Shown: piece after piece, positions 1-64,000 of the stretch | Numbering within the stretch: position 1 is the first letter of the stretch | Layout of the letters: each line of letters starts with the position of its first letter | Assembly (NCBI GenBank): GCA_022822265.1 | Contig: JAJECA010000020.1 | Coordinates: 53,524-117,523, forward strand | DNA length: 64,000 bases | Reading direction: 5' to 3' | From: Acidimicrobiia bacterium | Lineage (GTDB): Bacteria > Actinomycetota > Acidimicrobiia > Acidimicrobiales > Bin134 | Notes under the pieces: model-generated | The model's database searches: none | Told to the model about the DNA's origin: nothing | The model's input: the letters and a program-made list of their open reading frames with translations, nothing else | Made by a program: the position numbers and the translations under genes

Positions 1-1
1 C

Positions 2-628
2 CGCACCCAGCGCGAGGCCGAGTCTCGACCCGGCCTCAGCGACCACTGGCACTCGGCCTATACCGTGTGGGACTGCACCGACGGTGACGGCGGGGCGCAT
101 CAGCCCATCTTTGAGGGCCGTAGGAACAGCCAGGGCTATCCCTACGACCCCGAGGGCATCCACTCCCACTCCGACGGGCTGATCCACATCCACCCGTTCA
201 CCGCCAATGCCGCCGGTGAGGACGCCGTCATGGCCAAGTTTTTCGAGTCGATGTTCGTGACCATGGATCAGAACGGGATCACCGCGGCCGAGTTCGGGGT
301 GATCAGCGCGGTGGACGCGGTGTGCGACGGCCAGCCCGCGGTGATGCAGATTGTGCGCTGGTCCAGCGCCCTTACCGCGGTGGAAGCGGAACCCGATGAG
401 CGCATCTACGAGGACTTCGGCGATGTCCGCTTCAAAAAGGACGGCGAGGCCTTCACTATCGCCTTGGCGCCCCGCGATGCCGTGGTGCCGCTTCCCCCAA
501 CGGTCAACGATCTTCTCGCGGTGTCGCCATCGCTGGTGGCCGACCTCTCCCAGCCCGAAGGGCCGGTTGAGTTCGACGAAAACCTCGATGAGGACGTTCC
601 GGGCGTCAGGGTGGAAGACAACGGCTGA
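2..628 (+). CDS. conserved hypothetical protein, 5'-truncated by window start
   Basis: Frame is open from base 2 (RTQREAESRPGLSDHWHSAYTVWDCTDG...HSHSDGLIHIHPF); the track start at 65 is probably internal. Confidence 0.7.
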   Translation, partial: RTQREAESRPGLSDHWHSAYTVWDCTDGDGGAHQPIFEGRRNSQGYPYDPEGIHSHSDGLIHIHPFTANAAGEDAVMAKFFESMFVTMDQNGITAAEFGVISAVDAVCDGQPAVMQIVRWSSALTAVEAEPDERIYEDFGDVRFKKDGEAFTIALAPRDAVVPLPPTVNDLLAVSPSLVADLSQPEGPVEFDENLDEDVPGVRVEDNG

Positions 629-646
629 GCCGGGGGGACCACTTAT

Positions 647-1540
647 ATGGACGCGGTTGTTCTGGTCGGCGGATTCGGCACCAGACTTCGGCCCCTGACC
701 CTGACCCGCCCCAAGCAGATGTTGCCGGTAGTTGACCGGCCCATGATCGAGCATGTGGTGGGGCGCCTCGGCGAGCAGGGGATCACCCGAGCGGTTCTGT
801 CTTTGGGATACCGGCCGGATGCTTTCGAGGCTGCCTACCCTGAGCGCTACTGCGCCGGCGTTGAGCTGTTCTACGCGGTGGAACCCGAGCCGCTGGACAC
901 CGCGGGGGCCATCGCTTTCGCGGCCCGAATGGCCGATGTGCAGGACACATTCGTTGCCGTCAACGGCGATGTGATGAGCGACTTTCCGCTGGTCGATCTG
1001 CTCGACGCCCATCGCGTCAGAGGCGCGGCGGCCACCATCGCCCTGACCCCGGTGGACGACCCTTCCCGCTACGGGGTGGTGGTGTGCGACCCCGAAGGTC
1101 GGGTACAAGCCTTCGTCGAGAAGCCGCCTGCCGATGAGGCGCCCAGCCAGTGGATAAACGCCGGAATCTACGTACTCGATCCCTCGGTGCTCGACTTGAT
1201 CCCCGAAGACCGCCCTGTGTCAATCGAGAGGGAGACCTTTCCCGCTCTCGTGCAAGAGGGTTCGCTTTATGCGGTGGCCCGTGACGGATTCTGGATAGAC
1301 GCGGGCACTCCTGCCGCATATCTGGAGGTCCAGATGGCCCTCGCGGGCGGCACCCACATCCACTCCACTGCCGAGATCGCACCCACCGCCCAAATAACCA
1401 ACTCAGTGATAATGGAACACGCGGTGGTTGCCGCCGATGCCCGAGTGGCCGACTCCGTGTTGCTTCCCTACAGCTCTGTCCAGGCGAATTCTGAGATCAC
1501 TGGGGCCATCATCACCCCAGACCACCACATCACCACTTAG
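647..1540 (+). CDS. sugar-phosphate nucleotidyltransferase (mannose-1-phosphate guanylyltransferase-like)
   Basis: N-terminal VLVGGFGTRLRPLTLTRPKQMLPVVDRPMIEH signature and C-terminal hexapeptide-like region. Confidence 0.9.
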   Translation: MDAVVLVGGFGTRLRPLTLTRPKQMLPVVDRPMIEHVVGRLGEQGITRAVLSLGYRPDAFEAAYPERYCAGVELFYAVEPEPLDTAGAIAFAARMADVQDTFVAVNGDVMSDFPLVDLLDAHRVRGAAATIALTPVDDPSRYGVVVCDPEGRVQAFVEKPPADEAPSQWINAGIYVLDPSVLDLIPEDRPVSIERETFPALVQEGSLYAVARDGFWIDAGTPAAYLEVQMALAGGTHIHSTAEIAPTAQITNSVIMEHAVVAADARVADSVLLPYSSVQANSEITGAIITPDHHITT

Positions 1541-1575
1541 CGGAATAGCGGAACAGATCTTCACCGAATAGCGGA

Positions 1576-2283
1576 TTAGCGGAATAGGTCCTCGCCCGGG
1601 GGTCGGATGATGTCCGCTTGGATGCTGCCGGGGCCGAGCCAGGCCGGATCGACGCCCCGGATGACGGCGACTGGGACGCCTTCGGCCTTGCCCATCACCA
1701 TCTCAGCGGCGGCGGCCAGCTCATCGACGATGGCCACCTCGGTCACCTGGAGCTCCCGGCCGGTGGCGTCGGGGGTGCCCCGCAGGTCGAGTATGGGGCG
1801 GACCCCGGCCACGCCGATGGCCACGTCGGCCACCCCGCGCCGCCAAGGCCTCCCGAAGGTGTCGGAGACAACCACCCCTACCTCCACGCCGGTGCGGGCC
1901 CTGATCCCTTCGCGGATGCGCCGAGCCGAGCGGTCGGGGTCGTCGGGCAGGAGTGCAACCTCGTCGGGGGCCGTGTTCGAGCGGTCTACCCCGGCATTGG
2001 CGCACACGAAACCATGCTTGGTCTCACTGATGATGAGATCGCCGCGCCGTCGCAGCACCCGTACCGACTCCTGCTCCACCACCGGCTTGTGGGACAGGGG
2101 GTCATCGGGGTCAACGGTGACCATGGCGTTCTCGGCTTTGGAGACGATCTTTTGGGTGACCACCACCACGTCGCCGTCGGCCAAGTCGGCTGCCTCGGCG
2201 ATCAACCCGGCCAAGTCTTCTCCCGCCTCGATCTCCGGCAATCCCTCTACCCCGAATATCTCGAGCCTCATGGGCCTAGCCAT
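1576..2283 (-). CDS. cofE: coenzyme F420-0:L-glutamate ligase, stand-alone CofE
   Basis: DGDVVVVTQKIVSKAEN, SDTFGRPWRRGVADVAIGVAG motifs; overlaps cofD; no C-terminal nitroreductase-like domain. Confidence 0.9.
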   Translation of the reverse strand: MARPMRLEIFGVEGLPEIEAGEDLAGLIAEAADLADGDVVVVTQKIVSKAENAMVTVDPDDPLSHKPVVEQESVRVLRRRGDLIISETKHGFVCANAGVDRSNTAPDEVALLPDDPDRSARRIREGIRARTGVEVGVVVSDTFGRPWRRGVADVAIGVAGVRPILDLRGTPDATGRELQVTEVAIVDELAAAAEMVMGKAEGVPVAVIRGVDPAWLGPGSIQADIIRPPGEDLFR

Positions 2284-3214
2284 CGGCGCACTTCAAGACA
2301 ATGCGGGCCAAATCTGCGGCCGACTCGACTCCATGCATCACGGTCGGGGCCACCACGCAGGACACCCCGACGGATTCCACATCGTCGGCCAGGTGGGCGT
2401 CGACCTCGTCGATCACCAAAGTGGCGGCTACATCCCGGTATAGCCGGGCCACCCCCACCACCGAGCACTCATGGCCAAGCTCCCGCATGAGCCGGTCGGC
2501 CGGGCCCTTGAGGGCAGCGCCGCCCACGATGGGCGAAACCGCCACCACTGAGTCCCGACGGGCGGCCATCGCCGGGCGCACGCCGGGCACTTCCAGCACC
2601 GGCCCGATGGAGACGATGGGATTGGAGGGGGCGATGACGATGGTTCGGGCGGCGGCCAGACTCTTGATGAGTCCCGGCGTGGGATGGGCGGTCTGCGAAC
2701 CAGCCACCCTCACGGCGGTGACCGCAACATTGTGGCGGCGGAGCACGAAATAGTCCTGGAAACCGATCTCGCCCTCATCAGCAGTTGTGACCCGCGTTTC
2801 GATCCGGTCGTTGGTGACCGGGACAATGGCCAGCTCCAAGCCCCAGGCCGCGGCGATCTCCGCGGTGACCGCGGCCAGATCGGCCCCTTGCCCCAGCCGG
2901 TGGGTCCGGTACAAGTGGGTGGCCAGGTCGCGGTCGCCCAACCGGAACCAGGTGATTCCGCCGTAGCGGTCCAGGGCGTCCATGGCCTGCCAGGTTTCGC
3001 CGGCCAGGCCCCAACCGGTGTCGGGGTTGACCGCACCGGCCAGCGTGTAGACCACGGTGTCCAAGTCGGGGCTCACATGCAGGCCGTGCAGCACGGTGTC
3101 GTCGGCGGTGTTCACCACGGCGAGCAGGTCGCCGGGGGGATGGACCCGGACCAGACCGGCGAGCAGTTTGGCTGCTCCCACCCCTCCGGCCAGCGTGACC
3201 ACGCTTTGGGTCAA
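2276..3214 (-). CDS. cofD: 2-phospho-L-lactate/phosphoenolpyruvate transferase CofD/FbiA
   Basis: VTLAGGVGAAKLLAGL...VNTADDTVLHGLHVSPDLDTVVYTLAG; adjacent to cofE. Confidence 0.92.
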   Translation of the reverse strand: MTQSVVTLAGGVGAAKLLAGLVRVHPPGDLLAVVNTADDTVLHGLHVSPDLDTVVYTLAGAVNPDTGWGLAGETWQAMDALDRYGGITWFRLGDRDLATHLYRTHRLGQGADLAAVTAEIAAAWGLELAIVPVTNDRIETRVTTADEGEIGFQDYFVLRRHNVAVTAVRVAGSQTAHPTPGLIKSLAAARTIVIAPSNPIVSIGPVLEVPGVRPAMAARRDSVVAVSPIVGGAALKGPADRLMRELGHECSVVGVARLYRDVAATLVIDEVDAHLADDVESVGVSCVVAPTVMHGVESAADLARIVLKCADG

Positions 3215-3248
3215 AAGACCTCCCCAAGAAGGTCGGGAGGGGGACCAG

Positions 3249-5218
<1,970 letters not shown>

Positions 5219-5327
5219 CGCAACGAGTGTGCCACTTCTCACGGGCATTTGCTGTGCCCGGTGGCGAGTCGCCCAGAGCCAGGTGCCATGCCTCTTTTGT
5301 TGCAGAGCGGGCCGGTACGGTGTTGAG

Positions 5328-5669
5328 GTGGGCGATCCGCAGCCAGATGAGGAGCCAGCGCCGGAGGAAGACCCGCTGGTTGAGTGCATTCGCAACGGCA
5401 TCTACACCGCGGTGGGACTCGGTCTGCTGGTTGTAAATCGCGTTCAGGCCGCCCGAATGGATTTAGTCGAACAGCTGCCCGAGGAGTTGCGAGACGCCTT
5501 CTCCGACCTGGCCGATCAAGTGCCTGAGGACGTGCGCAACGCGGTGGCTGATTTGGCCGGCCAGCTACCTGGGTCGGTGCTGACCGTGCTCTCAGACGCG
5601 GTTGAGCAGGCCCCGGCCCTCGCCGAGGCGCTGCGGGAATTCGTCAGCCGCAATTCCGACGAAACCTGA
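5328..5669 (+). CDS. hypothetical protein with amphipathic helical repeats
   Basis: GTG start preceded by TACGGT-N6; stop overlaps next start. Confidence 0.65.
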   Translation: MGDPQPDEEPAPEEDPLVECIRNGIYTAVGLGLLVVNRVQAARMDLVEQLPEELRDAFSDLADQVPEDVRNAVADLAGQLPGSVLTVLSDAVEQAPALAEALREFVSRNSDET

Positions 5670-8518
5670 TGGAGTCCAAGGCCGACCCCAGGATTCACGT
5701 GGTGATCGTGAGCCACGATCCCGGTCTGTGGTTCGACGAGATGCTGGAATCGATCGCCGCGCAAGACCATCCCCTCGTGGATGTGACAGTGTTCGACGCG
5801 GGCAGCGAGTCGGACTCCACCGCCCGGGTTCAGCGCTTCTTGCCCCAAGCTGAAGTCCACCGAGTTGACTCAAATCCCGGATACGGCCCAGCGGCCAACC
5901 GAGTGCTGATGAACTCCGACCCGGCGCCCGACTTCTACGTGTTCTGCCACGATGATGTGGCGTTGGCGCCAAACACCCTGCGATTGCTGGCCCATGAGGC
6001 GGTGCGGTCCAACGCGGGGATTGTCGGTCCAAAGTATGTGGACTGGGACGACCCCAGCCGCATTCTCCAAGTCGGCCTTTTGGTGGACAAGACCGGGGTC
6101 CCGATTCCCACGGTTGAGGACGGCGAACTCGATCAGGAACAACACGATGTTGTCCAAGAGATGTTTGCGGTGCCCGGAGGATGCGTGCTGGTGCGCGGCG
6201 ACCTTTTTCGGGCAGTCGGCGGCTTCGACCCGGAGATGTCGTTCTGTTACGAGCATGTCGACTTGTGCTGGAGGGCTCGCACAGTGGGGGCGCGGGTCAT
6301 GGTGGCCCCAACTGCTGTGGTCCGCCACCGTCAGCAGCTGGCCGATCGCATTTCCCGGACCCGAACCGAGGGGCTTTTTCGTCGCCATCGGATCCGCACC
6401 CTTCTGTCGGTATACGGGGCTTGGTACTCGGTCCGAGTGATTCCCCAGGCGATGGTGTTCTCTGCTGTCGAGCTGCTGGTCGCGCTGGCCACCGGGCATC
6501 TGAGTCAGGCCCGTCAGATCGGGGCATCTTGGGGATACAACCTGATTCGACCGGGTTCGATACGGCGAAAACGTCAGGCCGTCGGGCAATCCCGCCAGGT
6601 GGGGGATTCCCACATCCGCCTTTCACAGGCCCGGGGCTTTGCTCGGCTGGCCTCCTTCTTGGCGAGCCGGAGGAGCAATGCGGGAGACGGGTCCTCGACG
6701 CGTAGCACCCTTTTGGCCCGATTGAGTCGATCGCGGGTCTCGGTGCTCGTGGGGATTGCCGTTTTGATCTTGGTGCTGCTCGGGGCTCGGGACTTGATCG
6801 CCGGGAGCATTCCCGCGGTAGGCGACATGGCCCGGCTGGGGTCGAGTTCCGATCTCTTGAACAGCTGGTGGAGCGATTCGCGGCCCGCGGGGCTGGGCCA
6901 GGAGGGGTTCGCCCCCACCGGCTTTGGAGTGCTGACCCTGCTGAGCTGGGTCTTTTTGGGCCAGACCGATCTGCTCCGCACGGTTTTGATCGTCGGCATG
7001 GTTCCGCTGGGTGCGCTGGGGCTGTGGCGGCTCATGCGCCCGTTCGACTCCCTGTGGATCCAAGGCGTGGCGTTGGCGGTGTACGTGGCCAATCCGGTGC
7101 CCTACAACGCGCTGGCCAATGGGGTGTGGAGCGCCCTGCTCATGTATGGAGCGGCGCCCTGGCTCATGCGCACTGTGCTGGCCGGATCGGGCCTGGCCCC
7201 CTATGGGACGGTGGGGGGTAGCTCCGGGCCGGGCTTGCGCCCCCCGTCTTTCTTGCGGGAGGCCTTGGCGGTGGGATTGCCGCTGGGCCTGGCCGGTGCA
7301 TTGGCCCCGGAGGCCCTCATCGTCATGGGACTGTTGCTGGCCGGTCTGGTTCTGGGGTCGTTAATCGCCGGTACTGCTGAGGGAATGACCCGCATGTTGG
7401 CAGTGGCAGTGGCCGGAGCGGCGGTAGCCGCGGTTTTGAACCTGCCTTGGCTGGCCGACAGCCTGCCGACGTTGCTCGGTGATCGGCCGGGGGGAAACGG
7501 GGTGAACTCTTGGGCGGAGATCCTGCGGTTCGACACCGGGCCATTCGGCGACAATCGGCTTGGTTGGGCCCTGCCGGTGGCCGCCGTGCTTCCACTCGCA
7601 TTGGCCCACGACTCCCGGCTGGCATGGGCGGTGCGGGGGTGGACTCTCTATCTGGGCAGCGCAGCAGTGGCCCTCGTGGCCGAGCAGGACTGGTCGCCGG
7701 TGCCCTTGCCCCGGCCTGAGGTGATACAGATCCCCGGCGCAGTGGGCCTGGCCATCGCGGTTGCCATGGGCGTGGCCGCCTTCTTGGTGGACGTCCGCCG
7801 ACATCGTTTCGGGTGGCGCCAGGTAGTGCCCTTCACCGCCGTCGCTGCACTGGTGGCGGGAATGCTTCCGGCTCTGGCAGTCGTCTCGGGTGGCGACTGG
7901 AACGCAACCCGCGACGACTACTCCGATGTGGCTCCGTTCTCCGACGACGATGGGGCAGCGGGTCATCGGGTTCTCTGGCTCGGCCATCCCGACGTGCTGC
8001 CGCCGGCCAGTTGGAATCTGGACGGGCACCTGTCGTTTGCGGTCTCCGACAGCCGGGACTTCCCCTCGGTGGCCCAGCGCTGGGTCGGCGGACTGGACGA
8101 CCGCAGCCGCCAAGTGGCCGATGCCGTGCTGGAAGCGCCGGACACGGGTACCAGCCGTCTGGGCGCCGAACTGTTCCAATGGGGAATCGGGACGATCCTG
8201 GTGGCGGAGCGCTTGGCCCCCCCGCCATACGGAGAGTTGTCACAGCCTGCTCCCGAGTGGTTGTTCGACATGCTCGACAGCCAACTCGATCTGGTGGCGG
8301 GCGGGCTCACCGCGGGCATCGACACGTATCACAACACAGCGGCCAGTCCCGAGGCTCTTCGAGCCGCTGTCGGTCCCTCTCCCGACGACGGGGCCTCGGC
8401 ATTGACCCGGTTGCTGCTGGCGGTACAGATCGTGTTGTGGGTAGTTGCCCTTGTGGGGATAGCCCGCCTTAGCACGGGCGAAAGGGGTCGCCGACAGCCT
8501 GAACAGAGGGCTGCCTGA
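5669..8518 (+). CDS. family 2 glycosyltransferase fused to multi-pass membrane region
   Basis: VVIVSHDPGLWFDEMLESIAAQDHPLVDVTVFDAGS..., then several hydrophobic segments. Confidence 0.85.
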   Translation: MESKADPRIHVVIVSHDPGLWFDEMLESIAAQDHPLVDVTVFDAGSESDSTARVQRFLPQAEVHRVDSNPGYGPAANRVLMNSDPAPDFYVFCHDDVALAPNTLRLLAHEAVRSNAGIVGPKYVDWDDPSRILQVGLLVDKTGVPIPTVEDGELDQEQHDVVQEMFAVPGGCVLVRGDLFRAVGGFDPEMSFCYEHVDLCWRARTVGARVMVAPTAVVRHRQQLADRISRTRTEGLFRRHRIRTLLSVYGAWYSVRVIPQAMVFSAVELLVALATGHLSQARQIGASWGYNLIRPGSIRRKRQAVGQSRQVGDSHIRLSQARGFARLASFLASRRSNAGDGSSTRSTLLARLSRSRVSVLVGIAVLILVLLGARDLIAGSIPAVGDMARLGSSSDLLNSWWSDSRPAGLGQEGFAPTGFGVLTLLSWVFLGQTDLLRTVLIVGMVPLGALGLWRLMRPFDSLWIQGVALAVYVANPVPYNALANGVWSALLMYGAAPWLMRTVLAGSGLAPYGTVGGSSGPGLRPPSFLREALAVGLPLGLAGALAPEALIVMGLLLAGLVLGSLIAGTAEGMTRMLAVAVAGAAVAAVLNLPWLADSLPTLLGDRPGGNGVNSWAEILRFDTGPFGDNRLGWALPVAAVLPLALAHDSRLAWAVRGWTLYLGSAAVALVAEQDWSPVPLPRPEVIQIPGAVGLAIAVAMGVAAFLVDVRRHRFGWRQVVPFTAVAALVAGMLPALAVVSGGDWNATRDDYSDVAPFSDDDGAAGHRVLWLGHPDVLPPASWNLDGHLSFAVSDSRDFPSVAQRWVGGLDDRSRQVADAVLEAPDTGTSRLGAELFQWGIGTILVAERLAPPPYGELSQPAPEWLFDMLDSQLDLVAGGLTAGIDTYHNTAASPEALRAAVGPSPDDGASALTRLLLAVQIVLWVVALVGIARLSTGERGRRQPEQRAA

Positions 8519-10071
8519 TGACCGGCCGCCTGATGACCGGCCGGGTGATGCGCTGGCCCTTGGTGGTGGTGGCGCTGGCGACGGTGATTGGGCTGGCGGT
8601 GGCCGAAAGAAGCGACGACGGCCCAGATGTCGGGGAGGTCGGGTCCAATCAGGAGGCAATCAGCGCGGCCCCCGGCTCAGATGCTGAGGGGGGTGTTTGG
8701 TACTGCTCCGAGGGAACGTCGTCGCCGGGCGAGTTCGCCGACCACACGGTGATCGTGGCCAATCCGACCGGGGTTGCGGTTACCGCGGAGGTGTCGGTCT
8801 TCCCGGCGACGCCCATCGGCTGGGTGTCTCCGCTGGCCATTCCCGAGAGTGTGCGCTTGAGCGTTCCGGCCGGTTCGCAGTCCTCCATCCGGCTAGCCGA
8901 GGTTGTCGAGTCGAAGTACACCGCCGCGCTGGTGGAGATGGACTCCGGCTCGGCCGTGGTTGAACAACGGGTGCAGGGGCCAACCGGCATGGATGTCGTC
9001 CCCTGTGCCTCTCGCTCATCGGAGACCTGGTACTTCGCTGCCGGATCGACTCGGCGGGATGCCCGACTGGTCTTCACCCTTTTCAACCCCTTCCCTGAGC
9101 GGGCGGTAGTGAAGTTCACCTTCTCGACCGATGAGGGGATCCGGGAACCGCACGCCCTGCGCGGCGTACTGGTGCCGGCCCGGGCGCTCGTGGTGGTGAA
9201 CGCCACCGATCTGGTGCCCCGATTCTCGTCAGTCTCCACAACCGTGGAGGCCCAGGCCGGGCGGATCGTGGCCGGTAGGCTCCAACTGTTTGATGGCAGC
9301 GAGGGGCTGGAAGGGCTTACCGCCGGTCCCGGAGTGCCGGAGGCCCAGACGCAATGGGTATTTCCCACCGGGCCGGCTGGTGAGGGCGTTGCCGAACACA
9401 TCGTCTTGTATAACCCAACTGATCGTGAGGCGGCCGCCGACGTCAGCGTTCGATTGGACCCATCGGGGCTCGGCGATGCCCTGCCACCATTTGAGATGAG
9501 GGTGCCGGCCCAGCAGAAGGTGGCCCTCGTATTCGGGAACCAGGGGGAATACCCCCTGCCTTCTGCGCCCTTCGCCTATAACGCAGGGGAATCTCTGGAC
9601 GGGGGAGTCGGCTTCTGGGCCGCGGTGCAGGTGTATAACGGGGTTCCGATCGTTGCCGAGCGGGTGGTGGCCGCTCCGGCGGCATCGACTCCTGCGGGGG
9701 TGGCGGCCACCGTCGGCACGCCGGTGAGCGCCAGGAACCACCTGATTGCCTGGAATTGGGCCGACGGCGCGGATGTGTCGCTGGTTGTGGTCAACCCCTC
9801 GCCCGATTCCATCGCGCGTGTGACCGTTTCGACGGTGACCGGCGGGACGGTCTCGCCCATCGACCTGCTCAATCCCCGAGAGGTGTCCCCCTACAGCCGC
9901 CTGGTGGTGCCGGTGGACCAGCTGACCGACGGCGGCTCTTTCGCGCTGCTGGTGGAAGCCAGCCAGCCGGTGGTTGTCTCCCGCTCACTGCGGGCTCGAG
10001 ATGGAACCGGAATGGCCTCTGGCCTCTCCGTGCCCTTCGAACCCATCTTGCTGGATCCGTCTGCGTTTTAG
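8518..10071 (+). CDS. DUF5719-like secreted/anchored protein
   Basis: N-terminal TM helix, W-Y-C/PAGS repeats; follows the glycosyltransferase. Confidence 0.65.
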   Translation: MTGRLMTGRVMRWPLVVVALATVIGLAVAERSDDGPDVGEVGSNQEAISAAPGSDAEGGVWYCSEGTSSPGEFADHTVIVANPTGVAVTAEVSVFPATPIGWVSPLAIPESVRLSVPAGSQSSIRLAEVVESKYTAALVEMDSGSAVVEQRVQGPTGMDVVPCASRSSETWYFAAGSTRRDARLVFTLFNPFPERAVVKFTFSTDEGIREPHALRGVLVPARALVVVNATDLVPRFSSVSTTVEAQAGRIVAGRLQLFDGSEGLEGLTAGPGVPEAQTQWVFPTGPAGEGVAEHIVLYNPTDREAAADVSVRLDPSGLGDALPPFEMRVPAQQKVALVFGNQGEYPLPSAPFAYNAGESLDGGVGFWAAVQVYNGVPIVAERVVAAPAASTPAGVAATVGTPVSARNHLIAWNWADGADVSLVVVNPSPDSIARVTVSTVTGGTVSPIDLLNPREVSPYSRLVVPVDQLTDGGSFALLVEASQPVVVSRSLRARDGTGMASGLSVPFEPILLDPSAF

Positions 10072-10104
10072 CGGGCACCGTCTGCCTGTCTACGATCCCC
10101 CCTT

Positions 10105-11766
10105 GTGGACGCCTCTGCTGAAACCCTCCCCACCGTTCGAGATCTAGTGCTGTGCCGGGCTGGTGACGACAGCCCGGCCATGCTGTTCGAAGAAGAGCAG
10201 TACACCTACCGGGAGTTCACTGCCGGCTGCGTTGCCCGAGCCCATCTGCTTTTGGACCGCCGGGGAGCGGGGCCGTTCCATGTAGGTGCGCTCTTGGACA
10301 ACGGTCCGGAATACTCCATGCTGCTGGGAGCAGCGGCCGTAGCCGGGGCGGCGGTGGTGGGCATCAACCCCACCCGGCAAGGCGCGGAGCTGGCCCGCGA
10401 CATCACCCATGCCGACTGTGGCCTGATCGTCACCGAGAGCCGTCACCAGGGGCTCTTGGAGGGACTGGATCTTGGGGCGGCCAACGGCCGGGTACTGGAC
10501 GTCGACTCGCCGGAGTGGACTTCCGCGCTCGCTTCCTATAGCGGTGCCGAGCCCCCGGCCGCTGACATCGACCCGCTGGCCCCCTACCTGCTGCTGTTCA
10601 CGTCGGGCACCACCGGCGACCCCAAGGCGGCCATTTGCTCGCAGGCCCGGCTGGCCCGGATCGGCGAGGTGATCACCGAGATGCGCAAGCTGACGCCCGA
10701 CGACGTGTTCTACCAGGCCATGCCCATGTTCCACTCCAACGCGCTGATGGCCGGCTGGGTACCGTGTCTGACTGCGGGCGGCGTTGCCGCATTCCGGCGC
10801 CGGTTCTCGGCCTCGGGTTTTTTGCCCGATGTGCGGCGGTTCGGTGTCACCTACTTCAACTACGTGGGTAAGCCCCTCACCTACATCCTGGCCACCCCTG
10901 AGCAGCCCGACGACGCCGACAACACCCTGCGGATCGTGTTCGGCAACGAGGGTGCGGTCCACGACTTAGAGCGGTTCTCCCGCCGATTCGGAGTGCCGGT
11001 GGAAGACTCCTACGGTTCAACCGAGGGGGGTGTATCGGTGAGCCGCACGCCGGACACGCCGTCCAATGCCCTGGGGCGGGCCGATGAGAGCGTGAAGATC
11101 CTCGACCCCGACACCGGGGAAGAGGCGCCATTGGCCGTGTTCGACGACACCGGCAAACTGCTCAATCCCGACGAGGCCATCGGCGAGCTGGTGTCGATGG
11201 CCTCCGCGCCCACCTTCGAGGGCTACTGGAACAACCCCGAGGCCGACGACGAGCGCACCCACGGCGGCATCTACTGGTCGGGCGATCTGGCCTATCGCGA
11301 CGCTGCGGGGTTCGTGTACTTCGCGGGGCGGAACTTCGACTGGCTGCGGGTGGACGGGGAGAACTTTGCCGCCGCCCCGGTGGAGCGAATCCTGGTGCGC
11401 CACCCTGACATCGATTTGGCCGCGGTGTACGCCGTGCCCAGTCCGTCGGTGGGCGACGACGTGATGGCTGCGGTGGTGCGCCGGCCCGGATCAGGCTTCG
11501 ACCCGGAGGGATTTGCGGAGTTCCTAGCCGGCCAAGACGACCTGGGCACCAAGTGGGCGCCTCGCTATGTTCGCTGGGCCGACACCCTGCCCCAGACCGA
11601 GACCAACAAGATCCTCAAGCGCACCTTGCGCCGGGAGGGTTGGGAGTCGGACGACGAGACCTGGGTGTTGGACGGCGAGGGCTATCGCCGGATGGGGCCG
11701 GGGGATGCCGAGGCCATCAGGGCCGAGTTCGAGGCCCGGGGCCGGCTGTCGGTGCTGGACGTTTAG
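10105..11766 (+). CDS. AMP-binding acyl-CoA synthetase
   Basis: LLFTSGTTGDPKAAICSQ and YWSGDLAYRDAAGFVYFAGRNFDWLRVDGENF motifs. Confidence 0.92.
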   Translation: MDASAETLPTVRDLVLCRAGDDSPAMLFEEEQYTYREFTAGCVARAHLLLDRRGAGPFHVGALLDNGPEYSMLLGAAAVAGAAVVGINPTRQGAELARDITHADCGLIVTESRHQGLLEGLDLGAANGRVLDVDSPEWTSALASYSGAEPPAADIDPLAPYLLLFTSGTTGDPKAAICSQARLARIGEVITEMRKLTPDDVFYQAMPMFHSNALMAGWVPCLTAGGVAAFRRRFSASGFLPDVRRFGVTYFNYVGKPLTYILATPEQPDDADNTLRIVFGNEGAVHDLERFSRRFGVPVEDSYGSTEGGVSVSRTPDTPSNALGRADESVKILDPDTGEEAPLAVFDDTGKLLNPDEAIGELVSMASAPTFEGYWNNPEADDERTHGGIYWSGDLAYRDAAGFVYFAGRNFDWLRVDGENFAAAPVERILVRHPDIDLAAVYAVPSPSVGDDVMAAVVRRPGSGFDPEGFAEFLAGQDDLGTKWAPRYVRWADTLPQTETNKILKRTLRREGWESDDETWVLDGEGYRRMGPGDAEAIRAEFEARGRLSVLDV

Positions 11767-11795
11767 GCCTGGGCGGCCTCGCTAGCCGAGGGCGC

Positions 11796-12527
11796 CTAAC
11801 CCAGAACGACTGCGGCGATGGCTTTCACAGTGGCCGCCATGTGGGCCCGCTGGTCGGCGTCGATGGCCTCGTAGACCTCGTTCATCCGGGCTGTGGTGAT
11901 CTCCTCAGCCTGCTGATGTACTGGCTTGAGGGGCTCAGGGTCGGGGAACGGCCCGGCCCAGCCGAACATCTGAGCCTGCTCGGGCCCGAGTTGGGCGACC
12001 ACGGCCTCAACCGGGGACATCCCCACCGCGCTCAGCCCATGTATGTGGAATCCGAAGCGCAGCTCGCGCAGAATCTTCAGTGCGAGGCCGGTAGCCGCGG
12101 CTGGATCATCGGGCACGGGCATGGCCCGCCAGCCGGCATACAGCGGCTGGCTCATCGGAATGGTGACATCGAACACCGCGCGGGCCGCGGCGGCGAAGTC
12201 GGCCAATCCGTCGAGATGGCCGAACGTCTCAGAGGCCCACCGGCCCAAGCCCTCGGCAAAGGCCGCCGCCGCATCCGCAGGCTTCCCCTGCTCCTTGGTC
12301 TGAGTCCAGCCCATCTCGATAAAGGACGGGCTGAACAGGGCGAAGGCTGAGACCACCACGTCGGTAGCCACATCACCCAAGACCCCGCCCCGGCCTCCCA
12401 CATAGCCGGACAACCCGGAAAAACCGGCTTCGGCCAGAGCGGCATTGGTGGTCTCGCTGAAGTAGTACTTGCGTCCGAAACTGGCGATAGGGAGCGCAGT
12501 GGCCGCCGCCACTTCCTCTGGTGTCAT
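11796..12527 (-). CDS. SCO6745-like hypothetical protein
   Basis: GRKYYFS...GYVGGRGGVLGDV...FHIHGLSAVGMSPVEA pattern. Confidence 0.6.
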   Translation of the reverse strand: MTPEEVAAATALPIASFGRKYYFSETTNAALAEAGFSGLSGYVGGRGGVLGDVATDVVVSAFALFSPSFIEMGWTQTKEQGKPADAAAAFAEGLGRWASETFGHLDGLADFAAAARAVFDVTIPMSQPLYAGWRAMPVPDDPAAATGLALKILRELRFGFHIHGLSAVGMSPVEAVVAQLGPEQAQMFGWAGPFPDPEPLKPVHQQAEEITTARMNEVYEAIDADQRAHMAATVKAIAAVVLG

Positions 12528-12586
12528 TGCTTGGGCCTTTCTTGGGACTGGCGCGGCGAGCGCCTAACGAAGTGGATGAAGAATAG

Positions 12587-13792
12587 TCAGACGAGGCCGT
12601 CGGTTTTGGCTTGGGCGAGGCGGTTGGCGTCCCAGCTGAGCAGTTCGGCGTAGACCTCGGCGTTGTGGGCGCCAATGGGGGGGCCGGGGTGGGCGATGGT
12701 GCCGGGGGTCTCGCTGAGGATGGGGGTGGGGGAGGGCATGGGTACCGATCCCAGCGCTTCGTGGGGCACCAGGATGACGCTGTTGCGGGCTTGCACTTGG
12801 GTATCGGCCAGCAGGCCGGGCAGGTCGTGGACCGGGGCCACTGGGATGCGGGCTTCGACGAACATGGAGATGGCCTCTTCTAAGGGGCGTTGGGCGATCC
12901 AGTCGGCCACCAGGGCGTCGAGTTCGTCGTTGTGGGCCAGCCGATCGGCCATGCGGGCGAACTTGGCCTGGTCTTCGGGGCCGTCACGCCCGGTCAGGGT
13001 GAGGATGCGCTCCACCTGGCGGTCGGTGGTGCCCGACAGGCACAGGTAGCGATCATCGGCGGTGCGGTAGATGTTGCGGGGGACGCCGGTTTCCAAGCGG
13101 GAGCCGAATCGGGCGGGGGGAGGGTGGTCACCGTCGGGATCCCAGGCGGCCAGGGTGCTGCCCATCAGGGTCAAGATGGGTTCATACATCGACACGTCCA
13201 CGTGCTGGCCGCCGAGGCCGTTCACATCTCGGCCGTAGCAGGCCACCAGAGCCCCGATGAGGCCGAAGATCCCGGTGAGGGTGTCGCCCAGGGGGATGGA
13301 GGTGAGCATGGGCGGGCCGTCGGCTTCCCCGGTCATGTGGGTGAGGCCGGCGAAGGCCTCGGCCATGGTGCCCGCACCGGGCCGGTCGGCCAGCGGGCCA
13401 GTGTGCCCGTAGGGGCTGACCGACACCATGACCAGCCCGGGGTTGATGGCCCGCAGCTGCTCCCATGTGCAGTCCCAGCGCTCCAGCATGGCGGGGGAGT
13501 AGTTGTGGACCAGCACATTCACTTGGGCCACGAGCTGTCGGAGGATGTCGCGGCCCGCCGGTTGGTTCAGATCGCAGGTAATGACCCGCTTGTTGCGCGA
13601 CACCATGGCCCAAACCAGCGACTCCCCGTTGCGGCTGGCGCCGATGCGCCGCAAGGCCTCCCCCGACGGCGGCTCGATCTTGATGACGTCGGCACCGAAG
13701 TCGCCTAAGAACGTGGCCACCTGGGGCGCGGCCAGAAACGATGAGATGTCCAGCACCCGAAGGCCGGCCAGCGCTCCTGCGGATTGGGTCAT
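12587..13792 (-). CDS. CaiB/BaiF family III CoA-transferase
   Basis: LAGLRVLDISSFLAAPQVATFLGDFGADVIKIEPPSGEALRR. Confidence 0.93.
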   Translation of the reverse strand: MTQSAGALAGLRVLDISSFLAAPQVATFLGDFGADVIKIEPPSGEALRRIGASRNGESLVWAMVSRNKRVITCDLNQPAGRDILRQLVAQVNVLVHNYSPAMLERWDCTWEQLRAINPGLVMVSVSPYGHTGPLADRPGAGTMAEAFAGLTHMTGEADGPPMLTSIPLGDTLTGIFGLIGALVACYGRDVNGLGGQHVDVSMYEPILTLMGSTLAAWDPDGDHPPPARFGSRLETGVPRNIYRTADDRYLCLSGTTDRQVERILTLTGRDGPEDQAKFARMADRLAHNDELDALVADWIAQRPLEEAISMFVEARIPVAPVHDLPGLLADTQVQARNSVILVPHEALGSVPMPSPTPILSETPGTIAHPGPPIGAHNAEVYAELLSWDANRLAQAKTDGLV

Positions 13793-14796
13793 TGGCTGCC
13801 CAAGGCGAAGGGGAGGTCGGTGGTTAGCAATTGCATAGACGTCACCTCGTTGACCAGCGGATCGTCGGCCAGCAGGCGCCGGAGGTTGTCGCAGAACAGC
13901 TCCGCGCCTCGATCCCAGCGCCCGATGCCCCCGCCGGAGGAGTGGGGGGTGAGCACCACCCTGGGGTGGGTCCAGTAAGGATGGTCTGACTCCAGGGGCT
14001 CGGTGTTGAACACATCAAGGACGGCGGCGGCCAACCGGTCGCCGTCCAAGGCCCGCAGCAGGGCCTCGTCGTCCACCAGCTTGCCTCTAGCGATGTTCAC
14101 CAGCACCGATCCCGGTTTCATGGCTGAGAGGAAGCCGTCGTCCACCAGGTTCTCGGTTTCAGGGGTGGCGGGGGCGGCCAGCACCACCACGTCGGCCTCG
14201 GGCAGGGCCGCGGGCACCTCGGCGGGCGAGATCATGGCGTCCACCGGCTCGTCGCCGGTTGGGTGGCGGCGCACGCCGGTGATGTGGGCCTCAAACGCTT
14301 GGGCTCGGCGAGCGGTCTCGGCGCCGATGGCCCCGAGGCCGATGATCAGCCAGCGGGATCGCCACACCTCCCGGAAATTGTGGTGCTGCCAGCGGCCATC
14401 GGCCTGGGCGGCCCGCCAGCGCTCGGCGTCTTGAAAGACGTCGAGCACCGAACGCAACACATATTCGGCGATGGGAATAGCGGTGAGGTGGGCATTGCAC
14501 ATCCGACCCCCTCGGCTCATCAGCCGCTGGTACTCCTCGAGGTCTACGCCGGCGGCGGCCGACTGGAGCCAGCGGAAATCCGGCGCGGCCTCCACGATCT
14601 CGAAGAACCGTTCGATAAGCCCGCCGAAGAACACATCGCTCGACAGCCACCCCACCTCGGGGTGGGCGTCGGAGGGCCCGTGGAGTTCGCCGTCGGAGTC
14701 CAAGCGCAGCCACTGGAGGCCGTGACCCTCATCATCCAGCGCGTCGAAATGGGACCGGTGCTGCCCATAGGCCTTCTCGGTGACCAGCGCGAACAC
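13789..14796 (-). CDS. D-2-hydroxyacid dehydrogenase
   Basis: LIIGLGAIGAETARRAQAF...VLVNIARGKLVDDEALL...TPHSSGG; GTG 14796 preceded by TAGCAT-N7. Confidence 0.85.
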   Translation of the reverse strand: MFALVTEKAYGQHRSHFDALDDEGHGLQWLRLDSDGELHGPSDAHPEVGWLSSDVFFGGLIERFFEIVEAAPDFRWLQSAAAGVDLEEYQRLMSRGGRMCNAHLTAIPIAEYVLRSVLDVFQDAERWRAAQADGRWQHHNFREVWRSRWLIIGLGAIGAETARRAQAFEAHITGVRRHPTGDEPVDAMISPAEVPAALPEADVVVLAAPATPETENLVDDGFLSAMKPGSVLVNIARGKLVDDEALLRALDGDRLAAAVLDVFNTEPLESDHPYWTHPRVVLTPHSSGGGIGRWDRGAELFCDNLRRLLADDPLVNEVTSMQLLTTDLPFALGSQ

Positions 14797-14831
14797 GTGA
14801 TTGATGCTAGGGCATTGCTGGGCGGGCCTTA

Positions 14832-14985
14832 GGGCGGGGAGGTCCACTCTCCCCGCCCATCAGGGCTAGTTCCGAAAGCTAGCCCGACACCTTGCGGTGG
14901 GCAAGCGAATTTTCTGATCTTTCAAATTGTCTCGATCTCTAGGGAGATCTTGGCTAGCTGGGGAAACAGATGCCGCTGTTTTCTT
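14832..14985. other. hairpin-rich intergenic segment
   Basis: GGGCGGGGAG/CTCCCCGCCC (14832-14858), GGGCTAG/CTAGCCC (14863-14885), GATCTC/GAGATC (14934-14949), AAACAG/CTGTTT (~14964-14981). Confidence 0.55.
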
Positions 14986-15028
14986 GGTTTCTGCGTTGTG
15001 AGAGCACCCCTGTAGCCTGAGTGGAGTT

Positions 15029-15736
15029 GTGGAATCTGCTGTCCGGCTCCGGGCCGCTGTGACGTTGTTGGGGCGGTTTCCCGCCTTGGCCGGAGTTGAT
15101 CTCGACATCATCCCGGGGGAGATCGTCCTGTTCAAGGGACCGAACGGAGCCGGCAAAACCACTCTGTTGCGCCTTTGCGCCGGGCTGTGCTCGCTGTCCA
15201 CCGGCCAGGGCTGGGTGCTTGGCCACGATTTGAACTCCGAGCGGCGAATGGTGCGCCGTCGGGTGGCGCTGTTGGGCCATCGCACCGGCCTGTACGACGA
15301 CCTCACGGTGATCGAGAACGTGAGCTTCTGGGCTCAGGCCGCGGGGGCCAGTTCCACCGACGTGGACGAGGCCATGGAGCGGCTCTCCCTTACCGGGCGG
15401 CTGGCCGACACCCGGGTGGCGCGGCTGTCGGCCGGTCAGCGCCGGCGAGCCTCGATTGCCTCGTTGGTGGTGCGGCGGCCCGAGCTGTGGCTGTTGGACG
15501 AGCCCCATGCTGGCTTGGATCAGCAGACCCGCGACACCGTGGACACACTGGTGCGAGGTGCGGCTGCGGCGGGCGCCACGGTGGTGTTGGCCTCCCATGA
15601 GCTGGAGCGAATTGCGGTGCTGGAGCCCCGGGTGGTGAGTGTGGTCGGAGGCGTGGTGCGAGCCGATGACGACCCGACTGATTCAGAGAGCCCGGACCCC
15701 TCTTCCGAGGCAGAGGACGACCGCCGTGTTTCGTGA
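15029..15736 (+). CDS. ccmA: heme exporter ATP-binding protein CcmA
   Basis: FKGPNGAGKTTLLRLCAGL, LSAGQRRRASIA, LLDEPHAGLD; first gene of ccm cluster. Confidence 0.9.
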   Translation: MESAVRLRAAVTLLGRFPALAGVDLDIIPGEIVLFKGPNGAGKTTLLRLCAGLCSLSTGQGWVLGHDLNSERRMVRRRVALLGHRTGLYDDLTVIENVSFWAQAAGASSTDVDEAMERLSLTGRLADTRVARLSAGQRRRASIASLVVRRPELWLLDEPHAGLDQQTRDTVDTLVRGAAAAGATVVLASHELERIAVLEPRVVSVVGGVVRADDDPTDSESPDPSSEAEDDRRVS

Positions 15737-16394
15737 TGTGTGGCTGATCGCGGGCAAAGACCTGCGGATCGAGATGCGCTCGCGGGTGGGGCTCAACCAG
15801 ATCGTGCCGTTCGCAGTAACGGTGCTGGTGCTGTTCGCCTTCGCGCTGGACACCGACCAGGAGGCCCTGCGCACATATGCGCCGGGATTGTTTTGGGTGA
15901 CGGTGCTGTTGGCCGCGCTGCTGGCCATCGGCCGCTCGTTCGCGGTGGATTTGGCCGACGGGGCCGCCGACCGGCTGCTGTTATCGGGCATCGATCCCAT
16001 CGCGGTGTTCGGGGGCAAGGCAGCGGCCATCGCTGTGCAGTTGGTGGTGCTGGAAGTGCTGTTGGGAGCGGGCGTAGTGCTGCTGTTCGACGTGACCGTG
16101 CACCGGTACGGCCTGCTGGTGTGCGCCGGGTTGGCCGCGGCCGCCGGGGTGGCCACCGCAGGCACGCTGTATGGGGCGCTGGTGGCCGGACTGGGAGTGC
16201 GGGAGACCCTTTTGCCGGTGCTGTTGTTGCCGGTGGTGGCCCCGGTGCTCATCGGCGCCACTCGGGCGTTCCAGGACGCGTTCGGCGTGGCCGGCGCCGA
16301 AGGTTGGGCCTGGTTGGGCCTTTTGGCCGGTTTCGCCGCAATCTATGGGGTATTCGGGGCCCTCAGCTACGGGGCTCTTTTGGAGGAAGCGTGA
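15726..16394 (+). CDS. ccmB: heme exporter membrane protein CcmB
   Basis: GTG 15726 (VFRDVWLIAGKDLRIEMRSRV), hydrophobic; overlaps ccmA. Confidence 0.88.
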   Translation: MFRDVWLIAGKDLRIEMRSRVGLNQIVPFAVTVLVLFAFALDTDQEALRTYAPGLFWVTVLLAALLAIGRSFAVDLADGAADRLLLSGIDPIAVFGGKAAAIAVQLVVLEVLLGAGVVLLFDVTVHRYGLLVCAGLAAAAGVATAGTLYGALVAGLGVRETLLPVLLLPVVAPVLIGATRAFQDAFGVAGAEGWAWLGLLAGFAAIYGVFGALSYGALLEEA

Positions 16395-17203
16395 CCACGG
16401 CAACCACCGAGTCGACGAGTACCACCGAAGGTATCCCGGCGACTACCTCGTCGAAGGCGACGAAAGTGCTGGGCTGGCTGACGCTGGCTGGGTTCGCCGT
16501 GCTGGTGGCGCTGGCCTTCGCCTGGGTGCCCGAAGACACCCGCATCACCGAGCAGGGCGACGTGGTGGGCCAGTTCGACGCCGTGCGGCTGATGTTCGTG
16601 CATGTGCCGTCGGCCATCTTGGCCTACACCGGGTTCGCGCTGACCTTCTTGGCCAGCCTGGCCTATCTGCGGTGGCGCACCGACTGGTGGGACATGATGG
16701 CCCACGCCTCGGCCGAGATCGGCGTGTTGTTCGGGGTCCTGACCCTGGTGACCGGCTCCATCTGGGGCCGCCCCACCTGGCAGACCTGGTGGGAGTGGGG
16801 CGATGTGCGGCTGGTGACCACCCTGGTGATGGTGCTGGTGTTCATCGGCTATCTGGCCGTGCGCCGCATTCCCGCCGACGTTGCGGTGAAGGCCCGTCGC
16901 TCGGCGGTGATCGCCCTGGTGGGGGCGGTGAACATCGTGATTGTGAATCGTTCAGTGGACTGGTGGGAGAACCGCACCCTTCACCAGCAGTCCACCCTCA
17001 TCGCCCGCAAGATCCGCGACGAGACTCTGTTCACTTTGTCGTTCTCGTTCGCGGTGGGCATGGTGCTGTTCGCCTGGCTGCTGCTGCACCGCTTCCGCAC
17101 GGCCTACCTTCAGAGCCAGATCGAAGAACTTGAGGTTAACGAGGCTCTCGCGGAGCGCCGGGCCGAAGCAGGGATTTCCGAAACTCCGGAGGGTCGGTCA
17201 TGA
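16391..17203 (+). CDS. ccmC: heme exporter protein CcmC
   Basis: GTG 16391 overlapping ccmB stop; FVHVPSAILAYTGF, GSIWGRPTWQTWWEWGDVRL. Confidence 0.92.
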   Translation: MTTATTESTSTTEGIPATTSSKATKVLGWLTLAGFAVLVALAFAWVPEDTRITEQGDVVGQFDAVRLMFVHVPSAILAYTGFALTFLASLAYLRWRTDWWDMMAHASAEIGVLFGVLTLVTGSIWGRPTWQTWWEWGDVRLVTTLVMVLVFIGYLAVRRIPADVAVKARRSAVIALVGAVNIVIVNRSVDWWENRTLHQQSTLIARKIRDETLFTLSFSFAVGMVLFAWLLLHRFRTAYLQSQIEELEVNEALAERRAEAGISETPEGRS

Positions 17204-17346
17204 CGCATGTGGGCTATCTCATTGCCGGCTGGAGCATCTCGGTGGCCGCGGTGGTGGCGTACGCCGGATGGGTGTTGGTGCGAGGTCGGTCGCTGAGTCG
17301 ACGGGTGCCCGAGAATCGCCGCCGCTGGATGATGCCCGATGACTGA
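17200..17346 (+). CDS. ccmD: CcmD-like small membrane protein (48 aa), absent from ORF track
   Basis: ATG 17200 to TGA 17346: MTHVGYLIAGWSISVAAVVAYAGWVLVRGRSLSRRVPENRRRWMMPDD; single TM; overlaps both neighbours. Confidence 0.8.
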   Translation: MTHVGYLIAGWSISVAAVVAYAGWVLVRGRSLSRRVPENRRRWMMPDD

Positions 17347-17893
17347 CGCACCCACCGAGGACACAGTCGATCCTGGCGAGGCCATGGATCTCAGCCCCCG
17401 TCCTGCCCGGCCGCCCCGCCGGGGTATCCGCCGATGGGCGCCGGTTTTGGTAGTGGCTGTTGTGGCGGTGGTGATCGGAATTGTGTTGTGGCGGGTGTTG
17501 GCCGACGCCACCTTGGTGTTCCGCGAGGTGGACGATGCGGTGGAGCGCCGGGAGGAGTTGGGCGACGACCGTTTCCGCATGATCGGCTCGCCGGTGAGCG
17601 GCTCGGTGCAGGAGGTTACATTGAGCGACGGCCGCCCGGCGGTGGCCTTCTCAGTGACCCTGGATGGGGTGGTGGCCGATGTGGTCCACACCGGGGCGAC
17701 GTCGGACCAATTCCAGCCCGAGGTGCCCGTGGTGATCGACGGCCATTGGGTGAGAAGCGTCATGTACTCAAATCTGGCCGACGACGGCTGGTACTTCGCC
17801 AGCGACCGGATGCTGGTGAAACACGACAACGACTACCGGGTGGACAACCAAGACCGCATCGACGACGCCGAAGAGCGCGGGCAATACGAATGA
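17339..17893 (+). CDS. ccmE: cytochrome c maturation heme chaperone CcmE
   Basis: TM plus OB-like region; LVKHDNDY matches HxxxY heme-attachment motif. Confidence 0.88.
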   Translation: MTDAPTEDTVDPGEAMDLSPRPARPPRRGIRRWAPVLVVAVVAVVIGIVLWRVLADATLVFREVDDAVERREELGDDRFRMIGSPVSGSVQEVTLSDGRPAVAFSVTLDGVVADVVHTGATSDQFQPEVPVVIDGHWVRSVMYSNLADDGWYFASDRMLVKHDNDYRVDNQDRIDDAEERGQYE

Positions 17894-17930
17894 CTCGCGG
17901 CCGCTCCCTCCCGAAGGGTGAGCTGAGGCG

Positions 17931-19928
17931 GTGAACATAACCCTCGGGGTTCTGGGCATCGCGGTGGCCATGGCCTCGGCCGCCATCGGGGTGTTCATGG
18001 TGGCGGCCCGCCGGCTGGAGCGGGTGCAGCTCTGCGCCTGGCTGGTGCTGGGCGGGGCAGCGCTGTCGGTGTTCGCCATGGAGCGGGCCCTCATCACCCG
18101 GGACTTCTCGGTGTCGTATGTGGCCGAGAACGGCAGCCACGCCACCCCCGCGCTGTTCAACGTGGCCACCCTGTGGGCCGCGCTGGAAGGCTCCATCCTG
18201 CTGTGGGCCCTCATCCTGGCCGGCTACCTGGTGCTGGTGGCGGTGAAGTTCCGCCACCGTCTTGACGATCCGCTGGTGGGGTGGGCCATGGCGGTGCTGT
18301 TCATCGTGTGCCTCTTCTTCTTCGTGCTGATGTTCAACTGGCCCAACCTCGACCTGGCCCAGCCCTTCCGGAGGGTGGACGTGCCGCCGGGCTACAACGG
18401 CCCCGGCCCCAATCCGCTGCTGCAGAACCACTGGCTGATGGCCGTGCACCCCCCGATGCTGTACCTGGGCTATGTGGGGTTCACCGTGCCGTTCGCCTTC
18501 GCGGTGGCCGCGCTGGCCACCGGGCGGCTGGGGGAGGGGTGGCTGGTGGAGACCCGGCGCTGGACCCTGTTCGCCTGGGCCTTCCTCACCGCGGGGATCA
18601 TCCTGGGGGCGTGGTGGTCGTGGGACGTTCTGGGCTGGGGCGGCTACTGGGGCTGGGACCCGGTGGAGAACGCCTCGCTGTTGCCGTGGCTCACCGGCAC
18701 CGCCTATCTGCACTCGGTGATGGTGCAGGAGCGCCGAGGGATGCTGCGGGTGTGGAACCTGTCTCTGGTGTGCGCCACGTTCGCGCTCACCATCTTGGGC
18801 ACATTCTTGACCCGCTCGGGGCTGGTCGACTCGGTTCACGCCTTCTCGGCCGATGCGGTGGGACCGGCGCTGCTGGTGTTCTTCGCCATCGTGGTGGTGG
18901 CCACCGTGGGGCTCATCGCCTGGCGGGGCGACCGATTGCGCTCGCCGGGGCAGATCGACTCGGCGATGTCGCGGGAGGCCTCGTTTCTGGCCAACAACCT
19001 GCTGTTCGGGGTGTTCGCCTTCGTGGTGCTGCTGGGGACGGTGTTCCCGTTGATCGTGGAGGCGCTCAACGGCGACCGGATCAGTGTGGGCACCCCGTTC
19101 TTCGACCGCATGACCATGCCGGTGGGGCTGCTTTTGTTGTTCCTGATGGCGGTGGCCCCGGTGCTGCCGTGGCGCAAGACCACCGCTGAGCGGCTGTCGG
19201 AGCGGCTGATGTGGCCGGGATGGGCGGCGGTGGCAGGGCTGCTGGTGGCCCTGCTGGTGGGGGCTAGGGGCTTGGCCCCGCTGCTGGCGTTCGGATTGGC
19301 CGGGTTCGCTGGCGGCGCGGCGGTTCGCCAGCTGGTGTTGGCCACCCGACGGCAGGGCTGGCGAGGCCTGGTGGGGCGGGCCAACGGCGGAATGGTGGTG
19401 CACATCGGCGTGGTGGTGGTTGCGGTGGCGCTGGCCGCCAGCAACAGCTACCTGCACCAAAGCGAACTCACCATCGAGCCAGGGCAGATGGCCTACGTCA
19501 GCGGCCACGAGATTGTGTATGTGGGCACCCAGGAGAAGGTGTTCGACAACAAGACCAAAGTCGAAGCGGTGGTTCTGGTGGACGGCTCGGTGGTGCGGCC
19601 GGGGGTGAGCCGGTTTGCCAACGGCGGCGTGGTGCGCACGCCGGGAACCAAGTCTTCGCCGGTGCGGGATATCCAAGTGGCGGTGCTGGACCTGCCCGAT
19701 GGCCCCGATGGTCCCGCCGGGCTGCGGGTGACCGTGCAGCCCCTGACCCTGTGGCTGTGGATCGGCGGCGCGATCATGCTGCTGGGCGCGGCGTTCTCGG
19801 CCTTCCCCGGCCGCCGCCGCTCGCCCACCCAGCCGGTGTCGGCGCCGGTTCCGGGAGTTCCCCTTCGAGAACGCGAGGCCCCGGTGCCGGGAGTTCCTCT
19901 TAGAGACCGCGAGGTGCCGGTTGCCTGA
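17931..19928 (+). CDS. ccmF: cytochrome c heme lyase CcmF
   Basis: WGGYWGWDPVENASLLPWLTGTAYLHS tryptophan-rich motif, many TM helices. Confidence 0.94.
   Translation: MNITLGVLGIAVAMASAAIGVFMVAARRLERVQLCAWLVLGGAALSVFAMERALITRDFSVSYVAENGSHATPALFNVATLWAALEGSILLWALILAGYLVLVAVKFRHRLDDPLVGWAMAVLFIVCLFFFVLMFNWPNLDLAQPFRRVDVPPGYNGPGPNPLLQNHWLMAVHPPMLYLGYVGFTVPFAFAVAALATGRLGEGWLVETRRWTLFAWAFLTAGIILGAWWSWDVLGWGGYWGWDPVENASLLPWLTGTAYLHSVMVQERRGMLRVWNLSLVCATFALTILGTFLTRSGLVDSVHAFSADAVGPALLVFFAIVVVATVGLIAWRGDRLRSPGQIDSAMSREASFLANNLLFGVFAFVVLLGTVFPLIVEALNGDRISVGTPFFDRMTMPVGLLLLFLMAVAPVLPWRKTTAERLSERLMWPGWAAVAGLLVALLVGARGLAPLLAFGLAGFAGGAAVRQLVLATRRQGWRGLVGRANGGMVVHIGVVVVAVALAASNSYLHQSELTIEPGQMAYVSGHEIVYVGTQEKVFDNKTKVEAVVLVDGSVVRPGVSRFANGGVVRTPGTKSSPVRDIQVAVLDLPDGPDGPAGLRVTVQPLTLWLWIGGAIMLLGAAFSAFPGRRRSPTQPVSAPVPGVPLREREAPVPGVPLRDREVPVA
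19842..19925 (+). repeat. 36-bp tandem repeat (2.3 copies) at ccmF 3' end
   Basis: Units 19842-19877 and 19878-19913 encode APVPGVPLRERE/APVPGVPLRDRE; partial GTGCCGGTTGCC 19914-19925 carries the ccmG TTG start. Confidence 0.9.
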
Positions 19929-20508
19929 GCCGTCTCCGCCCGCCGACCAACCGGTCGATTCCGATCAGCCCGATCAGCCGCCGCGGCTGCGAACGGTTCG
20001 GTGGGTAGTGCTGGCCGTCGGCGTGCTGGTTGCGGCTTTGGTTGTGGTGTTCGCAGTATCTGAGCGTGACCGGAGGGGGCCGCCAGTGCCCGACTTCGCC
20101 CCCGAGTTCGCCGGTGAGACCCTCGACGGGGGCAGCTTCGACATGGCCGCGCAGCGAGGCCGGTGGGTGGTGGTCAACTTCTTCTCCACCTGGTGCGTGC
20201 AATGCGTGGTGGAGCATCCCGAGCTGGTGGCCTTCCAAAACCGCTATCGCGGCGATGCCAATGTCCGGCTGGTGAGCGTGGTCTTCCAAGACGAGGTGGA
20301 CGTGATCGCCCGGTTTTTCGCCGAGCGGGGCGGCGATTGGCCGGTGGTGACCACCAACACCGGTCGGATCGCCATCGATTTCGGCGTGACCGCGGTGCCG
20401 GAGACCTATCTGGTGGACCCCCTCGGCCGGGTGGTGACCAAGTTCACCGGCGGCGTAACGCTGGCCGGGCTTGAAGCCCAGCTTGTGCGGGCAGGGGCGC
20501 CGCTGTGA
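19921..20508 (+). CDS. ccmG: CcmG/ResA/DsbE-like thioredoxin
   Basis: TTG start; FFSTWCVQCVVEHPELV CXXC motif. Confidence 0.85.
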   Translation: MPEPSPPADQPVDSDQPDQPPRLRTVRWVVLAVGVLVAALVVVFAVSERDRRGPPVPDFAPEFAGETLDGGSFDMAAQRGRWVVVNFFSTWCVQCVVEHPELVAFQNRYRGDANVRLVSVVFQDEVDVIARFFAERGGDWPVVTTNTGRIAIDFGVTAVPETYLVDPLGRVVTKFTGGVTLAGLEAQLVRAGAPL

Positions 20509-20996
20509 TGTCGCGTCGGCGAAAGGTGATCTTGTCGTGGCTCTTGGTGGGGGTGGCGGTGGCCACCATGCTGGCGTTCGGGGTGGTGGACGGCCGCGAC
20601 GATCGCACCAATGCCGAGAGGGCCCACGACATCGGGGCCACCATCGCCTGTCCCCAGTGCGTTGGGCAGTCGGTGGTTGAGTCTGACGTGGCCATCGCCC
20701 GAGAGATTCGAGCGGAGATCGGACGGCTGGTGGTGGCCGGGCACAGCGACGACGACATACGAGCCCGATTCGCGGAGCGCTACGGAGACTGGGTGGTATT
20801 GACTCCGTCACGGTCAGGGGTGAGCGGGCTGGTCTGGGTCATTCCTGTGGTGGGACTGGTGGTGGGAGTGGGCCTGCTGGGGGTGACGCTGAGTCGGTGG
20901 CGGCGGGCGAGCGCTTCTGATGAGGAAGTGTCGGATGAGGACCGTGCATTGGTCGAAACGGCCCGCGCCGGTATGAGAGAGCGGCCCGATGGATGA
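20505..20996 (+). CDS. ccmH: CcmH/CcmL-like protein
   Basis: IACPQCVGQSVVESDVAIAREIRAEI...RFAERYGDWVVLTP. Confidence 0.88.
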   Translation: MMSRRRKVILSWLLVGVAVATMLAFGVVDGRDDRTNAERAHDIGATIACPQCVGQSVVESDVAIAREIRAEIGRLVVAGHSDDDIRARFAERYGDWVVLTPSRSGVSGLVWVIPVVGLVVGVGLLGVTLSRWRRASASDEEVSDEDRALVETARAGMRERPDG

Positions 20997-22083
20997 GGAG
21001 CGGGAGTTCTGGCTGGAGTCGCTTGACGACCTTGACGAGGAGCTGGCGGCGGGGGACTTGGAACCGGAGGACCATCGGGTTCTAAGCCGGAGCTATACCC
21101 GCAAGGCGGCTGAGGCGCTTCGGGGCGGCGATGAGCGAACCGAGGAACCACCAGGCGGTGGGCGGGCCAAGTTGATCGCAGTGGTGGCCGCCTTGGTGGT
21201 GGTGGGGGTTGTGGCCGGGGTGTTCTTGGCCAGGGCGGTGGGGTCGCGTCATTCGGGGGACACCATCACCGGCAACGATGCGGTGACCAGCGTGCCCGGC
21301 CTGCTGAGGAACGCCGAGGAGTCAGCGGCGGCTGGGGACTTGGCCGAGGCCATTGCCATCTATGACCGGGTGCTGGAGCGGTCGCCTTCGAACCCAACGG
21401 CGCTGGCCTACAAGGGGTGGTTCCTGGCATTGGAGGGTCGAGAGGCCGAGGCTGCTGATGTGCTGGCCGATGCGGTGGTTGTCGCCCCCGACTATCCCGA
21501 CGCCCGGGCGTTTCGGGCCATCCTGCTATATCGCACCGGCGACTGCTTTGGCGCGGCGGGGGAGTTGGCTGCGTTCGATGCCTCAGATCCCCCCGAGTTC
21601 ATCTCCCAACTGGTGGAAACCCAGGGTCTGCGGACCAACATCGCCCTCTGCCAGATTGCGTTGCAGGCCCAGGAGCAGTTCCGAACCCTGGCCGACCTGG
21701 GGCTGGCCGCCGACGACGCGGTGGCCGGCGCCCGCGCCCTGTGGGATCCCACCACCCCCGGCCTAGGCGACCCGGCGCTGGCGCTGCGGGTGTATGAGGC
21801 GGTGTTGGCCGATGATCCCGACCACGCCGGGGCACTGACCTACAGCGGGGTAATGCTCACCCAAACCGGCCTCGGCGATCAGATCACCGAAGGCGCCCGC
21901 CGCCTCAACCAAGCAGTAGCAGCCGCCCCCAACGACCCCGAAGCCCGACTTTGGCGAGCCTGGCTGTCCATAGGCTTCGGTCAAACCGACCAGGCCATCG
22001 CCGACCTCAACCACCTAGACACCCTCAACCCCTCCCCGGAAATCGCCCGCCTTTCCGCCGACCTCCGCGCCCGGCTGGGCTGA
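20989..22083 (+). CDS. CcmI-like tetratricopeptide protein
   Basis: TM plus TPR-like repeats at end of ccm operon. Confidence 0.75.
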   Translation: MDEEREFWLESLDDLDEELAAGDLEPEDHRVLSRSYTRKAAEALRGGDERTEEPPGGGRAKLIAVVAALVVVGVVAGVFLARAVGSRHSGDTITGNDAVTSVPGLLRNAEESAAAGDLAEAIAIYDRVLERSPSNPTALAYKGWFLALEGREAEAADVLADAVVVAPDYPDARAFRAILLYRTGDCFGAAGELAAFDASDPPEFISQLVETQGLRTNIALCQIALQAQEQFRTLADLGLAADDAVAGARALWDPTTPGLGDPALALRVYEAVLADDPDHAGALTYSGVMLTQTGLGDQITEGARRLNQAVAAAPNDPEARLWRAWLSIGFGQTDQAIADLNHLDTLNPSPEIARLSADLRARLG

Positions 22084-22097
22084 GCAGCAACCAAGCA

Positions 22098-22658
22098 TCA
22101 GTTGTGGCTGGGGTGGGTGGGGTAGTGGGTGAACCAGGAGATGGGGGAGGGTTGGCGGGCTAGGACGGCGGGCCAGAGGTCGCCGGGTTCTTCGGTGAGG
22201 GGGTCGGCGGGGTCGGCGTCGACCACGAACCAGGCGCCGGATTCGATCTCATCCTCGAGCTGGCCGGGCGACCAACCGGCGTAGCCGGCAAAGAGGCGGA
22301 CTCCGTCAAGGGCGCCGGACACTTCGTCGACGTCGGCTTCCAAGTCGAGGGTGCCCACCAAGCCCAGCACGGGGGTCCACCACCCTTCGTTGGGGTCTTG
22401 TCGCACTCGGGCCAGGGCCACCACCGACTCGTTGGACACCGGCCCGCCGATGAACATGGTGAGCGGCGGGGCGAGATGAGGGGCCCACTGGGGCAGGGCG
22501 TCACTTACCAGCATCCCCGACGGGCGGTTCAGCACCACACCGGCGGCGCCCTCCTCCTGATGGGCCAGCATCAGAACCACGGTTCGCTCGAAGTTCCCGT
22601 CGCCGATGAGCGGGGTGGCCACCAACAGCTTTCCGGTGGTGTCAGCCCCCTCTGCCAT
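22098..22658 (-). CDS. YqgE/AlgH family protein
   Basis: ATG 22658: GKLLVATPLIGDGNFERTVVLMLAHQEEGAAGVVLNRPS. Confidence 0.9.
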   Translation of the reverse strand: MAEGADTTGKLLVATPLIGDGNFERTVVLMLAHQEEGAAGVVLNRPSGMLVSDALPQWAPHLAPPLTMFIGGPVSNESVVALARVRQDPNEGWWTPVLGLVGTLDLEADVDEVSGALDGVRLFAGYAGWSPGQLEDEIESGAWFVVDADPADPLTEEPGDLWPAVLARQPSPISWFTHYPTHPSHN

Positions 22659-22660
22659 AA

Positions 22661-23881
<1,221 letters not shown>

Positions 23882-23883
23882 TC

Positions 23884-25068
23884 ATGGCTCGCATATCCCA
23901 GCGCATTTCCGCGATCGCCCCCTCGGCCACCCTGGCGGTGGACGCCAAGGCCAAGGCACTCAAGGCCCAGGGAGCGCCGGTGATCAGCTTTGGGGCGGGC
24001 GAGCCCGACTTTCCCACCCCGGCGGCCATCTTGGACGCGGCCCGAGCCGCGGTGGACGACCCGAAGAACCACCGCTACTCCCCGGCCGGGGGCCTGCCCG
24101 AGCTTCGGGAGGCCATCGCGGCCAAGACCATGCGCGACTCGGGCTACGAAGTAGAGCCGTCGCAGGTAGTGGTGACCAACGGGGGCAAGCACGCGGTGTA
24201 CAACGGCTTCGCCGTGCTGTTGGACCCCGGCGACGAGGTGCTGCTGCCCGCGCCGTACTGGACCACCTATCCCGAGGCCATCGCCCTGGCCGGCGGGGTG
24301 AGCGTGGAGGTTCCCACCACGGCCGACGACGGGTTCATGGTGACCGTGGAGCAGCTTGAGGCGGCCCGCACCGACCGCACCAAAGCGCTGGTGTTCGTGT
24401 CGCCGTCCAACCCCACCGGTGCGGTTTACCCCCGCGACCGGGTGGAGGCCATCGGCCGGTGGGCCGCGGAAAACGACGTGTGGGTGATCACCGACGAGAT
24501 CTACGAGCACCTGACCTACGACGACCACGAGTTCTGCTCCATGCCGGTGGTGGTGCCCGAATTGGCCGACCGGTGCTTGGTGCTCAACGGCGTGGCCAAG
24601 ACCTATGCCATGACCGGCTGGCGGGTGGGCTGGCTGATCGGGCCGCCCGACGCGGCCTCCGCGGCGGTGAGCCTCCAGTCGCATCAGACCTCAAACGTGG
24701 CCAATGTGGCACAGCGGGCCGCGCTGGCCGCGGTGAGCGGGCCGCTGGACGCAGTGGCCGAGATGCGAGCCGCGTTCGACCGGCGGCGGCGAGCCATGCA
24801 CAAGATGCTGAACGGGATCGAAGGGGTGACCTGCCTCGAGCCCCAGGGGGCGTTCTACGCTTTCCCGTCCTTCGAGGGGGTGCTGGGGCGTCCGGGGGTG
24901 CCTGACAACACTGCGGACCTGGCCGGATGGATTTTGGACGAGGCCCAAGTGGCCATCGTGCCTGGTGAGGCCTTCGCCGGCCCTGGCTATGCCCGCCTGT
25001 CGTTCGCTCTGGGCGACGACGATCTGGGCGAGGGCATCGGCCGCATCGCCGATCTACTAGGTGGGTGA
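23884..25068 (+). CDS. PLP-dependent aminotransferase, aspartate aminotransferase-like
   Basis: [42 protein letters not shown]. Confidence 0.92.
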
Positions 25069-25106
25069 CCTGTCGCCGTGACCGGCCCGAATGAGGTAAC
25101 CGAAGA

Positions 25107-27005
25107 GTGAGCGATCCGAGAACCCTCGCCTACGGGAGTTGGCCGTCGCCCATCTCCGCCGAGTCGATGGTGGCCGGCGCGGCCGTGCCTGTGAGCCTGT
25201 GGAGCCAGCGGGGCCGGATGTGGTGGACCGAGTCTCGCCCGGCCGAATCAGGCCGCAACGCACTGGTGTGCGACGGACGCGATCTATGGAGCTCGGCGTC
25301 GGTTCGGACCCGGGTACACAGCTACGGCGGCGGCGCTTGGTGGCCCGACGGCGCCGATGGGGTGTACGCCTGCGACGACGCCGACGGTCGCCTCTGGCAT
25401 GTGTCGGCTGAGGGAGAGGCGCAGCCGGTGTCGCCCGATCCGGCCTTCGCCCACGGCTTGCGCTATGCCGACGGACGGTCTCATGGGGATGGCACCGTAT
25501 GTGTGCGAGAAAGCCATCTGGTCGCCCGCGAGCACGGCGGCGAGGAGGCCAATGAGATCATCTGGGTGAGCGGCGACGGATCGGCCGAGCCGGAGATAGT
25601 GGCCACCGGGGCCGACTTCTACGCCTGGCCCCGCCCCAGCCCCGACGGGAGCCGACTGGCATGGGTCCAGTGGAACCACCCGAACATGCCCTGGGACCAA
25701 ACCGAGCTGTGGGTTGACGGCCAGTGCGCGGTGTCGGGCATCGGCTCGGTGGTGGAGCCCCAGTGGGGTTCTGATGGTCGTCTCTACGTGGTGAGCGACC
25801 ACAACGGCTGGTGGAATCTGTATGCCCTGGATGGGAACGAGCTCACCCCGGTGTTCGAGCTCGACGCTGAGATGCACCGTCCGGCCTGGGTATTCGACGA
25901 CCCCGGCTACGCTGTGTGCGACGACAACACGGTGGTGGTGGCGGCCATGCGAGGGTCGCTGGCTGAGCTGTGGGCCTTGCCTCCCGATGGCTCCGAGCCT
26001 GAGCTGCTCGATCTGCCCTGGACGTCGTGCGCCAGCATCCGCCCCGCTGGACCCCATGCCGTATGCGCCATCGCCGCCTCGCCCACTCAGGAACCCACCG
26101 CGGTTCGCATCGACGTCGCCGGCGGCACGCAAGAGGTCATCCGTCCTCCGGCTCGATCCGCGGTCGATCCCGCTTACCTGTCCTCTCCCCGCCCGATCAT
26201 TTTTCCCACCACCGACAACGCGGAGGCTCACGGGCTGTTCTACCCGCCGGCCAACCCGAGCGCGCAAGCCCCGGCCGGTGAGAAGCCGCCCCTGCTGGTG
26301 CTGGGCCACGGCGGCCCCACCGGCGCAGCCCGCAGCCAGCTCCAGCTCGGCATCCAGTACTGGACCAGCCGGGGAATCGCGGTGGTTGACGTGAACTACC
26401 GGGGCAGCACCGGCTACGGCACCGCCTACCGGGAGGCCCTCCAAGGCCAGTGGGGAGTGAGCGACGTGGATGACTGCGTGGCCGCGGCCCGCCACTTGGT
26501 GCGCACCGGCGAGGTGGACGGCGATCGGCTCATAATCCGGGGCTCCAGCGCCGGCGGCTACACCACGCTGTGCGCACTGGCGTTCCACAAGGTGTTCGCC
26601 GCCGGAGCCAGCCGCTACGGAATCGCCGATCTGGCCGCGCTGGCTGTGGACACTCACAAGTTCGAGGCCCGCTACATGGACGGCCTGGTAGGGCTGTACC
26701 CAGAGGAAGCCGAGGTGTACGAGGCTCGCTCACCCATCCACTTCGTGGACGATTTCGAGGCGCCAATGATCGTGCTCCAAGGCTCCGAAGACGTGGTGGT
26801 GCCCCCCAACCAAGCCGAGATGATCGTGGCCGCCCTCGAGCAGCGGTCGATCCCGGTGGCCTACCTGCTGTTCGAAGGCGAACAGCACGGATTCCGCCAA
26901 GCCGAGAACATCGTGACCGCTTTGGAAGCCGAGCTCTCATTCTTCTCCCAGATCCTGGAATTCGACCCAGCCGACGACATCCCGCCCGTGGCCATCCGCC
27001 GCTGA
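25107..27005 (+). CDS. S9 family prolyl oligopeptidase-like peptidase
   Basis: N-terminal propeller-like region; RGSSAGGYTTL serine motif; EGEQHGFRQAENI. Confidence 0.92.
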   Translation: MSDPRTLAYGSWPSPISAESMVAGAAVPVSLWSQRGRMWWTESRPAESGRNALVCDGRDLWSSASVRTRVHSYGGGAWWPDGADGVYACDDADGRLWHVSAEGEAQPVSPDPAFAHGLRYADGRSHGDGTVCVRESHLVAREHGGEEANEIIWVSGDGSAEPEIVATGADFYAWPRPSPDGSRLAWVQWNHPNMPWDQTELWVDGQCAVSGIGSVVEPQWGSDGRLYVVSDHNGWWNLYALDGNELTPVFELDAEMHRPAWVFDDPGYAVCDDNTVVVAAMRGSLAELWALPPDGSEPELLDLPWTSCASIRPAGPHAVCAIAASPTQEPTAVRIDVAGGTQEVIRPPARSAVDPAYLSSPRPIIFPTTDNAEAHGLFYPPANPSAQAPAGEKPPLLVLGHGGPTGAARSQLQLGIQYWTSRGIAVVDVNYRGSTGYGTAYREALQGQWGVSDVDDCVAAARHLVRTGEVDGDRLIIRGSSAGGYTTLCALAFHKVFAAGASRYGIADLAALAVDTHKFEARYMDGLVGLYPEEAEVYEARSPIHFVDDFEAPMIVLQGSEDVVVPPNQAEMIVAALEQRSIPVAYLLFEGEQHGFRQAENIVTALEAELSFFSQILEFDPADDIPPVAIRR

Positions 27006-27068
27006 CCGCATCCAAACAACGGCCCAATCGTCTACCAATCTTCGGATACGGCCTTTTTGAGGGGGAAA

Positions 27069-27120
27069 TGGCCAATTACTGGCCATATTCTGGCCAGTTT
27101 GCCTTAGGGCAGGGTAGGGT
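27069..27120 (+). promoter_or_regulatory. operator/promoter of TA operon: three TGGCCA at 11-bp spacing, then TAGGGT -10-like box
   Basis: TGGCCA at 27069, 27080, 27091; TAGGGT 27115-27120; ATG 27127. Confidence 0.7.
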
Positions 27121-27126
27121 ACGCAT

Positions 27127-27396
27127 ATGGATCCTGTGCCCACCCGGCGTATTGCCGCAACCGAGTTCAAAAACCGGAGTCTGGGATTGCTAAAGGAAGT
27201 CGCAGAGACCGGCGAACCCCTCACAGTGACCAGCCACGGGCACCCCATTGTTCACATAATCCCCACGAACGAGAGTCCGCTGGGAATCTTGGGATGCGCC
27301 CCGGAATGGCGGGGGCTTATGGACGACCCTGAGTACTCCCCCTTTAGCGAGGAGGAGTGGGCGCAGTTCGCCGCAGACCGGACCACAGCCGTCTAG
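27127..27396 (+). CDS. Phd/YefM-type antitoxin
   Basis: RRIAATEFKNRSLGLLKEVAETGEPLTVTSHGHPIVHIIP; upstream of PIN toxin. Confidence 0.85.
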   Translation: MDPVPTRRIAATEFKNRSLGLLKEVAETGEPLTVTSHGHPIVHIIPTNESPLGILGCAPEWRGLMDDPEYSPFSEEEWAQFAADRTTAV

Positions 27397-27410
27397 GGCC
27401 GCGACCGCCC

Positions 27411-27830
27411 ATGATCCTTCTCGACACCCATGTGTTGATCTGGGTGGCCTCTCAGAACACGGCAAAGCTCGACGCGGAGAAGCTGGAAGCGTTGGATGCG
27501 ACCATTAGAGAAGGCTCGGCGGCCGTATCGTCGGTGACATTCTGGGAACTGGAGCATGCCCGGCGGGATCCCGCCAACAGCGTGTCGTCGTCTTGGTCGA
27601 CGAGGGAGGTGCGACAGCGGTTGCTCGCACGAGGTCTCATTGATGTGACACCGACCGCGGAAGTGTTCATAGCCTCGGTGGAACTGGGAGACACGGGTTT
27701 CCACAGCGATCCGATGGATCGCATCATCGCAGCTACAGCCATCAACCGCGGTTGGCCACTGGCCACATTCGACAGGCGCATCATCGCTTGGGCGAACCAA
27801 ACAGGACGTTTGCAGCTTCACCCTTCATAA
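27411..27830 (+). CDS. PIN-domain VapC-type toxin
   Basis: ATG 27411: MILLDTHVLIW...FWELE...DPMDRIIAATA...TFDRRI. Confidence 0.9.
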   Translation: MILLDTHVLIWVASQNTAKLDAEKLEALDATIREGSAAVSSVTFWELEHARRDPANSVSSSWSTREVRQRLLARGLIDVTPTAEVFIASVELGDTGFHSDPMDRIIAATAINRGWPLATFDRRIIAWANQTGRLQLHPS

Positions 27831-27918
27831 GGCCCAACCACCCACCTCAAGCCCTGAGGGCTCGCTGGTGCCGTGGTCCACGCAGAGCGCGGAGGGAGGA
27901 GGTGGGATTGACTCTGGA

Positions 27919-27962
27919 CCTCAGGGGTCTTGGGGGCATCGGTTCGGGTCTTGGGGCCAGCC
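27919..27962. repeat. 44-bp direct repeat, copy A
   Basis: CCTCAGGGGTCTTGGGGGCATCGGTTCGGGTCTTGGGGCCAGCC, identical to 30015-30058. Confidence 0.9.
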
Positions 27963-30035
27963 CGCCTCTTGGCGGTTTGCGCAGCCGATGAAGAAGCGTG
28001 TCTGTAGAGGGTTTGAGGTTTGCATTGCCGTTTCCCAGGAGACTGGTTGGCATCCGACGTCATCGCCGATTGACATCAGCGAGCAGTCACGTTGGTGGTC
28101 GAATCCGAACAGGCTGTGGCCGAGTTCGTGGGTGACGGTAGCGAGATAGCGCCAGAAGACAAATTGGCGGCAGTTCGCGCCCGACAGGCAAGCCCACCGA
28201 TTCCTGTCGAACCAATCGGAGAGCGATTCGACTGTGGCTGCCTCGGCGACGGTGGCGGCCCTTCCAACGCCGTTATCGTCTGTCAGCCAGACTCGGCCGT
28301 ATCCATAGCCAAAGGCCTCGTCAACTGTGGCGTCCATGAGGACGAGTACGTGCCAAAGGTCGGATTGTGGGGGTTCCTGTTGGATTTCCGACGAACACAT
28401 AACGATTCGGGGATTGAGGAAGTGTTCCGATGAGGTGGATTTGGTGCTCCAGTCGATGTCGGGGCTGACGATACCAGCAGGGATGAACTCTAAATGGGCG
28501 AGGCCGCCGGACTCTTGAGCGTAGAACGGGGCAATGGTCTGGTTGAATTGGGCGGTTTCGTGTTCGAGGTCGGTTTGGGTGTATTTGCCTTGGCGGGCGC
28601 AGTAGAACACGTGCACTTCGAATTTGCCGGTGGTCTTGGCGGGGCCACTGCACCAGGAGCACCAGGAGATAGAAGAGGCGTGGGATGTGGGCCATGTGGT
28701 GGCGGTGGTGTCGCCCCAGCATTTGACGGTGCCGTCGGGGCGCAGTCCGCATGCGGAGGCGGCGCCCGCCGACACTGACGCGAACTGGCCGGGCGGCGCG
28801 TCTAGTTCTCCGAATGTTCCGGCGGTGGGCGGTCCCCAGCACACTGCGGTGTTGTCGTCGCGCAGCCCGCAGGCCAGGCTCTGTCCGGCCGACACTTCCT
28901 GGAATTGGCCTTGGGGGGCGTTGTAGCCGCGGCGGAGGTTGTTGCCCCAGCACGTCGCGGTGTGGTCTTGTCGGATGCCGCAGGAGAACCAGAACCCCGC
29001 CGACACCGATGTGAACTGTCCCTGGGGTGCGTCGAGGCGGCCGTGGGTGTTGTCGCCCCAGCACACCAGGGTGTGGTCTTCTCGGATGCCGCAGGCGTGT
29101 TCCCATCCTGCCGACACCGATGTGAACCGTCCGTCGGGTGCGTCGAGGCGTCCGTGTTTGTTGTCGCCCCAGCACACCGCGGTTCGGTCTGTTCTGATGC
29201 CGCAGGCGAAGTCCGACCAATCGATGCCCGCCGACACCGATGTGAACCGTCCCTCGGGCGAGGACGCCGACTCGAATTGCCAGTTGTAGGTCCAGCACTG
29301 CGCGGCCTGGTCGACTCGCACTCCGCAGGCGAGGTTGCGTCCGGCCGACACCGATGCGAACCGGCCTTTGGCGGGGCCGTGGTCTGCCCACGACAGCGGG
29401 GCGTAGCCGTGGGGGTCGGTGCACATGACGGTCTGGTCGTCCCGCAGCCCGCACCACCGCCCGCTGGCGCTCCGCCCCGAGAGCGAAACAAGGCAATGCT
29501 GCGACCCCGAGCAGTCCACCGGGGCGCGGTGTGCGGCCCGCAGGGCGGCCACCGCGGCGTCGTCGAGCACCAAATAGCAGAGGTTGTGGACGGCGTTGTA
29601 GCCCCACTGCACCGTGGCGAGGGTGGTCTGGCCGTCGGCGGTCTTGGCGACGGGCACGGGCTCGCCGGCGAAGCCCCGATCGGGGTTGTAGGCGCGCTCG
29701 CACCGCTCCGCAGCAGCCTGATCGCCCGGCGCGGGCGCGGAGGCTCGGGGGGCGTTGGCCCGCAGGGAGGCCACCGCGGCGTTGTCCAAGACGAGGTAGC
29801 AGAGGTTGTGGGCGGCGTTGTAGCCCCACTGGACCGTGGCGAGGGTGGTCTGGCCGTCGGCGGTCTTGGCGACGGGCACCGGGCCGTGGGCGAAGCGGAA
29901 CAAACCAGCACACCCCGCACCACCCGCCACAGACTCCCCGGCCACCGGCACCCCCACCAGCAGGCAGACAACCACAAGAACACCAGCCCAGCGCCGCCTG
30001 GCTGCGGTCTCGGCCCTCAGGGGTCTTGGGGGCAT
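27921..30035 (-). CDS. secreted protein: 2x unrecognised N-terminal module + RCC1-like propeller (about 7 units) + C-terminal HExxH zinc-protease-like region (paralog 1)
   Basis: Likely ATG 30035; signal peptide RRRWAGVLVVVCLLVGVPVAG; GRFTSVSAG...ACGI..D.T.VCWGDN repeats; HELGHSLFGFDHQRDCSLM. Confidence 0.85.
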   Translation of the reverse strand: MPPRPLRAETAARRRWAGVLVVVCLLVGVPVAGESVAGGAGCAGLFRFAHGPVPVAKTADGQTTLATVQWGYNAAHNLCYLVLDNAAVASLRANAPRASAPAPGDQAAAERCERAYNPDRGFAGEPVPVAKTADGQTTLATVQWGYNAVHNLCYLVLDDAAVAALRAAHRAPVDCSGSQHCLVSLSGRSASGRWCGLRDDQTVMCTDPHGYAPLSWADHGPAKGRFASVSAGRNLACGVRVDQAAQCWTYNWQFESASSPEGRFTSVSAGIDWSDFACGIRTDRTAVCWGDNKHGRLDAPDGRFTSVSAGWEHACGIREDHTLVCWGDNTHGRLDAPQGQFTSVSAGFWFSCGIRQDHTATCWGNNLRRGYNAPQGQFQEVSAGQSLACGLRDDNTAVCWGPPTAGTFGELDAPPGQFASVSAGAASACGLRPDGTVKCWGDTTATTWPTSHASSISWCSWCSGPAKTTGKFEVHVFYCARQGKYTQTDLEHETAQFNQTIAPFYAQESGGLAHLEFIPAGIVSPDIDWSTKSTSSEHFLNPRIVMCSSEIQQEPPQSDLWHVLVLMDATVDEAFGYGYGRVWLTDDNGVGRAATVAEAATVESLSDWFDRNRWACLSGANCRQFVFWRYLATVTHELGHSLFGFDHQRDCSLMSIGDDVGCQPVSWETAMQTSNPLQTRFFIGCANRQEAGWPQDPNRCPQDP
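29533..29700 (-). repeat. PVPVAKTADGQTTLATVQWGYN module, copy 2 of paralog 1
   Basis: Encodes NPDRGFAGEPVPVAKTADGQTTLATVQWGYNAVHNLCYLVLDDAAVAALRAA. Confidence 0.85.
29758..29898 (-). repeat. PVPVAKTADGQTTLATVQWGYN module, copy 1 of paralog 1
   Basis: Encodes RFAHGPVPVAKTADGQTTLATVQWGYNAAHNLCYLVLDNAAVASLRA. Confidence 0.85.
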
Positions 30036-30058
30036 CGGTTCGGGTCTTGGGGCCAGCC
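30015..30058. repeat. 44-bp direct repeat, copy B
   Basis: Identical to 27919-27962; holds 3' end of paralog 2 and start of paralog 1. Confidence 0.9.
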
Positions 30059-32179
30059 GGCTCGGCGGCGATCGGCGCAGCCGACGTAGGCGGTTTGCAG
30101 CATATTGGGGCTCCTGAGGGTGTCGTCCATGTTCTGGGCGCGCACTGCCGGGCACGCCCACGGATTGCCGCTCATGATCGAGCAGTCGGGCGGGTGGCCA
30201 AATCCGAACAGGGCGTGGCCGATTTCATGGGCAACGACGTAGTCGTAGACCCAGTAGGCAAGGTCCCGACAGCTGGTGTTGTGGCCAGCCCGGATGTTGC
30301 CGCTTTCAGTGTCTTTGCCGGAAGAGGCGTTGCTGGGACTGGGAAGATCACGCACCAACCAGGGCGAGACATCCTTGGAGCAGATGCGGCGGCTGGCATA
30401 GAGTGCCTCTACGGTGGGTATGAGGACCACGTGCCCTGCGCAGGCGCTGGGGCAGTCGCCGTTGTGATCTCTGGGTGAGATGTCCGCGAGGACGAGCTTG
30501 TGCTGGAAGCGGGCTCCGGGGTATCCGTGCTCGGCCGACTGAGCGCAGGGAGGGGACTTTCCCGGACTCGTTAGCTCTGCAAACAGGGAGTTGATGGTGG
30601 CGGTGTCCCAGTCGATGTCGGGGGACGATACGGCGGCGGGAAGGAATCTGACGTCGGCGATCCCGGAGGACTCTCGGGTGTAGAAGGCTGTTACGATGTC
30701 GTTCATCCGGTCGGTCTCGAATTGGAGGTCGGCTTGGGTGTATTTGCCCTGGGCGGCGCAGATGAACACGTACACGTCGTATTTGCTCGGCTGGGTCCAT
30801 GGGGTGGCGGCGCTGTCCCAGCACAGCGCGGCCAGCGACTCTGAGAGAGCACAGGGTGCTGGCCATTTCGTTTCTAGAACGGCTCCCCAGCACTCTCGGG
30901 TGTTGTCGGGGCGCAGGCCGCAGGCCTGGCCGGTGCCGGCCGACACCGACGCGAACCGGCCCGGTGGCGTGTCGAGCTCTCCGAATGTGCCGGCGCCGGG
31001 CGGCCCCCAGCACACTGCGGTGTCGTCGGGGCGCAGGCCGCAGGCCAGGCCCTGGCCGGCCGAGACCGCTTGGAACTGGCCTTGGGGGGCGTTGTAGCCG
31101 CGGCGAAGGTTGTTGCCCCAGCACGTCGCGGTCCGGTCGTCTTTGATGCCGCAGGAGAACCAGAATCCCGCCGACACCGATCTGAATTGGCCGTCGGGCG
31201 CGTCTAGGCGGCCGTGTTTGTTGTCGCCCCAGCAGTCCACCGTCTGGTCTTGTCGGATGCCGCAGGCGAACACGTCCAACCCGATGCCCGCCGACACCGA
31301 TGTGAACCGGCCCTGAGGTGAAGATGCGGGTGAGAAAAGCGGATCGTAACCCCAGCACAGCACCCCGCCGCTGGCCAGCACCCCGCATGCTTGCCGGCGG
31401 CCCGCGGACACCGATGTGAACCGGCCCCCCGGAGCGCCGTGCTCGCCGGTCAAGAACCGGACGTCGCGATTCTCGTCGGTGCACAAGGCGATGCCGTCGC
31501 CCCGCAGCCCGCACCAGAGCCCCCGGTCGGCCCGGGCCGACACCGAAACCAGCCCCGCGTCCTCCCCGGCACCCGCCCACAGGATCGCAGGCAGACCGGC
31601 GTCGCCCACATAACCGCCCGCCTCGGCTGCTGGCCGGGCTGCGGCCCGCAGGGCGGCCACCGCGGCGTCGTCGAGCACCAAATAGCAGAGGTTGTGGACG
31701 GCGTTGTAGCCCCACTGCACCGTCGCGAGGGTGGTCTGGCCGTCGGCGGTCTTGGCGACGGGCACGGGCTGGCCGGCGAAGCCCCGATCGGGGTTGTAGG
31801 CGCGCTGGCACCGCTCAGCCGACGCCTGGTCCCCAGACGCGGAAACGCGCCCCTGGGGGGCGCTGGCCCGCAATACGGCCACCGCGGCGTCGTCGAGCAC
31901 CAAATAGCAGAGGTTGTGGGCGGCGTTGTAGCCCCACTGGACTGTGGCGAGGGTGGTCTGGCCGTCGGCGGTCTTGGCGACGGGCACCGGGCCGTGGGCG
32001 AAGCGGAACAAACCAGCGCACCCCGCCCCGTCCGCCACAGACTGTGCAGCAACAGCCGACGAAGCCGACACCGCAGGCACCCCCACCACCAGGCTGACAG
32101 CCACGACTGCCACGGCTCTGTGCAGCCTTGATCGGGTGCGGCCCGAAACCAGCAGCCTTCCACCCATGAAGGAACCCAC
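30017..32179 (-). CDS. secreted protein: 2x unrecognised N-terminal module + RCC1-like propeller (about 6 units) + C-terminal HExxH zinc-protease-like region (paralog 2)
   Basis: Signal peptide AVAVVAVSLVVGVPAVSASSAVA; RCC1-like units; HEIGHALFGFGHPPDCSIMSG. Confidence 0.85.
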   Translation of the reverse strand: MGSFMGGRLLVSGRTRSRLHRAVAVVAVSLVVGVPAVSASSAVAAQSVADGAGCAGLFRFAHGPVPVAKTADGQTTLATVQWGYNAAHNLCYLVLDDAAVAVLRASAPQGRVSASGDQASAERCQRAYNPDRGFAGQPVPVAKTADGQTTLATVQWGYNAVHNLCYLVLDDAAVAALRAAARPAAEAGGYVGDAGLPAILWAGAGEDAGLVSVSARADRGLWCGLRGDGIALCTDENRDVRFLTGEHGAPGGRFTSVSAGRRQACGVLASGGVLCWGYDPLFSPASSPQGRFTSVSAGIGLDVFACGIRQDQTVDCWGDNKHGRLDAPDGQFRSVSAGFWFSCGIKDDRTATCWGNNLRRGYNAPQGQFQAVSAGQGLACGLRPDDTAVCWGPPGAGTFGELDTPPGRFASVSAGTGQACGLRPDNTRECWGAVLETKWPAPCALSESLAALCWDSAATPWTQPSKYDVYVFICAAQGKYTQADLQFETDRMNDIVTAFYTRESSGIADVRFLPAAVSSPDIDWDTATINSLFAELTSPGKSPPCAQSAEHGYPGARFQHKLVLADISPRDHNGDCPSACAGHVVLIPTVEALYASRRICSKDVSPWLVRDLPSPSNASSGKDTESGNIRAGHNTSCRDLAYWVYDYVVAHEIGHALFGFGHPPDCSIMSGNPWACPAVRAQNMDDTLRSPNMLQTAYVGCADRRRAGWPQDPNRCPQDP
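31640..31820 (-). repeat. PVPVAKTADGQTTLATVQWGYN module, copy 2 of paralog 2
   Basis: Near-identical at DNA level to 29533-29700. Confidence 0.85.
31864..32015 (-). repeat. PVPVAKTADGQTTLATVQWGYN module, copy 1 of paralog 2
   Basis: Near-identical at DNA level to 29758-29898. Confidence 0.85.
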
Positions 32180-32567
32180 AAAATCACTATAGATCGATTA
32201 CATATTGCACATATGATTTGGCGCAAGCACTGTAAGCAGGCAGTATCCGGCCAATACCACCGGACGCTGAAGCAGGCAGATCTTGGGCTCAGCGTGCAAC
32301 TCCCACCCTCCCATGTCCTCTATAGCTTCGGCAGTACCAACGTCATGCCCAATACCGCCTACACCTTCACCAGCGACTGGTGGCACACCCGTACCGGCCC
32401 TCCGGTCGGCACTCACGAATTCACCTGCACCACCAAACCCGCCCCCTAACCCCATCCTGGTGGGTCCCCGTCGGCAATATCCTCGATGGCCGCGCCGCAT
32501 GGAGTTCACTTCGATGTTGCCAATTGGTCCCATGGGGGTAATGGATCGCGGTTTATTCTGAGGGCCG

Positions 32568-34148
32568 ATGGCCCGGGTATTGGTAGCAGAGAAGATCGCC
32601 GACATCGGGGTGGCCAAGCTTCGCCACGCGGGGCACGAGGTTGACGTCCGCACCGGGATGAGCCCCGGCGAGCTGCTGGAGGCAGTGGCGGGAGCACACG
32701 CGCTGATTATCCGGTCGGCTACGCAGGTGACCGCCGAGGTGTTCGACGCGGGCAGCGATCTGGCGATCGTGGGCCGGGCCGGGGTGGGTTTGGACAATGT
32801 GGACGTGGACGCCGCCACCGAACACGGGGTGCTGGTGGTGAACGACACCTTATCCAACATCATCTCGGCCGCCGAGCACACCATGGCGTTGATCTTGTCC
32901 CAGGCCCGGAACATCCCCCAGGCCCATGCTGCCCTCACCGACGGGAGGTGGGAGCGGGGCCGCTGGGAGGGCATCGAGCTGAGCGACAAGACGCTGGGCA
33001 TCGTCGGGCTGGGCCGCATCGGCCGGCTGGTGGCCGAGCGGGCGCTGGGGTTCGCCATGCGGGTGATCGCCAGTGACCCCTACGTGTCGGAGGAGATGGC
33101 CCTTCACAGCGTGATGGCGCTGGTTTCGCTGGAGGAACTGGTGGGCCAGTCCGACTTCATCACCATCCACGTGGCCCGCACCCCCGAGACCGTCGGCCTC
33201 TTCAACTCTGAGCTGCTCAAGCTGGCCAAGCCCAATCTTCGGATCATCAACGTATCCAGAGGCGGGATCGTGGACGAGGCCGACTTGGCCGAAGCAGTGG
33301 CGTCGGGGCGCATCGCCGGGGCGGCCCTCGACGTGTTCGACGGAGAGCCCATCACCGAGTCGCCGCTCTTCGACCTCGACTCGGTGGTGGTCACCCCCCA
33401 TCTGGGGGCCAGCACCGAAGAGGCCCAGAGCAAGGCGGGCGATGCCATTGCCAGCCAGGTGCTTTTGGCGCTGGCCGGGGAGTTCGTGCCCGCGGCGGTG
33501 AACGTGCCAGCCAAGAACGTCCCCGACGTGCTGCGACCCTATATCCCGCTGGCCGAGCAGCTCGGACGCCTGTTCGGGAACCTATGCGAACGGCTGCCCG
33601 AGGTTCTGGAAGTGGAGCTCATTGGCGAGATAGGCAAGCCCGACAACACGGTGGCGGTGATGTCGGTGGTCAAGGGGCTGTTGAGCGCAGTATCGGACAT
33701 GCAGGTCAGCTACGTGAACGCGATGGATGTGGCCAAAGAGAAGGGCATGGAAATACGGGCCATCAGCACGCCCACATCCAAAGAACATGTGAACCTGCTC
33801 ACCGTGCGGGGCGCGGGTCACAGTCTGGGCGGCCGGCTGACCGGGGCTCGCCAAGAGCCGGTGCTGGTGCTCGCCGACGACCACGCCATCCACATGCCGC
33901 CCGCCGATCACATGATCTTGCTGTCCAACGACGACCATCCCGGTGTGATCGGTGCGGTGGGCACCCTCCTGGGGGGCGCGGGGATCAACATCAACGACAT
34001 GAACGTGGGCCGGGCGCCCACCGGGGAGGGGGCTTCTATGGTGATCGCCACCTCCCAGCCGGTGCCCAAGGCAGTGGCCGAGGCGCTGGTGGCCATCGAC
34101 GGAGTACAGGCGGCCCGCTATTTGGGCCTGGCTCCGGCCCAAGAGTGA
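32568..34148 (+). CDS. serA: D-3-phosphoglycerate dehydrogenase
   Basis: VGRAGVGLDNVDVDAAT, GIVGLGRIGRLVAERA, C-terminal ACT-like domain; 526 aa. Confidence 0.96.
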   Translation: MARVLVAEKIADIGVAKLRHAGHEVDVRTGMSPGELLEAVAGAHALIIRSATQVTAEVFDAGSDLAIVGRAGVGLDNVDVDAATEHGVLVVNDTLSNIISAAEHTMALILSQARNIPQAHAALTDGRWERGRWEGIELSDKTLGIVGLGRIGRLVAERALGFAMRVIASDPYVSEEMALHSVMALVSLEELVGQSDFITIHVARTPETVGLFNSELLKLAKPNLRIINVSRGGIVDEADLAEAVASGRIAGAALDVFDGEPITESPLFDLDSVVVTPHLGASTEEAQSKAGDAIASQVLLALAGEFVPAAVNVPAKNVPDVLRPYIPLAEQLGRLFGNLCERLPEVLEVELIGEIGKPDNTVAVMSVVKGLLSAVSDMQVSYVNAMDVAKEKGMEIRAISTPTSKEHVNLLTVRGAGHSLGGRLTGARQEPVLVLADDHAIHMPPADHMILLSNDDHPGVIGAVGTLLGGAGININDMNVGRAPTGEGASMVIATSQPVPKAVAEALVAIDGVQAARYLGLAPAQE

Positions 34149-34174
34149 TCGAGCACGGGGGACCGCCCGGGTGT

Positions 34175-34203
34175 TTGGAAAATGCCGAGGGCTGGCCTAG
34201 GAT
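34175..34203 (+). promoter_or_regulatory. candidate promoter of leuA leader: TTGGAA-N17-TAGGAT
   Basis: -35 TTGGAA 34175-34180, 17-bp spacer, -10 TAGGAT 34198-34203, then N7 to ATG 34211. Confidence 0.6.
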
Positions 34204-34210
34204 TAACCTG

Positions 34211-34246
34211 ATGAGCCGCATCCACACCCACCTGCTGCTCTTGTAG
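34211..34246 (+). CDS. leader peptide MSRIHTHLLLL upstream of leuA
   Basis: ATG AGC CGC ATC CAC ACC CAC CTG CTG CTC TTG TAG, followed by two hairpins and T7. Confidence 0.85.
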   Translation: MSRIHTHLLLL

Positions 34247-34271
34247 GGCGAGCACCCAGAGGTGCTCGCCC
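34246..34271 (+). promoter_or_regulatory. leader hairpin, 11-bp perfect stem
   Basis: GGGCGAGCACC-CAGA-GGTGCTCGCCC. Confidence 0.85.
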
Positions 34272-34274
34272 CGA

Positions 34275-34307
34275 CCCCCTGAACCCGCAAGGGCAGGGGG
34301 TTTTTTT
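34275..34307 (+). terminator. intrinsic terminator/attenuator before leuA
   Basis: CCCCCTG-aa-CCC-GCAA-GGG-CAGGGGG followed by TTTTTTT. Confidence 0.88.
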
Positions 34308-34335
34308 GTGAGTCAACTCCAATCGAGGCCATTTC

Positions 34336-36039
34336 ATGAAAACCGGATTACACCCCCAACAGCCGTCGGGAATGCCTACCCACAAGTACCAGGCGTTCGA
34401 GCCGGTCAAGCTGATCGACCGCACCTGGCCCGACGCGGTGCTAACCGGCGCGCCCCGGTGGTGCTCGGTGGACTTGCGGGACGGCAACCAGGCCCTCATC
34501 GAGCCCATGAACCCCGAGCGGAAGTGGAAGATGTTCACCGCATTGGTGGAAGCCGGCTTCAAGGAGATCGAGGTGGGTTTCCCCTCCGCATCGGAGACCG
34601 ACTTCCGGTTCGTGCGGGAGATCATCGAGCAGAAGGCCATCCCCTCAGACGTGCGCATCCAGGTGCTCACCCAGGCTCGCCAAGAGCTCATCGAGCGTAC
34701 CTATGAGGCCATCGACGGCGCGGCCGATGCCATTGTCCACCTGTACAACTCCACTTCCACCGTCCAGCGCCGGGTGGTGTTCGGCCTCGACATGGACGGC
34801 ATCACCGATATCGCCACCCGGGCGGCGGAGTGGTGCCGCTCGCTGGAGCCGCAGGTGCCCAGCACCGAGGTGTACTACGAGTACTCGCCCGAGTCGTTCA
34901 CCGGCACCGAGCTGCCGTTTGCCAAGCGGGTGTGCGACGAGGTGGTGGAGATTTTGGCCGACGGCCACGACAAGCCGGTGATCATCAACCTGCCGGCCAC
35001 CGTGGAGATGTCCACCGCCAACATCTACGGCGACATGATCGAGTGGATGCACCGCAACCTGGCCCGCCGGGACCGGATCGTGCTCAGCCTGCACCCCCAC
35101 AACGACCGGGGGACGGCGGTGGCCGCGGCCGAGTTCGGGCTCATGGCCGGCGCCGACCGGGTGGAGGGAACCCTGTTCGGCAACGGGGAGCGCACCGGCA
35201 ACGTGGATGTGGTGAACCTGGCCATGAACCTGTTCAGCCAGGGGGTGGACCCCGAACTGGACATCTCCGACATCAACGGGCTGCGCCGGGTGGCCGAAGA
35301 CTGCAACCAGCTTCCCATCCACCCCCGCCACCCCTATGTGGGCGACCTGGTGTACACCGCCTTCTCAGGGTCACACCAGGACGCCATCAAGAAGGGGTTC
35401 GAGGCCATGGAGGAGAGCGGCCAGACCCTGTTCGAGGTGCCCTACATTCCCATCGACCCCAAAGACGTGGGCCGCACCTACCAAGACGTGGTGCGGGTTA
35501 ACAGCCAGTCCGGCAAGGGCGGGGTGTCGTACCTGCTCCAGGCCGAGGTGCAGCTCGACCTGCCCCGGCGGATGCAGATCGAGTTCAGCCGGGTGATCCA
35601 GCAGATTGCCGACGAAACCGGCGAGGAAATCACCGCCGACCAGATCCACAGCGAGTTCGCCACCGAGTACCTCGACTTGGACGAGCCCTACCGGCTGAAC
35701 GGCTACGAGTCGGCCCAAAACGCCCGAGGCGCCGACCGCACCGTGGTCACCGCTCGCCTCACCGCCGGCGACGACCAGGTGGTGGTCCACGGCGAAGGCG
35801 CCGGTTCGCTGGACGCCTTCGTGACCGGGCTGAACGAGATCATCGACACCCCGGTAAAGGTGGTGGACTACCACGAGCACGCCCGGGGCGGCGGGACTGA
35901 CGCCGAGGCGGTGGCCTATATCGAGCTGCTGGTGGATGGCCGCGAGCTGTGGGGCTGCGGCATCCACACCGACATCACCACGGCTTCAATGCGGGCCATC
36001 GTGAGCGCGCTGAACCGGGCTTGCGCCGGGTTGGGCTGA
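34336..36039 (+). CDS. leuA: 2-isopropylmalate synthase
   Basis: RWCSVDLRDGNQALIEPM, HPHNDRGTAVAAAE; 567 aa LeuA type. Confidence 0.96.
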   Translation: MKTGLHPQQPSGMPTHKYQAFEPVKLIDRTWPDAVLTGAPRWCSVDLRDGNQALIEPMNPERKWKMFTALVEAGFKEIEVGFPSASETDFRFVREIIEQKAIPSDVRIQVLTQARQELIERTYEAIDGAADAIVHLYNSTSTVQRRVVFGLDMDGITDIATRAAEWCRSLEPQVPSTEVYYEYSPESFTGTELPFAKRVCDEVVEILADGHDKPVIINLPATVEMSTANIYGDMIEWMHRNLARRDRIVLSLHPHNDRGTAVAAAEFGLMAGADRVEGTLFGNGERTGNVDVVNLAMNLFSQGVDPELDISDINGLRRVAEDCNQLPIHPRHPYVGDLVYTAFSGSHQDAIKKGFEAMEESGQTLFEVPYIPIDPKDVGRTYQDVVRVNSQSGKGGVSYLLQAEVQLDLPRRMQIEFSRVIQQIADETGEEITADQIHSEFATEYLDLDEPYRLNGYESAQNARGADRTVVTARLTAGDDQVVVHGEGAGSLDAFVTGLNEIIDTPVKVVDYHEHARGGGTDAEAVAYIELLVDGRELWGCGIHTDITTASMRAIVSALNRACAGLG

Positions 36040-36043
36040 TCCC

Positions 36044-38353
36044 TCAGTTTGAGTTCAGTTCGAACAGGTCTTCGTAAGCCAATGTGTCCAGATCATTGGC
36101 TTGGAGGGCGTTTTCGGACATGGTCCAAAGGGTGTCGCCGATCACTAGCAGGCGTTGGATTGGCGGGGTCCAGATCCAGCAGATGATGAGCTTCTCGTCG
36201 TCGGCGATGTCGAGCGAGGGGAAATCCTCTCTTGCCCACTCGGTCTTGATGGGCTCGCATTCCTGGTTGCCATAGCGCTCAGGGGCGTCGAGGGGGCAAA
36301 TGCGGGCGATGCTTCCGCCACCGCCAAAAACCTGGGCCACTGCGGAGTCGTCCACCGGGCGGCAGCCTTCGAACACGATCTGCTGCTCGCGGTGTGACAC
36401 CCGGCCGAGCTCGGCCACGCCGTCGCGGTTGACCCGCAGGGTAACTGCGCCGAAGAAGCCCTCCTCGTTATCGTCGTAGTCGTAGCGGGTGAGGGGTATG
36501 GCCACCATTTCTTCAGGCGCCCAGTAGAGGAAGGCCCGGTGGTCCCATTCGGCTTCGCTGTGGGCGTCGGGGAACACGATCACGTCGAGCTCGGTTGGAT
36601 TGGCCGGGTTGCCCACGTCAAACAGAGAGACCTTGGTGCCGCGGGTGCGGCCGGTGTCGTCGGCGTCTTGGCCCACGCCGATGAGGAGGCCATCGCCTAT
36701 GGGGTGCAGGTAGGTGGAGAAGCCGGGGATCTTCAGCTCGCCCGCCACCGACGGTGCAGTGGGACTGGCAAGATCGAGCACGTAGAGGGGATCAACCTGG
36801 CGGAAGGTCACCACATAGCCGATGTCGCCCGCGAAGCGGACCGAGAAGATGCGCTCACCCCGGCCCAGGTTGTCCACCTTGCCCACTTCGGTGAGACGTC
36901 GGCCCTGCTGCTCCAGCACCACCACTTGGCTCTCGGAGGTCTCGGTGTCCCATGGCTCGCCGATGGTGGTGGCCACCCGGAAATGGCCGTTGTGCTCGTC
37001 CATGGAGAACTGGTTGAGCAGGTGGCCCTCAACATTGCCGGTGGCCTCGTAGCGGGCCGGTCCGTCGGGCGACACCGAGAACTTGTGGACGGTGGTGGTC
37101 CACTCCGTTGGCGCCGAAATGCTCACCGAGCTGTCGTCGTCTTCGACGGGCTCGGCCCATACCGGGGTGCTGCCAGCCAAAAACAGCGACTGGCCGGAAC
37201 CGTACAGGGTGTGGCCGTCGGCCAGCACCGAGGCGGCGTCGCCGGTGCCCAGCGGCTCGGCCAGGTTGAAGCTCAGTACCGACAGCACGGTAAACCCGTC
37301 GAACTCGGCGGGAGTGTAGAGCTGGTCGCAATCGGGCAGCAGGCCGGCTCGGGTGCCGTCGGGTCCGTCAAAGCGGTAGGCCGGCAGCCAGGCGCCCAGG
37401 TTGGCGGTAGAGGCGATCTCTTTGTTGACCCGCTCGGCGGCTTCCTCGGCGTCTGGGCCATTGGGGTACACGAATTGGAACTGCGCCGGGTAGCTCGACA
37501 TCGACATCCACACCACGTCACCCACAGAGCGGGCGCTGAGGTAGTTGCCCTCCACCCGCAGCTCCGACACCACCTCCATGGAGGCCGGGCTGGACAAATC
37601 CACTTCTTGGATCAGCGACACCGGGCTGCCCCGGAAGATGATGTCGTCGGCGACAACGTGGTCGCCCTCGAGGTCGCGGGCCGCCACCGGCTCCAGCCAG
37701 TCGGCGTAGCTGGTGGAGAACACCATGGCCCGGTCGTCCCGGATGAAGATCTCCTGTCCCCAGCCCGAGTCCGACTCGCCCACGAGATCGACGCTGCCCA
37801 GGTACCGGGGCTGGTCGCCGGAGACGTCCACATAGTGCAGCCGCCCCTGGGCCACGGCCAGGATGCGGTTTCCGTCGGTCTTGATGATGTCGGGCTCGTC
37901 CACCCCAGCCACCTGCACGTTGGTCGAAGAGAATTCGCCGCCGTCGCTGGTAGCTGGCGCGGCCTCCGGGGCCGGGGCTCCGGAATCGTCGGCCATCATC
38001 TCAGATTCTTCAACCATCATCGGCTCGGGGATGCCGAAGCGAGGCCCCTCGTCCAACCCATAGGGTCCTACCCTGCTGACCGTCTCACTCCGCAGGTAGT
38101 CCAACAGCGTGGCGCAATCTCCAAAGCTGCGAAGCGCCGACAAAAGCTCAACGTCGTCCAATGCCACCAAAGGTTCCGAAGTGCCATCTGGCTCGCCTGC
38201 GGGCCCTCTTGGGGCCTCTACTGTGGACTCGCTGGAAATTCCCCCCGTGATCCCCGGAGAGTCTCCACCGTCAGACGAACAGGCCCCAGCCAGCATGGCC
38301 AGCGCAACGGCCATAGCAGACAGGGCAAGTGCGGTACATCGAAGCTTCAGCAT
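36044..38353 (-). CDS. beta-propeller domain lipoprotein
   Basis: Lipobox LAGACSS; NVQVAGVDEPDIIKTDGNRILAVAQGRLHYVDV. Confidence 0.85.
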   Translation of the reverse strand: MLKLRCTALALSAMAVALAMLAGACSSDGGDSPGITGGISSESTVEAPRGPAGEPDGTSEPLVALDDVELLSALRSFGDCATLLDYLRSETVSRVGPYGLDEGPRFGIPEPMMVEESEMMADDSGAPAPEAAPATSDGGEFSSTNVQVAGVDEPDIIKTDGNRILAVAQGRLHYVDVSGDQPRYLGSVDLVGESDSGWGQEIFIRDDRAMVFSTSYADWLEPVAARDLEGDHVVADDIIFRGSPVSLIQEVDLSSPASMEVVSELRVEGNYLSARSVGDVVWMSMSSYPAQFQFVYPNGPDAEEAAERVNKEIASTANLGAWLPAYRFDGPDGTRAGLLPDCDQLYTPAEFDGFTVLSVLSFNLAEPLGTGDAASVLADGHTLYGSGQSLFLAGSTPVWAEPVEDDDSSVSISAPTEWTTTVHKFSVSPDGPARYEATGNVEGHLLNQFSMDEHNGHFRVATTIGEPWDTETSESQVVVLEQQGRRLTEVGKVDNLGRGERIFSVRFAGDIGYVVTFRQVDPLYVLDLASPTAPSVAGELKIPGFSTYLHPIGDGLLIGVGQDADDTGRTRGTKVSLFDVGNPANPTELDVIVFPDAHSEAEWDHRAFLYWAPEEMVAIPLTRYDYDDNEEGFFGAVTLRVNRDGVAELGRVSHREQQIVFEGCRPVDDSAVAQVFGGGGSIARICPLDAPERYGNQECEPIKTEWAREDFPSLDIADDEKLIICWIWTPPIQRLLVIGDTLWTMSENALQANDLDTLAYEDLFELNSN

Positions 38354-38421
38354 GCAACTAAGACGGTCTGACCCGGCAGGTTGGTTCCCGCAGATCGAAG
38401 GAAATACTCGATTGGAACAAT

Positions 38422-39015
38422 CTATGCCAGCGACGGCATCCAGGCGGGGCGGTTTGACTCAAAGGTGTCGATGGCGTCGGCGTGGGCCAGGGTGAGGCCG
38501 ATGTCGTCGAGGCCGTTCAGCAGGCGGTGCTGGACGGCGCCGTCGAGGGGGAATTCGGCGCCAACACCGGCGGCGGGGGCCGACACGGTGAGCTGTTCGA
38601 CGTCGACGGTGATCTCGATGGAGGGGTTGTGGGCCACCGCGTCAAGCAGAGTGCGAGCCACTTCTTCGCTCACCAGCACGGGGACCAGGCCGTTCTTGGT
38701 GGCGTTGTTGCGGAAGATGTCGCCGAAGCGGGGGGAGATTACCGCCTCGAAGCCGTATTGCTGGATGGCCCAAACTGCGTGCTCCCGGGACGAACCGGTG
38801 CCGAAGTTGGGGCCGGCCACCAGGATGCGGGCCTCGGCGAAGCGAGGGTTGTTGAGCACGAAGTTCGGGTCTTCCCGCCACTCGGAGAACAGGCCCTGTT
38901 CGAAGCCGGTGCGCTCCACCCGCTTGAGCCAGTCGCTGGGGATGATCTGATCGGTGTCCACATCGCTGCGGTCCAGCGGCAGTGCGGTGGCGGTGATAGT
39001 TCGCACCGGCTTCAT
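38422..39015 (-). CDS. leuD: 3-isopropylmalate dehydratase small subunit
   Basis: [42 protein letters not shown]. Confidence 0.96.
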
Positions 39016-40412
39016 GACAGGTCACCGGGGGTGGCGAAGGCGCCGGCCACCGCAGTGGCCGCAGCCACTGCGGGCGACACCAGGTGGGTGCGGCCTCCCT
39101 TGCCCTGGCGGCCCTCGAAATTGCGGTTGGAGGTGCTGGCGCACCGCTCGCCGGGGGCCAGCTTGTCGGGATTCATGGCCAAACACATCGAGCAGCCCGG
39201 TTCCCGCCAGTCGAACCCGGCCGCTCTGAACACCTCATGGAGCCCCTCGGCCTCGGCTTGGGCTTTCACCGCACCGGAGCCGGGAACCACAAAGGTGCGC
39301 ACGCCGGGCCGTACCCGGCGACCCTCAACCACGGCGGCCGCCACTCGGAGGTCTTCGATGCGGCTGTTGGTGCAGGAGCCTATGAACACGGTGTCCACCG
39401 GGATCTCCTTGAGTGGGGTGCCGGGCTCCAGGCCCATGTAGTCGAGCGCGCGGGCGGCTGCCTCCCGCCCGCTGCTCTCGGCGAAACCGTCGGGGTGGGG
39501 CACCGCGCCATCGATGGGCGCCACCTGAGCCGGATTCGTGCCCCATGAGACGTGGGGTACCAACTCCGATCCGTCGATCACCACCTCTTTGTCGAATGTG
39601 GCGTCTTCGTCGGTACCCAGGTTGCGCCAGTCGTCGAGGGCGGCGTCCCATGCCGATCCCGAGGGTGCGCCCGGCCGACCATGGAGGTATTCGAAAGTGG
39701 ACTCGTCGGGAGCGATCAAACCCGCCCGGGCCCCGGCCTCGATCGACATGTTGCACACCGTCATGCGCCCCTCCATCGACAGCGATCGGATGACCGATCC
39801 CCGGTACTCGATCACCGAGCCGATGCCCCCGCCGGTGCCGATGCGCCCGATAATGGCCAAGATCACGTCCTTGGCCGTGCAGGTCACCGGCAGTGTGCCG
39901 TCAACGGTCACACTCATGGTGCCGGGGCGCTGCTGGGGGAGGGTTTGGGTGGCCAGCACGTGCTCCACCTCGCTGGTGCCGATGCCGAAGGCCAAGGCGC
40001 CGAAAGCGCCGTGGGTGGAGGTGTGGCTGTCGCCGCACACGATGGTCATGCCCGGCTGGGTGAGGCCCATCTCCGGGCCGATCACGTGCACGATGCCCTG
40101 GCCAGGGCTGCCCATGGGGTAAAGCGTGATGCCGAACTCCTCGCAATTGGTCCGCAGCGTCTCCACCTGCTGGCGGGAGATGGGATCGGCGATGGGCCAG
40201 GCGATGTTGTCGGTGGGCACGTTGTGGTCCTCGGTGGCCACAGTGAGGTCGGGCCGCCGAACGGACCGACCGTTCATGCGCAGACCGTCGAAGGCCTGCG
40301 GGGAGGTCACCTCGTGGATCAAGTGCAGGTCGATGAACAGCAGATCGGGCTCACCGTCGGCTTGGTGAACTACGTGTCGGTCCCAGACCTTTTCACTGAG
40401 GGTTTGGCCCAT
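39012..40412 (-). CDS. leuC: 3-isopropylmalate dehydratase large subunit
   Basis: [54 protein letters not shown]. Confidence 0.96.
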
Positions 40413-40453
40413 TTTCGCTCCGGTTTCTTGAGGCCAGCGGGGTAGAACTGAGG

Positions 40454-41362
40454 CTATCGGCTGGTTTCAGAAGACGATGGATCGGAAGCGATAGCGCTCC
40501 CGGTTTCTGATGTGGCCGGCACGCCAACGGAGTCGAGGGCCTTGCTAAGGCAGTCCCAGAAGCTGTCGAAGTCGGTGACCACCGATGCGTGTCCGCCCCG
40601 ATAGGAGTAGACGCTGATATCGGCAACGGCGTCGGCCAGCTCTTGTTGCAGGTAGTCGGGCACCACGTTGTCGCCCAGGGTGCGGATTTGGGCGATGGGC
40701 ATGGGCAGCTCGGCAATCCAGTCCGATGAGTCGAAGTTGAACAGCTCAGTGCCAGCGTCGAGCATTGCCTGGGGGTCGCCCTTGAGCACCTCGGTCTGGG
40801 CCCATCTTCCGATATTGGTGCCGATGACGTTGAACACGGTCTGCTCCCAGCCCCAGTACCGCAGTTTCACAGGGGCCAGGCGGGAGGCTGCGGCCACAAC
40901 GGGGAGCAGCGAGAAGCGGATGGCCCGAAGCCCTCGGCCTCGGAAGCTGGTGGAGGTGGCGCCCAGAACTAGACCGGCGATCCGATCGGGGGCGTGCCGG
41001 GCGGCCAGCTGCGCGATGGCGCCTCCCATCGAATAGCCCACGCACACGAAGCGGTCGATGCCCAGGGCGTCGGCCACGGCCAGGACATCAGAGGCGCAGT
41101 CGGAGAACTTGAAGCGCCGAGTGGGAAGTCCATCGCCATGGCCTCGATGGTCGAAAGCCACTACCGAGGCCCGCTGCGAAATCGGCTGGAAAGCCGGGTA
41201 CCAGTTCAAATCAGCGGTAACCGTCCAGCCGTGCAGCAACATGACGGTGGGCGAGCCCGGCGGACCCGCGGCCTGGCGAACCAACACCTGCCCCCGCCCG
41301 GGCAGGTCGATGAACTCGCCCGGCGGCAGGGCGGGGCCTATCGGTGCTCCGCTACTGCTCAA
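40454..41362 (-). CDS. alpha/beta hydrolase
   Basis: [38 protein letters not shown] start. Confidence 0.88.
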
Positions 41363-41366
41363 GGGA
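41349..41366. repeat. 18-bp direct repeat, copy 1 (hydrolase start)
   Basis: CCGCTACTGCTCAAGGGA, repeated at 41398-41415. Confidence 0.9.
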
Positions 41367-41397
41367 GACCGTCCGACCTGATCTTCGGGTGAGGTCG

Positions 41398-41415
41398 CCG
41401 CTACTGCTCAAGGGA
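41398..41415. repeat. 18-bp direct repeat, copy 2 (greA 3' end)
   Basis: Same 18-mer, 49-bp period; encodes SLEQ-stop of greA. Confidence 0.9.
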
Positions 41416-41874
41416 CACGATTTGAACGGACAGAGTCCCTCCAGCAGGGCTCTCAAAGGACACGGTGTCGCCGATGCTCGCCCCGATGATGGCCGCTCCC
41501 ATCGGAGAGGCCGGGGAGATCACGTCGAGCCCGTCGTGGCGCTCCTCGATCGATCCCACCAGGTAGGTCTCGACGTCATCGGGATCGCCGTCGTGGGCCA
41601 CGGTGACCACCGACCCCACCGCCACCGTCGTCCCGTCGCCCGCTTCCACGATCCGGCAGTTGTTCAGAAGAGCGCTGAGCTGGGCGATGCGGGTCTCCAT
41701 CTTCCCCTGCTCGTCTTTGGCCGCGTGGTAGTCGCCGTTCTCGCTCAGGTCTCCCAACTCGCGGGCCGCTTCGATTTTCCGGGCGATGTCAACCCGTCCG
41801 ACTGTGGTGAGTTGTTCGAACTCGGCCCGCAGGCGGTCGTGTGCCGTCTGGGACAGCTCATGGGTTTCCGGCAT
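41401..41874 (-). CDS. greA: transcription elongation factor GreA
   Basis: IEAARELGDLSENGDYHAAKDEQGKMETRI; likely ATG 41874. Confidence 0.93.
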   Translation of the reverse strand: MPETHELSQTAHDRLRAEFEQLTTVGRVDIARKIEAARELGDLSENGDYHAAKDEQGKMETRIAQLSALLNNCRIVEAGDGTTVAVGSVVTVAHDGDPDDVETYLVGSIEERHDGLDVISPASPMGAAIIGASIGDTVSFESPAGGTLSVQIVSLEQ

Positions 41875-41930
41875 AAGGAACAATTTTAGCGTTCGCCTTC
41901 GGTGAGGCTGTATTCGTATTCTGATGGGCT

Positions 41931-42911
41931 ATGGCCCATGTGATCGGAGTTCTAGGCGGCGACGGCATCGGGCCCGAGGTTGTAGCCGAGGGCCTGAAAG
42001 TGATGGACGCGGCCGGCGTAGAACTGGACACGGTGCCCTACGACCTCGGGGGGGCTCGCTATCTGCGCGATGGCACCGTGCTGACCGAGGAGATCATGGA
42101 GGAGTGGCGGGGGTTGGACGCCCTCTTTGTGGGGGCGGTGGGCACTCCCGACGTTCCTCCCGGAGTGATCGAGCGGGGGCTGTTGCTGAGGATGCGCTTC
42201 GAGCTCGACCTGTATGTGAACCGCCGGCCGTTTCGAGCATCGGACGGCTCCTTCGAATTTGAGGTGATCCGGGAGAACACCGAGGGAACGTATGCCGGAG
42301 AGGGCGGATTCCTGCGCCGCCACACCCCCCAGGAGGTGGCCACACAGGGATCGGTCAATACCCGCTTCGGCGTTGAGCGGTGCGTTCGCTACGCCTTCGA
42401 GCTGGCCCGCAGCCGCCCGGGGCGCCACCTCACCCTGGTGCACAAGACCAACGTGTTGACCTTCGCCGGTGACCTCTGGGAGCGCACGTTCAACGAGGTG
42501 GCCGAGGATTATCCCGATGTGGCCACCGCCTACAACCATGTGGACGCGGCGTGCATCTACTTCGTGGAAGACCCCAAGAGCTACGACGTGATCGTGACCG
42601 ACAACCTCTTCGGCGACATCCTCACCGATCTCGGCGGGGCAGTATCCGGGGGGATTGGGCTGGCCGCCTCGGCCAATCTGAATCCAGACCGCACGGGGCC
42701 GTCGATGTTTGAGCCGGTCCACGGTTCAGCACCCGATATTGTGGGGACCGGCCGGGCCAACCCCACCGCCGCGATTTTGTCGGCCGCAATGATGGTTGAA
42801 TTCCTCGGCGAGGTCGATGCCGCCAACCGGATACGGGCCGCCTGCGCCGATCCTACAACTCAATATGGGACCACCACCGAGATCGGCGACGCCATCGCAG
42901 AGCGGGTGTGA
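41931..42911 (+). CDS. leuB: 3-isopropylmalate dehydrogenase
   Basis: IGVLGGDGIGPEVVAEGLKV, VTDNLFGDILTDLGGAVSGGIGLAASANLNP. Confidence 0.94.
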   Translation: MAHVIGVLGGDGIGPEVVAEGLKVMDAAGVELDTVPYDLGGARYLRDGTVLTEEIMEEWRGLDALFVGAVGTPDVPPGVIERGLLLRMRFELDLYVNRRPFRASDGSFEFEVIRENTEGTYAGEGGFLRRHTPQEVATQGSVNTRFGVERCVRYAFELARSRPGRHLTLVHKTNVLTFAGDLWERTFNEVAEDYPDVATAYNHVDAACIYFVEDPKSYDVIVTDNLFGDILTDLGGAVSGGIGLAASANLNPDRTGPSMFEPVHGSAPDIVGTGRANPTAAILSAAMMVEFLGEVDAANRIRAACADPTTQYGTTTEIGDAIAERV

Positions 42912-42956
42912 GCCCCCAATGATCTACGCAATGCGCGCAGAAAGGAACTGAGCACG

Positions 42957-43877
42957 ATGCCAATCGAGACCACCGAGAAGGTTTGGATGGACGGCGAACT
43001 GGTGGACTGGGCCGACGCCACCGTGCACGTGCTCACCCACACGCTCCACTACGGCAACGGCGTGTTCGAGGGCATTCGGGCCTATGAGACCGACGAGGGC
43101 ACCGCGGTGTTCCGGCTCACCCCCCACATCCGCCGGCTGTTTGCCAGCGCCAAGATCCTCCAGATCGACATCCCATTCACGGTGGACGAGCTGGTGGCCG
43201 CCACCAAGAAGACCGTTGCGGTCAACAACCTGAAGAGCGGCTACATCCGCCCCCTGGCCTATCTGGGCTACGGCGAGATGGGGCTGAACCCGCTGTCTTG
43301 TGAGGTGAACGTGGCCATAGCGGTGTGGCCGTGGGGCACCTATCTAGGCGACGAGGGAATTAGGAACGGCGTGCGGCTCATGGTCAGCTCCTGGCAGCGC
43401 CACGACCCCAACTCGATGCCCACCGCGGCCAAGGGTTGCGGGCACTACATCAACAGCCAGCTGGCCAAGGTGCAGGCGCTGAAGGCCGGCTACGACGAGG
43501 CGATCCTGCTGTCGCCCCAGGGCTATGTGAGCGAGTGCACCGGGGAGAACCTGTTTGTGGTGCGCGACGGCACCATCGTCACCCCGCCCACCTCGGTGGG
43601 GGCGCTGGAGGGGATCACCCAAGACGCCATCCGCACCATGGCCTCTGATCTGGGCATTCCCTATACAACCGACAATCTGCTGCGCAGCGACCTGTACCTG
43701 GCCGACGAGGCGTTCCTGTCGGGTACGGCGGCCGAGGTGGTTCCCATCCGGTCGGTGGACGACCGCGAGATCGGCGACCCCGGTCCTATCACCCGCAAGA
43801 TCCAAGAGGTGTTCCACGACGCGGTGCGGGGTCGACAGGCCCAGTATCGGCACTGGAACGAGCATGTCGACCACTGA
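42957..43877 (+). CDS. ilvE: branched-chain amino acid aminotransferase
   Basis: HTLHYGNGVFEGIRAYET, GYDEAILLSPQGYVSECTGENLFVV. Confidence 0.95.
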   Translation: MPIETTEKVWMDGELVDWADATVHVLTHTLHYGNGVFEGIRAYETDEGTAVFRLTPHIRRLFASAKILQIDIPFTVDELVAATKKTVAVNNLKSGYIRPLAYLGYGEMGLNPLSCEVNVAIAVWPWGTYLGDEGIRNGVRLMVSSWQRHDPNSMPTAAKGCGHYINSQLAKVQALKAGYDEAILLSPQGYVSECTGENLFVVRDGTIVTPPTSVGALEGITQDAIRTMASDLGIPYTTDNLLRSDLYLADEAFLSGTAAEVVPIRSVDDREIGDPGPITRKIQEVFHDAVRGRQAQYRHWNEHVDH

Positions 43878-45498
43878 GGCCACCGGTTCCCGTTCTCTGC
43901 CCGCCGCGGTAGAGATTTACGACACCACCCTTCGCGACGGGAGCCAGCTCGAGGGGATCTCCCTCACGGTGGAGGACAAGCTCCGCATCGCCCGTCAGCT
44001 CGACTCCCTCGGCGTCCACTACATCGAGGGGGGCTGGCCCGGCTCCAATCCCAAAGACGACGAGTTCTTCGCCCGAGCCCGCGATGAACTCGCCCTGGAG
44101 ACCAGCACCCTGGTGGCCTTCGGCTCCACCCGAAAGGTGAAGGGGCGTACCGACGAGGATCTCACCCTGGCCAACCTGGTGGCCTCCGGTACTGAAGTGG
44201 CCTGCATCGTGGGCAAGTGTTGGGACTACCACGTGGTGGAGGCCCTGCGGACCACCCTGGACGAAGGCGTGGCCATGGTGGCCGACTCGGTGCGGTTCTT
44301 GAAGGACAACGGCATGCAGGTGTTCTTCGACGCCGAGCACTTCTTCGATGGATTCCACCACAATCAGGAATACAGCCTGGCGGTACTGGAGGCGGCCGCG
44401 GTGGCCGGTGCCGACCGGCTGGTGCTGTGCGACACCAACGGGGGTTCGCTGCCGTCGAGGGTGGAGGACATCGTGGGCGCGGTGGTCGACTACCTGGACA
44501 CCCCGGTGGGAGTCCACCTCCACGACGACACCGGCTGTGGGGTGGCCAACGCCCTCGCCGGCGTGCGAGCCGGGGCCATCCAGGTGCAGGGCACCATCAA
44601 CGGCTACGGCGAGCGCACCGGCAACTGCAACCTGGTGCCGATCATCGCCAACCTCAGCCTGAAGATGGGTGTGGAAACCGTTCCTCCAGACCGCCTACAG
44701 CGGCTTACCGCGGTGTCGCACCATGTGGCCGAGTTGGTGAACTTCACGCCTGATCCTCAGCAGGCCTACGTGGGATCATCGGCATTTGCCCACAAGGCCG
44801 GCCTCCACACCAGTGCCATCGCCCGCCGCCCCGATGCCTATGAGCACATCGATCCGGCGGCGGTGGGCAACGGCACCCGGTTCGTGGTGTCAGAGATGGC
44901 GGGGCGCTCCACGGTGGAGCTCAAGGCCGAAGAACTGGGCCTCGACCTCGACGGCAAAGCCGTGGGCGAGATTGTGGAAACCCTCAAAAGGCTGGAGCAC
45001 GCCGGCTATCACTTCGAGGTGGCCGACGCCTCCCTGGAGTTGCTGATGCGAGGGGCGTCGGGATGGGCGCAGCCGTACTTCGAGCTGGAGTCGTTCAAGG
45101 TGGGCACCGAGCACCGGTCGGGCACCGGAGCCCGAGCCTGGAACGAAGTAGCGGTTGAGATGGAAACCGAGGCCATCGTGAAGCTTCACGTGGGCGGTGA
45201 GCGCATTGTGGCCACCGGGGAGGGCAACGGCCCGGTCAACGCCATGCACGCCGCGCTGATGACGGCGCTGGGCGATCGCTATCCCGCGTTCCGGTCGATC
45301 TCGCTCATCGACTACAAGGTGCGGGTGCTTGACACCGCGGCAGGGACCGCGGCGGTCACCCGGGTGATCATCGACTCCACCAACGGTGACCGGGTTTGGA
45401 CCACCATCGGCGTGTCCACCAACATCGTGGAGGCCAGTTGGCAGGCCCTGGTGGACAGCCTGGTGTTCGGGCTCCTCCACAGCGAAGACGGAGGATGA
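43864..45498 (+). CDS. cimA: citramalate synthase
   Basis: ATG 43864; EIYDTTLRDGSQLEGISLTVEDKLRIARQLD, HYIEGGWPGSNPKDDEFF. Confidence 0.93.
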   Translation: MSTTEATGSRSLPAAVEIYDTTLRDGSQLEGISLTVEDKLRIARQLDSLGVHYIEGGWPGSNPKDDEFFARARDELALETSTLVAFGSTRKVKGRTDEDLTLANLVASGTEVACIVGKCWDYHVVEALRTTLDEGVAMVADSVRFLKDNGMQVFFDAEHFFDGFHHNQEYSLAVLEAAAVAGADRLVLCDTNGGSLPSRVEDIVGAVVDYLDTPVGVHLHDDTGCGVANALAGVRAGAIQVQGTINGYGERTGNCNLVPIIANLSLKMGVETVPPDRLQRLTAVSHHVAELVNFTPDPQQAYVGSSAFAHKAGLHTSAIARRPDAYEHIDPAAVGNGTRFVVSEMAGRSTVELKAEELGLDLDGKAVGEIVETLKRLEHAGYHFEVADASLELLMRGASGWAQPYFELESFKVGTEHRSGTGARAWNEVAVEMETEAIVKLHVGGERIVATGEGNGPVNAMHAALMTALGDRYPAFRSISLIDYKVRVLDTAAGTAAVTRVIIDSTNGDRVWTTIGVSTNIVEASWQALVDSLVFGLLHSEDGG

Positions 45499-46034
45499 CG
45501 TTGGCTGCACCTGATTACGTACCCAACAAGACCGCAGCGGCCGATCGGCACTATGTGTCGCCGCCCCGGCGCCCCCAGCCGTGGCTGGCCGATCGCCCCG
45601 GCGAGCTGACTGAGGGCCAGCCGATGGGTGCCGGCCTGGGCGTGCCCGGACCCGACCAGGGGTACGCCTTGCGGCTGGCCCGCCGCTTCGAGGGCCAGTT
45701 GGTTTTGGACGCCGGCGAGCACGCCGCCGACGCCGTCGCGGGCTGCGTGGGCGTGGCGTTGAAGCGAGCAGCCGTCTTCGGACGGGCACCGGTGGCCGCC
45801 GATCTGGAGGTGGCTTTCAGGGTGTTCGGCTTCCTGCCCCCCGTCCCCGACGAGTCGTTGATGGCCTGGCGCAAAGAACTGTTCGCCGGTGTCAGCCATC
45901 CCCACCACTATGCCGAGGCCCGGCACATAGTGGACCTTGTTCCCGAGGCGGCTCTGCGGCTGCCTCTCAGCGAGGTCGAGGCCGCCTGCCTCAACAACAG
46001 AGCTGAGCTGTTCGCGGTCAGCATCAACCGGTGA
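45495..46034 (+). CDS. hypothetical protein between cimA and gltX
   Basis: ATG 45495 with 4-bp overlaps on both sides. Confidence 0.65.
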   Translation: MTLAAPDYVPNKTAAADRHYVSPPRRPQPWLADRPGELTEGQPMGAGLGVPGPDQGYALRLARRFEGQLVLDAGEHAADAVAGCVGVALKRAAVFGRAPVAADLEVAFRVFGFLPPVPDESLMAWRKELFAGVSHPHHYAEARHIVDLVPEAALRLPLSEVEAACLNNRAELFAVSINR

Positions 46035-47401
46035 CTCCGGCTGAGCCACAGACCTCGGCTGATTCGCCACGGGTTCGGTTCGCACCGTCGCCCACCGGCT
46101 ATCTCCACGTCGGCTCGGCCCGAACGGCCCTGTTCAACTGGCTGTACGCCCGCTCCACCGGCGGCACCATGGTGCTGCGCATTGAGGACACCGACGAGAG
46201 CCGCAACCGCCCTGATCTGACCGACGCCATTTTCGAGTACCTGGGCTGGCTGGGCATCGACTACGACGAGGGGCCGTTTTACCAGTCGGAGCGCCGGGAG
46301 CGTCATCGGGAGGCTGTGCAGCAGTTGCTGGACAGCGGCCGGGCCTATCTGTGCGACGCCGACGACAACGAGCTACCCGGCACTGAAATGGGCGACGGCC
46401 GAGCGGTCCGGTTCAGAACCCCTGAGGGCACCACGGTTATCGACGATGTGGTCCGCGGCGAGGTGGCGGTGGACCACCAGCAGCTCGGTGACTTCGTGAT
46501 CTGGCGCTCCGACGGCTCGCCCACATTCGTGCTGGCCAACGCGGTGGACGACGCCGACATGGCCATCACCCACGCCATCCGAGGCGAGGATCTGCTGTCG
46601 AGCACCCCCCGAGCCGTGCTGGTGGCCGAGACGCTGGGGGCGATCCCGCCGATATACGCCCACCTGCCCCTGCTGGTGAACGAGCAGCGCAAGAAGCTGT
46701 CCAAGCGCCGCGATGATGTGTCGTTGGAAAGCTACCGGCAGCGGGGATTCCTGGCCGAGGCGATGGCCAACTACCTGGCCCTGTTGGGCTGGGGGCCGCG
46801 CGACGGGGTGGAGATCCGCCCTATGGCCGAGATCATCGAGCAATTCCGGCTGGAAGACGTGAACAAAGCACCGGCGTTCTTCGACGTCGCCAAGCTGGAG
46901 CACTTCAACGGGGTGTACATCCGCGAGCTCGACGCTGAGGAACTGCTGGCCGCCCTCGAACCCCATCTGACCAGCGAAAAGGTGCCCTGGACCCCCGAGC
47001 GCTACCGCCCCGACGTGACCGCCGCCATGGTCCCCCTGGTTCAGGAGAAGCTCCGCACCCTCGAAGGCATCGTCCCCCAAGTGGACTGGCTTTTCCTCGA
47101 AGAGCCAATCATCGACGAGCAGTCGTGGGAAAAGGCCGTCGTGCGCGGCAAAGCCGCCCCCGAAATCCTCGACGCCACCATCGCCGCCCTCACCGACTGC
47201 TCTTGGGACCCCGACACCGTCAAAGACGCCGTCTTCGCCGCCGGCGAAGCCCACGGCGTCAACCGTTCCAAATCCCAAGCCCCCGTCCGAGTAGCCGTCA
47301 CCGGCCGCTCGGTAGGCCCCCCTCTCTTCGAACCCATGGTGCACCACCTAACCCGCCAAGAAGTCCTCCGCCGCCTACAAACCACCCGCTCCCGCCTCTA
47401 A
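46031..47401 (+). CDS. gltX: glutamyl-tRNA synthetase
   Basis: RFAPSPTGYLHVGSARTALFNWLYA; KKLSKRRDDVSLESYR. Confidence 0.96.
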   Translation: MTPAEPQTSADSPRVRFAPSPTGYLHVGSARTALFNWLYARSTGGTMVLRIEDTDESRNRPDLTDAIFEYLGWLGIDYDEGPFYQSERRERHREAVQQLLDSGRAYLCDADDNELPGTEMGDGRAVRFRTPEGTTVIDDVVRGEVAVDHQQLGDFVIWRSDGSPTFVLANAVDDADMAITHAIRGEDLLSSTPRAVLVAETLGAIPPIYAHLPLLVNEQRKKLSKRRDDVSLESYRQRGFLAEAMANYLALLGWGPRDGVEIRPMAEIIEQFRLEDVNKAPAFFDVAKLEHFNGVYIRELDAEELLAALEPHLTSEKVPWTPERYRPDVTAAMVPLVQEKLRTLEGIVPQVDWLFLEEPIIDEQSWEKAVVRGKAAPEILDATIAALTDCSWDPDTVKDAVFAAGEAHGVNRSKSQAPVRVAVTGRSVGPPLFEPMVHHLTRQEVLRRLQTTRSRL

Positions 47402-47447
47402 AGCGTTGCCCCCCCGCCGGGATGGGGGAGTACACTGGCCGCTGCTT

Positions 47448-47522
47448 TCGGGAGTGGTGTAATTGGCAACACACCGGGTTCTGGTCCCGATATTGGGGGT
47501 TCGAGTCCTCCCTCCCGAGCCA
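47448..47522 (+). tRNA. tRNA-Gln(CTG), CCA encoded
   Basis: Acceptor TCGGGAG/CTCCCGA, loop TTCTGGT, GGTTCGAGTCC T-arm, CCA at 47520-47522; TACACT -10-like box upstream. Confidence 0.93.
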
Positions 47523-47557
47523 ACTGAAGCTGATGAAAGTAGCGAAAAGTCAGGTCG

Positions 47558-47779
47558 TCAAGACCACGCGTCAGTCATGAGGGCAGGGTCTTCGAGATCT
47601 TGGACGAGGGCTGCGAATTGTTGGAGGTCCTCGACGCTGACCGGCCGGGCGGCAGCGACGCGCTCTCGCTCCAGTGTTCGGCGGAGGTACTCGTTACGAG
47701 AGAGTCCGACTCGTTTCGCCTTAGCATCGATTGCCGCGAGCACCTCATCTGGGACGTCTCGGATCAAGATGTCAGTCAC
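47558..47779 (-). CDS. orphan VapB/FitA-like ribbon-helix-helix antitoxin
   Basis: TDILIRDVPDEVLAAIDAKAKRVGLSRNEYLRRTLERER; GGAGGT before GTG 47779; CATCTGATG inverted repeat at 47795-47803. Confidence 0.75.
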   Translation of the reverse strand: MTDILIRDVPDEVLAAIDAKAKRVGLSRNEYLRRTLERERVAAARPVSVEDLQQFAALVQDLEDPALMTDAWS

Positions 47780-47955
47780 GACCACCTCCAACTACATCTG
47801 ATGATATGAGGGTGGGATCGATGTGTCTCACTTAGTGGCCCTCCGTGTGCCCCTGGATGACGAAGAGCGACGTGCCGTCTTGGTGAAATCACAGCTTGGG
47901 GAAGGGATGAGTCTCTTCCCCAATGAGGCGGGGAGAGAAGTGGAGAGGGAGACGG

Positions 47956-48618
47956 CTAGTACTCAAGCACAGCATCGGGTTGGACAGCGAGAACACTGGG
48001 CACCCTGCTGTGGTGTCTAAGCCAGGCAAGCGTCGGCGTGCTGAGAAATCCGGTGATGTTGCAGATTCTGTTGTAGTCATCCTGGAGAATGCGCTGGAAG
48101 ATCGGCTCATGATGGGCGATCCTGTTCCTCTACGTGCGAAGTCGGTCTAGAGCGTCGTGGAGCCCCCCTCGGTTCCTGACACGAGGCGTGAAAATGAGGT
48201 GCAAGTCCGTCCGCCAGATCGTCGTGTCGTAGGCGTTAGCGAACAATGCCACCCAGAATCCAAAGGGCAACTCTGCGATCACTCGACCAGCAGTCGGCTG
48301 CTTCCCGAGTTCATTGAGTTTTTGGACTGCAGCCTCGACCTTGTCTTGTTCGGCTTGGCGAAGTAGACCCCCGTTGTCGAACCAGCGCGTGCCGTGGGAT
48401 CTGCTCAAGACATCGTGGACTGCGTTGCGGAGCGTGACTTCTAGTGTTTGCAGGGGGCCGTAGAAGGCAGCGGCCGCGGCGGTGTTCCAGGTGTAGATCT
48501 GCAAGGCCTCCGCATCACTCCCGACATGCTGGCGGTAGGTAGAAAAACGAGTCGGAGAAATAGTTGAGATGAGAGCAGCAGTTTCGCTTTCGTCATAGGC
48601 GAATGGTTGATCAGCCAC
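47956..48618 (-). pseudogene. Abi-like (HEPN superfamily) protein interrupted by in-frame TAG at 48130-48132
   Basis: 162 codons ...LHDALDRLRT, TAG, then same frame RNRIAHHEPIFQRILQDDYN...AVLEY-stop at 47956. Confidence 0.85.
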
Positions 48619-48771
48619 GGAGCGTCACGGTACAGTAAGTACGTACGCCCCCATCAGCCTCTCCCCGGTTTACCGGGTGAAGCGGTTGGGGGCAGATTCT
48701 GTTTTGCAGACCTTGAGCTCCATGTTGCGGTGGGGTTCTCAATCAGATTGGCGTCTCGGTAATCTGCCGGC

Positions 48772-49137
48772 ATCCTGATTTCGTTTGATATTGACGGCAC
48801 GCTGGAGTGCGGGGATCCGCCGGGGCCGATCTTGCTGGAGGCAATGCGGCAGGCCAAGGCCAGGGGTTATGTGATCGGAAGTGGGTCTGACCGGGTGCGG
48901 TCCGACCAGCAGCGGCTGTGGGACATCCACGGGATCGATGTTGACTTCGTGGGGGGCAAGCACCATTTGGACGAGGTGCGGAACCAGTTTGAGGCCAGCC
49001 GCTACATCCACATCGGCGACACTGACGTCGACCGGTACTACGCCGAGGCGGCCGGATTCGAGTTCCTGCACGTGGAGGAACTCGACGGCGTTTCCAGCGC
49101 GCTGCAAGGATCGGATTTCTTCGACTGGCTGGGCTAG
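48772..49137 (+). CDS. HAD-like hydrolase with apparent non-canonical start
   Basis: Motif I LISFDIDGTLECGDPPGP lies upstream of first ATG/GTG/TTG and after in-frame TAA 48760. Confidence 0.8.
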   Translation: MLISFDIDGTLECGDPPGPILLEAMRQAKARGYVIGSGSDRVRSDQQRLWDIHGIDVDFVGGKHHLDEVRNQFEASRYIHIGDTDVDRYYAEAAGFEFLHVEELDGVSSALQGSDFFDWLG

Positions 49138-50270
49138 CCCCGCAGTTTACGGAGCTCTGCTAGAGACTCTTGTAGCGCCTGAGCAGCGGCTTCCACGTCT
49201 TCGTCGGTTGTCGACCAACCCACCGACAGACGCAGCGAGTGGTGAGCGTCGACTCCCATGGCTGCGAGCACCGGGGACGGCTCCAGCGACTCGGAGGCGC
49301 ACGAGCTGCCGGAGTGGGCGGCCACACCGGCCCGGTCCAGGGCAATCAGCACAGCTTGGGGTTCCACGTCGCTGATTCCCAGGCACACCAGGTGGGGCAG
49401 GCGCTGGGTGGGGTGGCCGTACTCCACGACGCCCTCGATGCTCTGAGCCAGGTCGCGCAGCTTGTCGGTTTGGGTTTGTGCCCGGCCAGCCTCCTGCTCC
49501 AAGCCGCCGTCCTCCAGCGCCGCGCACGCCGCTCCAAAGCCAGCGATGGCCGCGCCGTTTTCCAGCCCGGCCCGCCGAGCCCGCTCCTGATCCCCGCCCT
49601 CCAATAGCGGCACCAGGCGCAAACCGCGGCGCACCATCAGGGCCCCGATGCCCGGCGGCCCGCCGAACTTGTGGGCGCTGATCGACATCAAGTCGGCGCC
49701 AACCTCGGCGAAGTCGATGTGGACCCGCCCCGCGGCCGCGGCGGCGTCCACGTGGATCAGCACATCGGGGGATCGCTCCCGGCAGGCGGCCACCACCTCG
49801 GCCGCCGGCTGCACCGTGCCCACTTCGTGGTTGGCCCACTGGCAGTGCACCGCGGCGGTGTCGGGCCCGACAGCCGCGGCCATCTCATCGGGGTTCACCC
49901 GACCGGTGCTGTCCACCCCGACCACGGTGATCTGGTGTTTCTGGGCTTCAAGCCGCTGGGCCGACAATCGCACCGCGGAGTGCTCAACTGCGCTCAACAC
50001 CTGGTGGGCGCCCCGATGTGACGCCCCCTGCACCGCGGCGGCGATCGACTCGGTGGCGCCGCTGGTAAACACCACCTCTCGGGAGCGGGCACCGAAGCAG
50101 TCGGCCACCTGTTGGCGGGCCTGTTCGATCTCATAGCGGGCCGCAAGCGCCTCGGCATGCATCCGGGATGGGTCGCCATGGTCGGCGGCCCACCACTGAT
50201 TCATGGCCGCCAGTGCCTCGGGCCGGATGGGCGAGGTGGAGGCGTGGTCGAGATAGTGGCGACCGGTCAC
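49134..50270 (-). CDS. cysteine desulfurase (NifS/IscS-like)
   Basis: YLDHASTSPIRPEALAAM, SAHKFGGPPGIGALMVRRG, SGSSCASESLEPSPVL. Confidence 0.92.
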   Translation of the reverse strand: MTGRHYLDHASTSPIRPEALAAMNQWWAADHGDPSRMHAEALAARYEIEQARQQVADCFGARSREVVFTSGATESIAAAVQGASHRGAHQVLSAVEHSAVRLSAQRLEAQKHQITVVGVDSTGRVNPDEMAAAVGPDTAAVHCQWANHEVGTVQPAAEVVAACRERSPDVLIHVDAAAAAGRVHIDFAEVGADLMSISAHKFGGPPGIGALMVRRGLRLVPLLEGGDQERARRAGLENGAAIAGFGAACAALEDGGLEQEAGRAQTQTDKLRDLAQSIEGVVEYGHPTQRLPHLVCLGISDVEPQAVLIALDRAGVAAHSGSSCASESLEPSPVLAAMGVDAHHSLRLSVGWSTTDEDVEAAAQALQESLAELRKLRG

Positions 50271-50344
50271 GGTACTGGATTTGGGTATCGCACCGGGATG
50301 GTCACGGCACAGGGATTTCTGAGTCGATGCCGTAATCTACCGGC

Positions 50345-51187
50345 ATGGCTGCCGCAGGCGACACCCCCCAACCGCCGCCCCGGACCATCCCGTTCGCCGA
50401 TCCGGAGTCCACCACCCGGGTGATGCTGATCGCCTCGGGCAAGGGCGGCGTGGGCAAGTCGTCGGTCACGGTGAATCTAGGGGTGGCTCTAGCCGCCGCC
50501 GGGCATCGAACCGCGGTGGTGGATGCCGACGTGTGGGGCTTCTCCGTGCCTCGGATGCTGGGCATCGGCCAAGAGCCGCAAATGGTCGGCGACATGATCG
50601 CGCCTCCTGAGGCTCACGGCGTGCGATGCATCTCCATGGGGTTTTTTGCCGAAGAAAACCAAGCGGTGATTTGGCGGGGCCCCATGCTCCACAAGGCGCT
50701 GGAGCAGTTTCTCACCGATGTTGCCTGGGATGATCCCGATTTCCTGCTGGTGGACCTGCCGCCGGGCACCGGCGACATATCCATCTCGTTGGCCCAATTC
50801 CTGCCCCGCTCTGAGGTCTACGTGGTTACCACCCCCCAACCAGCCGCTCAGCGGGTGGCTCAGCGGGCCGCGTATATGGCTGAGAAGGTCAATCTCACCG
50901 TGCGCGGGGTTATAGAGAACATGAGCTGGTTCACTGGCGACGACGGCAAGCGGTATGAGTTGTTCGGCGCGGGGGGAGGCCAAGAACTGGCCGACCAGCT
51001 TGAAGTGCCTTTGATCGGGCAAGTGCCGCTGATTCCTGCCCTGAGGGAGGGGGCTGACGAAGGCCGGCCAATCGCGGCAGAGGCTCCAGATTCCGAAGCC
51101 GGTCGAGCATTTTCGGCCATGGCCGCTCATTTGGTGGACAACCCCCCGCCCCGGCGGATCTACCGCCCAGAGCTCAAGATCAACTAA
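50345..51187 (+). CDS. Mrp/ApbC-type P-loop ATPase, Fe-S carrier
   Basis: IASGKGGVGKSSVTVNLGVALA; VDLPPGTGDISISLAQ. Confidence 0.93.
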   Translation: MAAAGDTPQPPPRTIPFADPESTTRVMLIASGKGGVGKSSVTVNLGVALAAAGHRTAVVDADVWGFSVPRMLGIGQEPQMVGDMIAPPEAHGVRCISMGFFAEENQAVIWRGPMLHKALEQFLTDVAWDDPDFLLVDLPPGTGDISISLAQFLPRSEVYVVTTPQPAAQRVAQRAAYMAEKVNLTVRGVIENMSWFTGDDGKRYELFGAGGGQELADQLEVPLIGQVPLIPALREGADEGRPIAAEAPDSEAGRAFSAMAAHLVDNPPPRRIYRPELKIN

Positions 51188-51209
51188 TTCGAGTCCAAGG
51201 AGTGAATCA

Positions 51210-51440
51210 ATGAACGTCCGTATCGGCGTGATCCGCAGCCAGAAGGAGATCGAGGTGGAGATGGACCCCGACTCCGATTTGGAGTCGGTGAAGAAGGCCA
51301 TCACCACGGGTCTGGCATCGGGCGAGATGCTTTGGCTCACCGACAGTCGGGGCCGCGAGGTGGGGGTGCCTGCCGCCAGCGTGGCCTACGTGGAGCTCGA
51401 CCCCTCATCGGCCAGTCGGTCCATCGGCTTCGGAGGCTGA
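51210..51440 (+). CDS. DUF3107 family protein
   Basis: 76 aa, MNVRIGVIRSQKEIEVEMD...YVELD...RSIGFG. Confidence 0.8.
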   Translation: MNVRIGVIRSQKEIEVEMDPDSDLESVKKAITTGLASGEMLWLTDSRGREVGVPAASVAYVELDPSSASRSIGFGG

Positions 51441-51466
51441 TTCGGCCCGGGCCGTAGACTCAGGCA

Positions 51467-52957
51467 ATGGCGAGCCTGGAGGAATTGGCCCCCGGTCTGG
51501 CCAAGTCGCGCCTGAATCACCTCCAGCGGCTCATGCGGACATGGGCGCCGCTGGCTGACATCTCCTTTGCCGACCTGCTGCTGTATGTGCCCGCCGGCCA
51601 GACCACAGACATCCCGGCCAACTACGCCATCGCGGGACAGATTCGGCCTACCACGGCCCGCTCGATCCATCGCAACAACCTGGTGGGGGAGGTGTACACC
51701 CCTGAGCAGCGTCCGCTGGTGGACGTGGCCTATCGGGAAGGGCGGATAACCGACGGCGGGCGAATCGGCTACACCGACCAGCCGCGCATCCGCACGCTGA
51801 CCGTGCCGGTGAACTGCCATGGCGAGGTGGTGGCGGTGATGGCCCGGGAATTCGACCCCGACACCCAGCGCAACCCCGGTGAGCTGGAGATGAGCTATTT
51901 CAAGCTGTTCCGGCGATTGGCGACCATGATCGCCGAGGGGGAGTACCCGTTCCCGGTAGACGACATCGAGACCGAAGAGTCTCCCCGGGTGGGAGACGGG
52001 CTGATGCTGCTCGACGCCTCGGGCCGAGTTCAGCTCACATCGCCCAATGCCGCCTCGGCGCTTCACCGCATCGGCCTCCACAGCGACGTGGAGGGCCGCC
52101 GGCTGGTGGACATCGGCTTGGAGCAGCGGGCCATCCGGGCCGCGTTCGCCTCCCGCCTGCCCCAGACCGAGGAGATCCAGCACGGAGATCGGGGCACCGT
52201 GGTGCTGCGCTGCCTTCCGCTGATCGGCCGGGGAGAGGTGACCGGCGCATTGGTGCTGATGCGGGACATCTCCGAGTTGCGCCGCCGGGACCGGCTGCTG
52301 ATGTCCAAGGACGCCACCATTGCCGAGATCCACCACCGGGTGAAGAACAATCTTCAGACGGTGTCCTCGCTGTTGCGCCTGCAAGGGCGCCGGGCGATCG
52401 CCGCCGAGGCCCGGGACGCCATCGAGGAGTCGGTGAGGCGCATCCGGGCGATCGCCATCGTCCATGAGATTCTGTCGCGCGATGCCAGCAGCGACGTGCC
52501 GTTCGTGGAGATCGTGCGATCGCTGGTTCGCATGGTGGAGGAGGGTCTGACCGGTCCTGATCGGCCGGTGGAGTTCAAGGTGAGCGGTGATGCCGGTGAG
52601 CTGGCCGCCGACGTGGCCACGCCGCTGGCGGTGGTGCTGAACGAGTGCTTGCAGAACGTGATGGACCACGCCTATCCCGAGCCGCCCGGCGGACAGGTGC
52701 GGATCGAGTTGGACAACGACGGCGATCGGGTGGAGGTTCGGGTTACCGACGACGGCGTAGGCCTGCCACCGGGTTTTGACGTAGCCAGCGCCGACGGTTT
52801 GGGAATCGCCATCGTGAGGAATCTGGTGAGTGCCGATCTACGGGGGAGCATCACCATGAGCAACGGTGAGGGAGATCAGCCTCGTTGTGGAACCGTTGTG
52901 GAGGTGGCCATTCCCCTATTGGGGGCCGCTCCTCGACAGAGCGCTAAGCCAGGATGA
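51467..52957 (+). CDS. PdtaS-like sensor histidine kinase
   Basis: EIHHRVKNNLQTVSSLLRLQGRR, HATPase region LNECLQNVMDHAYPE. Confidence 0.9.
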   Translation: MASLEELAPGLAKSRLNHLQRLMRTWAPLADISFADLLLYVPAGQTTDIPANYAIAGQIRPTTARSIHRNNLVGEVYTPEQRPLVDVAYREGRITDGGRIGYTDQPRIRTLTVPVNCHGEVVAVMAREFDPDTQRNPGELEMSYFKLFRRLATMIAEGEYPFPVDDIETEESPRVGDGLMLLDASGRVQLTSPNAASALHRIGLHSDVEGRRLVDIGLEQRAIRAAFASRLPQTEEIQHGDRGTVVLRCLPLIGRGEVTGALVLMRDISELRRRDRLLMSKDATIAEIHHRVKNNLQTVSSLLRLQGRRAIAAEARDAIEESVRRIRAIAIVHEILSRDASSDVPFVEIVRSLVRMVEEGLTGPDRPVEFKVSGDAGELAADVATPLAVVLNECLQNVMDHAYPEPPGGQVRIELDNDGDRVEVRVTDDGVGLPPGFDVASADGLGIAIVRNLVSADLRGSITMSNGEGDQPRCGTVVEVAIPLLGAAPRQSAKPG

Positions 52958-53249
52958 TGGCCGCCTCGCGCTGCTCGGCCACCCAGCGGCGACGGAGCAG
53001 GCGGCGTTCATCTTCAGAGGTTCCGCCCCAGATGCCCGAGTCTTGGTTGGTGGCCAATGCGAACTCCAAGCAGTCGCTTTTGGCGTCGCAGGCCTGGCAC
53101 ACCACCTTGGCCGACTCAATCTGCTCAAGCGCCAGCCCGGTGCTGCCTACCGGGAAGAACAGGTCGGGATCGGTGTCGCGACAGGCGGCTTGGCACCGCC
53201 AATCATCCGCACCGTTTTCAAATCTCTCCAGCAAAGTCTTCGATATCAC
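52944..53249 (-). CDS. WhiB family Fe-S regulator
   Basis: CQAACR...VCQACDAKSDCLEFALATNQDSGIWGGTSEDERR. Confidence 0.95.
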   Translation of the reverse strand: MISKTLLERFENGADDWRCQAACRDTDPDLFFPVGSTGLALEQIESAKVVCQACDAKSDCLEFALATNQDSGIWGGTSEDERRLLRRRWVAEQREAAIILA

Positions 53250-53349
53250 GCGGGCACAAGGATAGGGGTGGTCTACTGGTGTGGCAAGAGGGGCTTATGG
53301 TGAACATGTTTATTGCTGATAATCGTGTTGTGGTTGTGGGGGAGTTCTC

Positions 53350-54060
53350 ATGCGGGTGATCGCTCATCGGGGAGCCTCGCAAGCTGAGCGAGAGAACACG
53401 CTGGAGGCATTCCGCGTCGCCGTCGCGCTCCATGCCGACGGAGTTGAGTTGGACGTGAGGCGCACAGCCAACGACGTGCTGGTGGTACACCACGACGCCC
53501 ACTTAGCCGACGGCCGGGCCATCATCGATCTGCACGACGACGAGCTGCCCGACTGGGTGCCAACGCTGGCCGAGGTCATGGATGTCTGCCGGGACCCGGC
53601 CTCAGAGCGGGAATTCGTGATCAACATCGAGATCAAGAGCGCGCCGAATGATCCCGACTATGACGCCGAGCACCAAGTGTCAGCCGCGGTGGCTGGGCTG
53701 GTGATGGGGTGGGGGATCGGAGAGCACCTCGGAGAGGTGATCGTGTCGTCGTTCGACATCGAGGCCCTCAACCGGATCAGGGCCATCGACCCCAGCATTC
53801 CCACCGCCTACCTGACTTTCGAGGTGCTGGCCCCTGACTTGCTGGTGAACCGGGTGATCGCGGCCGGCCACAGCGCTATCCACCCCTACTTCGCCTCGAC
53901 CAGCAAAGCCCTCGTCGACGCCGCCCACGCCGCCGGCATCGAGGTCAACGTGTGGACCGTCAACGAGCCCGACCAAATCGCCCAACTCGCCGCCATAGGC
54001 GCCGACTCGGTCATAACCGACGTCCCCGACGTCGCCCGCGAAGTGCTGGGCAAGAGCTAG
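53350..54060 (+). CDS. glycerophosphodiester phosphodiesterase
   Basis: RVIAHRGASQAERENTLEAFRVAVALHADGVELDVRRT. Confidence 0.93.
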   Translation: MRVIAHRGASQAERENTLEAFRVAVALHADGVELDVRRTANDVLVVHHDAHLADGRAIIDLHDDELPDWVPTLAEVMDVCRDPASEREFVINIEIKSAPNDPDYDAEHQVSAAVAGLVMGWGIGEHLGEVIVSSFDIEALNRIRAIDPSIPTAYLTFEVLAPDLLVNRVIAAGHSAIHPYFASTSKALVDAAHAAGIEVNVWTVNEPDQIAQLAAIGADSVITDVPDVAREVLGKS

Positions 54061-54071
54061 CCACTCCACTG

Positions 54072-55412
54072 CTAGGCCGCGGATGCCGCCACCAAGAAAG
54101 CGGTAACGACGGCGACGCACACCAGGGCAATTGCCTCGATGGATGCAGCTCGTCGCAGCCGCCGATTAACGGTGGCGCTTTCGTTCTGTTCGACCGCGGG
54201 GATGAGTACCCAGCGGTTGTGGCCGCCAATGGCCGCGGCCACGGCGACGAGGGCAATCTTGGCCAGCAGCAGGCGGCCCCACGGGGTTGACCACAGGTCG
54301 GCGAAGCGGTTGAGCACGAGAATCGCCATGACCGTGCCGGCCGCGCCGGCCAGCACAAGCGCGGTGGCTGCCATTCGGGAGAATCGCATCAACGGCCGGA
54401 ATATGTCTGCACCGCGGCGGTGTCGACGCCACAGGAGGTCGGCCAGCAACACGACTCCGCCACTCCAGATCGCTGCGGCGCTCACATGGCTCACGCTGGC
54501 AATGGAATGCAACCACCTCGGTCCCTCGGTAACCGTGTGACCGTCGTAGGCAAACGAGGCAATGACGAGCGCCCCACCTATCAGCGCGGTCACAACAGTC
54601 CGCATCCTCGGTGGGTTCGCCACGGCACGGAATAGGGCCAGTACTACGACGAGCCCACCGAGCAGGCGAAGCCCTGCTGCCACGCCGAAGTTGGTAGACA
54701 GGGCATCGGTTATCGCGTCAAGTGACCAGAAGGCCGACCACTCCTGTTCGATGACCACCGCCCGGTTCAGCGCAGCTACTGCCGCGGCGGCGGCAAGCAC
54801 GATGCCGTTCCCGCTCACCCATCTCCGCACCCGGTTTGAGTCCAGCGGCTCGCCACGGACGATGAAGGCCAAGAAGGCGAGCCCGCCCACTACGCCCATT
54901 GTGGTCAGGAAGATCAGGATTCGAGTTACTTCAGCTAAGCGGTGGGATCCCGTGGCTGCCGTATTGCTGCGCCCCGCTACGGAGGAGGTTCTGGGGGCTT
55001 CGGCGGTGGGTTCTGCGGGCACTGCTGTTGGAGACGGCGCGATCGTGGGTCCGCTCACGGCCTGGAGGACCGTAAACGCGAACGTGCCCTCCAGGATGTG
55101 GCCATCGGCGGCCGTTACCCGCCAATACACCTCAATTATGCCGGTGGGCAGCGGTGCTTCGTAGCGCATGAGCCAGGTCTGCCCATCGGTTGATTCCACG
55201 GTGGCCGGAGTGCGCTCGAGTCCTTCCTCATCAAATGCGACAAAGCCGTCCGAGACTGGTTCAACAGGACGAGTGAAGGTGAGCGAGATTTGCGAGACCG
55301 GTTCGACGACAGTGTCGCCGTCAGGCGGGTTCGATGACTCCAGTTCGGTGTGAGCGGCAACCGGTGCCGACCAGGTGGCGATTGAGGCAGTGCTTCCTAT
55401 CAGCACCAACAA
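54072..55412 (-). CDS. CopC-CopD fusion copper resistance protein
   Basis: AHTELESSNPPDGDTV...VYWRVTAADGHILEGTFAFTV followed by CopD-like TM region. Confidence 0.9.
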   Translation of the reverse strand: MLVLIGSTASIATWSAPVAAHTELESSNPPDGDTVVEPVSQISLTFTRPVEPVSDGFVAFDEEGLERTPATVESTDGQTWLMRYEAPLPTGIIEVYWRVTAADGHILEGTFAFTVLQAVSGPTIAPSPTAVPAEPTAEAPRTSSVAGRSNTAATGSHRLAEVTRILIFLTTMGVVGGLAFLAFIVRGEPLDSNRVRRWVSGNGIVLAAAAAVAALNRAVVIEQEWSAFWSLDAITDALSTNFGVAAGLRLLGGLVVVLALFRAVANPPRMRTVVTALIGGALVIASFAYDGHTVTEGPRWLHSIASVSHVSAAAIWSGGVVLLADLLWRRHRRGADIFRPLMRFSRMAATALVLAGAAGTVMAILVLNRFADLWSTPWGRLLLAKIALVAVAAAIGGHNRWVLIPAVEQNESATVNRRLRRAASIEAIALVCVAVVTAFLVAASAA

Positions 55413-55468
55413 CAGTGCGACAACAACCCGCCCTGCGGAACGACACGTTCTCCTGATGAGCTTCGATG

Positions 55469-56389
55469 CTAATAGCCCAGCGGCAGGGCTAGGGCCAGGG
55501 CGTTGGCGGCGTGGTGGAACTCTAGGCGGGTGGTTTCGCCTAGGTAGTCGCCGTCGAGCTGGTAGGGGAAGGGGGTGTCGCTGGCCACCACGGCGCTAGT
55601 AACTCCGTTGCGGGAGTGGACGTGGCGGTGGGCGGTGACCGGGGGGCCGTAGCCGAGGGCGCTGGCTGCCGTCCGAAGGAGCCTGCTCGCTCGCAGCGAG
55701 CGCACGGTGACCAGCGATAGGGGGACATCCAGGGTGGTGTCGGGCATCACGTCGAAGGGGCGCGAGCCCAGGTAGGTATAGGGATTGGTGTTCAGGCAGA
55801 TGGCGAACTGGCCGGTCACCGCCTCGCCGTCGGCGTGGTAGACGGTGAATCGGGGACGCGAACGGTCGTAGTGGCGCAGCCAGGTGTCAACCGCGGCGAA
55901 GGCGAACAGGGCGTGGTTGGCATAGCGCTTCAGGCCGGCTCTCCGCTCCACTTGCTGCACCACGGCGGCGTCGTACCCCACGCCGGCGTGGAACAGGAAA
56001 TATCGGCCGTTCACCTGCCCCAGGCCCACTCGCTTGATGTGGCCGGCGGCCAGCGTCTCCAACAGCATGGCGGCCGCCTCCACCGGATCGTCGGGCAGGC
56101 CGATGGTGCGGGCGAACACGTTGGTCGACCCTCCCGGCAGGGGCGCCAGCGCGACATCGGAGCCGGCCAAACCGTTGATGGCCTCGTTCAGGGTCCCGTC
56201 GCCCCCCAGCACCGCCACAGCGTCGCAGCCGTCGGCCACCGCTCCGTGGGCCAGGCGCGAGGCGTGGCCCCGACGATGGGTGGCGGCCAGGGTCACCTCG
56301 TGGTCGGCGGCCAGCGCTTTTTGGATGACAACCTGAGTCCGGGCCGTGACCGACGAAGCGTGAGGGTTTACGAGGAGGAGGACTTTCAG
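55469..56389 (-). CDS. diacylglycerol kinase family lipid kinase, apparent CTG start
   Basis: From CTG 56389: (M)KVLLLVNPHASSVTARTQVVIQKAL...VLGGDGTLNEAINGL; in-frame TAA two codons upstream. Confidence 0.82.
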   Translation of the reverse strand: MKVLLLVNPHASSVTARTQVVIQKALAADHEVTLAATHRRGHASRLAHGAVADGCDAVAVLGGDGTLNEAINGLAGSDVALAPLPGGSTNVFARTIGLPDDPVEAAAMLLETLAAGHIKRVGLGQVNGRYFLFHAGVGYDAAVVQQVERRAGLKRYANHALFAFAAVDTWLRHYDRSRPRFTVYHADGEAVTGQFAICLNTNPYTYLGSRPFDVMPDTTLDVPLSLVTVRSLRASRLLRTAASALGYGPPVTAHRHVHSRNGVTSAVVASDTPFPYQLDGDYLGETTRLEFHHAANALALALPLGY

Positions 56390-56508
56390 GCCTTAAACGC
56401 TACCGTCTTCGCCCTGAAGTCGATAAAACGCGATTGGCGGAATTCGCCTCAGTTCTTCGGCTCCGTTTGGTTTTGCACTGCTGGGGACGGGTGGGAGAAT
56501 TGCACGCT

Positions 56509-57288
56509 ATGGACATTGTGGTCTGTGTGAAACAAATCCCCGATCCTGCCGATCCAGGGGAGCTTGATCCGGAAACCAAAACCCTCAAGCGGGACATGAA
56601 GCTCATCTTGGACGAGTCAGACTCCTACGGCGTGGAGATGGCCCTCCAGCTGCGCGATGCCGCCGGTGAGGGAGAGGTGACTCTGGTATCGATGGCGCCA
56701 AATGAAGAGGTGAACGGTCTGCGCTCCGCTCTGGCCATGGGGGCCGACAAGGCCATCCTGGTCAGCGACGAGGCATTGGCCGGAACCGACGCCCTGGGAA
56801 CGGCCCGGGTGCTGGCCGCGGCCATCGGCCGGGCTCAGGCCGATCTGATTCTGGCCGCCACCGAGTCGTCCGACGGCTACACCGGCACCGTTCCCGAGCA
56901 GGTGGCCGAACTGCTGGGCCTGCCGTCGGTCACCTTCGCCAAAGAGATCCAGGCCGAGAGCGGCGAGGTGGTGGTGAAGCGCCAAACCGAGGATGGCTAC
57001 GACGAGGTGCGGTGCCCGCTGCCCGCGGTGGTTTCGGTTACCGCGGGGGTGGTTGAGCCCCGCTACCCATCGTTCAAGGGCATCATGGCGGCCAAGTCCA
57101 AGCCGATGGACCAGGTGGGCGTGGCCGACCTGGGCATCAGTCCCGACCAGGTAGGCTGGGCCGGCGGCGGCCAGGAAATCACCGACGTCAGCCCCGCTCC
57201 CGAGCGGGAGGCCGGCGAGATCATCACCGACGAGGGCGACGCCCATGAGCGCATCATCGCCCTGCTCGAAGAGCTTCGGATCGTCTAA
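56509..57288 (+). CDS. etfB: electron transfer flavoprotein beta subunit
   Basis: MDIVVCVKQIPDPADPGELDPETKTLKRD. Confidence 0.93.
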   Translation: MDIVVCVKQIPDPADPGELDPETKTLKRDMKLILDESDSYGVEMALQLRDAAGEGEVTLVSMAPNEEVNGLRSALAMGADKAILVSDEALAGTDALGTARVLAAAIGRAQADLILAATESSDGYTGTVPEQVAELLGLPSVTFAKEIQAESGEVVVKRQTEDGYDEVRCPLPAVVSVTAGVVEPRYPSFKGIMAAKSKPMDQVGVADLGISPDQVGWAGGGQEITDVSPAPEREAGEIITDEGDAHERIIALLEELRIV

Positions 57289-57311
57289 GAGCCGGGACGC
57301 TAGGAGACATC

Positions 57312-58274
57312 ATGGGAACCATTTGGGTTTATGCAGAGGCCTCGGGCGGCAAAGTCGCTTCGATCAGCCTGGAGTTGTTGACCAGGGCCCGCCAGCTGGC
57401 CGACACCGTGGAAGCGGTTTTGGGCGGCGACGGCGAGCTGGTGGCCGCCGAGCTCGGCGCCCACGGGGCGACCACGGTCCACGCCACCGGCGATCTGGCC
57501 GGCGGCCTGGCCGGACCGGCAGTGGCCTCGGCCATTGCCTCGGCTATCGAGGCCGGCGCCGCCCCCGACGCGGTGCTGTTCGGCACCACCTACGACGGCC
57601 GTGACGTGGCCGGTCGGCTCTCGGTGAAGCTGAACGCCCCAGTCATCACCAACATCGTCGAACTGGAGCAAGCCGACGGCTCTCTGGTCGGAACCGAGCC
57701 GGTTTTCGGCGGCACCGTCAATGTGAGCACCCGGTTCAACGGGTCGGGCGTCGGGCTGTTCTTGGTCCGACCCAAGTCGTTCGCCGCTGAGGAGTCTGGC
57801 GGTGGTCCGGCCGCCGTGTCGGCTCTTCCGGTGCCCGATTTGGGCGCCACCGGTGCGGCCCGGGTGGTGGACCGCTTCGCCGAGGAGTCTTCGGGTCCCA
57901 AGCTGGACGAGGCCGGCGTGGTGGTCTCGGGCGGCCGGGGACTGGGCGAAGCCGAGAAGTACTCCATGATCGAGGATTTGGCCAACATCCTGGGCGGCGC
58001 GGCGGGCGCGTCGCGAGCCATTGTGGACGCTGGCTGGGTTCCCTACTCCCACCAGGTGGGCCAGACCGGCAAGGTGGTCAAGCCCGACGTTTACGTGGCT
58101 TGCGGCATCTCCGGTGCCACCCAGCACATGGTGGGCATGAAGGGCTCCAAGAACATCATCGCCATCAACAAGGATGCCGAGGCGCCCATCTTCGGGATTG
58201 CCGACCTCGGTGTGGTGGGCGATGTGCACAAGGTGCTGCCCAAGCTGATTGAGGCCCTGCAAGCTCGAGGCTGA
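57312..58274 (+). CDS. etfA: electron transfer flavoprotein alpha subunit
   Basis: [40 protein letters not shown]. Confidence 0.95.
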
Positions 58275-58316
58275 GCCGGGCTCGCCGCTCCGGCGGCGTA
58301 CACCCGACAGGGATCG

Positions 58317-59072
58317 CTAGACCAAGGGCCAGGGGTGGCGGCGGCCACTGGGGTCGACGGGGAAACGGCCCTCGCCGGCCAGAGCGGCTGCCCGCGTCAG
58401 CAGTGCGTCTTGTTCGAGCAAGGTGAGCAGGCCCCGCAATTCGGGGGGCAGGCCATCGTCCAGAAGGCGAACCACATCTTCGGCCAGATCGTCGGGCAGC
58501 GGCTCTCCGGCCCATTCCCAGATCACCGTGCGCAATTTGAACTCGCAATGGAACGACAGGCCGTTGTCGATGCCATAGAGCCGCCCGTCATGGCCCAACA
58601 GGATGTGGCCGCCCTTGCGGTCGGTGCTGTTGATGATGAAGTCGAACGCGCACAGCCGTTGGAACCACCGATGGTGGGCCGACTCCTCCCGCAGGGTGAA
58701 GTAGTGCTCGTCGTAGTCGGTGGGCACATAGAGCTGCACCGAGCCCTCGCCCAGCGGACCGTCTCTGAGCACCGTGGGCGGAATCAGATCCCATCCCAGG
58801 GCGCGGGACAGCTCATATGCGGCGGTCTCCCGCTTGTGGAGCCCGGCGGGGAAGTCCCATAGAGGCCGCTCGCCCTTCACCGGCTTGTAAACCCCTTGGA
58901 CGATGGGGGATTCGGGGGAGTGGACGTCTACCAGAAACGTCATATTGGAGCTCCAGGGCATCCGCCCCAGAACGTCCAATTCGCCCGAGGTCAGGATTTC
59001 GAATGCGTCGGCGTCTTCGAGCTCGGGCCGCTCGCGAAACGGCGATTCGGCATCCGGCTGGGGGGAGCTCAT
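58317..59072 (-). CDS. SCO1664-like protein
   Basis: ATG 59072; [28 protein letters not shown]; next to DUF3090 gene. Confidence 0.85.
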
Positions 59073-59560
59073 CAGTTGGAGCAGGGGCACCAGGTGCCGT
59101 CGTCGTTGAGCGGAGCACCGCAGTACCGGCACGGCGGGCGACCTGAGGCCACCACCTGTCGGGCCCGGGCGACGAAGCCAGCCACCTGGCTTCGGGTGAT
59201 GCGGAACCGGGCGGTGGCCAAGTCGTCGTCCTCCTGGGAGGGCATCTCCGTGGCCATTATCAGCATGCGATCGGCATCGGCGTCATAGCCGATACCGATT
59301 TCGCCCACCGTCCATTCCGCTTCCAACGGGTCGATGAGGCCGATGTCGGCCTCCGGCACGATGGAGTCGGGATCGTCGCTGATCTCCTTAAGCGCTCCGT
59401 CCAGGTATTCCGCCAGGGCGGCCACCTGCTGCTTTTCCACCTTGAGCGATACCAGCGTGCCGGTGACTCCGGCCTGGAGATAGAACACCCGCTGGCCGGG
59501 AGGGCCGATGGTGCCCACCGTGAAGTGCTCAAGATCGTTCAGGTCGAATGACGCGCTCAT
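59072..59560 (-). CDS. DUF3090 family protein with C-terminal zinc-ribbon-like CxxC pair
   Basis: FTVGTIGPPGQRVFYLQAG; CRYCGAPLNDDGTWCPC. Confidence 0.85.
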   Translation of the reverse strand: MSASFDLNDLEHFTVGTIGPPGQRVFYLQAGVTGTLVSLKVEKQQVAALAEYLDGALKEISDDPDSIVPEADIGLIDPLEAEWTVGEIGIGYDADADRMLIMATEMPSQEDDDLATARFRITRSQVAGFVARARQVVASGRPPCRYCGAPLNDDGTWCPCSN

Positions 59561-60201
59561 GACGGTACGAGGGCCTTCAAATCAGATGTGCTGTTGACGG
59601 CCAGAACCAGCGGGCCGTCGTCGCTGTAGAGGATGGCGGTGATCGAGCAGGGCGAGACCACGATCCGCTGGAACATGTCCAGGTGGGCACCCGAGGCATG
59701 CGAGACCGCCGCCTTGATGGTGTCGGCGTGCGAAACCGCCACCACCGTCGCACCGGGGTGGCGGGCCACTAGGGACTGCACCGCGTCGGTCATCCGGGTC
59801 TGCATCTCAGAAAACGACTCTCCTCCCGGAAACCGGAAGCTGCTGGGGGTGCGCTGCACTTGGCGCCAGTCGCGGCGGCGGCGCAGGTCGCTGAGGCGCC
59901 GTCCGGTCCAGCGGCCGAAATCGCACTCGTTGAGGCTGTCGAGCACTCGCACCCGTCGCCCCACCGCCCGGGCGATGGGGGCGGCGGTCTCACGGGCCCG
60001 CTCCATGGGCGAGGCGTACACCGCTCCGATGCGCTTCGGGCCCAGGGCGGCAATGCGGGCGGCAGCCTGCTCGGCTTGCTCTCGACCCCGGTCGCTGAGG
60101 TGCAGACCCGGCGCCCGACCGGGCAGCACTGCGCCGGTGGTGGGGGTCTGGCCGTGGCGCACGAACAACACCAGGGTGGGTTTGCGGGTCTTACTGGCCA
60201 T
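59557..60201 (-). CDS. MSMEG_4193-like histidine phosphatase
   Basis: LVLFVRHGQTPTTGAVLPGRAPGLHLSDRGREQAEQ. Confidence 0.9.
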   Translation of the reverse strand: MASKTRKPTLVLFVRHGQTPTTGAVLPGRAPGLHLSDRGREQAEQAAARIAALGPKRIGAVYASPMERARETAAPIARAVGRRVRVLDSLNECDFGRWTGRRLSDLRRRRDWRQVQRTPSSFRFPGGESFSEMQTRMTDAVQSLVARHPGATVVAVSHADTIKAAVSHASGAHLDMFQRIVVSPCSITAILYSDDGPLVLAVNSTSDLKALVPS

Positions 60202-60243
60202 TTGCTCTCTGGAATCTGCTTCTAGTTGTCGTTGCCTTAGTAC

Positions 60244-60957
60244 ATGCCTTCCCAGCCATTGTCTTCTATCTTGCCGGGAGTGGGCTCAGCAGACACATTT
60301 GACGAACTGGCCGCTGATGTTACCGCCTGCCGGGCCTGCCCCCGGCTGGTCGCTTGGCGGGAGGAAGTGGCTGCGGTAAAGCGGGCCGCCTATCGGGATT
60401 GGGACTATTGGGGCCGGCCGGTGCCCGGCTTCGGCGACCCCGAGGCCCGCATTGTGGTGGTGGGCCTGGCCCCGGCCGCCCACGGCGCCAACCGCACCGG
60501 TCGAATGTTCACCGGCGACCGGTCGGGCGACTTTCTATACGCCTCGCTGCACCGGATGGGGCTGGCCAACCAGCCCAACTCCACCGATGTGAACGACGGG
60601 TTGCAGCTGAGCGACGTCTACATCACCGCCCCGGTTCGCTGCGCGCCGCCGCAGAACAAACCCACGCCCGCCGAAAGAGACGCCTGTCGCCCGTTCTTGG
60701 ACCGGGAATTGGCTCTGCTTAGTCGGGCCCGGGTGTTCGTCGCCCTGGGGGCCATCGGCTACGGGGCGGTGGCCGCCGAGTTGGGAGTGCGGCCCCGGCC
60801 CAAGTTCGCCCACGGCATGGAGGCGCCTGCTCCTGGCGGGCAGACGGTGGTGTGCTCATATCACGTGAGCCAGCAGAACACCTTCACCGGCCGGCTCACC
60901 GAAGCCATGCTCGACGAGGTGTTCGCCCGGGCCCTGGCGCTGGCCGACGCGTTGTAG
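60244..60957 (+). CDS. type 5 uracil-DNA glycosylase-like protein
   Basis: CRACPRLVAWREEVA, VVGLAPAAHGANRTGRMFTGDRSGDFLYA; GTG 60280 is an alternative start. Confidence 0.88.
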   Translation: MPSQPLSSILPGVGSADTFDELAADVTACRACPRLVAWREEVAAVKRAAYRDWDYWGRPVPGFGDPEARIVVVGLAPAAHGANRTGRMFTGDRSGDFLYASLHRMGLANQPNSTDVNDGLQLSDVYITAPVRCAPPQNKPTPAERDACRPFLDRELALLSRARVFVALGAIGYGAVAAELGVRPRPKFAHGMEAPAPGGQTVVCSYHVSQQNTFTGRLTEAMLDEVFARALALADAL

Positions 60958-61007
60958 GCCCTGGATTGGTTCGCGACTCCGGGGAATCGGGCGATACCGT
61001 TGGGCCC

Positions 61008-61397
61008 GTGACGAAGACCCGCCTGCTGGCGATTGTGGCTGCGCTGATCTTGGTGGCAGCCGCCTGCGGCAACTCCGGCGCGCCCACCTCATGGGAAGAC
61101 AACCCCGACGACTATTGCCCGGACGCCGGGGAACCGTGCGAGCCCAACGTGGGCCAGCCCGAGCGGAACTTCCGCGATGGATGCAGGGAAGCCGGCAAAG
61201 ACGATCTAGACCAGCAGGTTCAAGAGAACTTGGACGATGTGTGCAAGTGCGGTTTCGACAGGATAAGGGACAGCTTGAGCTTCGAGGAGTTCAAAGAGCT
61301 TGACGACGATTTGCGCAGCAACATCAATGCCGACCTGACCGAAGAGGTGGGCCAGATCATGCGCCAGTGCATCTTGGAGGAATCGGGGCTCGGCTAG
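61008..61397 (+). CDS. hypothetical lipoprotein
   Basis: GTG 61008: TKTRLLAIVAALILVAAACGNSG lipobox; TACCGT-N7 upstream. Confidence 0.75.
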   Translation: MTKTRLLAIVAALILVAAACGNSGAPTSWEDNPDDYCPDAGEPCEPNVGQPERNFRDGCREAGKDDLDQQVQENLDDVCKCGFDRIRDSLSFEEFKELDDDLRSNINADLTEEVGQIMRQCILEESGLG

Positions 61398-61422
61398 CAG
61401 CCCGCCCGGGTCAGATCCTCCC

Positions 61423-62553
61423 TCAGACCCCTACTTTGACCGCGCTTTCAGCCCAGTCGGGCCAGCGTTGGCGGCTCTTGGCGGCCAGCTTGTGCATGAG
61501 GGCCACCGCTCCGGGATCGTCGTCGCCGGGACGGGCCTGGATCACGCCGTCTTCCAGCATGGCGTTGATTACCGCCCGGCCCAGCTCGGTGCGGATCACG
61601 GTGAGGGTCCAGTCGGAGGCGTCGCCGATGCCCCCGGTGGAGATGTCGGCGTGCTCAGCGGCGAAATCGGGGCACAGGTTGCAGCCCTCCCGGGTCCAGG
61701 CGTGGCACTCCTTGAGGTTGATCTCGTGGTAGTCGCCGTTCTTCATCCACACCTGGAACACGCCCTTGATGTTCATTTTGGCGATCTGGTCGGTGGGAAG
61801 CCCGTACTTCACCCAGAACAGCTCCTCGAACATGGAGTCGTCGAAGCTCTTGGAGCACAAAAGCCCGATGTTCAGCTTGATGGGGCGGCCCACCTTGCCC
61901 ACCTTGCGGTTCCACATCACCGGGCCGATGGAGGTCTGGCAGCTCATTCCCACCAGAGCCAGGCTCTTCAGCCCCTGTTCTTTGGCCTCTCGGTAAGCCA
62001 GCGGGTTAGCCGAGTAGGTGTAGCGGCTGCCGGCTCCCCGCAGCACCTCCTCGCGGTTGGTGGCCAAGCCAGGCACGGCCTTCCAGCCGTCGGCGTCGCC
62101 GCCCTCCAGAAATGACGTGAGGGCCCCGTCGATCACGTCGTTCTCCAGGCACCAGATCAAGATGGCCGACACCAGCCCGCCGTCCTGGCCCACCTCGTAC
62201 ACGTAGTCGTCGGAGGCCCGTACCAGCAGGATGTCGCTGTAGATGCCGGAGACCTCTTCCTCGGTGCGGATGCGCCCGAACAGGTGCTCGTCGGCCTCAG
62301 CCTCCCAGGTGCGGAACCGGGGGCAGGCCCGAGTGCAGGAGGTGCACCCCTTCTGGCCGTGGATGCAGTCGGACAGGCCCAGCTCATCTTCTAGGTGGAA
62401 GGGCTTGTACTGGCCGGGCTCGTGCTTGTAGCCGATCACATCGTGGGGGCAGGCGATCACGCAGCCTGCGCAGCCGGTGCACAGCCCCGAGTCGATGACC
62501 TCCTCGTAGAGTTCTTTCCACTGGTGGGTCCAGCGAACCTTGGCTTCAGCCAC
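61423..62553 (-). CDS. FrhB-like coenzyme F420-dependent protein with two 4Fe-4S motifs
   Basis: GTG 62553; CTGCAGCVIACPHDVIG, CTSCTRACPRF, GGLVSAILIWCLE. Confidence 0.85.
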   Translation of the reverse strand: MAEAKVRWTHQWKELYEEVIDSGLCTGCAGCVIACPHDVIGYKHEPGQYKPFHLEDELGLSDCIHGQKGCTSCTRACPRFRTWEAEADEHLFGRIRTEEEVSGIYSDILLVRASDDYVYEVGQDGGLVSAILIWCLENDVIDGALTSFLEGGDADGWKAVPGLATNREEVLRGAGSRYTYSANPLAYREAKEQGLKSLALVGMSCQTSIGPVMWNRKVGKVGRPIKLNIGLLCSKSFDDSMFEELFWVKYGLPTDQIAKMNIKGVFQVWMKNGDYHEINLKECHAWTREGCNLCPDFAAEHADISTGGIGDASDWTLTVIRTELGRAVINAMLEDGVIQARPGDDDPGAVALMHKLAAKSRQRWPDWAESAVKVGV

Positions 62554-62762
62554 CCAGAGACTTTGCCACGCCCAGCATGTGATTTGGTCATTCAAAACGC
62601 ATTTGCCCAGCAAGAGGCTAGAGGGAAAGGGCAAAGGGGGAAAGGGCCGAAAAAGCCGGTAGGGTGACCGTAATAGAGGCCCAAACCGCAGGCCAGCGCC
62701 ACACTGAGCGCCAGACTGCGCGCTGGACTGTGAGATAACGAGATAGACGGGAGGAAAAACAG

Positions 62763-63317
62763 ATGGGTGACTGGTGGGACGGCCTGACCGGCGACCTCCA
62801 GGTCTTCTATCTGATCGGCGCAATCGCCGGCGTCTTCCTCATACTCCAGCTCCTGCTCTTGGGCTTCGGCGTCGGCTCCGACCTCGACATCGACCTTGAT
62901 GACGATGGCGCGGGAACAGGGTTCTTGTCCCTGCGAAGCCTTACGGCGTTCTTCTTCGCCTTCGGCTGGACCGGCGTATTGATGAAGGAAGCGGACAGCT
63001 CCACCCCGGTCTCGGTGATCGTGGCCATTGCGGTGGGGCTGTCGGTGTTCTTCGCGGTGGCCTACATGTGGCGCAAGTTCTCCCAAATGGAGGAAAGCGG
63101 CTCGGTCGACTACCAGAGCGCGGTCGGAATTATCGGCACCGTCTACCTGCCGATCCCGGCCAACCGCTCCATGCCCGGCAAGGTTGAAATCCTCATCCAG
63201 GGACGGCTCCGAGTGATCGACGCCTACACCAGCTCGGACAACGACCTTCCGGCTCAGACCCGCGTCACCGTGGTGTCGGTGGTGGATCAATCCACCGTCC
63301 TCGTCAAACCCTTGTAA
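62763..63317 (+). CDS. NfeD-like membrane protein
   Basis: N-terminal TM helices and C-terminal OB-like domain; precedes flotillin. Confidence 0.75.
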   Translation: MGDWWDGLTGDLQVFYLIGAIAGVFLILQLLLLGFGVGSDLDIDLDDDGAGTGFLSLRSLTAFFFAFGWTGVLMKEADSSTPVSVIVAIAVGLSVFFAVAYMWRKFSQMEESGSVDYQSAVGIIGTVYLPIPANRSMPGKVEILIQGRLRVIDAYTSSDNDLPAQTRVTVVSVVDQSTVLVKPL

Positions 63318-63349
63318 CTCATCTCTCCTAGACCCGAAAGGACTCTTTG

Positions 63350-64000
63350 ATGGCTGCTATAGCCCTTGTTGCCGGCCTAATCGTCATTCTTCTCATTGCC
63401 CTGCTGTGGATTTCTTCCCGCTACAAGCGCTGCCCATCAGACCGAGTGCTGGTCATCTACGGCCGGGTGGGAGGACAGGGCCAGTCGGCCCGATGCCTCC
63501 ATGGCGGTGGTGCCCTGGTGTGGCCCGTTATCCAGGGCTACGCCTTCTTGGACCTCACGCCGCTGCCGATCGAGATCAAGCTCCAAGGCGCCCTGTCGCA
63601 GCAGAACATCCGGGTCAACACGCCGGCCACGTTCACAGTGGGAATCTCCACCGAGCCCGGAGTCATGCAGAACGCTGCCGAGCGGCTTTTGGGGCTGAGC
63701 CTTGTGGAGATCGAGAACCTGGCCCGAGACATCATCTTCGGCCAGATGCGGGTGGTGATCGCCACCATGCCCATCGAGGAAATCAACGCCGACCGGGAGA
63801 AGCTGATCACCAACATCACCGAGTCGCTGGAAATCGAGCTGCGCAAAGTGGGGCTGCGACTCATCAACGTCAACATCCAGGATGTAACCGATGAGTCGGG
63901 CTACATCGACGCCCTAGGGCGCGAGGCAGCCGCCCGGGCCATCAACGAGGCCAAGATCAAGGTGGCCGAACAGGAACGCGACGGCGATATCGGCGCGGCC
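63350..64000 (+). CDS. flotillin/SPFH family protein, 3'-truncated by window end
   Basis: MAAIALVAGLIVILLIALLWISSRYKRCPSDRVLVIYGRVG, open to window end; not in ORF track. Confidence 0.9.
   Translation, partial: MAAIALVAGLIVILLIALLWISSRYKRCPSDRVLVIYGRVGGQGQSARCLHGGGALVWPVIQGYAFLDLTPLPIEIKLQGALSQQNIRVNTPATFTVGISTEPGVMQNAAERLLGLSLVEIENLARDIIFGQMRVVIATMPIEEINADREKLITNITESLEIELRKVGLRLINVNIQDVTDESGYIDALGREAAARAINEAKIKVAEQERDGDIGAA

Follow-up and report, generated by a model that had tools for sequence, protein, structure and literature searches.

Paired, apparently interchangeable heads on predicted exported propeller and zincin proteins of one Acidimicrobiia genus

Introduction

Two neighbouring genes in a 64,000-nucleotide stretch of contig JAJECA010000020.1 from an Acidimicrobiia bacterium (assembly GCA_022822265.1), here called the window, encode proteins that combine a duplicated N-terminal module with RCC1-like repeats and a zinc-protease motif. 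This raises the question of whether the combination is an isolated oddity or part of a wider system, and what role the N-terminal module may play. A sequence-only reading had described the genes as adjacent minus-strand paralogs with a signal peptide, and both open reading frames (ORFs) are present with signal-peptide-like starts. The duplication of the N-terminal module, here termed module A, was equally confirmed, with two copies per protein and four in the window. The three-part architecture had been regarded as unfamiliar. Family search, AlphaFold2 and Foldseek support the three parts themselves, but the N-terminal module is no part of a fixed three-domain family.

The gene pair

The features of the two genes are collected in Table 1. 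Signal peptides and the absence of a lipobox were assessed by eye.

Table 1. Features of the gene pair, in window positions
Feature	Position	Strand	Basis or description
Protein 2 (upstream), 720 aa	30017..32179	-	Signal peptide + A-A head + RCC1/crinkly propeller + zincin
Protein 2 signal-peptide-like segment	32045..32179	-	Sequence: a basic start, then a hydrophobic stretch and AVAA; by eye, no lipobox
Protein 2 module A copy 1	31862..32023	-	
Protein 2 module A copy 2	31640..31813	-	
Protein 2 RCC1/crinkly propeller region	30806..31567	-	Six C-x9-CWG type units + degenerate seventh; approximate boundaries
Protein 2 zincin domain	30020..30790	-	
Protein 2 zinc-site motif HEIGHALFGFGH, then Met-turn-like CSIMS	30194..30229	-	In and just past predicted helix 174-195 of the domain model
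Protein 1 (downstream paralog), 746 aa from listed GTG	27921..30161	-	
Protein 1 signal-peptide-like segment	29931..30035	-	Sequence
Protein 1 module A copy 1	29754..29915	-	
Protein 1 module A copy 2	29532..29705	-	
Protein 1 RCC1/crinkly propeller region, seven units	28692..29498	-	Approximate boundaries
Protein 1 zincin domain	27924..28631	-	
Protein 1 zinc-site motif HELGHSLFGFDH, then Met-turn-like CSLMS	28095..28130	-	

The listed GTG of protein 1 falls within the protein 2 gene. An ATG at 30035, which overlaps the protein 2 stop codon by 19 nt and stands just before the signal-peptide-like segment, is the likelier start and gives a protein of 704 aa. Overall identity between the two proteins is 61% but falls to 43% in the C-terminal domain, which suggests that the domains have diverged at unequal rates or were exchanged. 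The genes flanking the pair are unrelated to it and encode a PIN domain, an S9 peptidase, phosphoglycerate dehydrogenase, isopropylmalate synthase and aconitase. The PIN-domain protein adjoins the pair on the plus strand (27357-27830) and is probably a toxin-antitoxin component. A further beta-propeller protein (PF09826) is encoded on the minus strand at 36044-38353, approximately 4 kb from the pair.

The propeller

RCC1_2 (PF13540) is the sole repeat family over its Pfam cut-off (22 bits) in the window pair, scoring 108 and 65 bits (E 1e-31 and 3.5e-18). The only significant sequence relative in the PDB is the crinkly extracellular domain of ACR4, a plant receptor (E 9.4e-25 and 7.6e-20). The earlier count of six or seven two-cysteine RCC1 units is better given as seven in each protein by pattern count, protein 2 having six canonical units and one that is degenerate. 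Many relatives have 13-15 RCC1/crinkly units by the same kind of count. Both numbers would fit one, two or more seven-bladed propellers, the blades being deduced from the repeat count. Matches to phage families in PHROGs were weak and restricted to the RCC1-like repeat regions, and lend no support to a phage origin.

BLIP-II of an actinobacterium is a secreted seven-bladed propeller of the RCC1 type. The window pair would resemble BLIP-II, which is cited in PMC4617170, and other bacterial RCC1-repeat proteins in this respect, but has a fused protease and a paired head, which those proteins are not known to carry. Seven crinkly repeats with the pattern C(X~10)CWG are the defining feature of the CR4/ACR4 family (PMC4617170). 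With the CRINKLY4/ACR4 propeller (PDB 7a0j) the window proteins share secreted units, this cysteine pattern, seven repeats and a significant sequence match. They differ from it in carrying a protease and a new head in place of a TNFR-like domain and kinase, for which the window pair gave no Pfam match.

The zincin domain

The C-terminal zinc-protease motif and the CSxMS residues noted in the sequence-only reading are present, the motifs reading HELGHSLFGFDHQRDCSLMS and HEIGHALFGFGHPPDCSIMS. The interpretation as a zinc protease gained a predicted metzincin fold (AlphaFold2, Foldseek), but has to accommodate a third histidine one residue beyond the canonical spacing. Compared with HEXXHXXGXXH, the motif HExGHxxFGFxH has one extra residue. 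The HEXXHX6H form is found in both window proteins and in nearly all relatives, with the canonical spacing only in L086. The metzincin signature HEXXHXXGXXH/D is thereby lacking in the window pair. CSLMS or CSIMS follows the motif as a candidate Met-turn, recognised by sequence only.

Structure prediction had been proposed for the two proteins and was carried out on domains, with a zincin fold for the C-terminal domain and a confident fold for the module A pair. The zincin model was built with AlphaFold2 on an alignment of nine C-terminal domains (pTM 0.81, mean pLDDT 76.9), and the HExxH lies within a long predicted helix. When this model was compared with the PDB using Foldseek, all 50 of the 50 matches listed were metalloproteases, nearly all of them metzincins (adamalysin, ADAMTS, fragilysin), at modest TM-scores of about 0.2-0.55. 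The best was ecarin (E 4.4e-4), the sole listed match below 1e-3. Pfam reprolysin (M12B) matches fell below the cut-off, at best 16.3 bits against 27 in the first member, and were weak elsewhere. Searched against PDB sequences, the zincin profile matched snake-venom metalloproteinase and stromelysin at E 0.07-0.7, behind protein A-like helices. The latter align to the long first helix only and were dismissed as chance matches. Matches of the protein 2 N-terminus to Cre recombinase were weak (E 0.13 or worse) and were likewise set aside.

On the model, the C-terminal domain looks like a metzincin and probably works like one, although it fails the usual sequence signature of the clan. With the adamalysin/reprolysin-like metzincins (M12B; snake venom, ADAM(TS)) it shares the predicted fold, the HExxH helix, [IL]MS and a downstream third histidine. 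It differs from them in that this histidine comes one residue later (HEXXHX6H), the motif glycine is displaced or missing and the Pfam match is below cut-off. In a 398-genome order sample, profile searches placed the domain in 13 of 18 listed genus members and in three other genomes only, and in a 299-genome phylum sample it occurred in the window's own genome only.

Other peptidase-like and N-terminal domains were seen alongside. A second peptidase-like domain, HE[VT]AHAL...H, occurs in the window's own genome with approximately 14 RCC1 units and no head (L024:3828-6938). In the relatives L087 and L092 this domain has an A head and no RCC1, which is further shuffling. The zincin relatives L138 and L145 have in common an N-terminal domain, WYVNDNPSL.GPSRYW..., which differs from A, B (the second paired module, described below) and CWB2 and is possibly another head.

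Module A

In the members tested, module A exceeded no Pfam or NCBIfam cut-off, and it matched no sequence in the PDB. Neither CWB2, SLH nor dockerin was matched by the A head in Pfam, where it produced scattered sub-cut-off matches to unrelated families only. Zn_ribbon_9, BAT and phage zinc-binding families were among the candidates rejected, as their matches were sub-cut-off and inconsistent between members. The tandem pair was modelled with a pLDDT of 88.5 and a pTM of 0.81, each copy consisting of helix-strand-strand-strand-helix and containing two cysteines that are invariant or nearly so. Foldseek of the predicted pair returned nothing better than E 1.0.

The restriction of A to the genus is drawn from genome samples and one pattern scan. 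Within the window's genus, 17 of 22 genomes carry the module; 127 other relatives gave no match. Among 396 class genomes there were five matches, all within the genus, and outside it the count was zero in about 500 class genomes sampled. Scanning 85,488 species genomes with a pattern retrieved only metagenome-assembled genomes labelled Acidimicrobiia, Acidimicrobiales or marine group Sva0996, plus G021 of the same genus. The five genus members without module A have smaller genomes of 1.8-2.8 Mb. Their lack of A implies that the module is not essential, and module B may serve instead.

The tandem A pair stands directly after a signal-peptide-like start, at fixed spacing, in 42 of 54 A ORFs. Per-genome counts are lower bounds. 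Several ORFs end at contig ends or frameshifts, and several single-copy cases of A or B are visibly cut or frameshifted. The A-headed genes L105, L098 and L102 are broken by apparent frameshifts, stops or masked stretches, from either assembly error or decay.

A survey of the domains that co-occur with the N-terminal module had also been suggested, and it did place propellers and proteases among its many bodies, in the window's genus only. By Pfam, A-headed bodies include propellers alone, a GDSL esterase, RCC1 with Big_12 and CAP, FN3 arrays, and PD40 with LRR. The order of head, propeller and zincin seen in the window pair recurs in L090. In L082 and L093 the zincin precedes the propeller, in L111 it lies between propellers, and in L104, also within the genus, an SLH domain is located between the A head and the zincin. 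As the parts occur in several orders within the genus, they represent a family of shuffled architectures rather than one odd protein.

Module B

The second paired module, B, has the consensus LIAxQExLLNxYRCxFDIDTQxVPGGC. There is no homology between A and B by hhalign (probability 0.15%). Module B was present in all 11 genus members of the order-wide sample, the smaller genomes of the genus included, with at least 25 copies in the richest genome. It was absent from the other genomes of the order sample and from the others of the phylum sample; the genus restriction of B is drawn from these samples. Its tandem pair follows straight after a signal-peptide-like start in 46 of 52 B ORFs, again at fixed spacing. 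B-headed bodies comprise RCC1, zincin, Amidase_3, transglycosylase, Trypsin_2, an OpuAC substrate-binding protein and PD40. The OpuAC-type protein, of the ABC substrate-binding kind, is encoded in the window's own genome (L163:2179-3588) and has a signal peptide and a B-B head with no evident lipobox. It offers a natural test case for retention by the head. In L172:6465-13001, which encodes a cadherin-repeat protein exceeding 2100 residues, the B pair lies at the extreme C-terminus.

Tandem arrays of B-headed genes were also observed. One in G015 contains eight genes approximately 1.05 kb apart with near-identical bodies, AEELWGGGTGWAYNSRG... (L169:3296-12106), and one in G007 contains three genes of the same spacing, their near-identical bodies again reading AEELWGGGTGWAYNSRG... 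(L173:3327-6558).

Exchange of heads

The genus places A or B on dozens of different exported proteins, and the two never occurred in one ORF among the ORFs found. The A-headed L093:5904-8633 and the B-headed L179:2991-5645 share a zincin and propeller body at 82% identity across 743 aa. Aligned as DNA, the two match at 86.5% identity across 2215 bp, from just past the heads onwards, and no DNA match is reported for the heads themselves. This is evidently a clean head swap on nearly one body. The PD40 bodies of L091 (A) and L121 (B) are 40.5% identical over 375 aa. A maximum-likelihood tree of 25 zincins, with an arbitrary midpoint root, requires on its well-supported branches alone a minimum of four changes for label A and three for label B, switches to “other or unknown head” being counted among them.

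The duplicated N-terminal module of the window pair is thus, judging from these comparisons, one of two interchangeable heads across a genus-specific secretome, in which zincin, propeller and heads evidently recombine freely. The natural swap on the 82% identical body is a ready-made test of the role of each head.

Proposed role of the heads

On balance, it is somewhat probable that A and B are interchangeable display modules, with the window pair as an exported, envelope-held propeller and zinc peptidase. The window genes would represent a duplicated pair of exported modular proteolytic proteins. A Sec-type signal would direct export, and the paired A head may then hold the protein at the envelope of the producing cell. 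The seven-unit, disulfide-bearing RCC1/crinkly propeller would bind a target outside the cell, and the adamalysin-like zinc peptidase would cut a nearby protein, perhaps of the host matrix or of competitors. That a propeller presents a protease, as supposed earlier, is consistent with the evidence. A and B would be used interchangeably across much of the surface proteome of the genus, as are the CWB2 and SLH repeats in other Gram-positives.

Retention at the envelope is suggested by cargo that acts at the producer's own surface, namely wall hydrolases and the ABC substrate-binding protein with no evident lipobox. It is further suggested by the swapping of both heads without change of body, and by the presence of CWB2 in the N-terminal part of a zincin relative from outside the genus (L141), where the sequence before the zincin matches CWB2 above the Pfam cut-off. 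The zincin protein L140, of the same outside family, has a CWB2-like N-terminus by eye but no CWB2 match. CWB2 repeats are a proven non-covalent wall anchor on proteases and peptidoglycan enzymes of C. difficile (PMC4973711). This family (PF04122) resembles A and B as a constant tandem module on varied bodies, proteases and peptidoglycan enzymes among them, within one genome, and it fills the head position in L141. A and B differ from it in having no CWB2 match, in occurring in twos and not threes, in their conserved cysteines, in their restriction to one genus in the samples, and in that their anchoring role is a presumed one. Neither head matched any known wall-binding family. The best reading is that A and B may be new, interchangeable surface-retention modules.

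The paired and terminal copies, the very diverse cargo and the two mutually exclusive types would also suit dockerin-like modules that dock into extracellular protein complexes or scaffolds instead of anchoring to wall polymers. The giant cadherin protein with its C-terminal B could be such a scaffold. Docking is nonetheless considered unlikely, as the proteins scanned gave no match to dockerin or cohesin families and no partner module turned up, and an ABC substrate-binding protein and peptidoglycan hydrolases would be odd cargo for a cellulosome-like system. The same cargo bears on the proposal that the heads bind the host (sponge) or a shared extracellular matrix, with a released propeller-protease pair that remodels host matrix or immune proteins. 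As B is located on housekeeping envelope enzymes and a substrate-binding protein that are bound to work at the producer's cell, and is present in small genomes too, this seems quite improbable, even with a cargo rich in adhesive repeats (FN3, cadherin, LRR, RCC1) and with smaller genus genomes that lack both module A and the RCC1 expansion. Finally, the position directly behind the signal peptide and the two (nearly) invariant cysteines of each A copy could mean that the heads assist the folding of disulfide-rich secreted proteins or act as their propeptides, to be cut off on maturation. It is very doubtful that this is their role, since propeptides would not be expected on non-enzymes, at fixed paired spacing, or swapped between unrelated families on near-identical bodies, and one large protein has B at its very C-terminus.

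Retention by the heads at the producer's surface is still preferred. A broader proposal, put forward tentatively as a possibility, is that A and B represent two new kinds of display module, unrelated to each other and with the fold of A unseen in the PDB, that form a genus-wide plug-in system of surface display. Heads would be exchanged by recombination, and proteases, propellers and adhesins presented to the host of a sponge-associated lineage.

Ecology

Several of the module-bearing genomes have names that look to be of sponge type and are presumably sponge-derived, which would also agree with binding of the heads to host matrix. For bin134, a further genome with module A, the documented source is Aplysina aerophoba, a sponge (PMC5649159). 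According to a survey of genomes from reef demosponges, Actinobacteriota have few or no eukaryotic-like repeats and may rely on other mechanisms to sustain the association (PMC8163846). The head-swapping secretome, with its propellers, proteases, FN3, LRR and cadherin, is a plausible candidate for host association in the Actinobacteriota. The A and B heads would serve as short tags by which the surface proteome of this uncultured lineage could be predicted and pulled out. RCC1_2 matches per genome range from 38 to at least 71 in genus members with module A, against 0-9 in the five without it.
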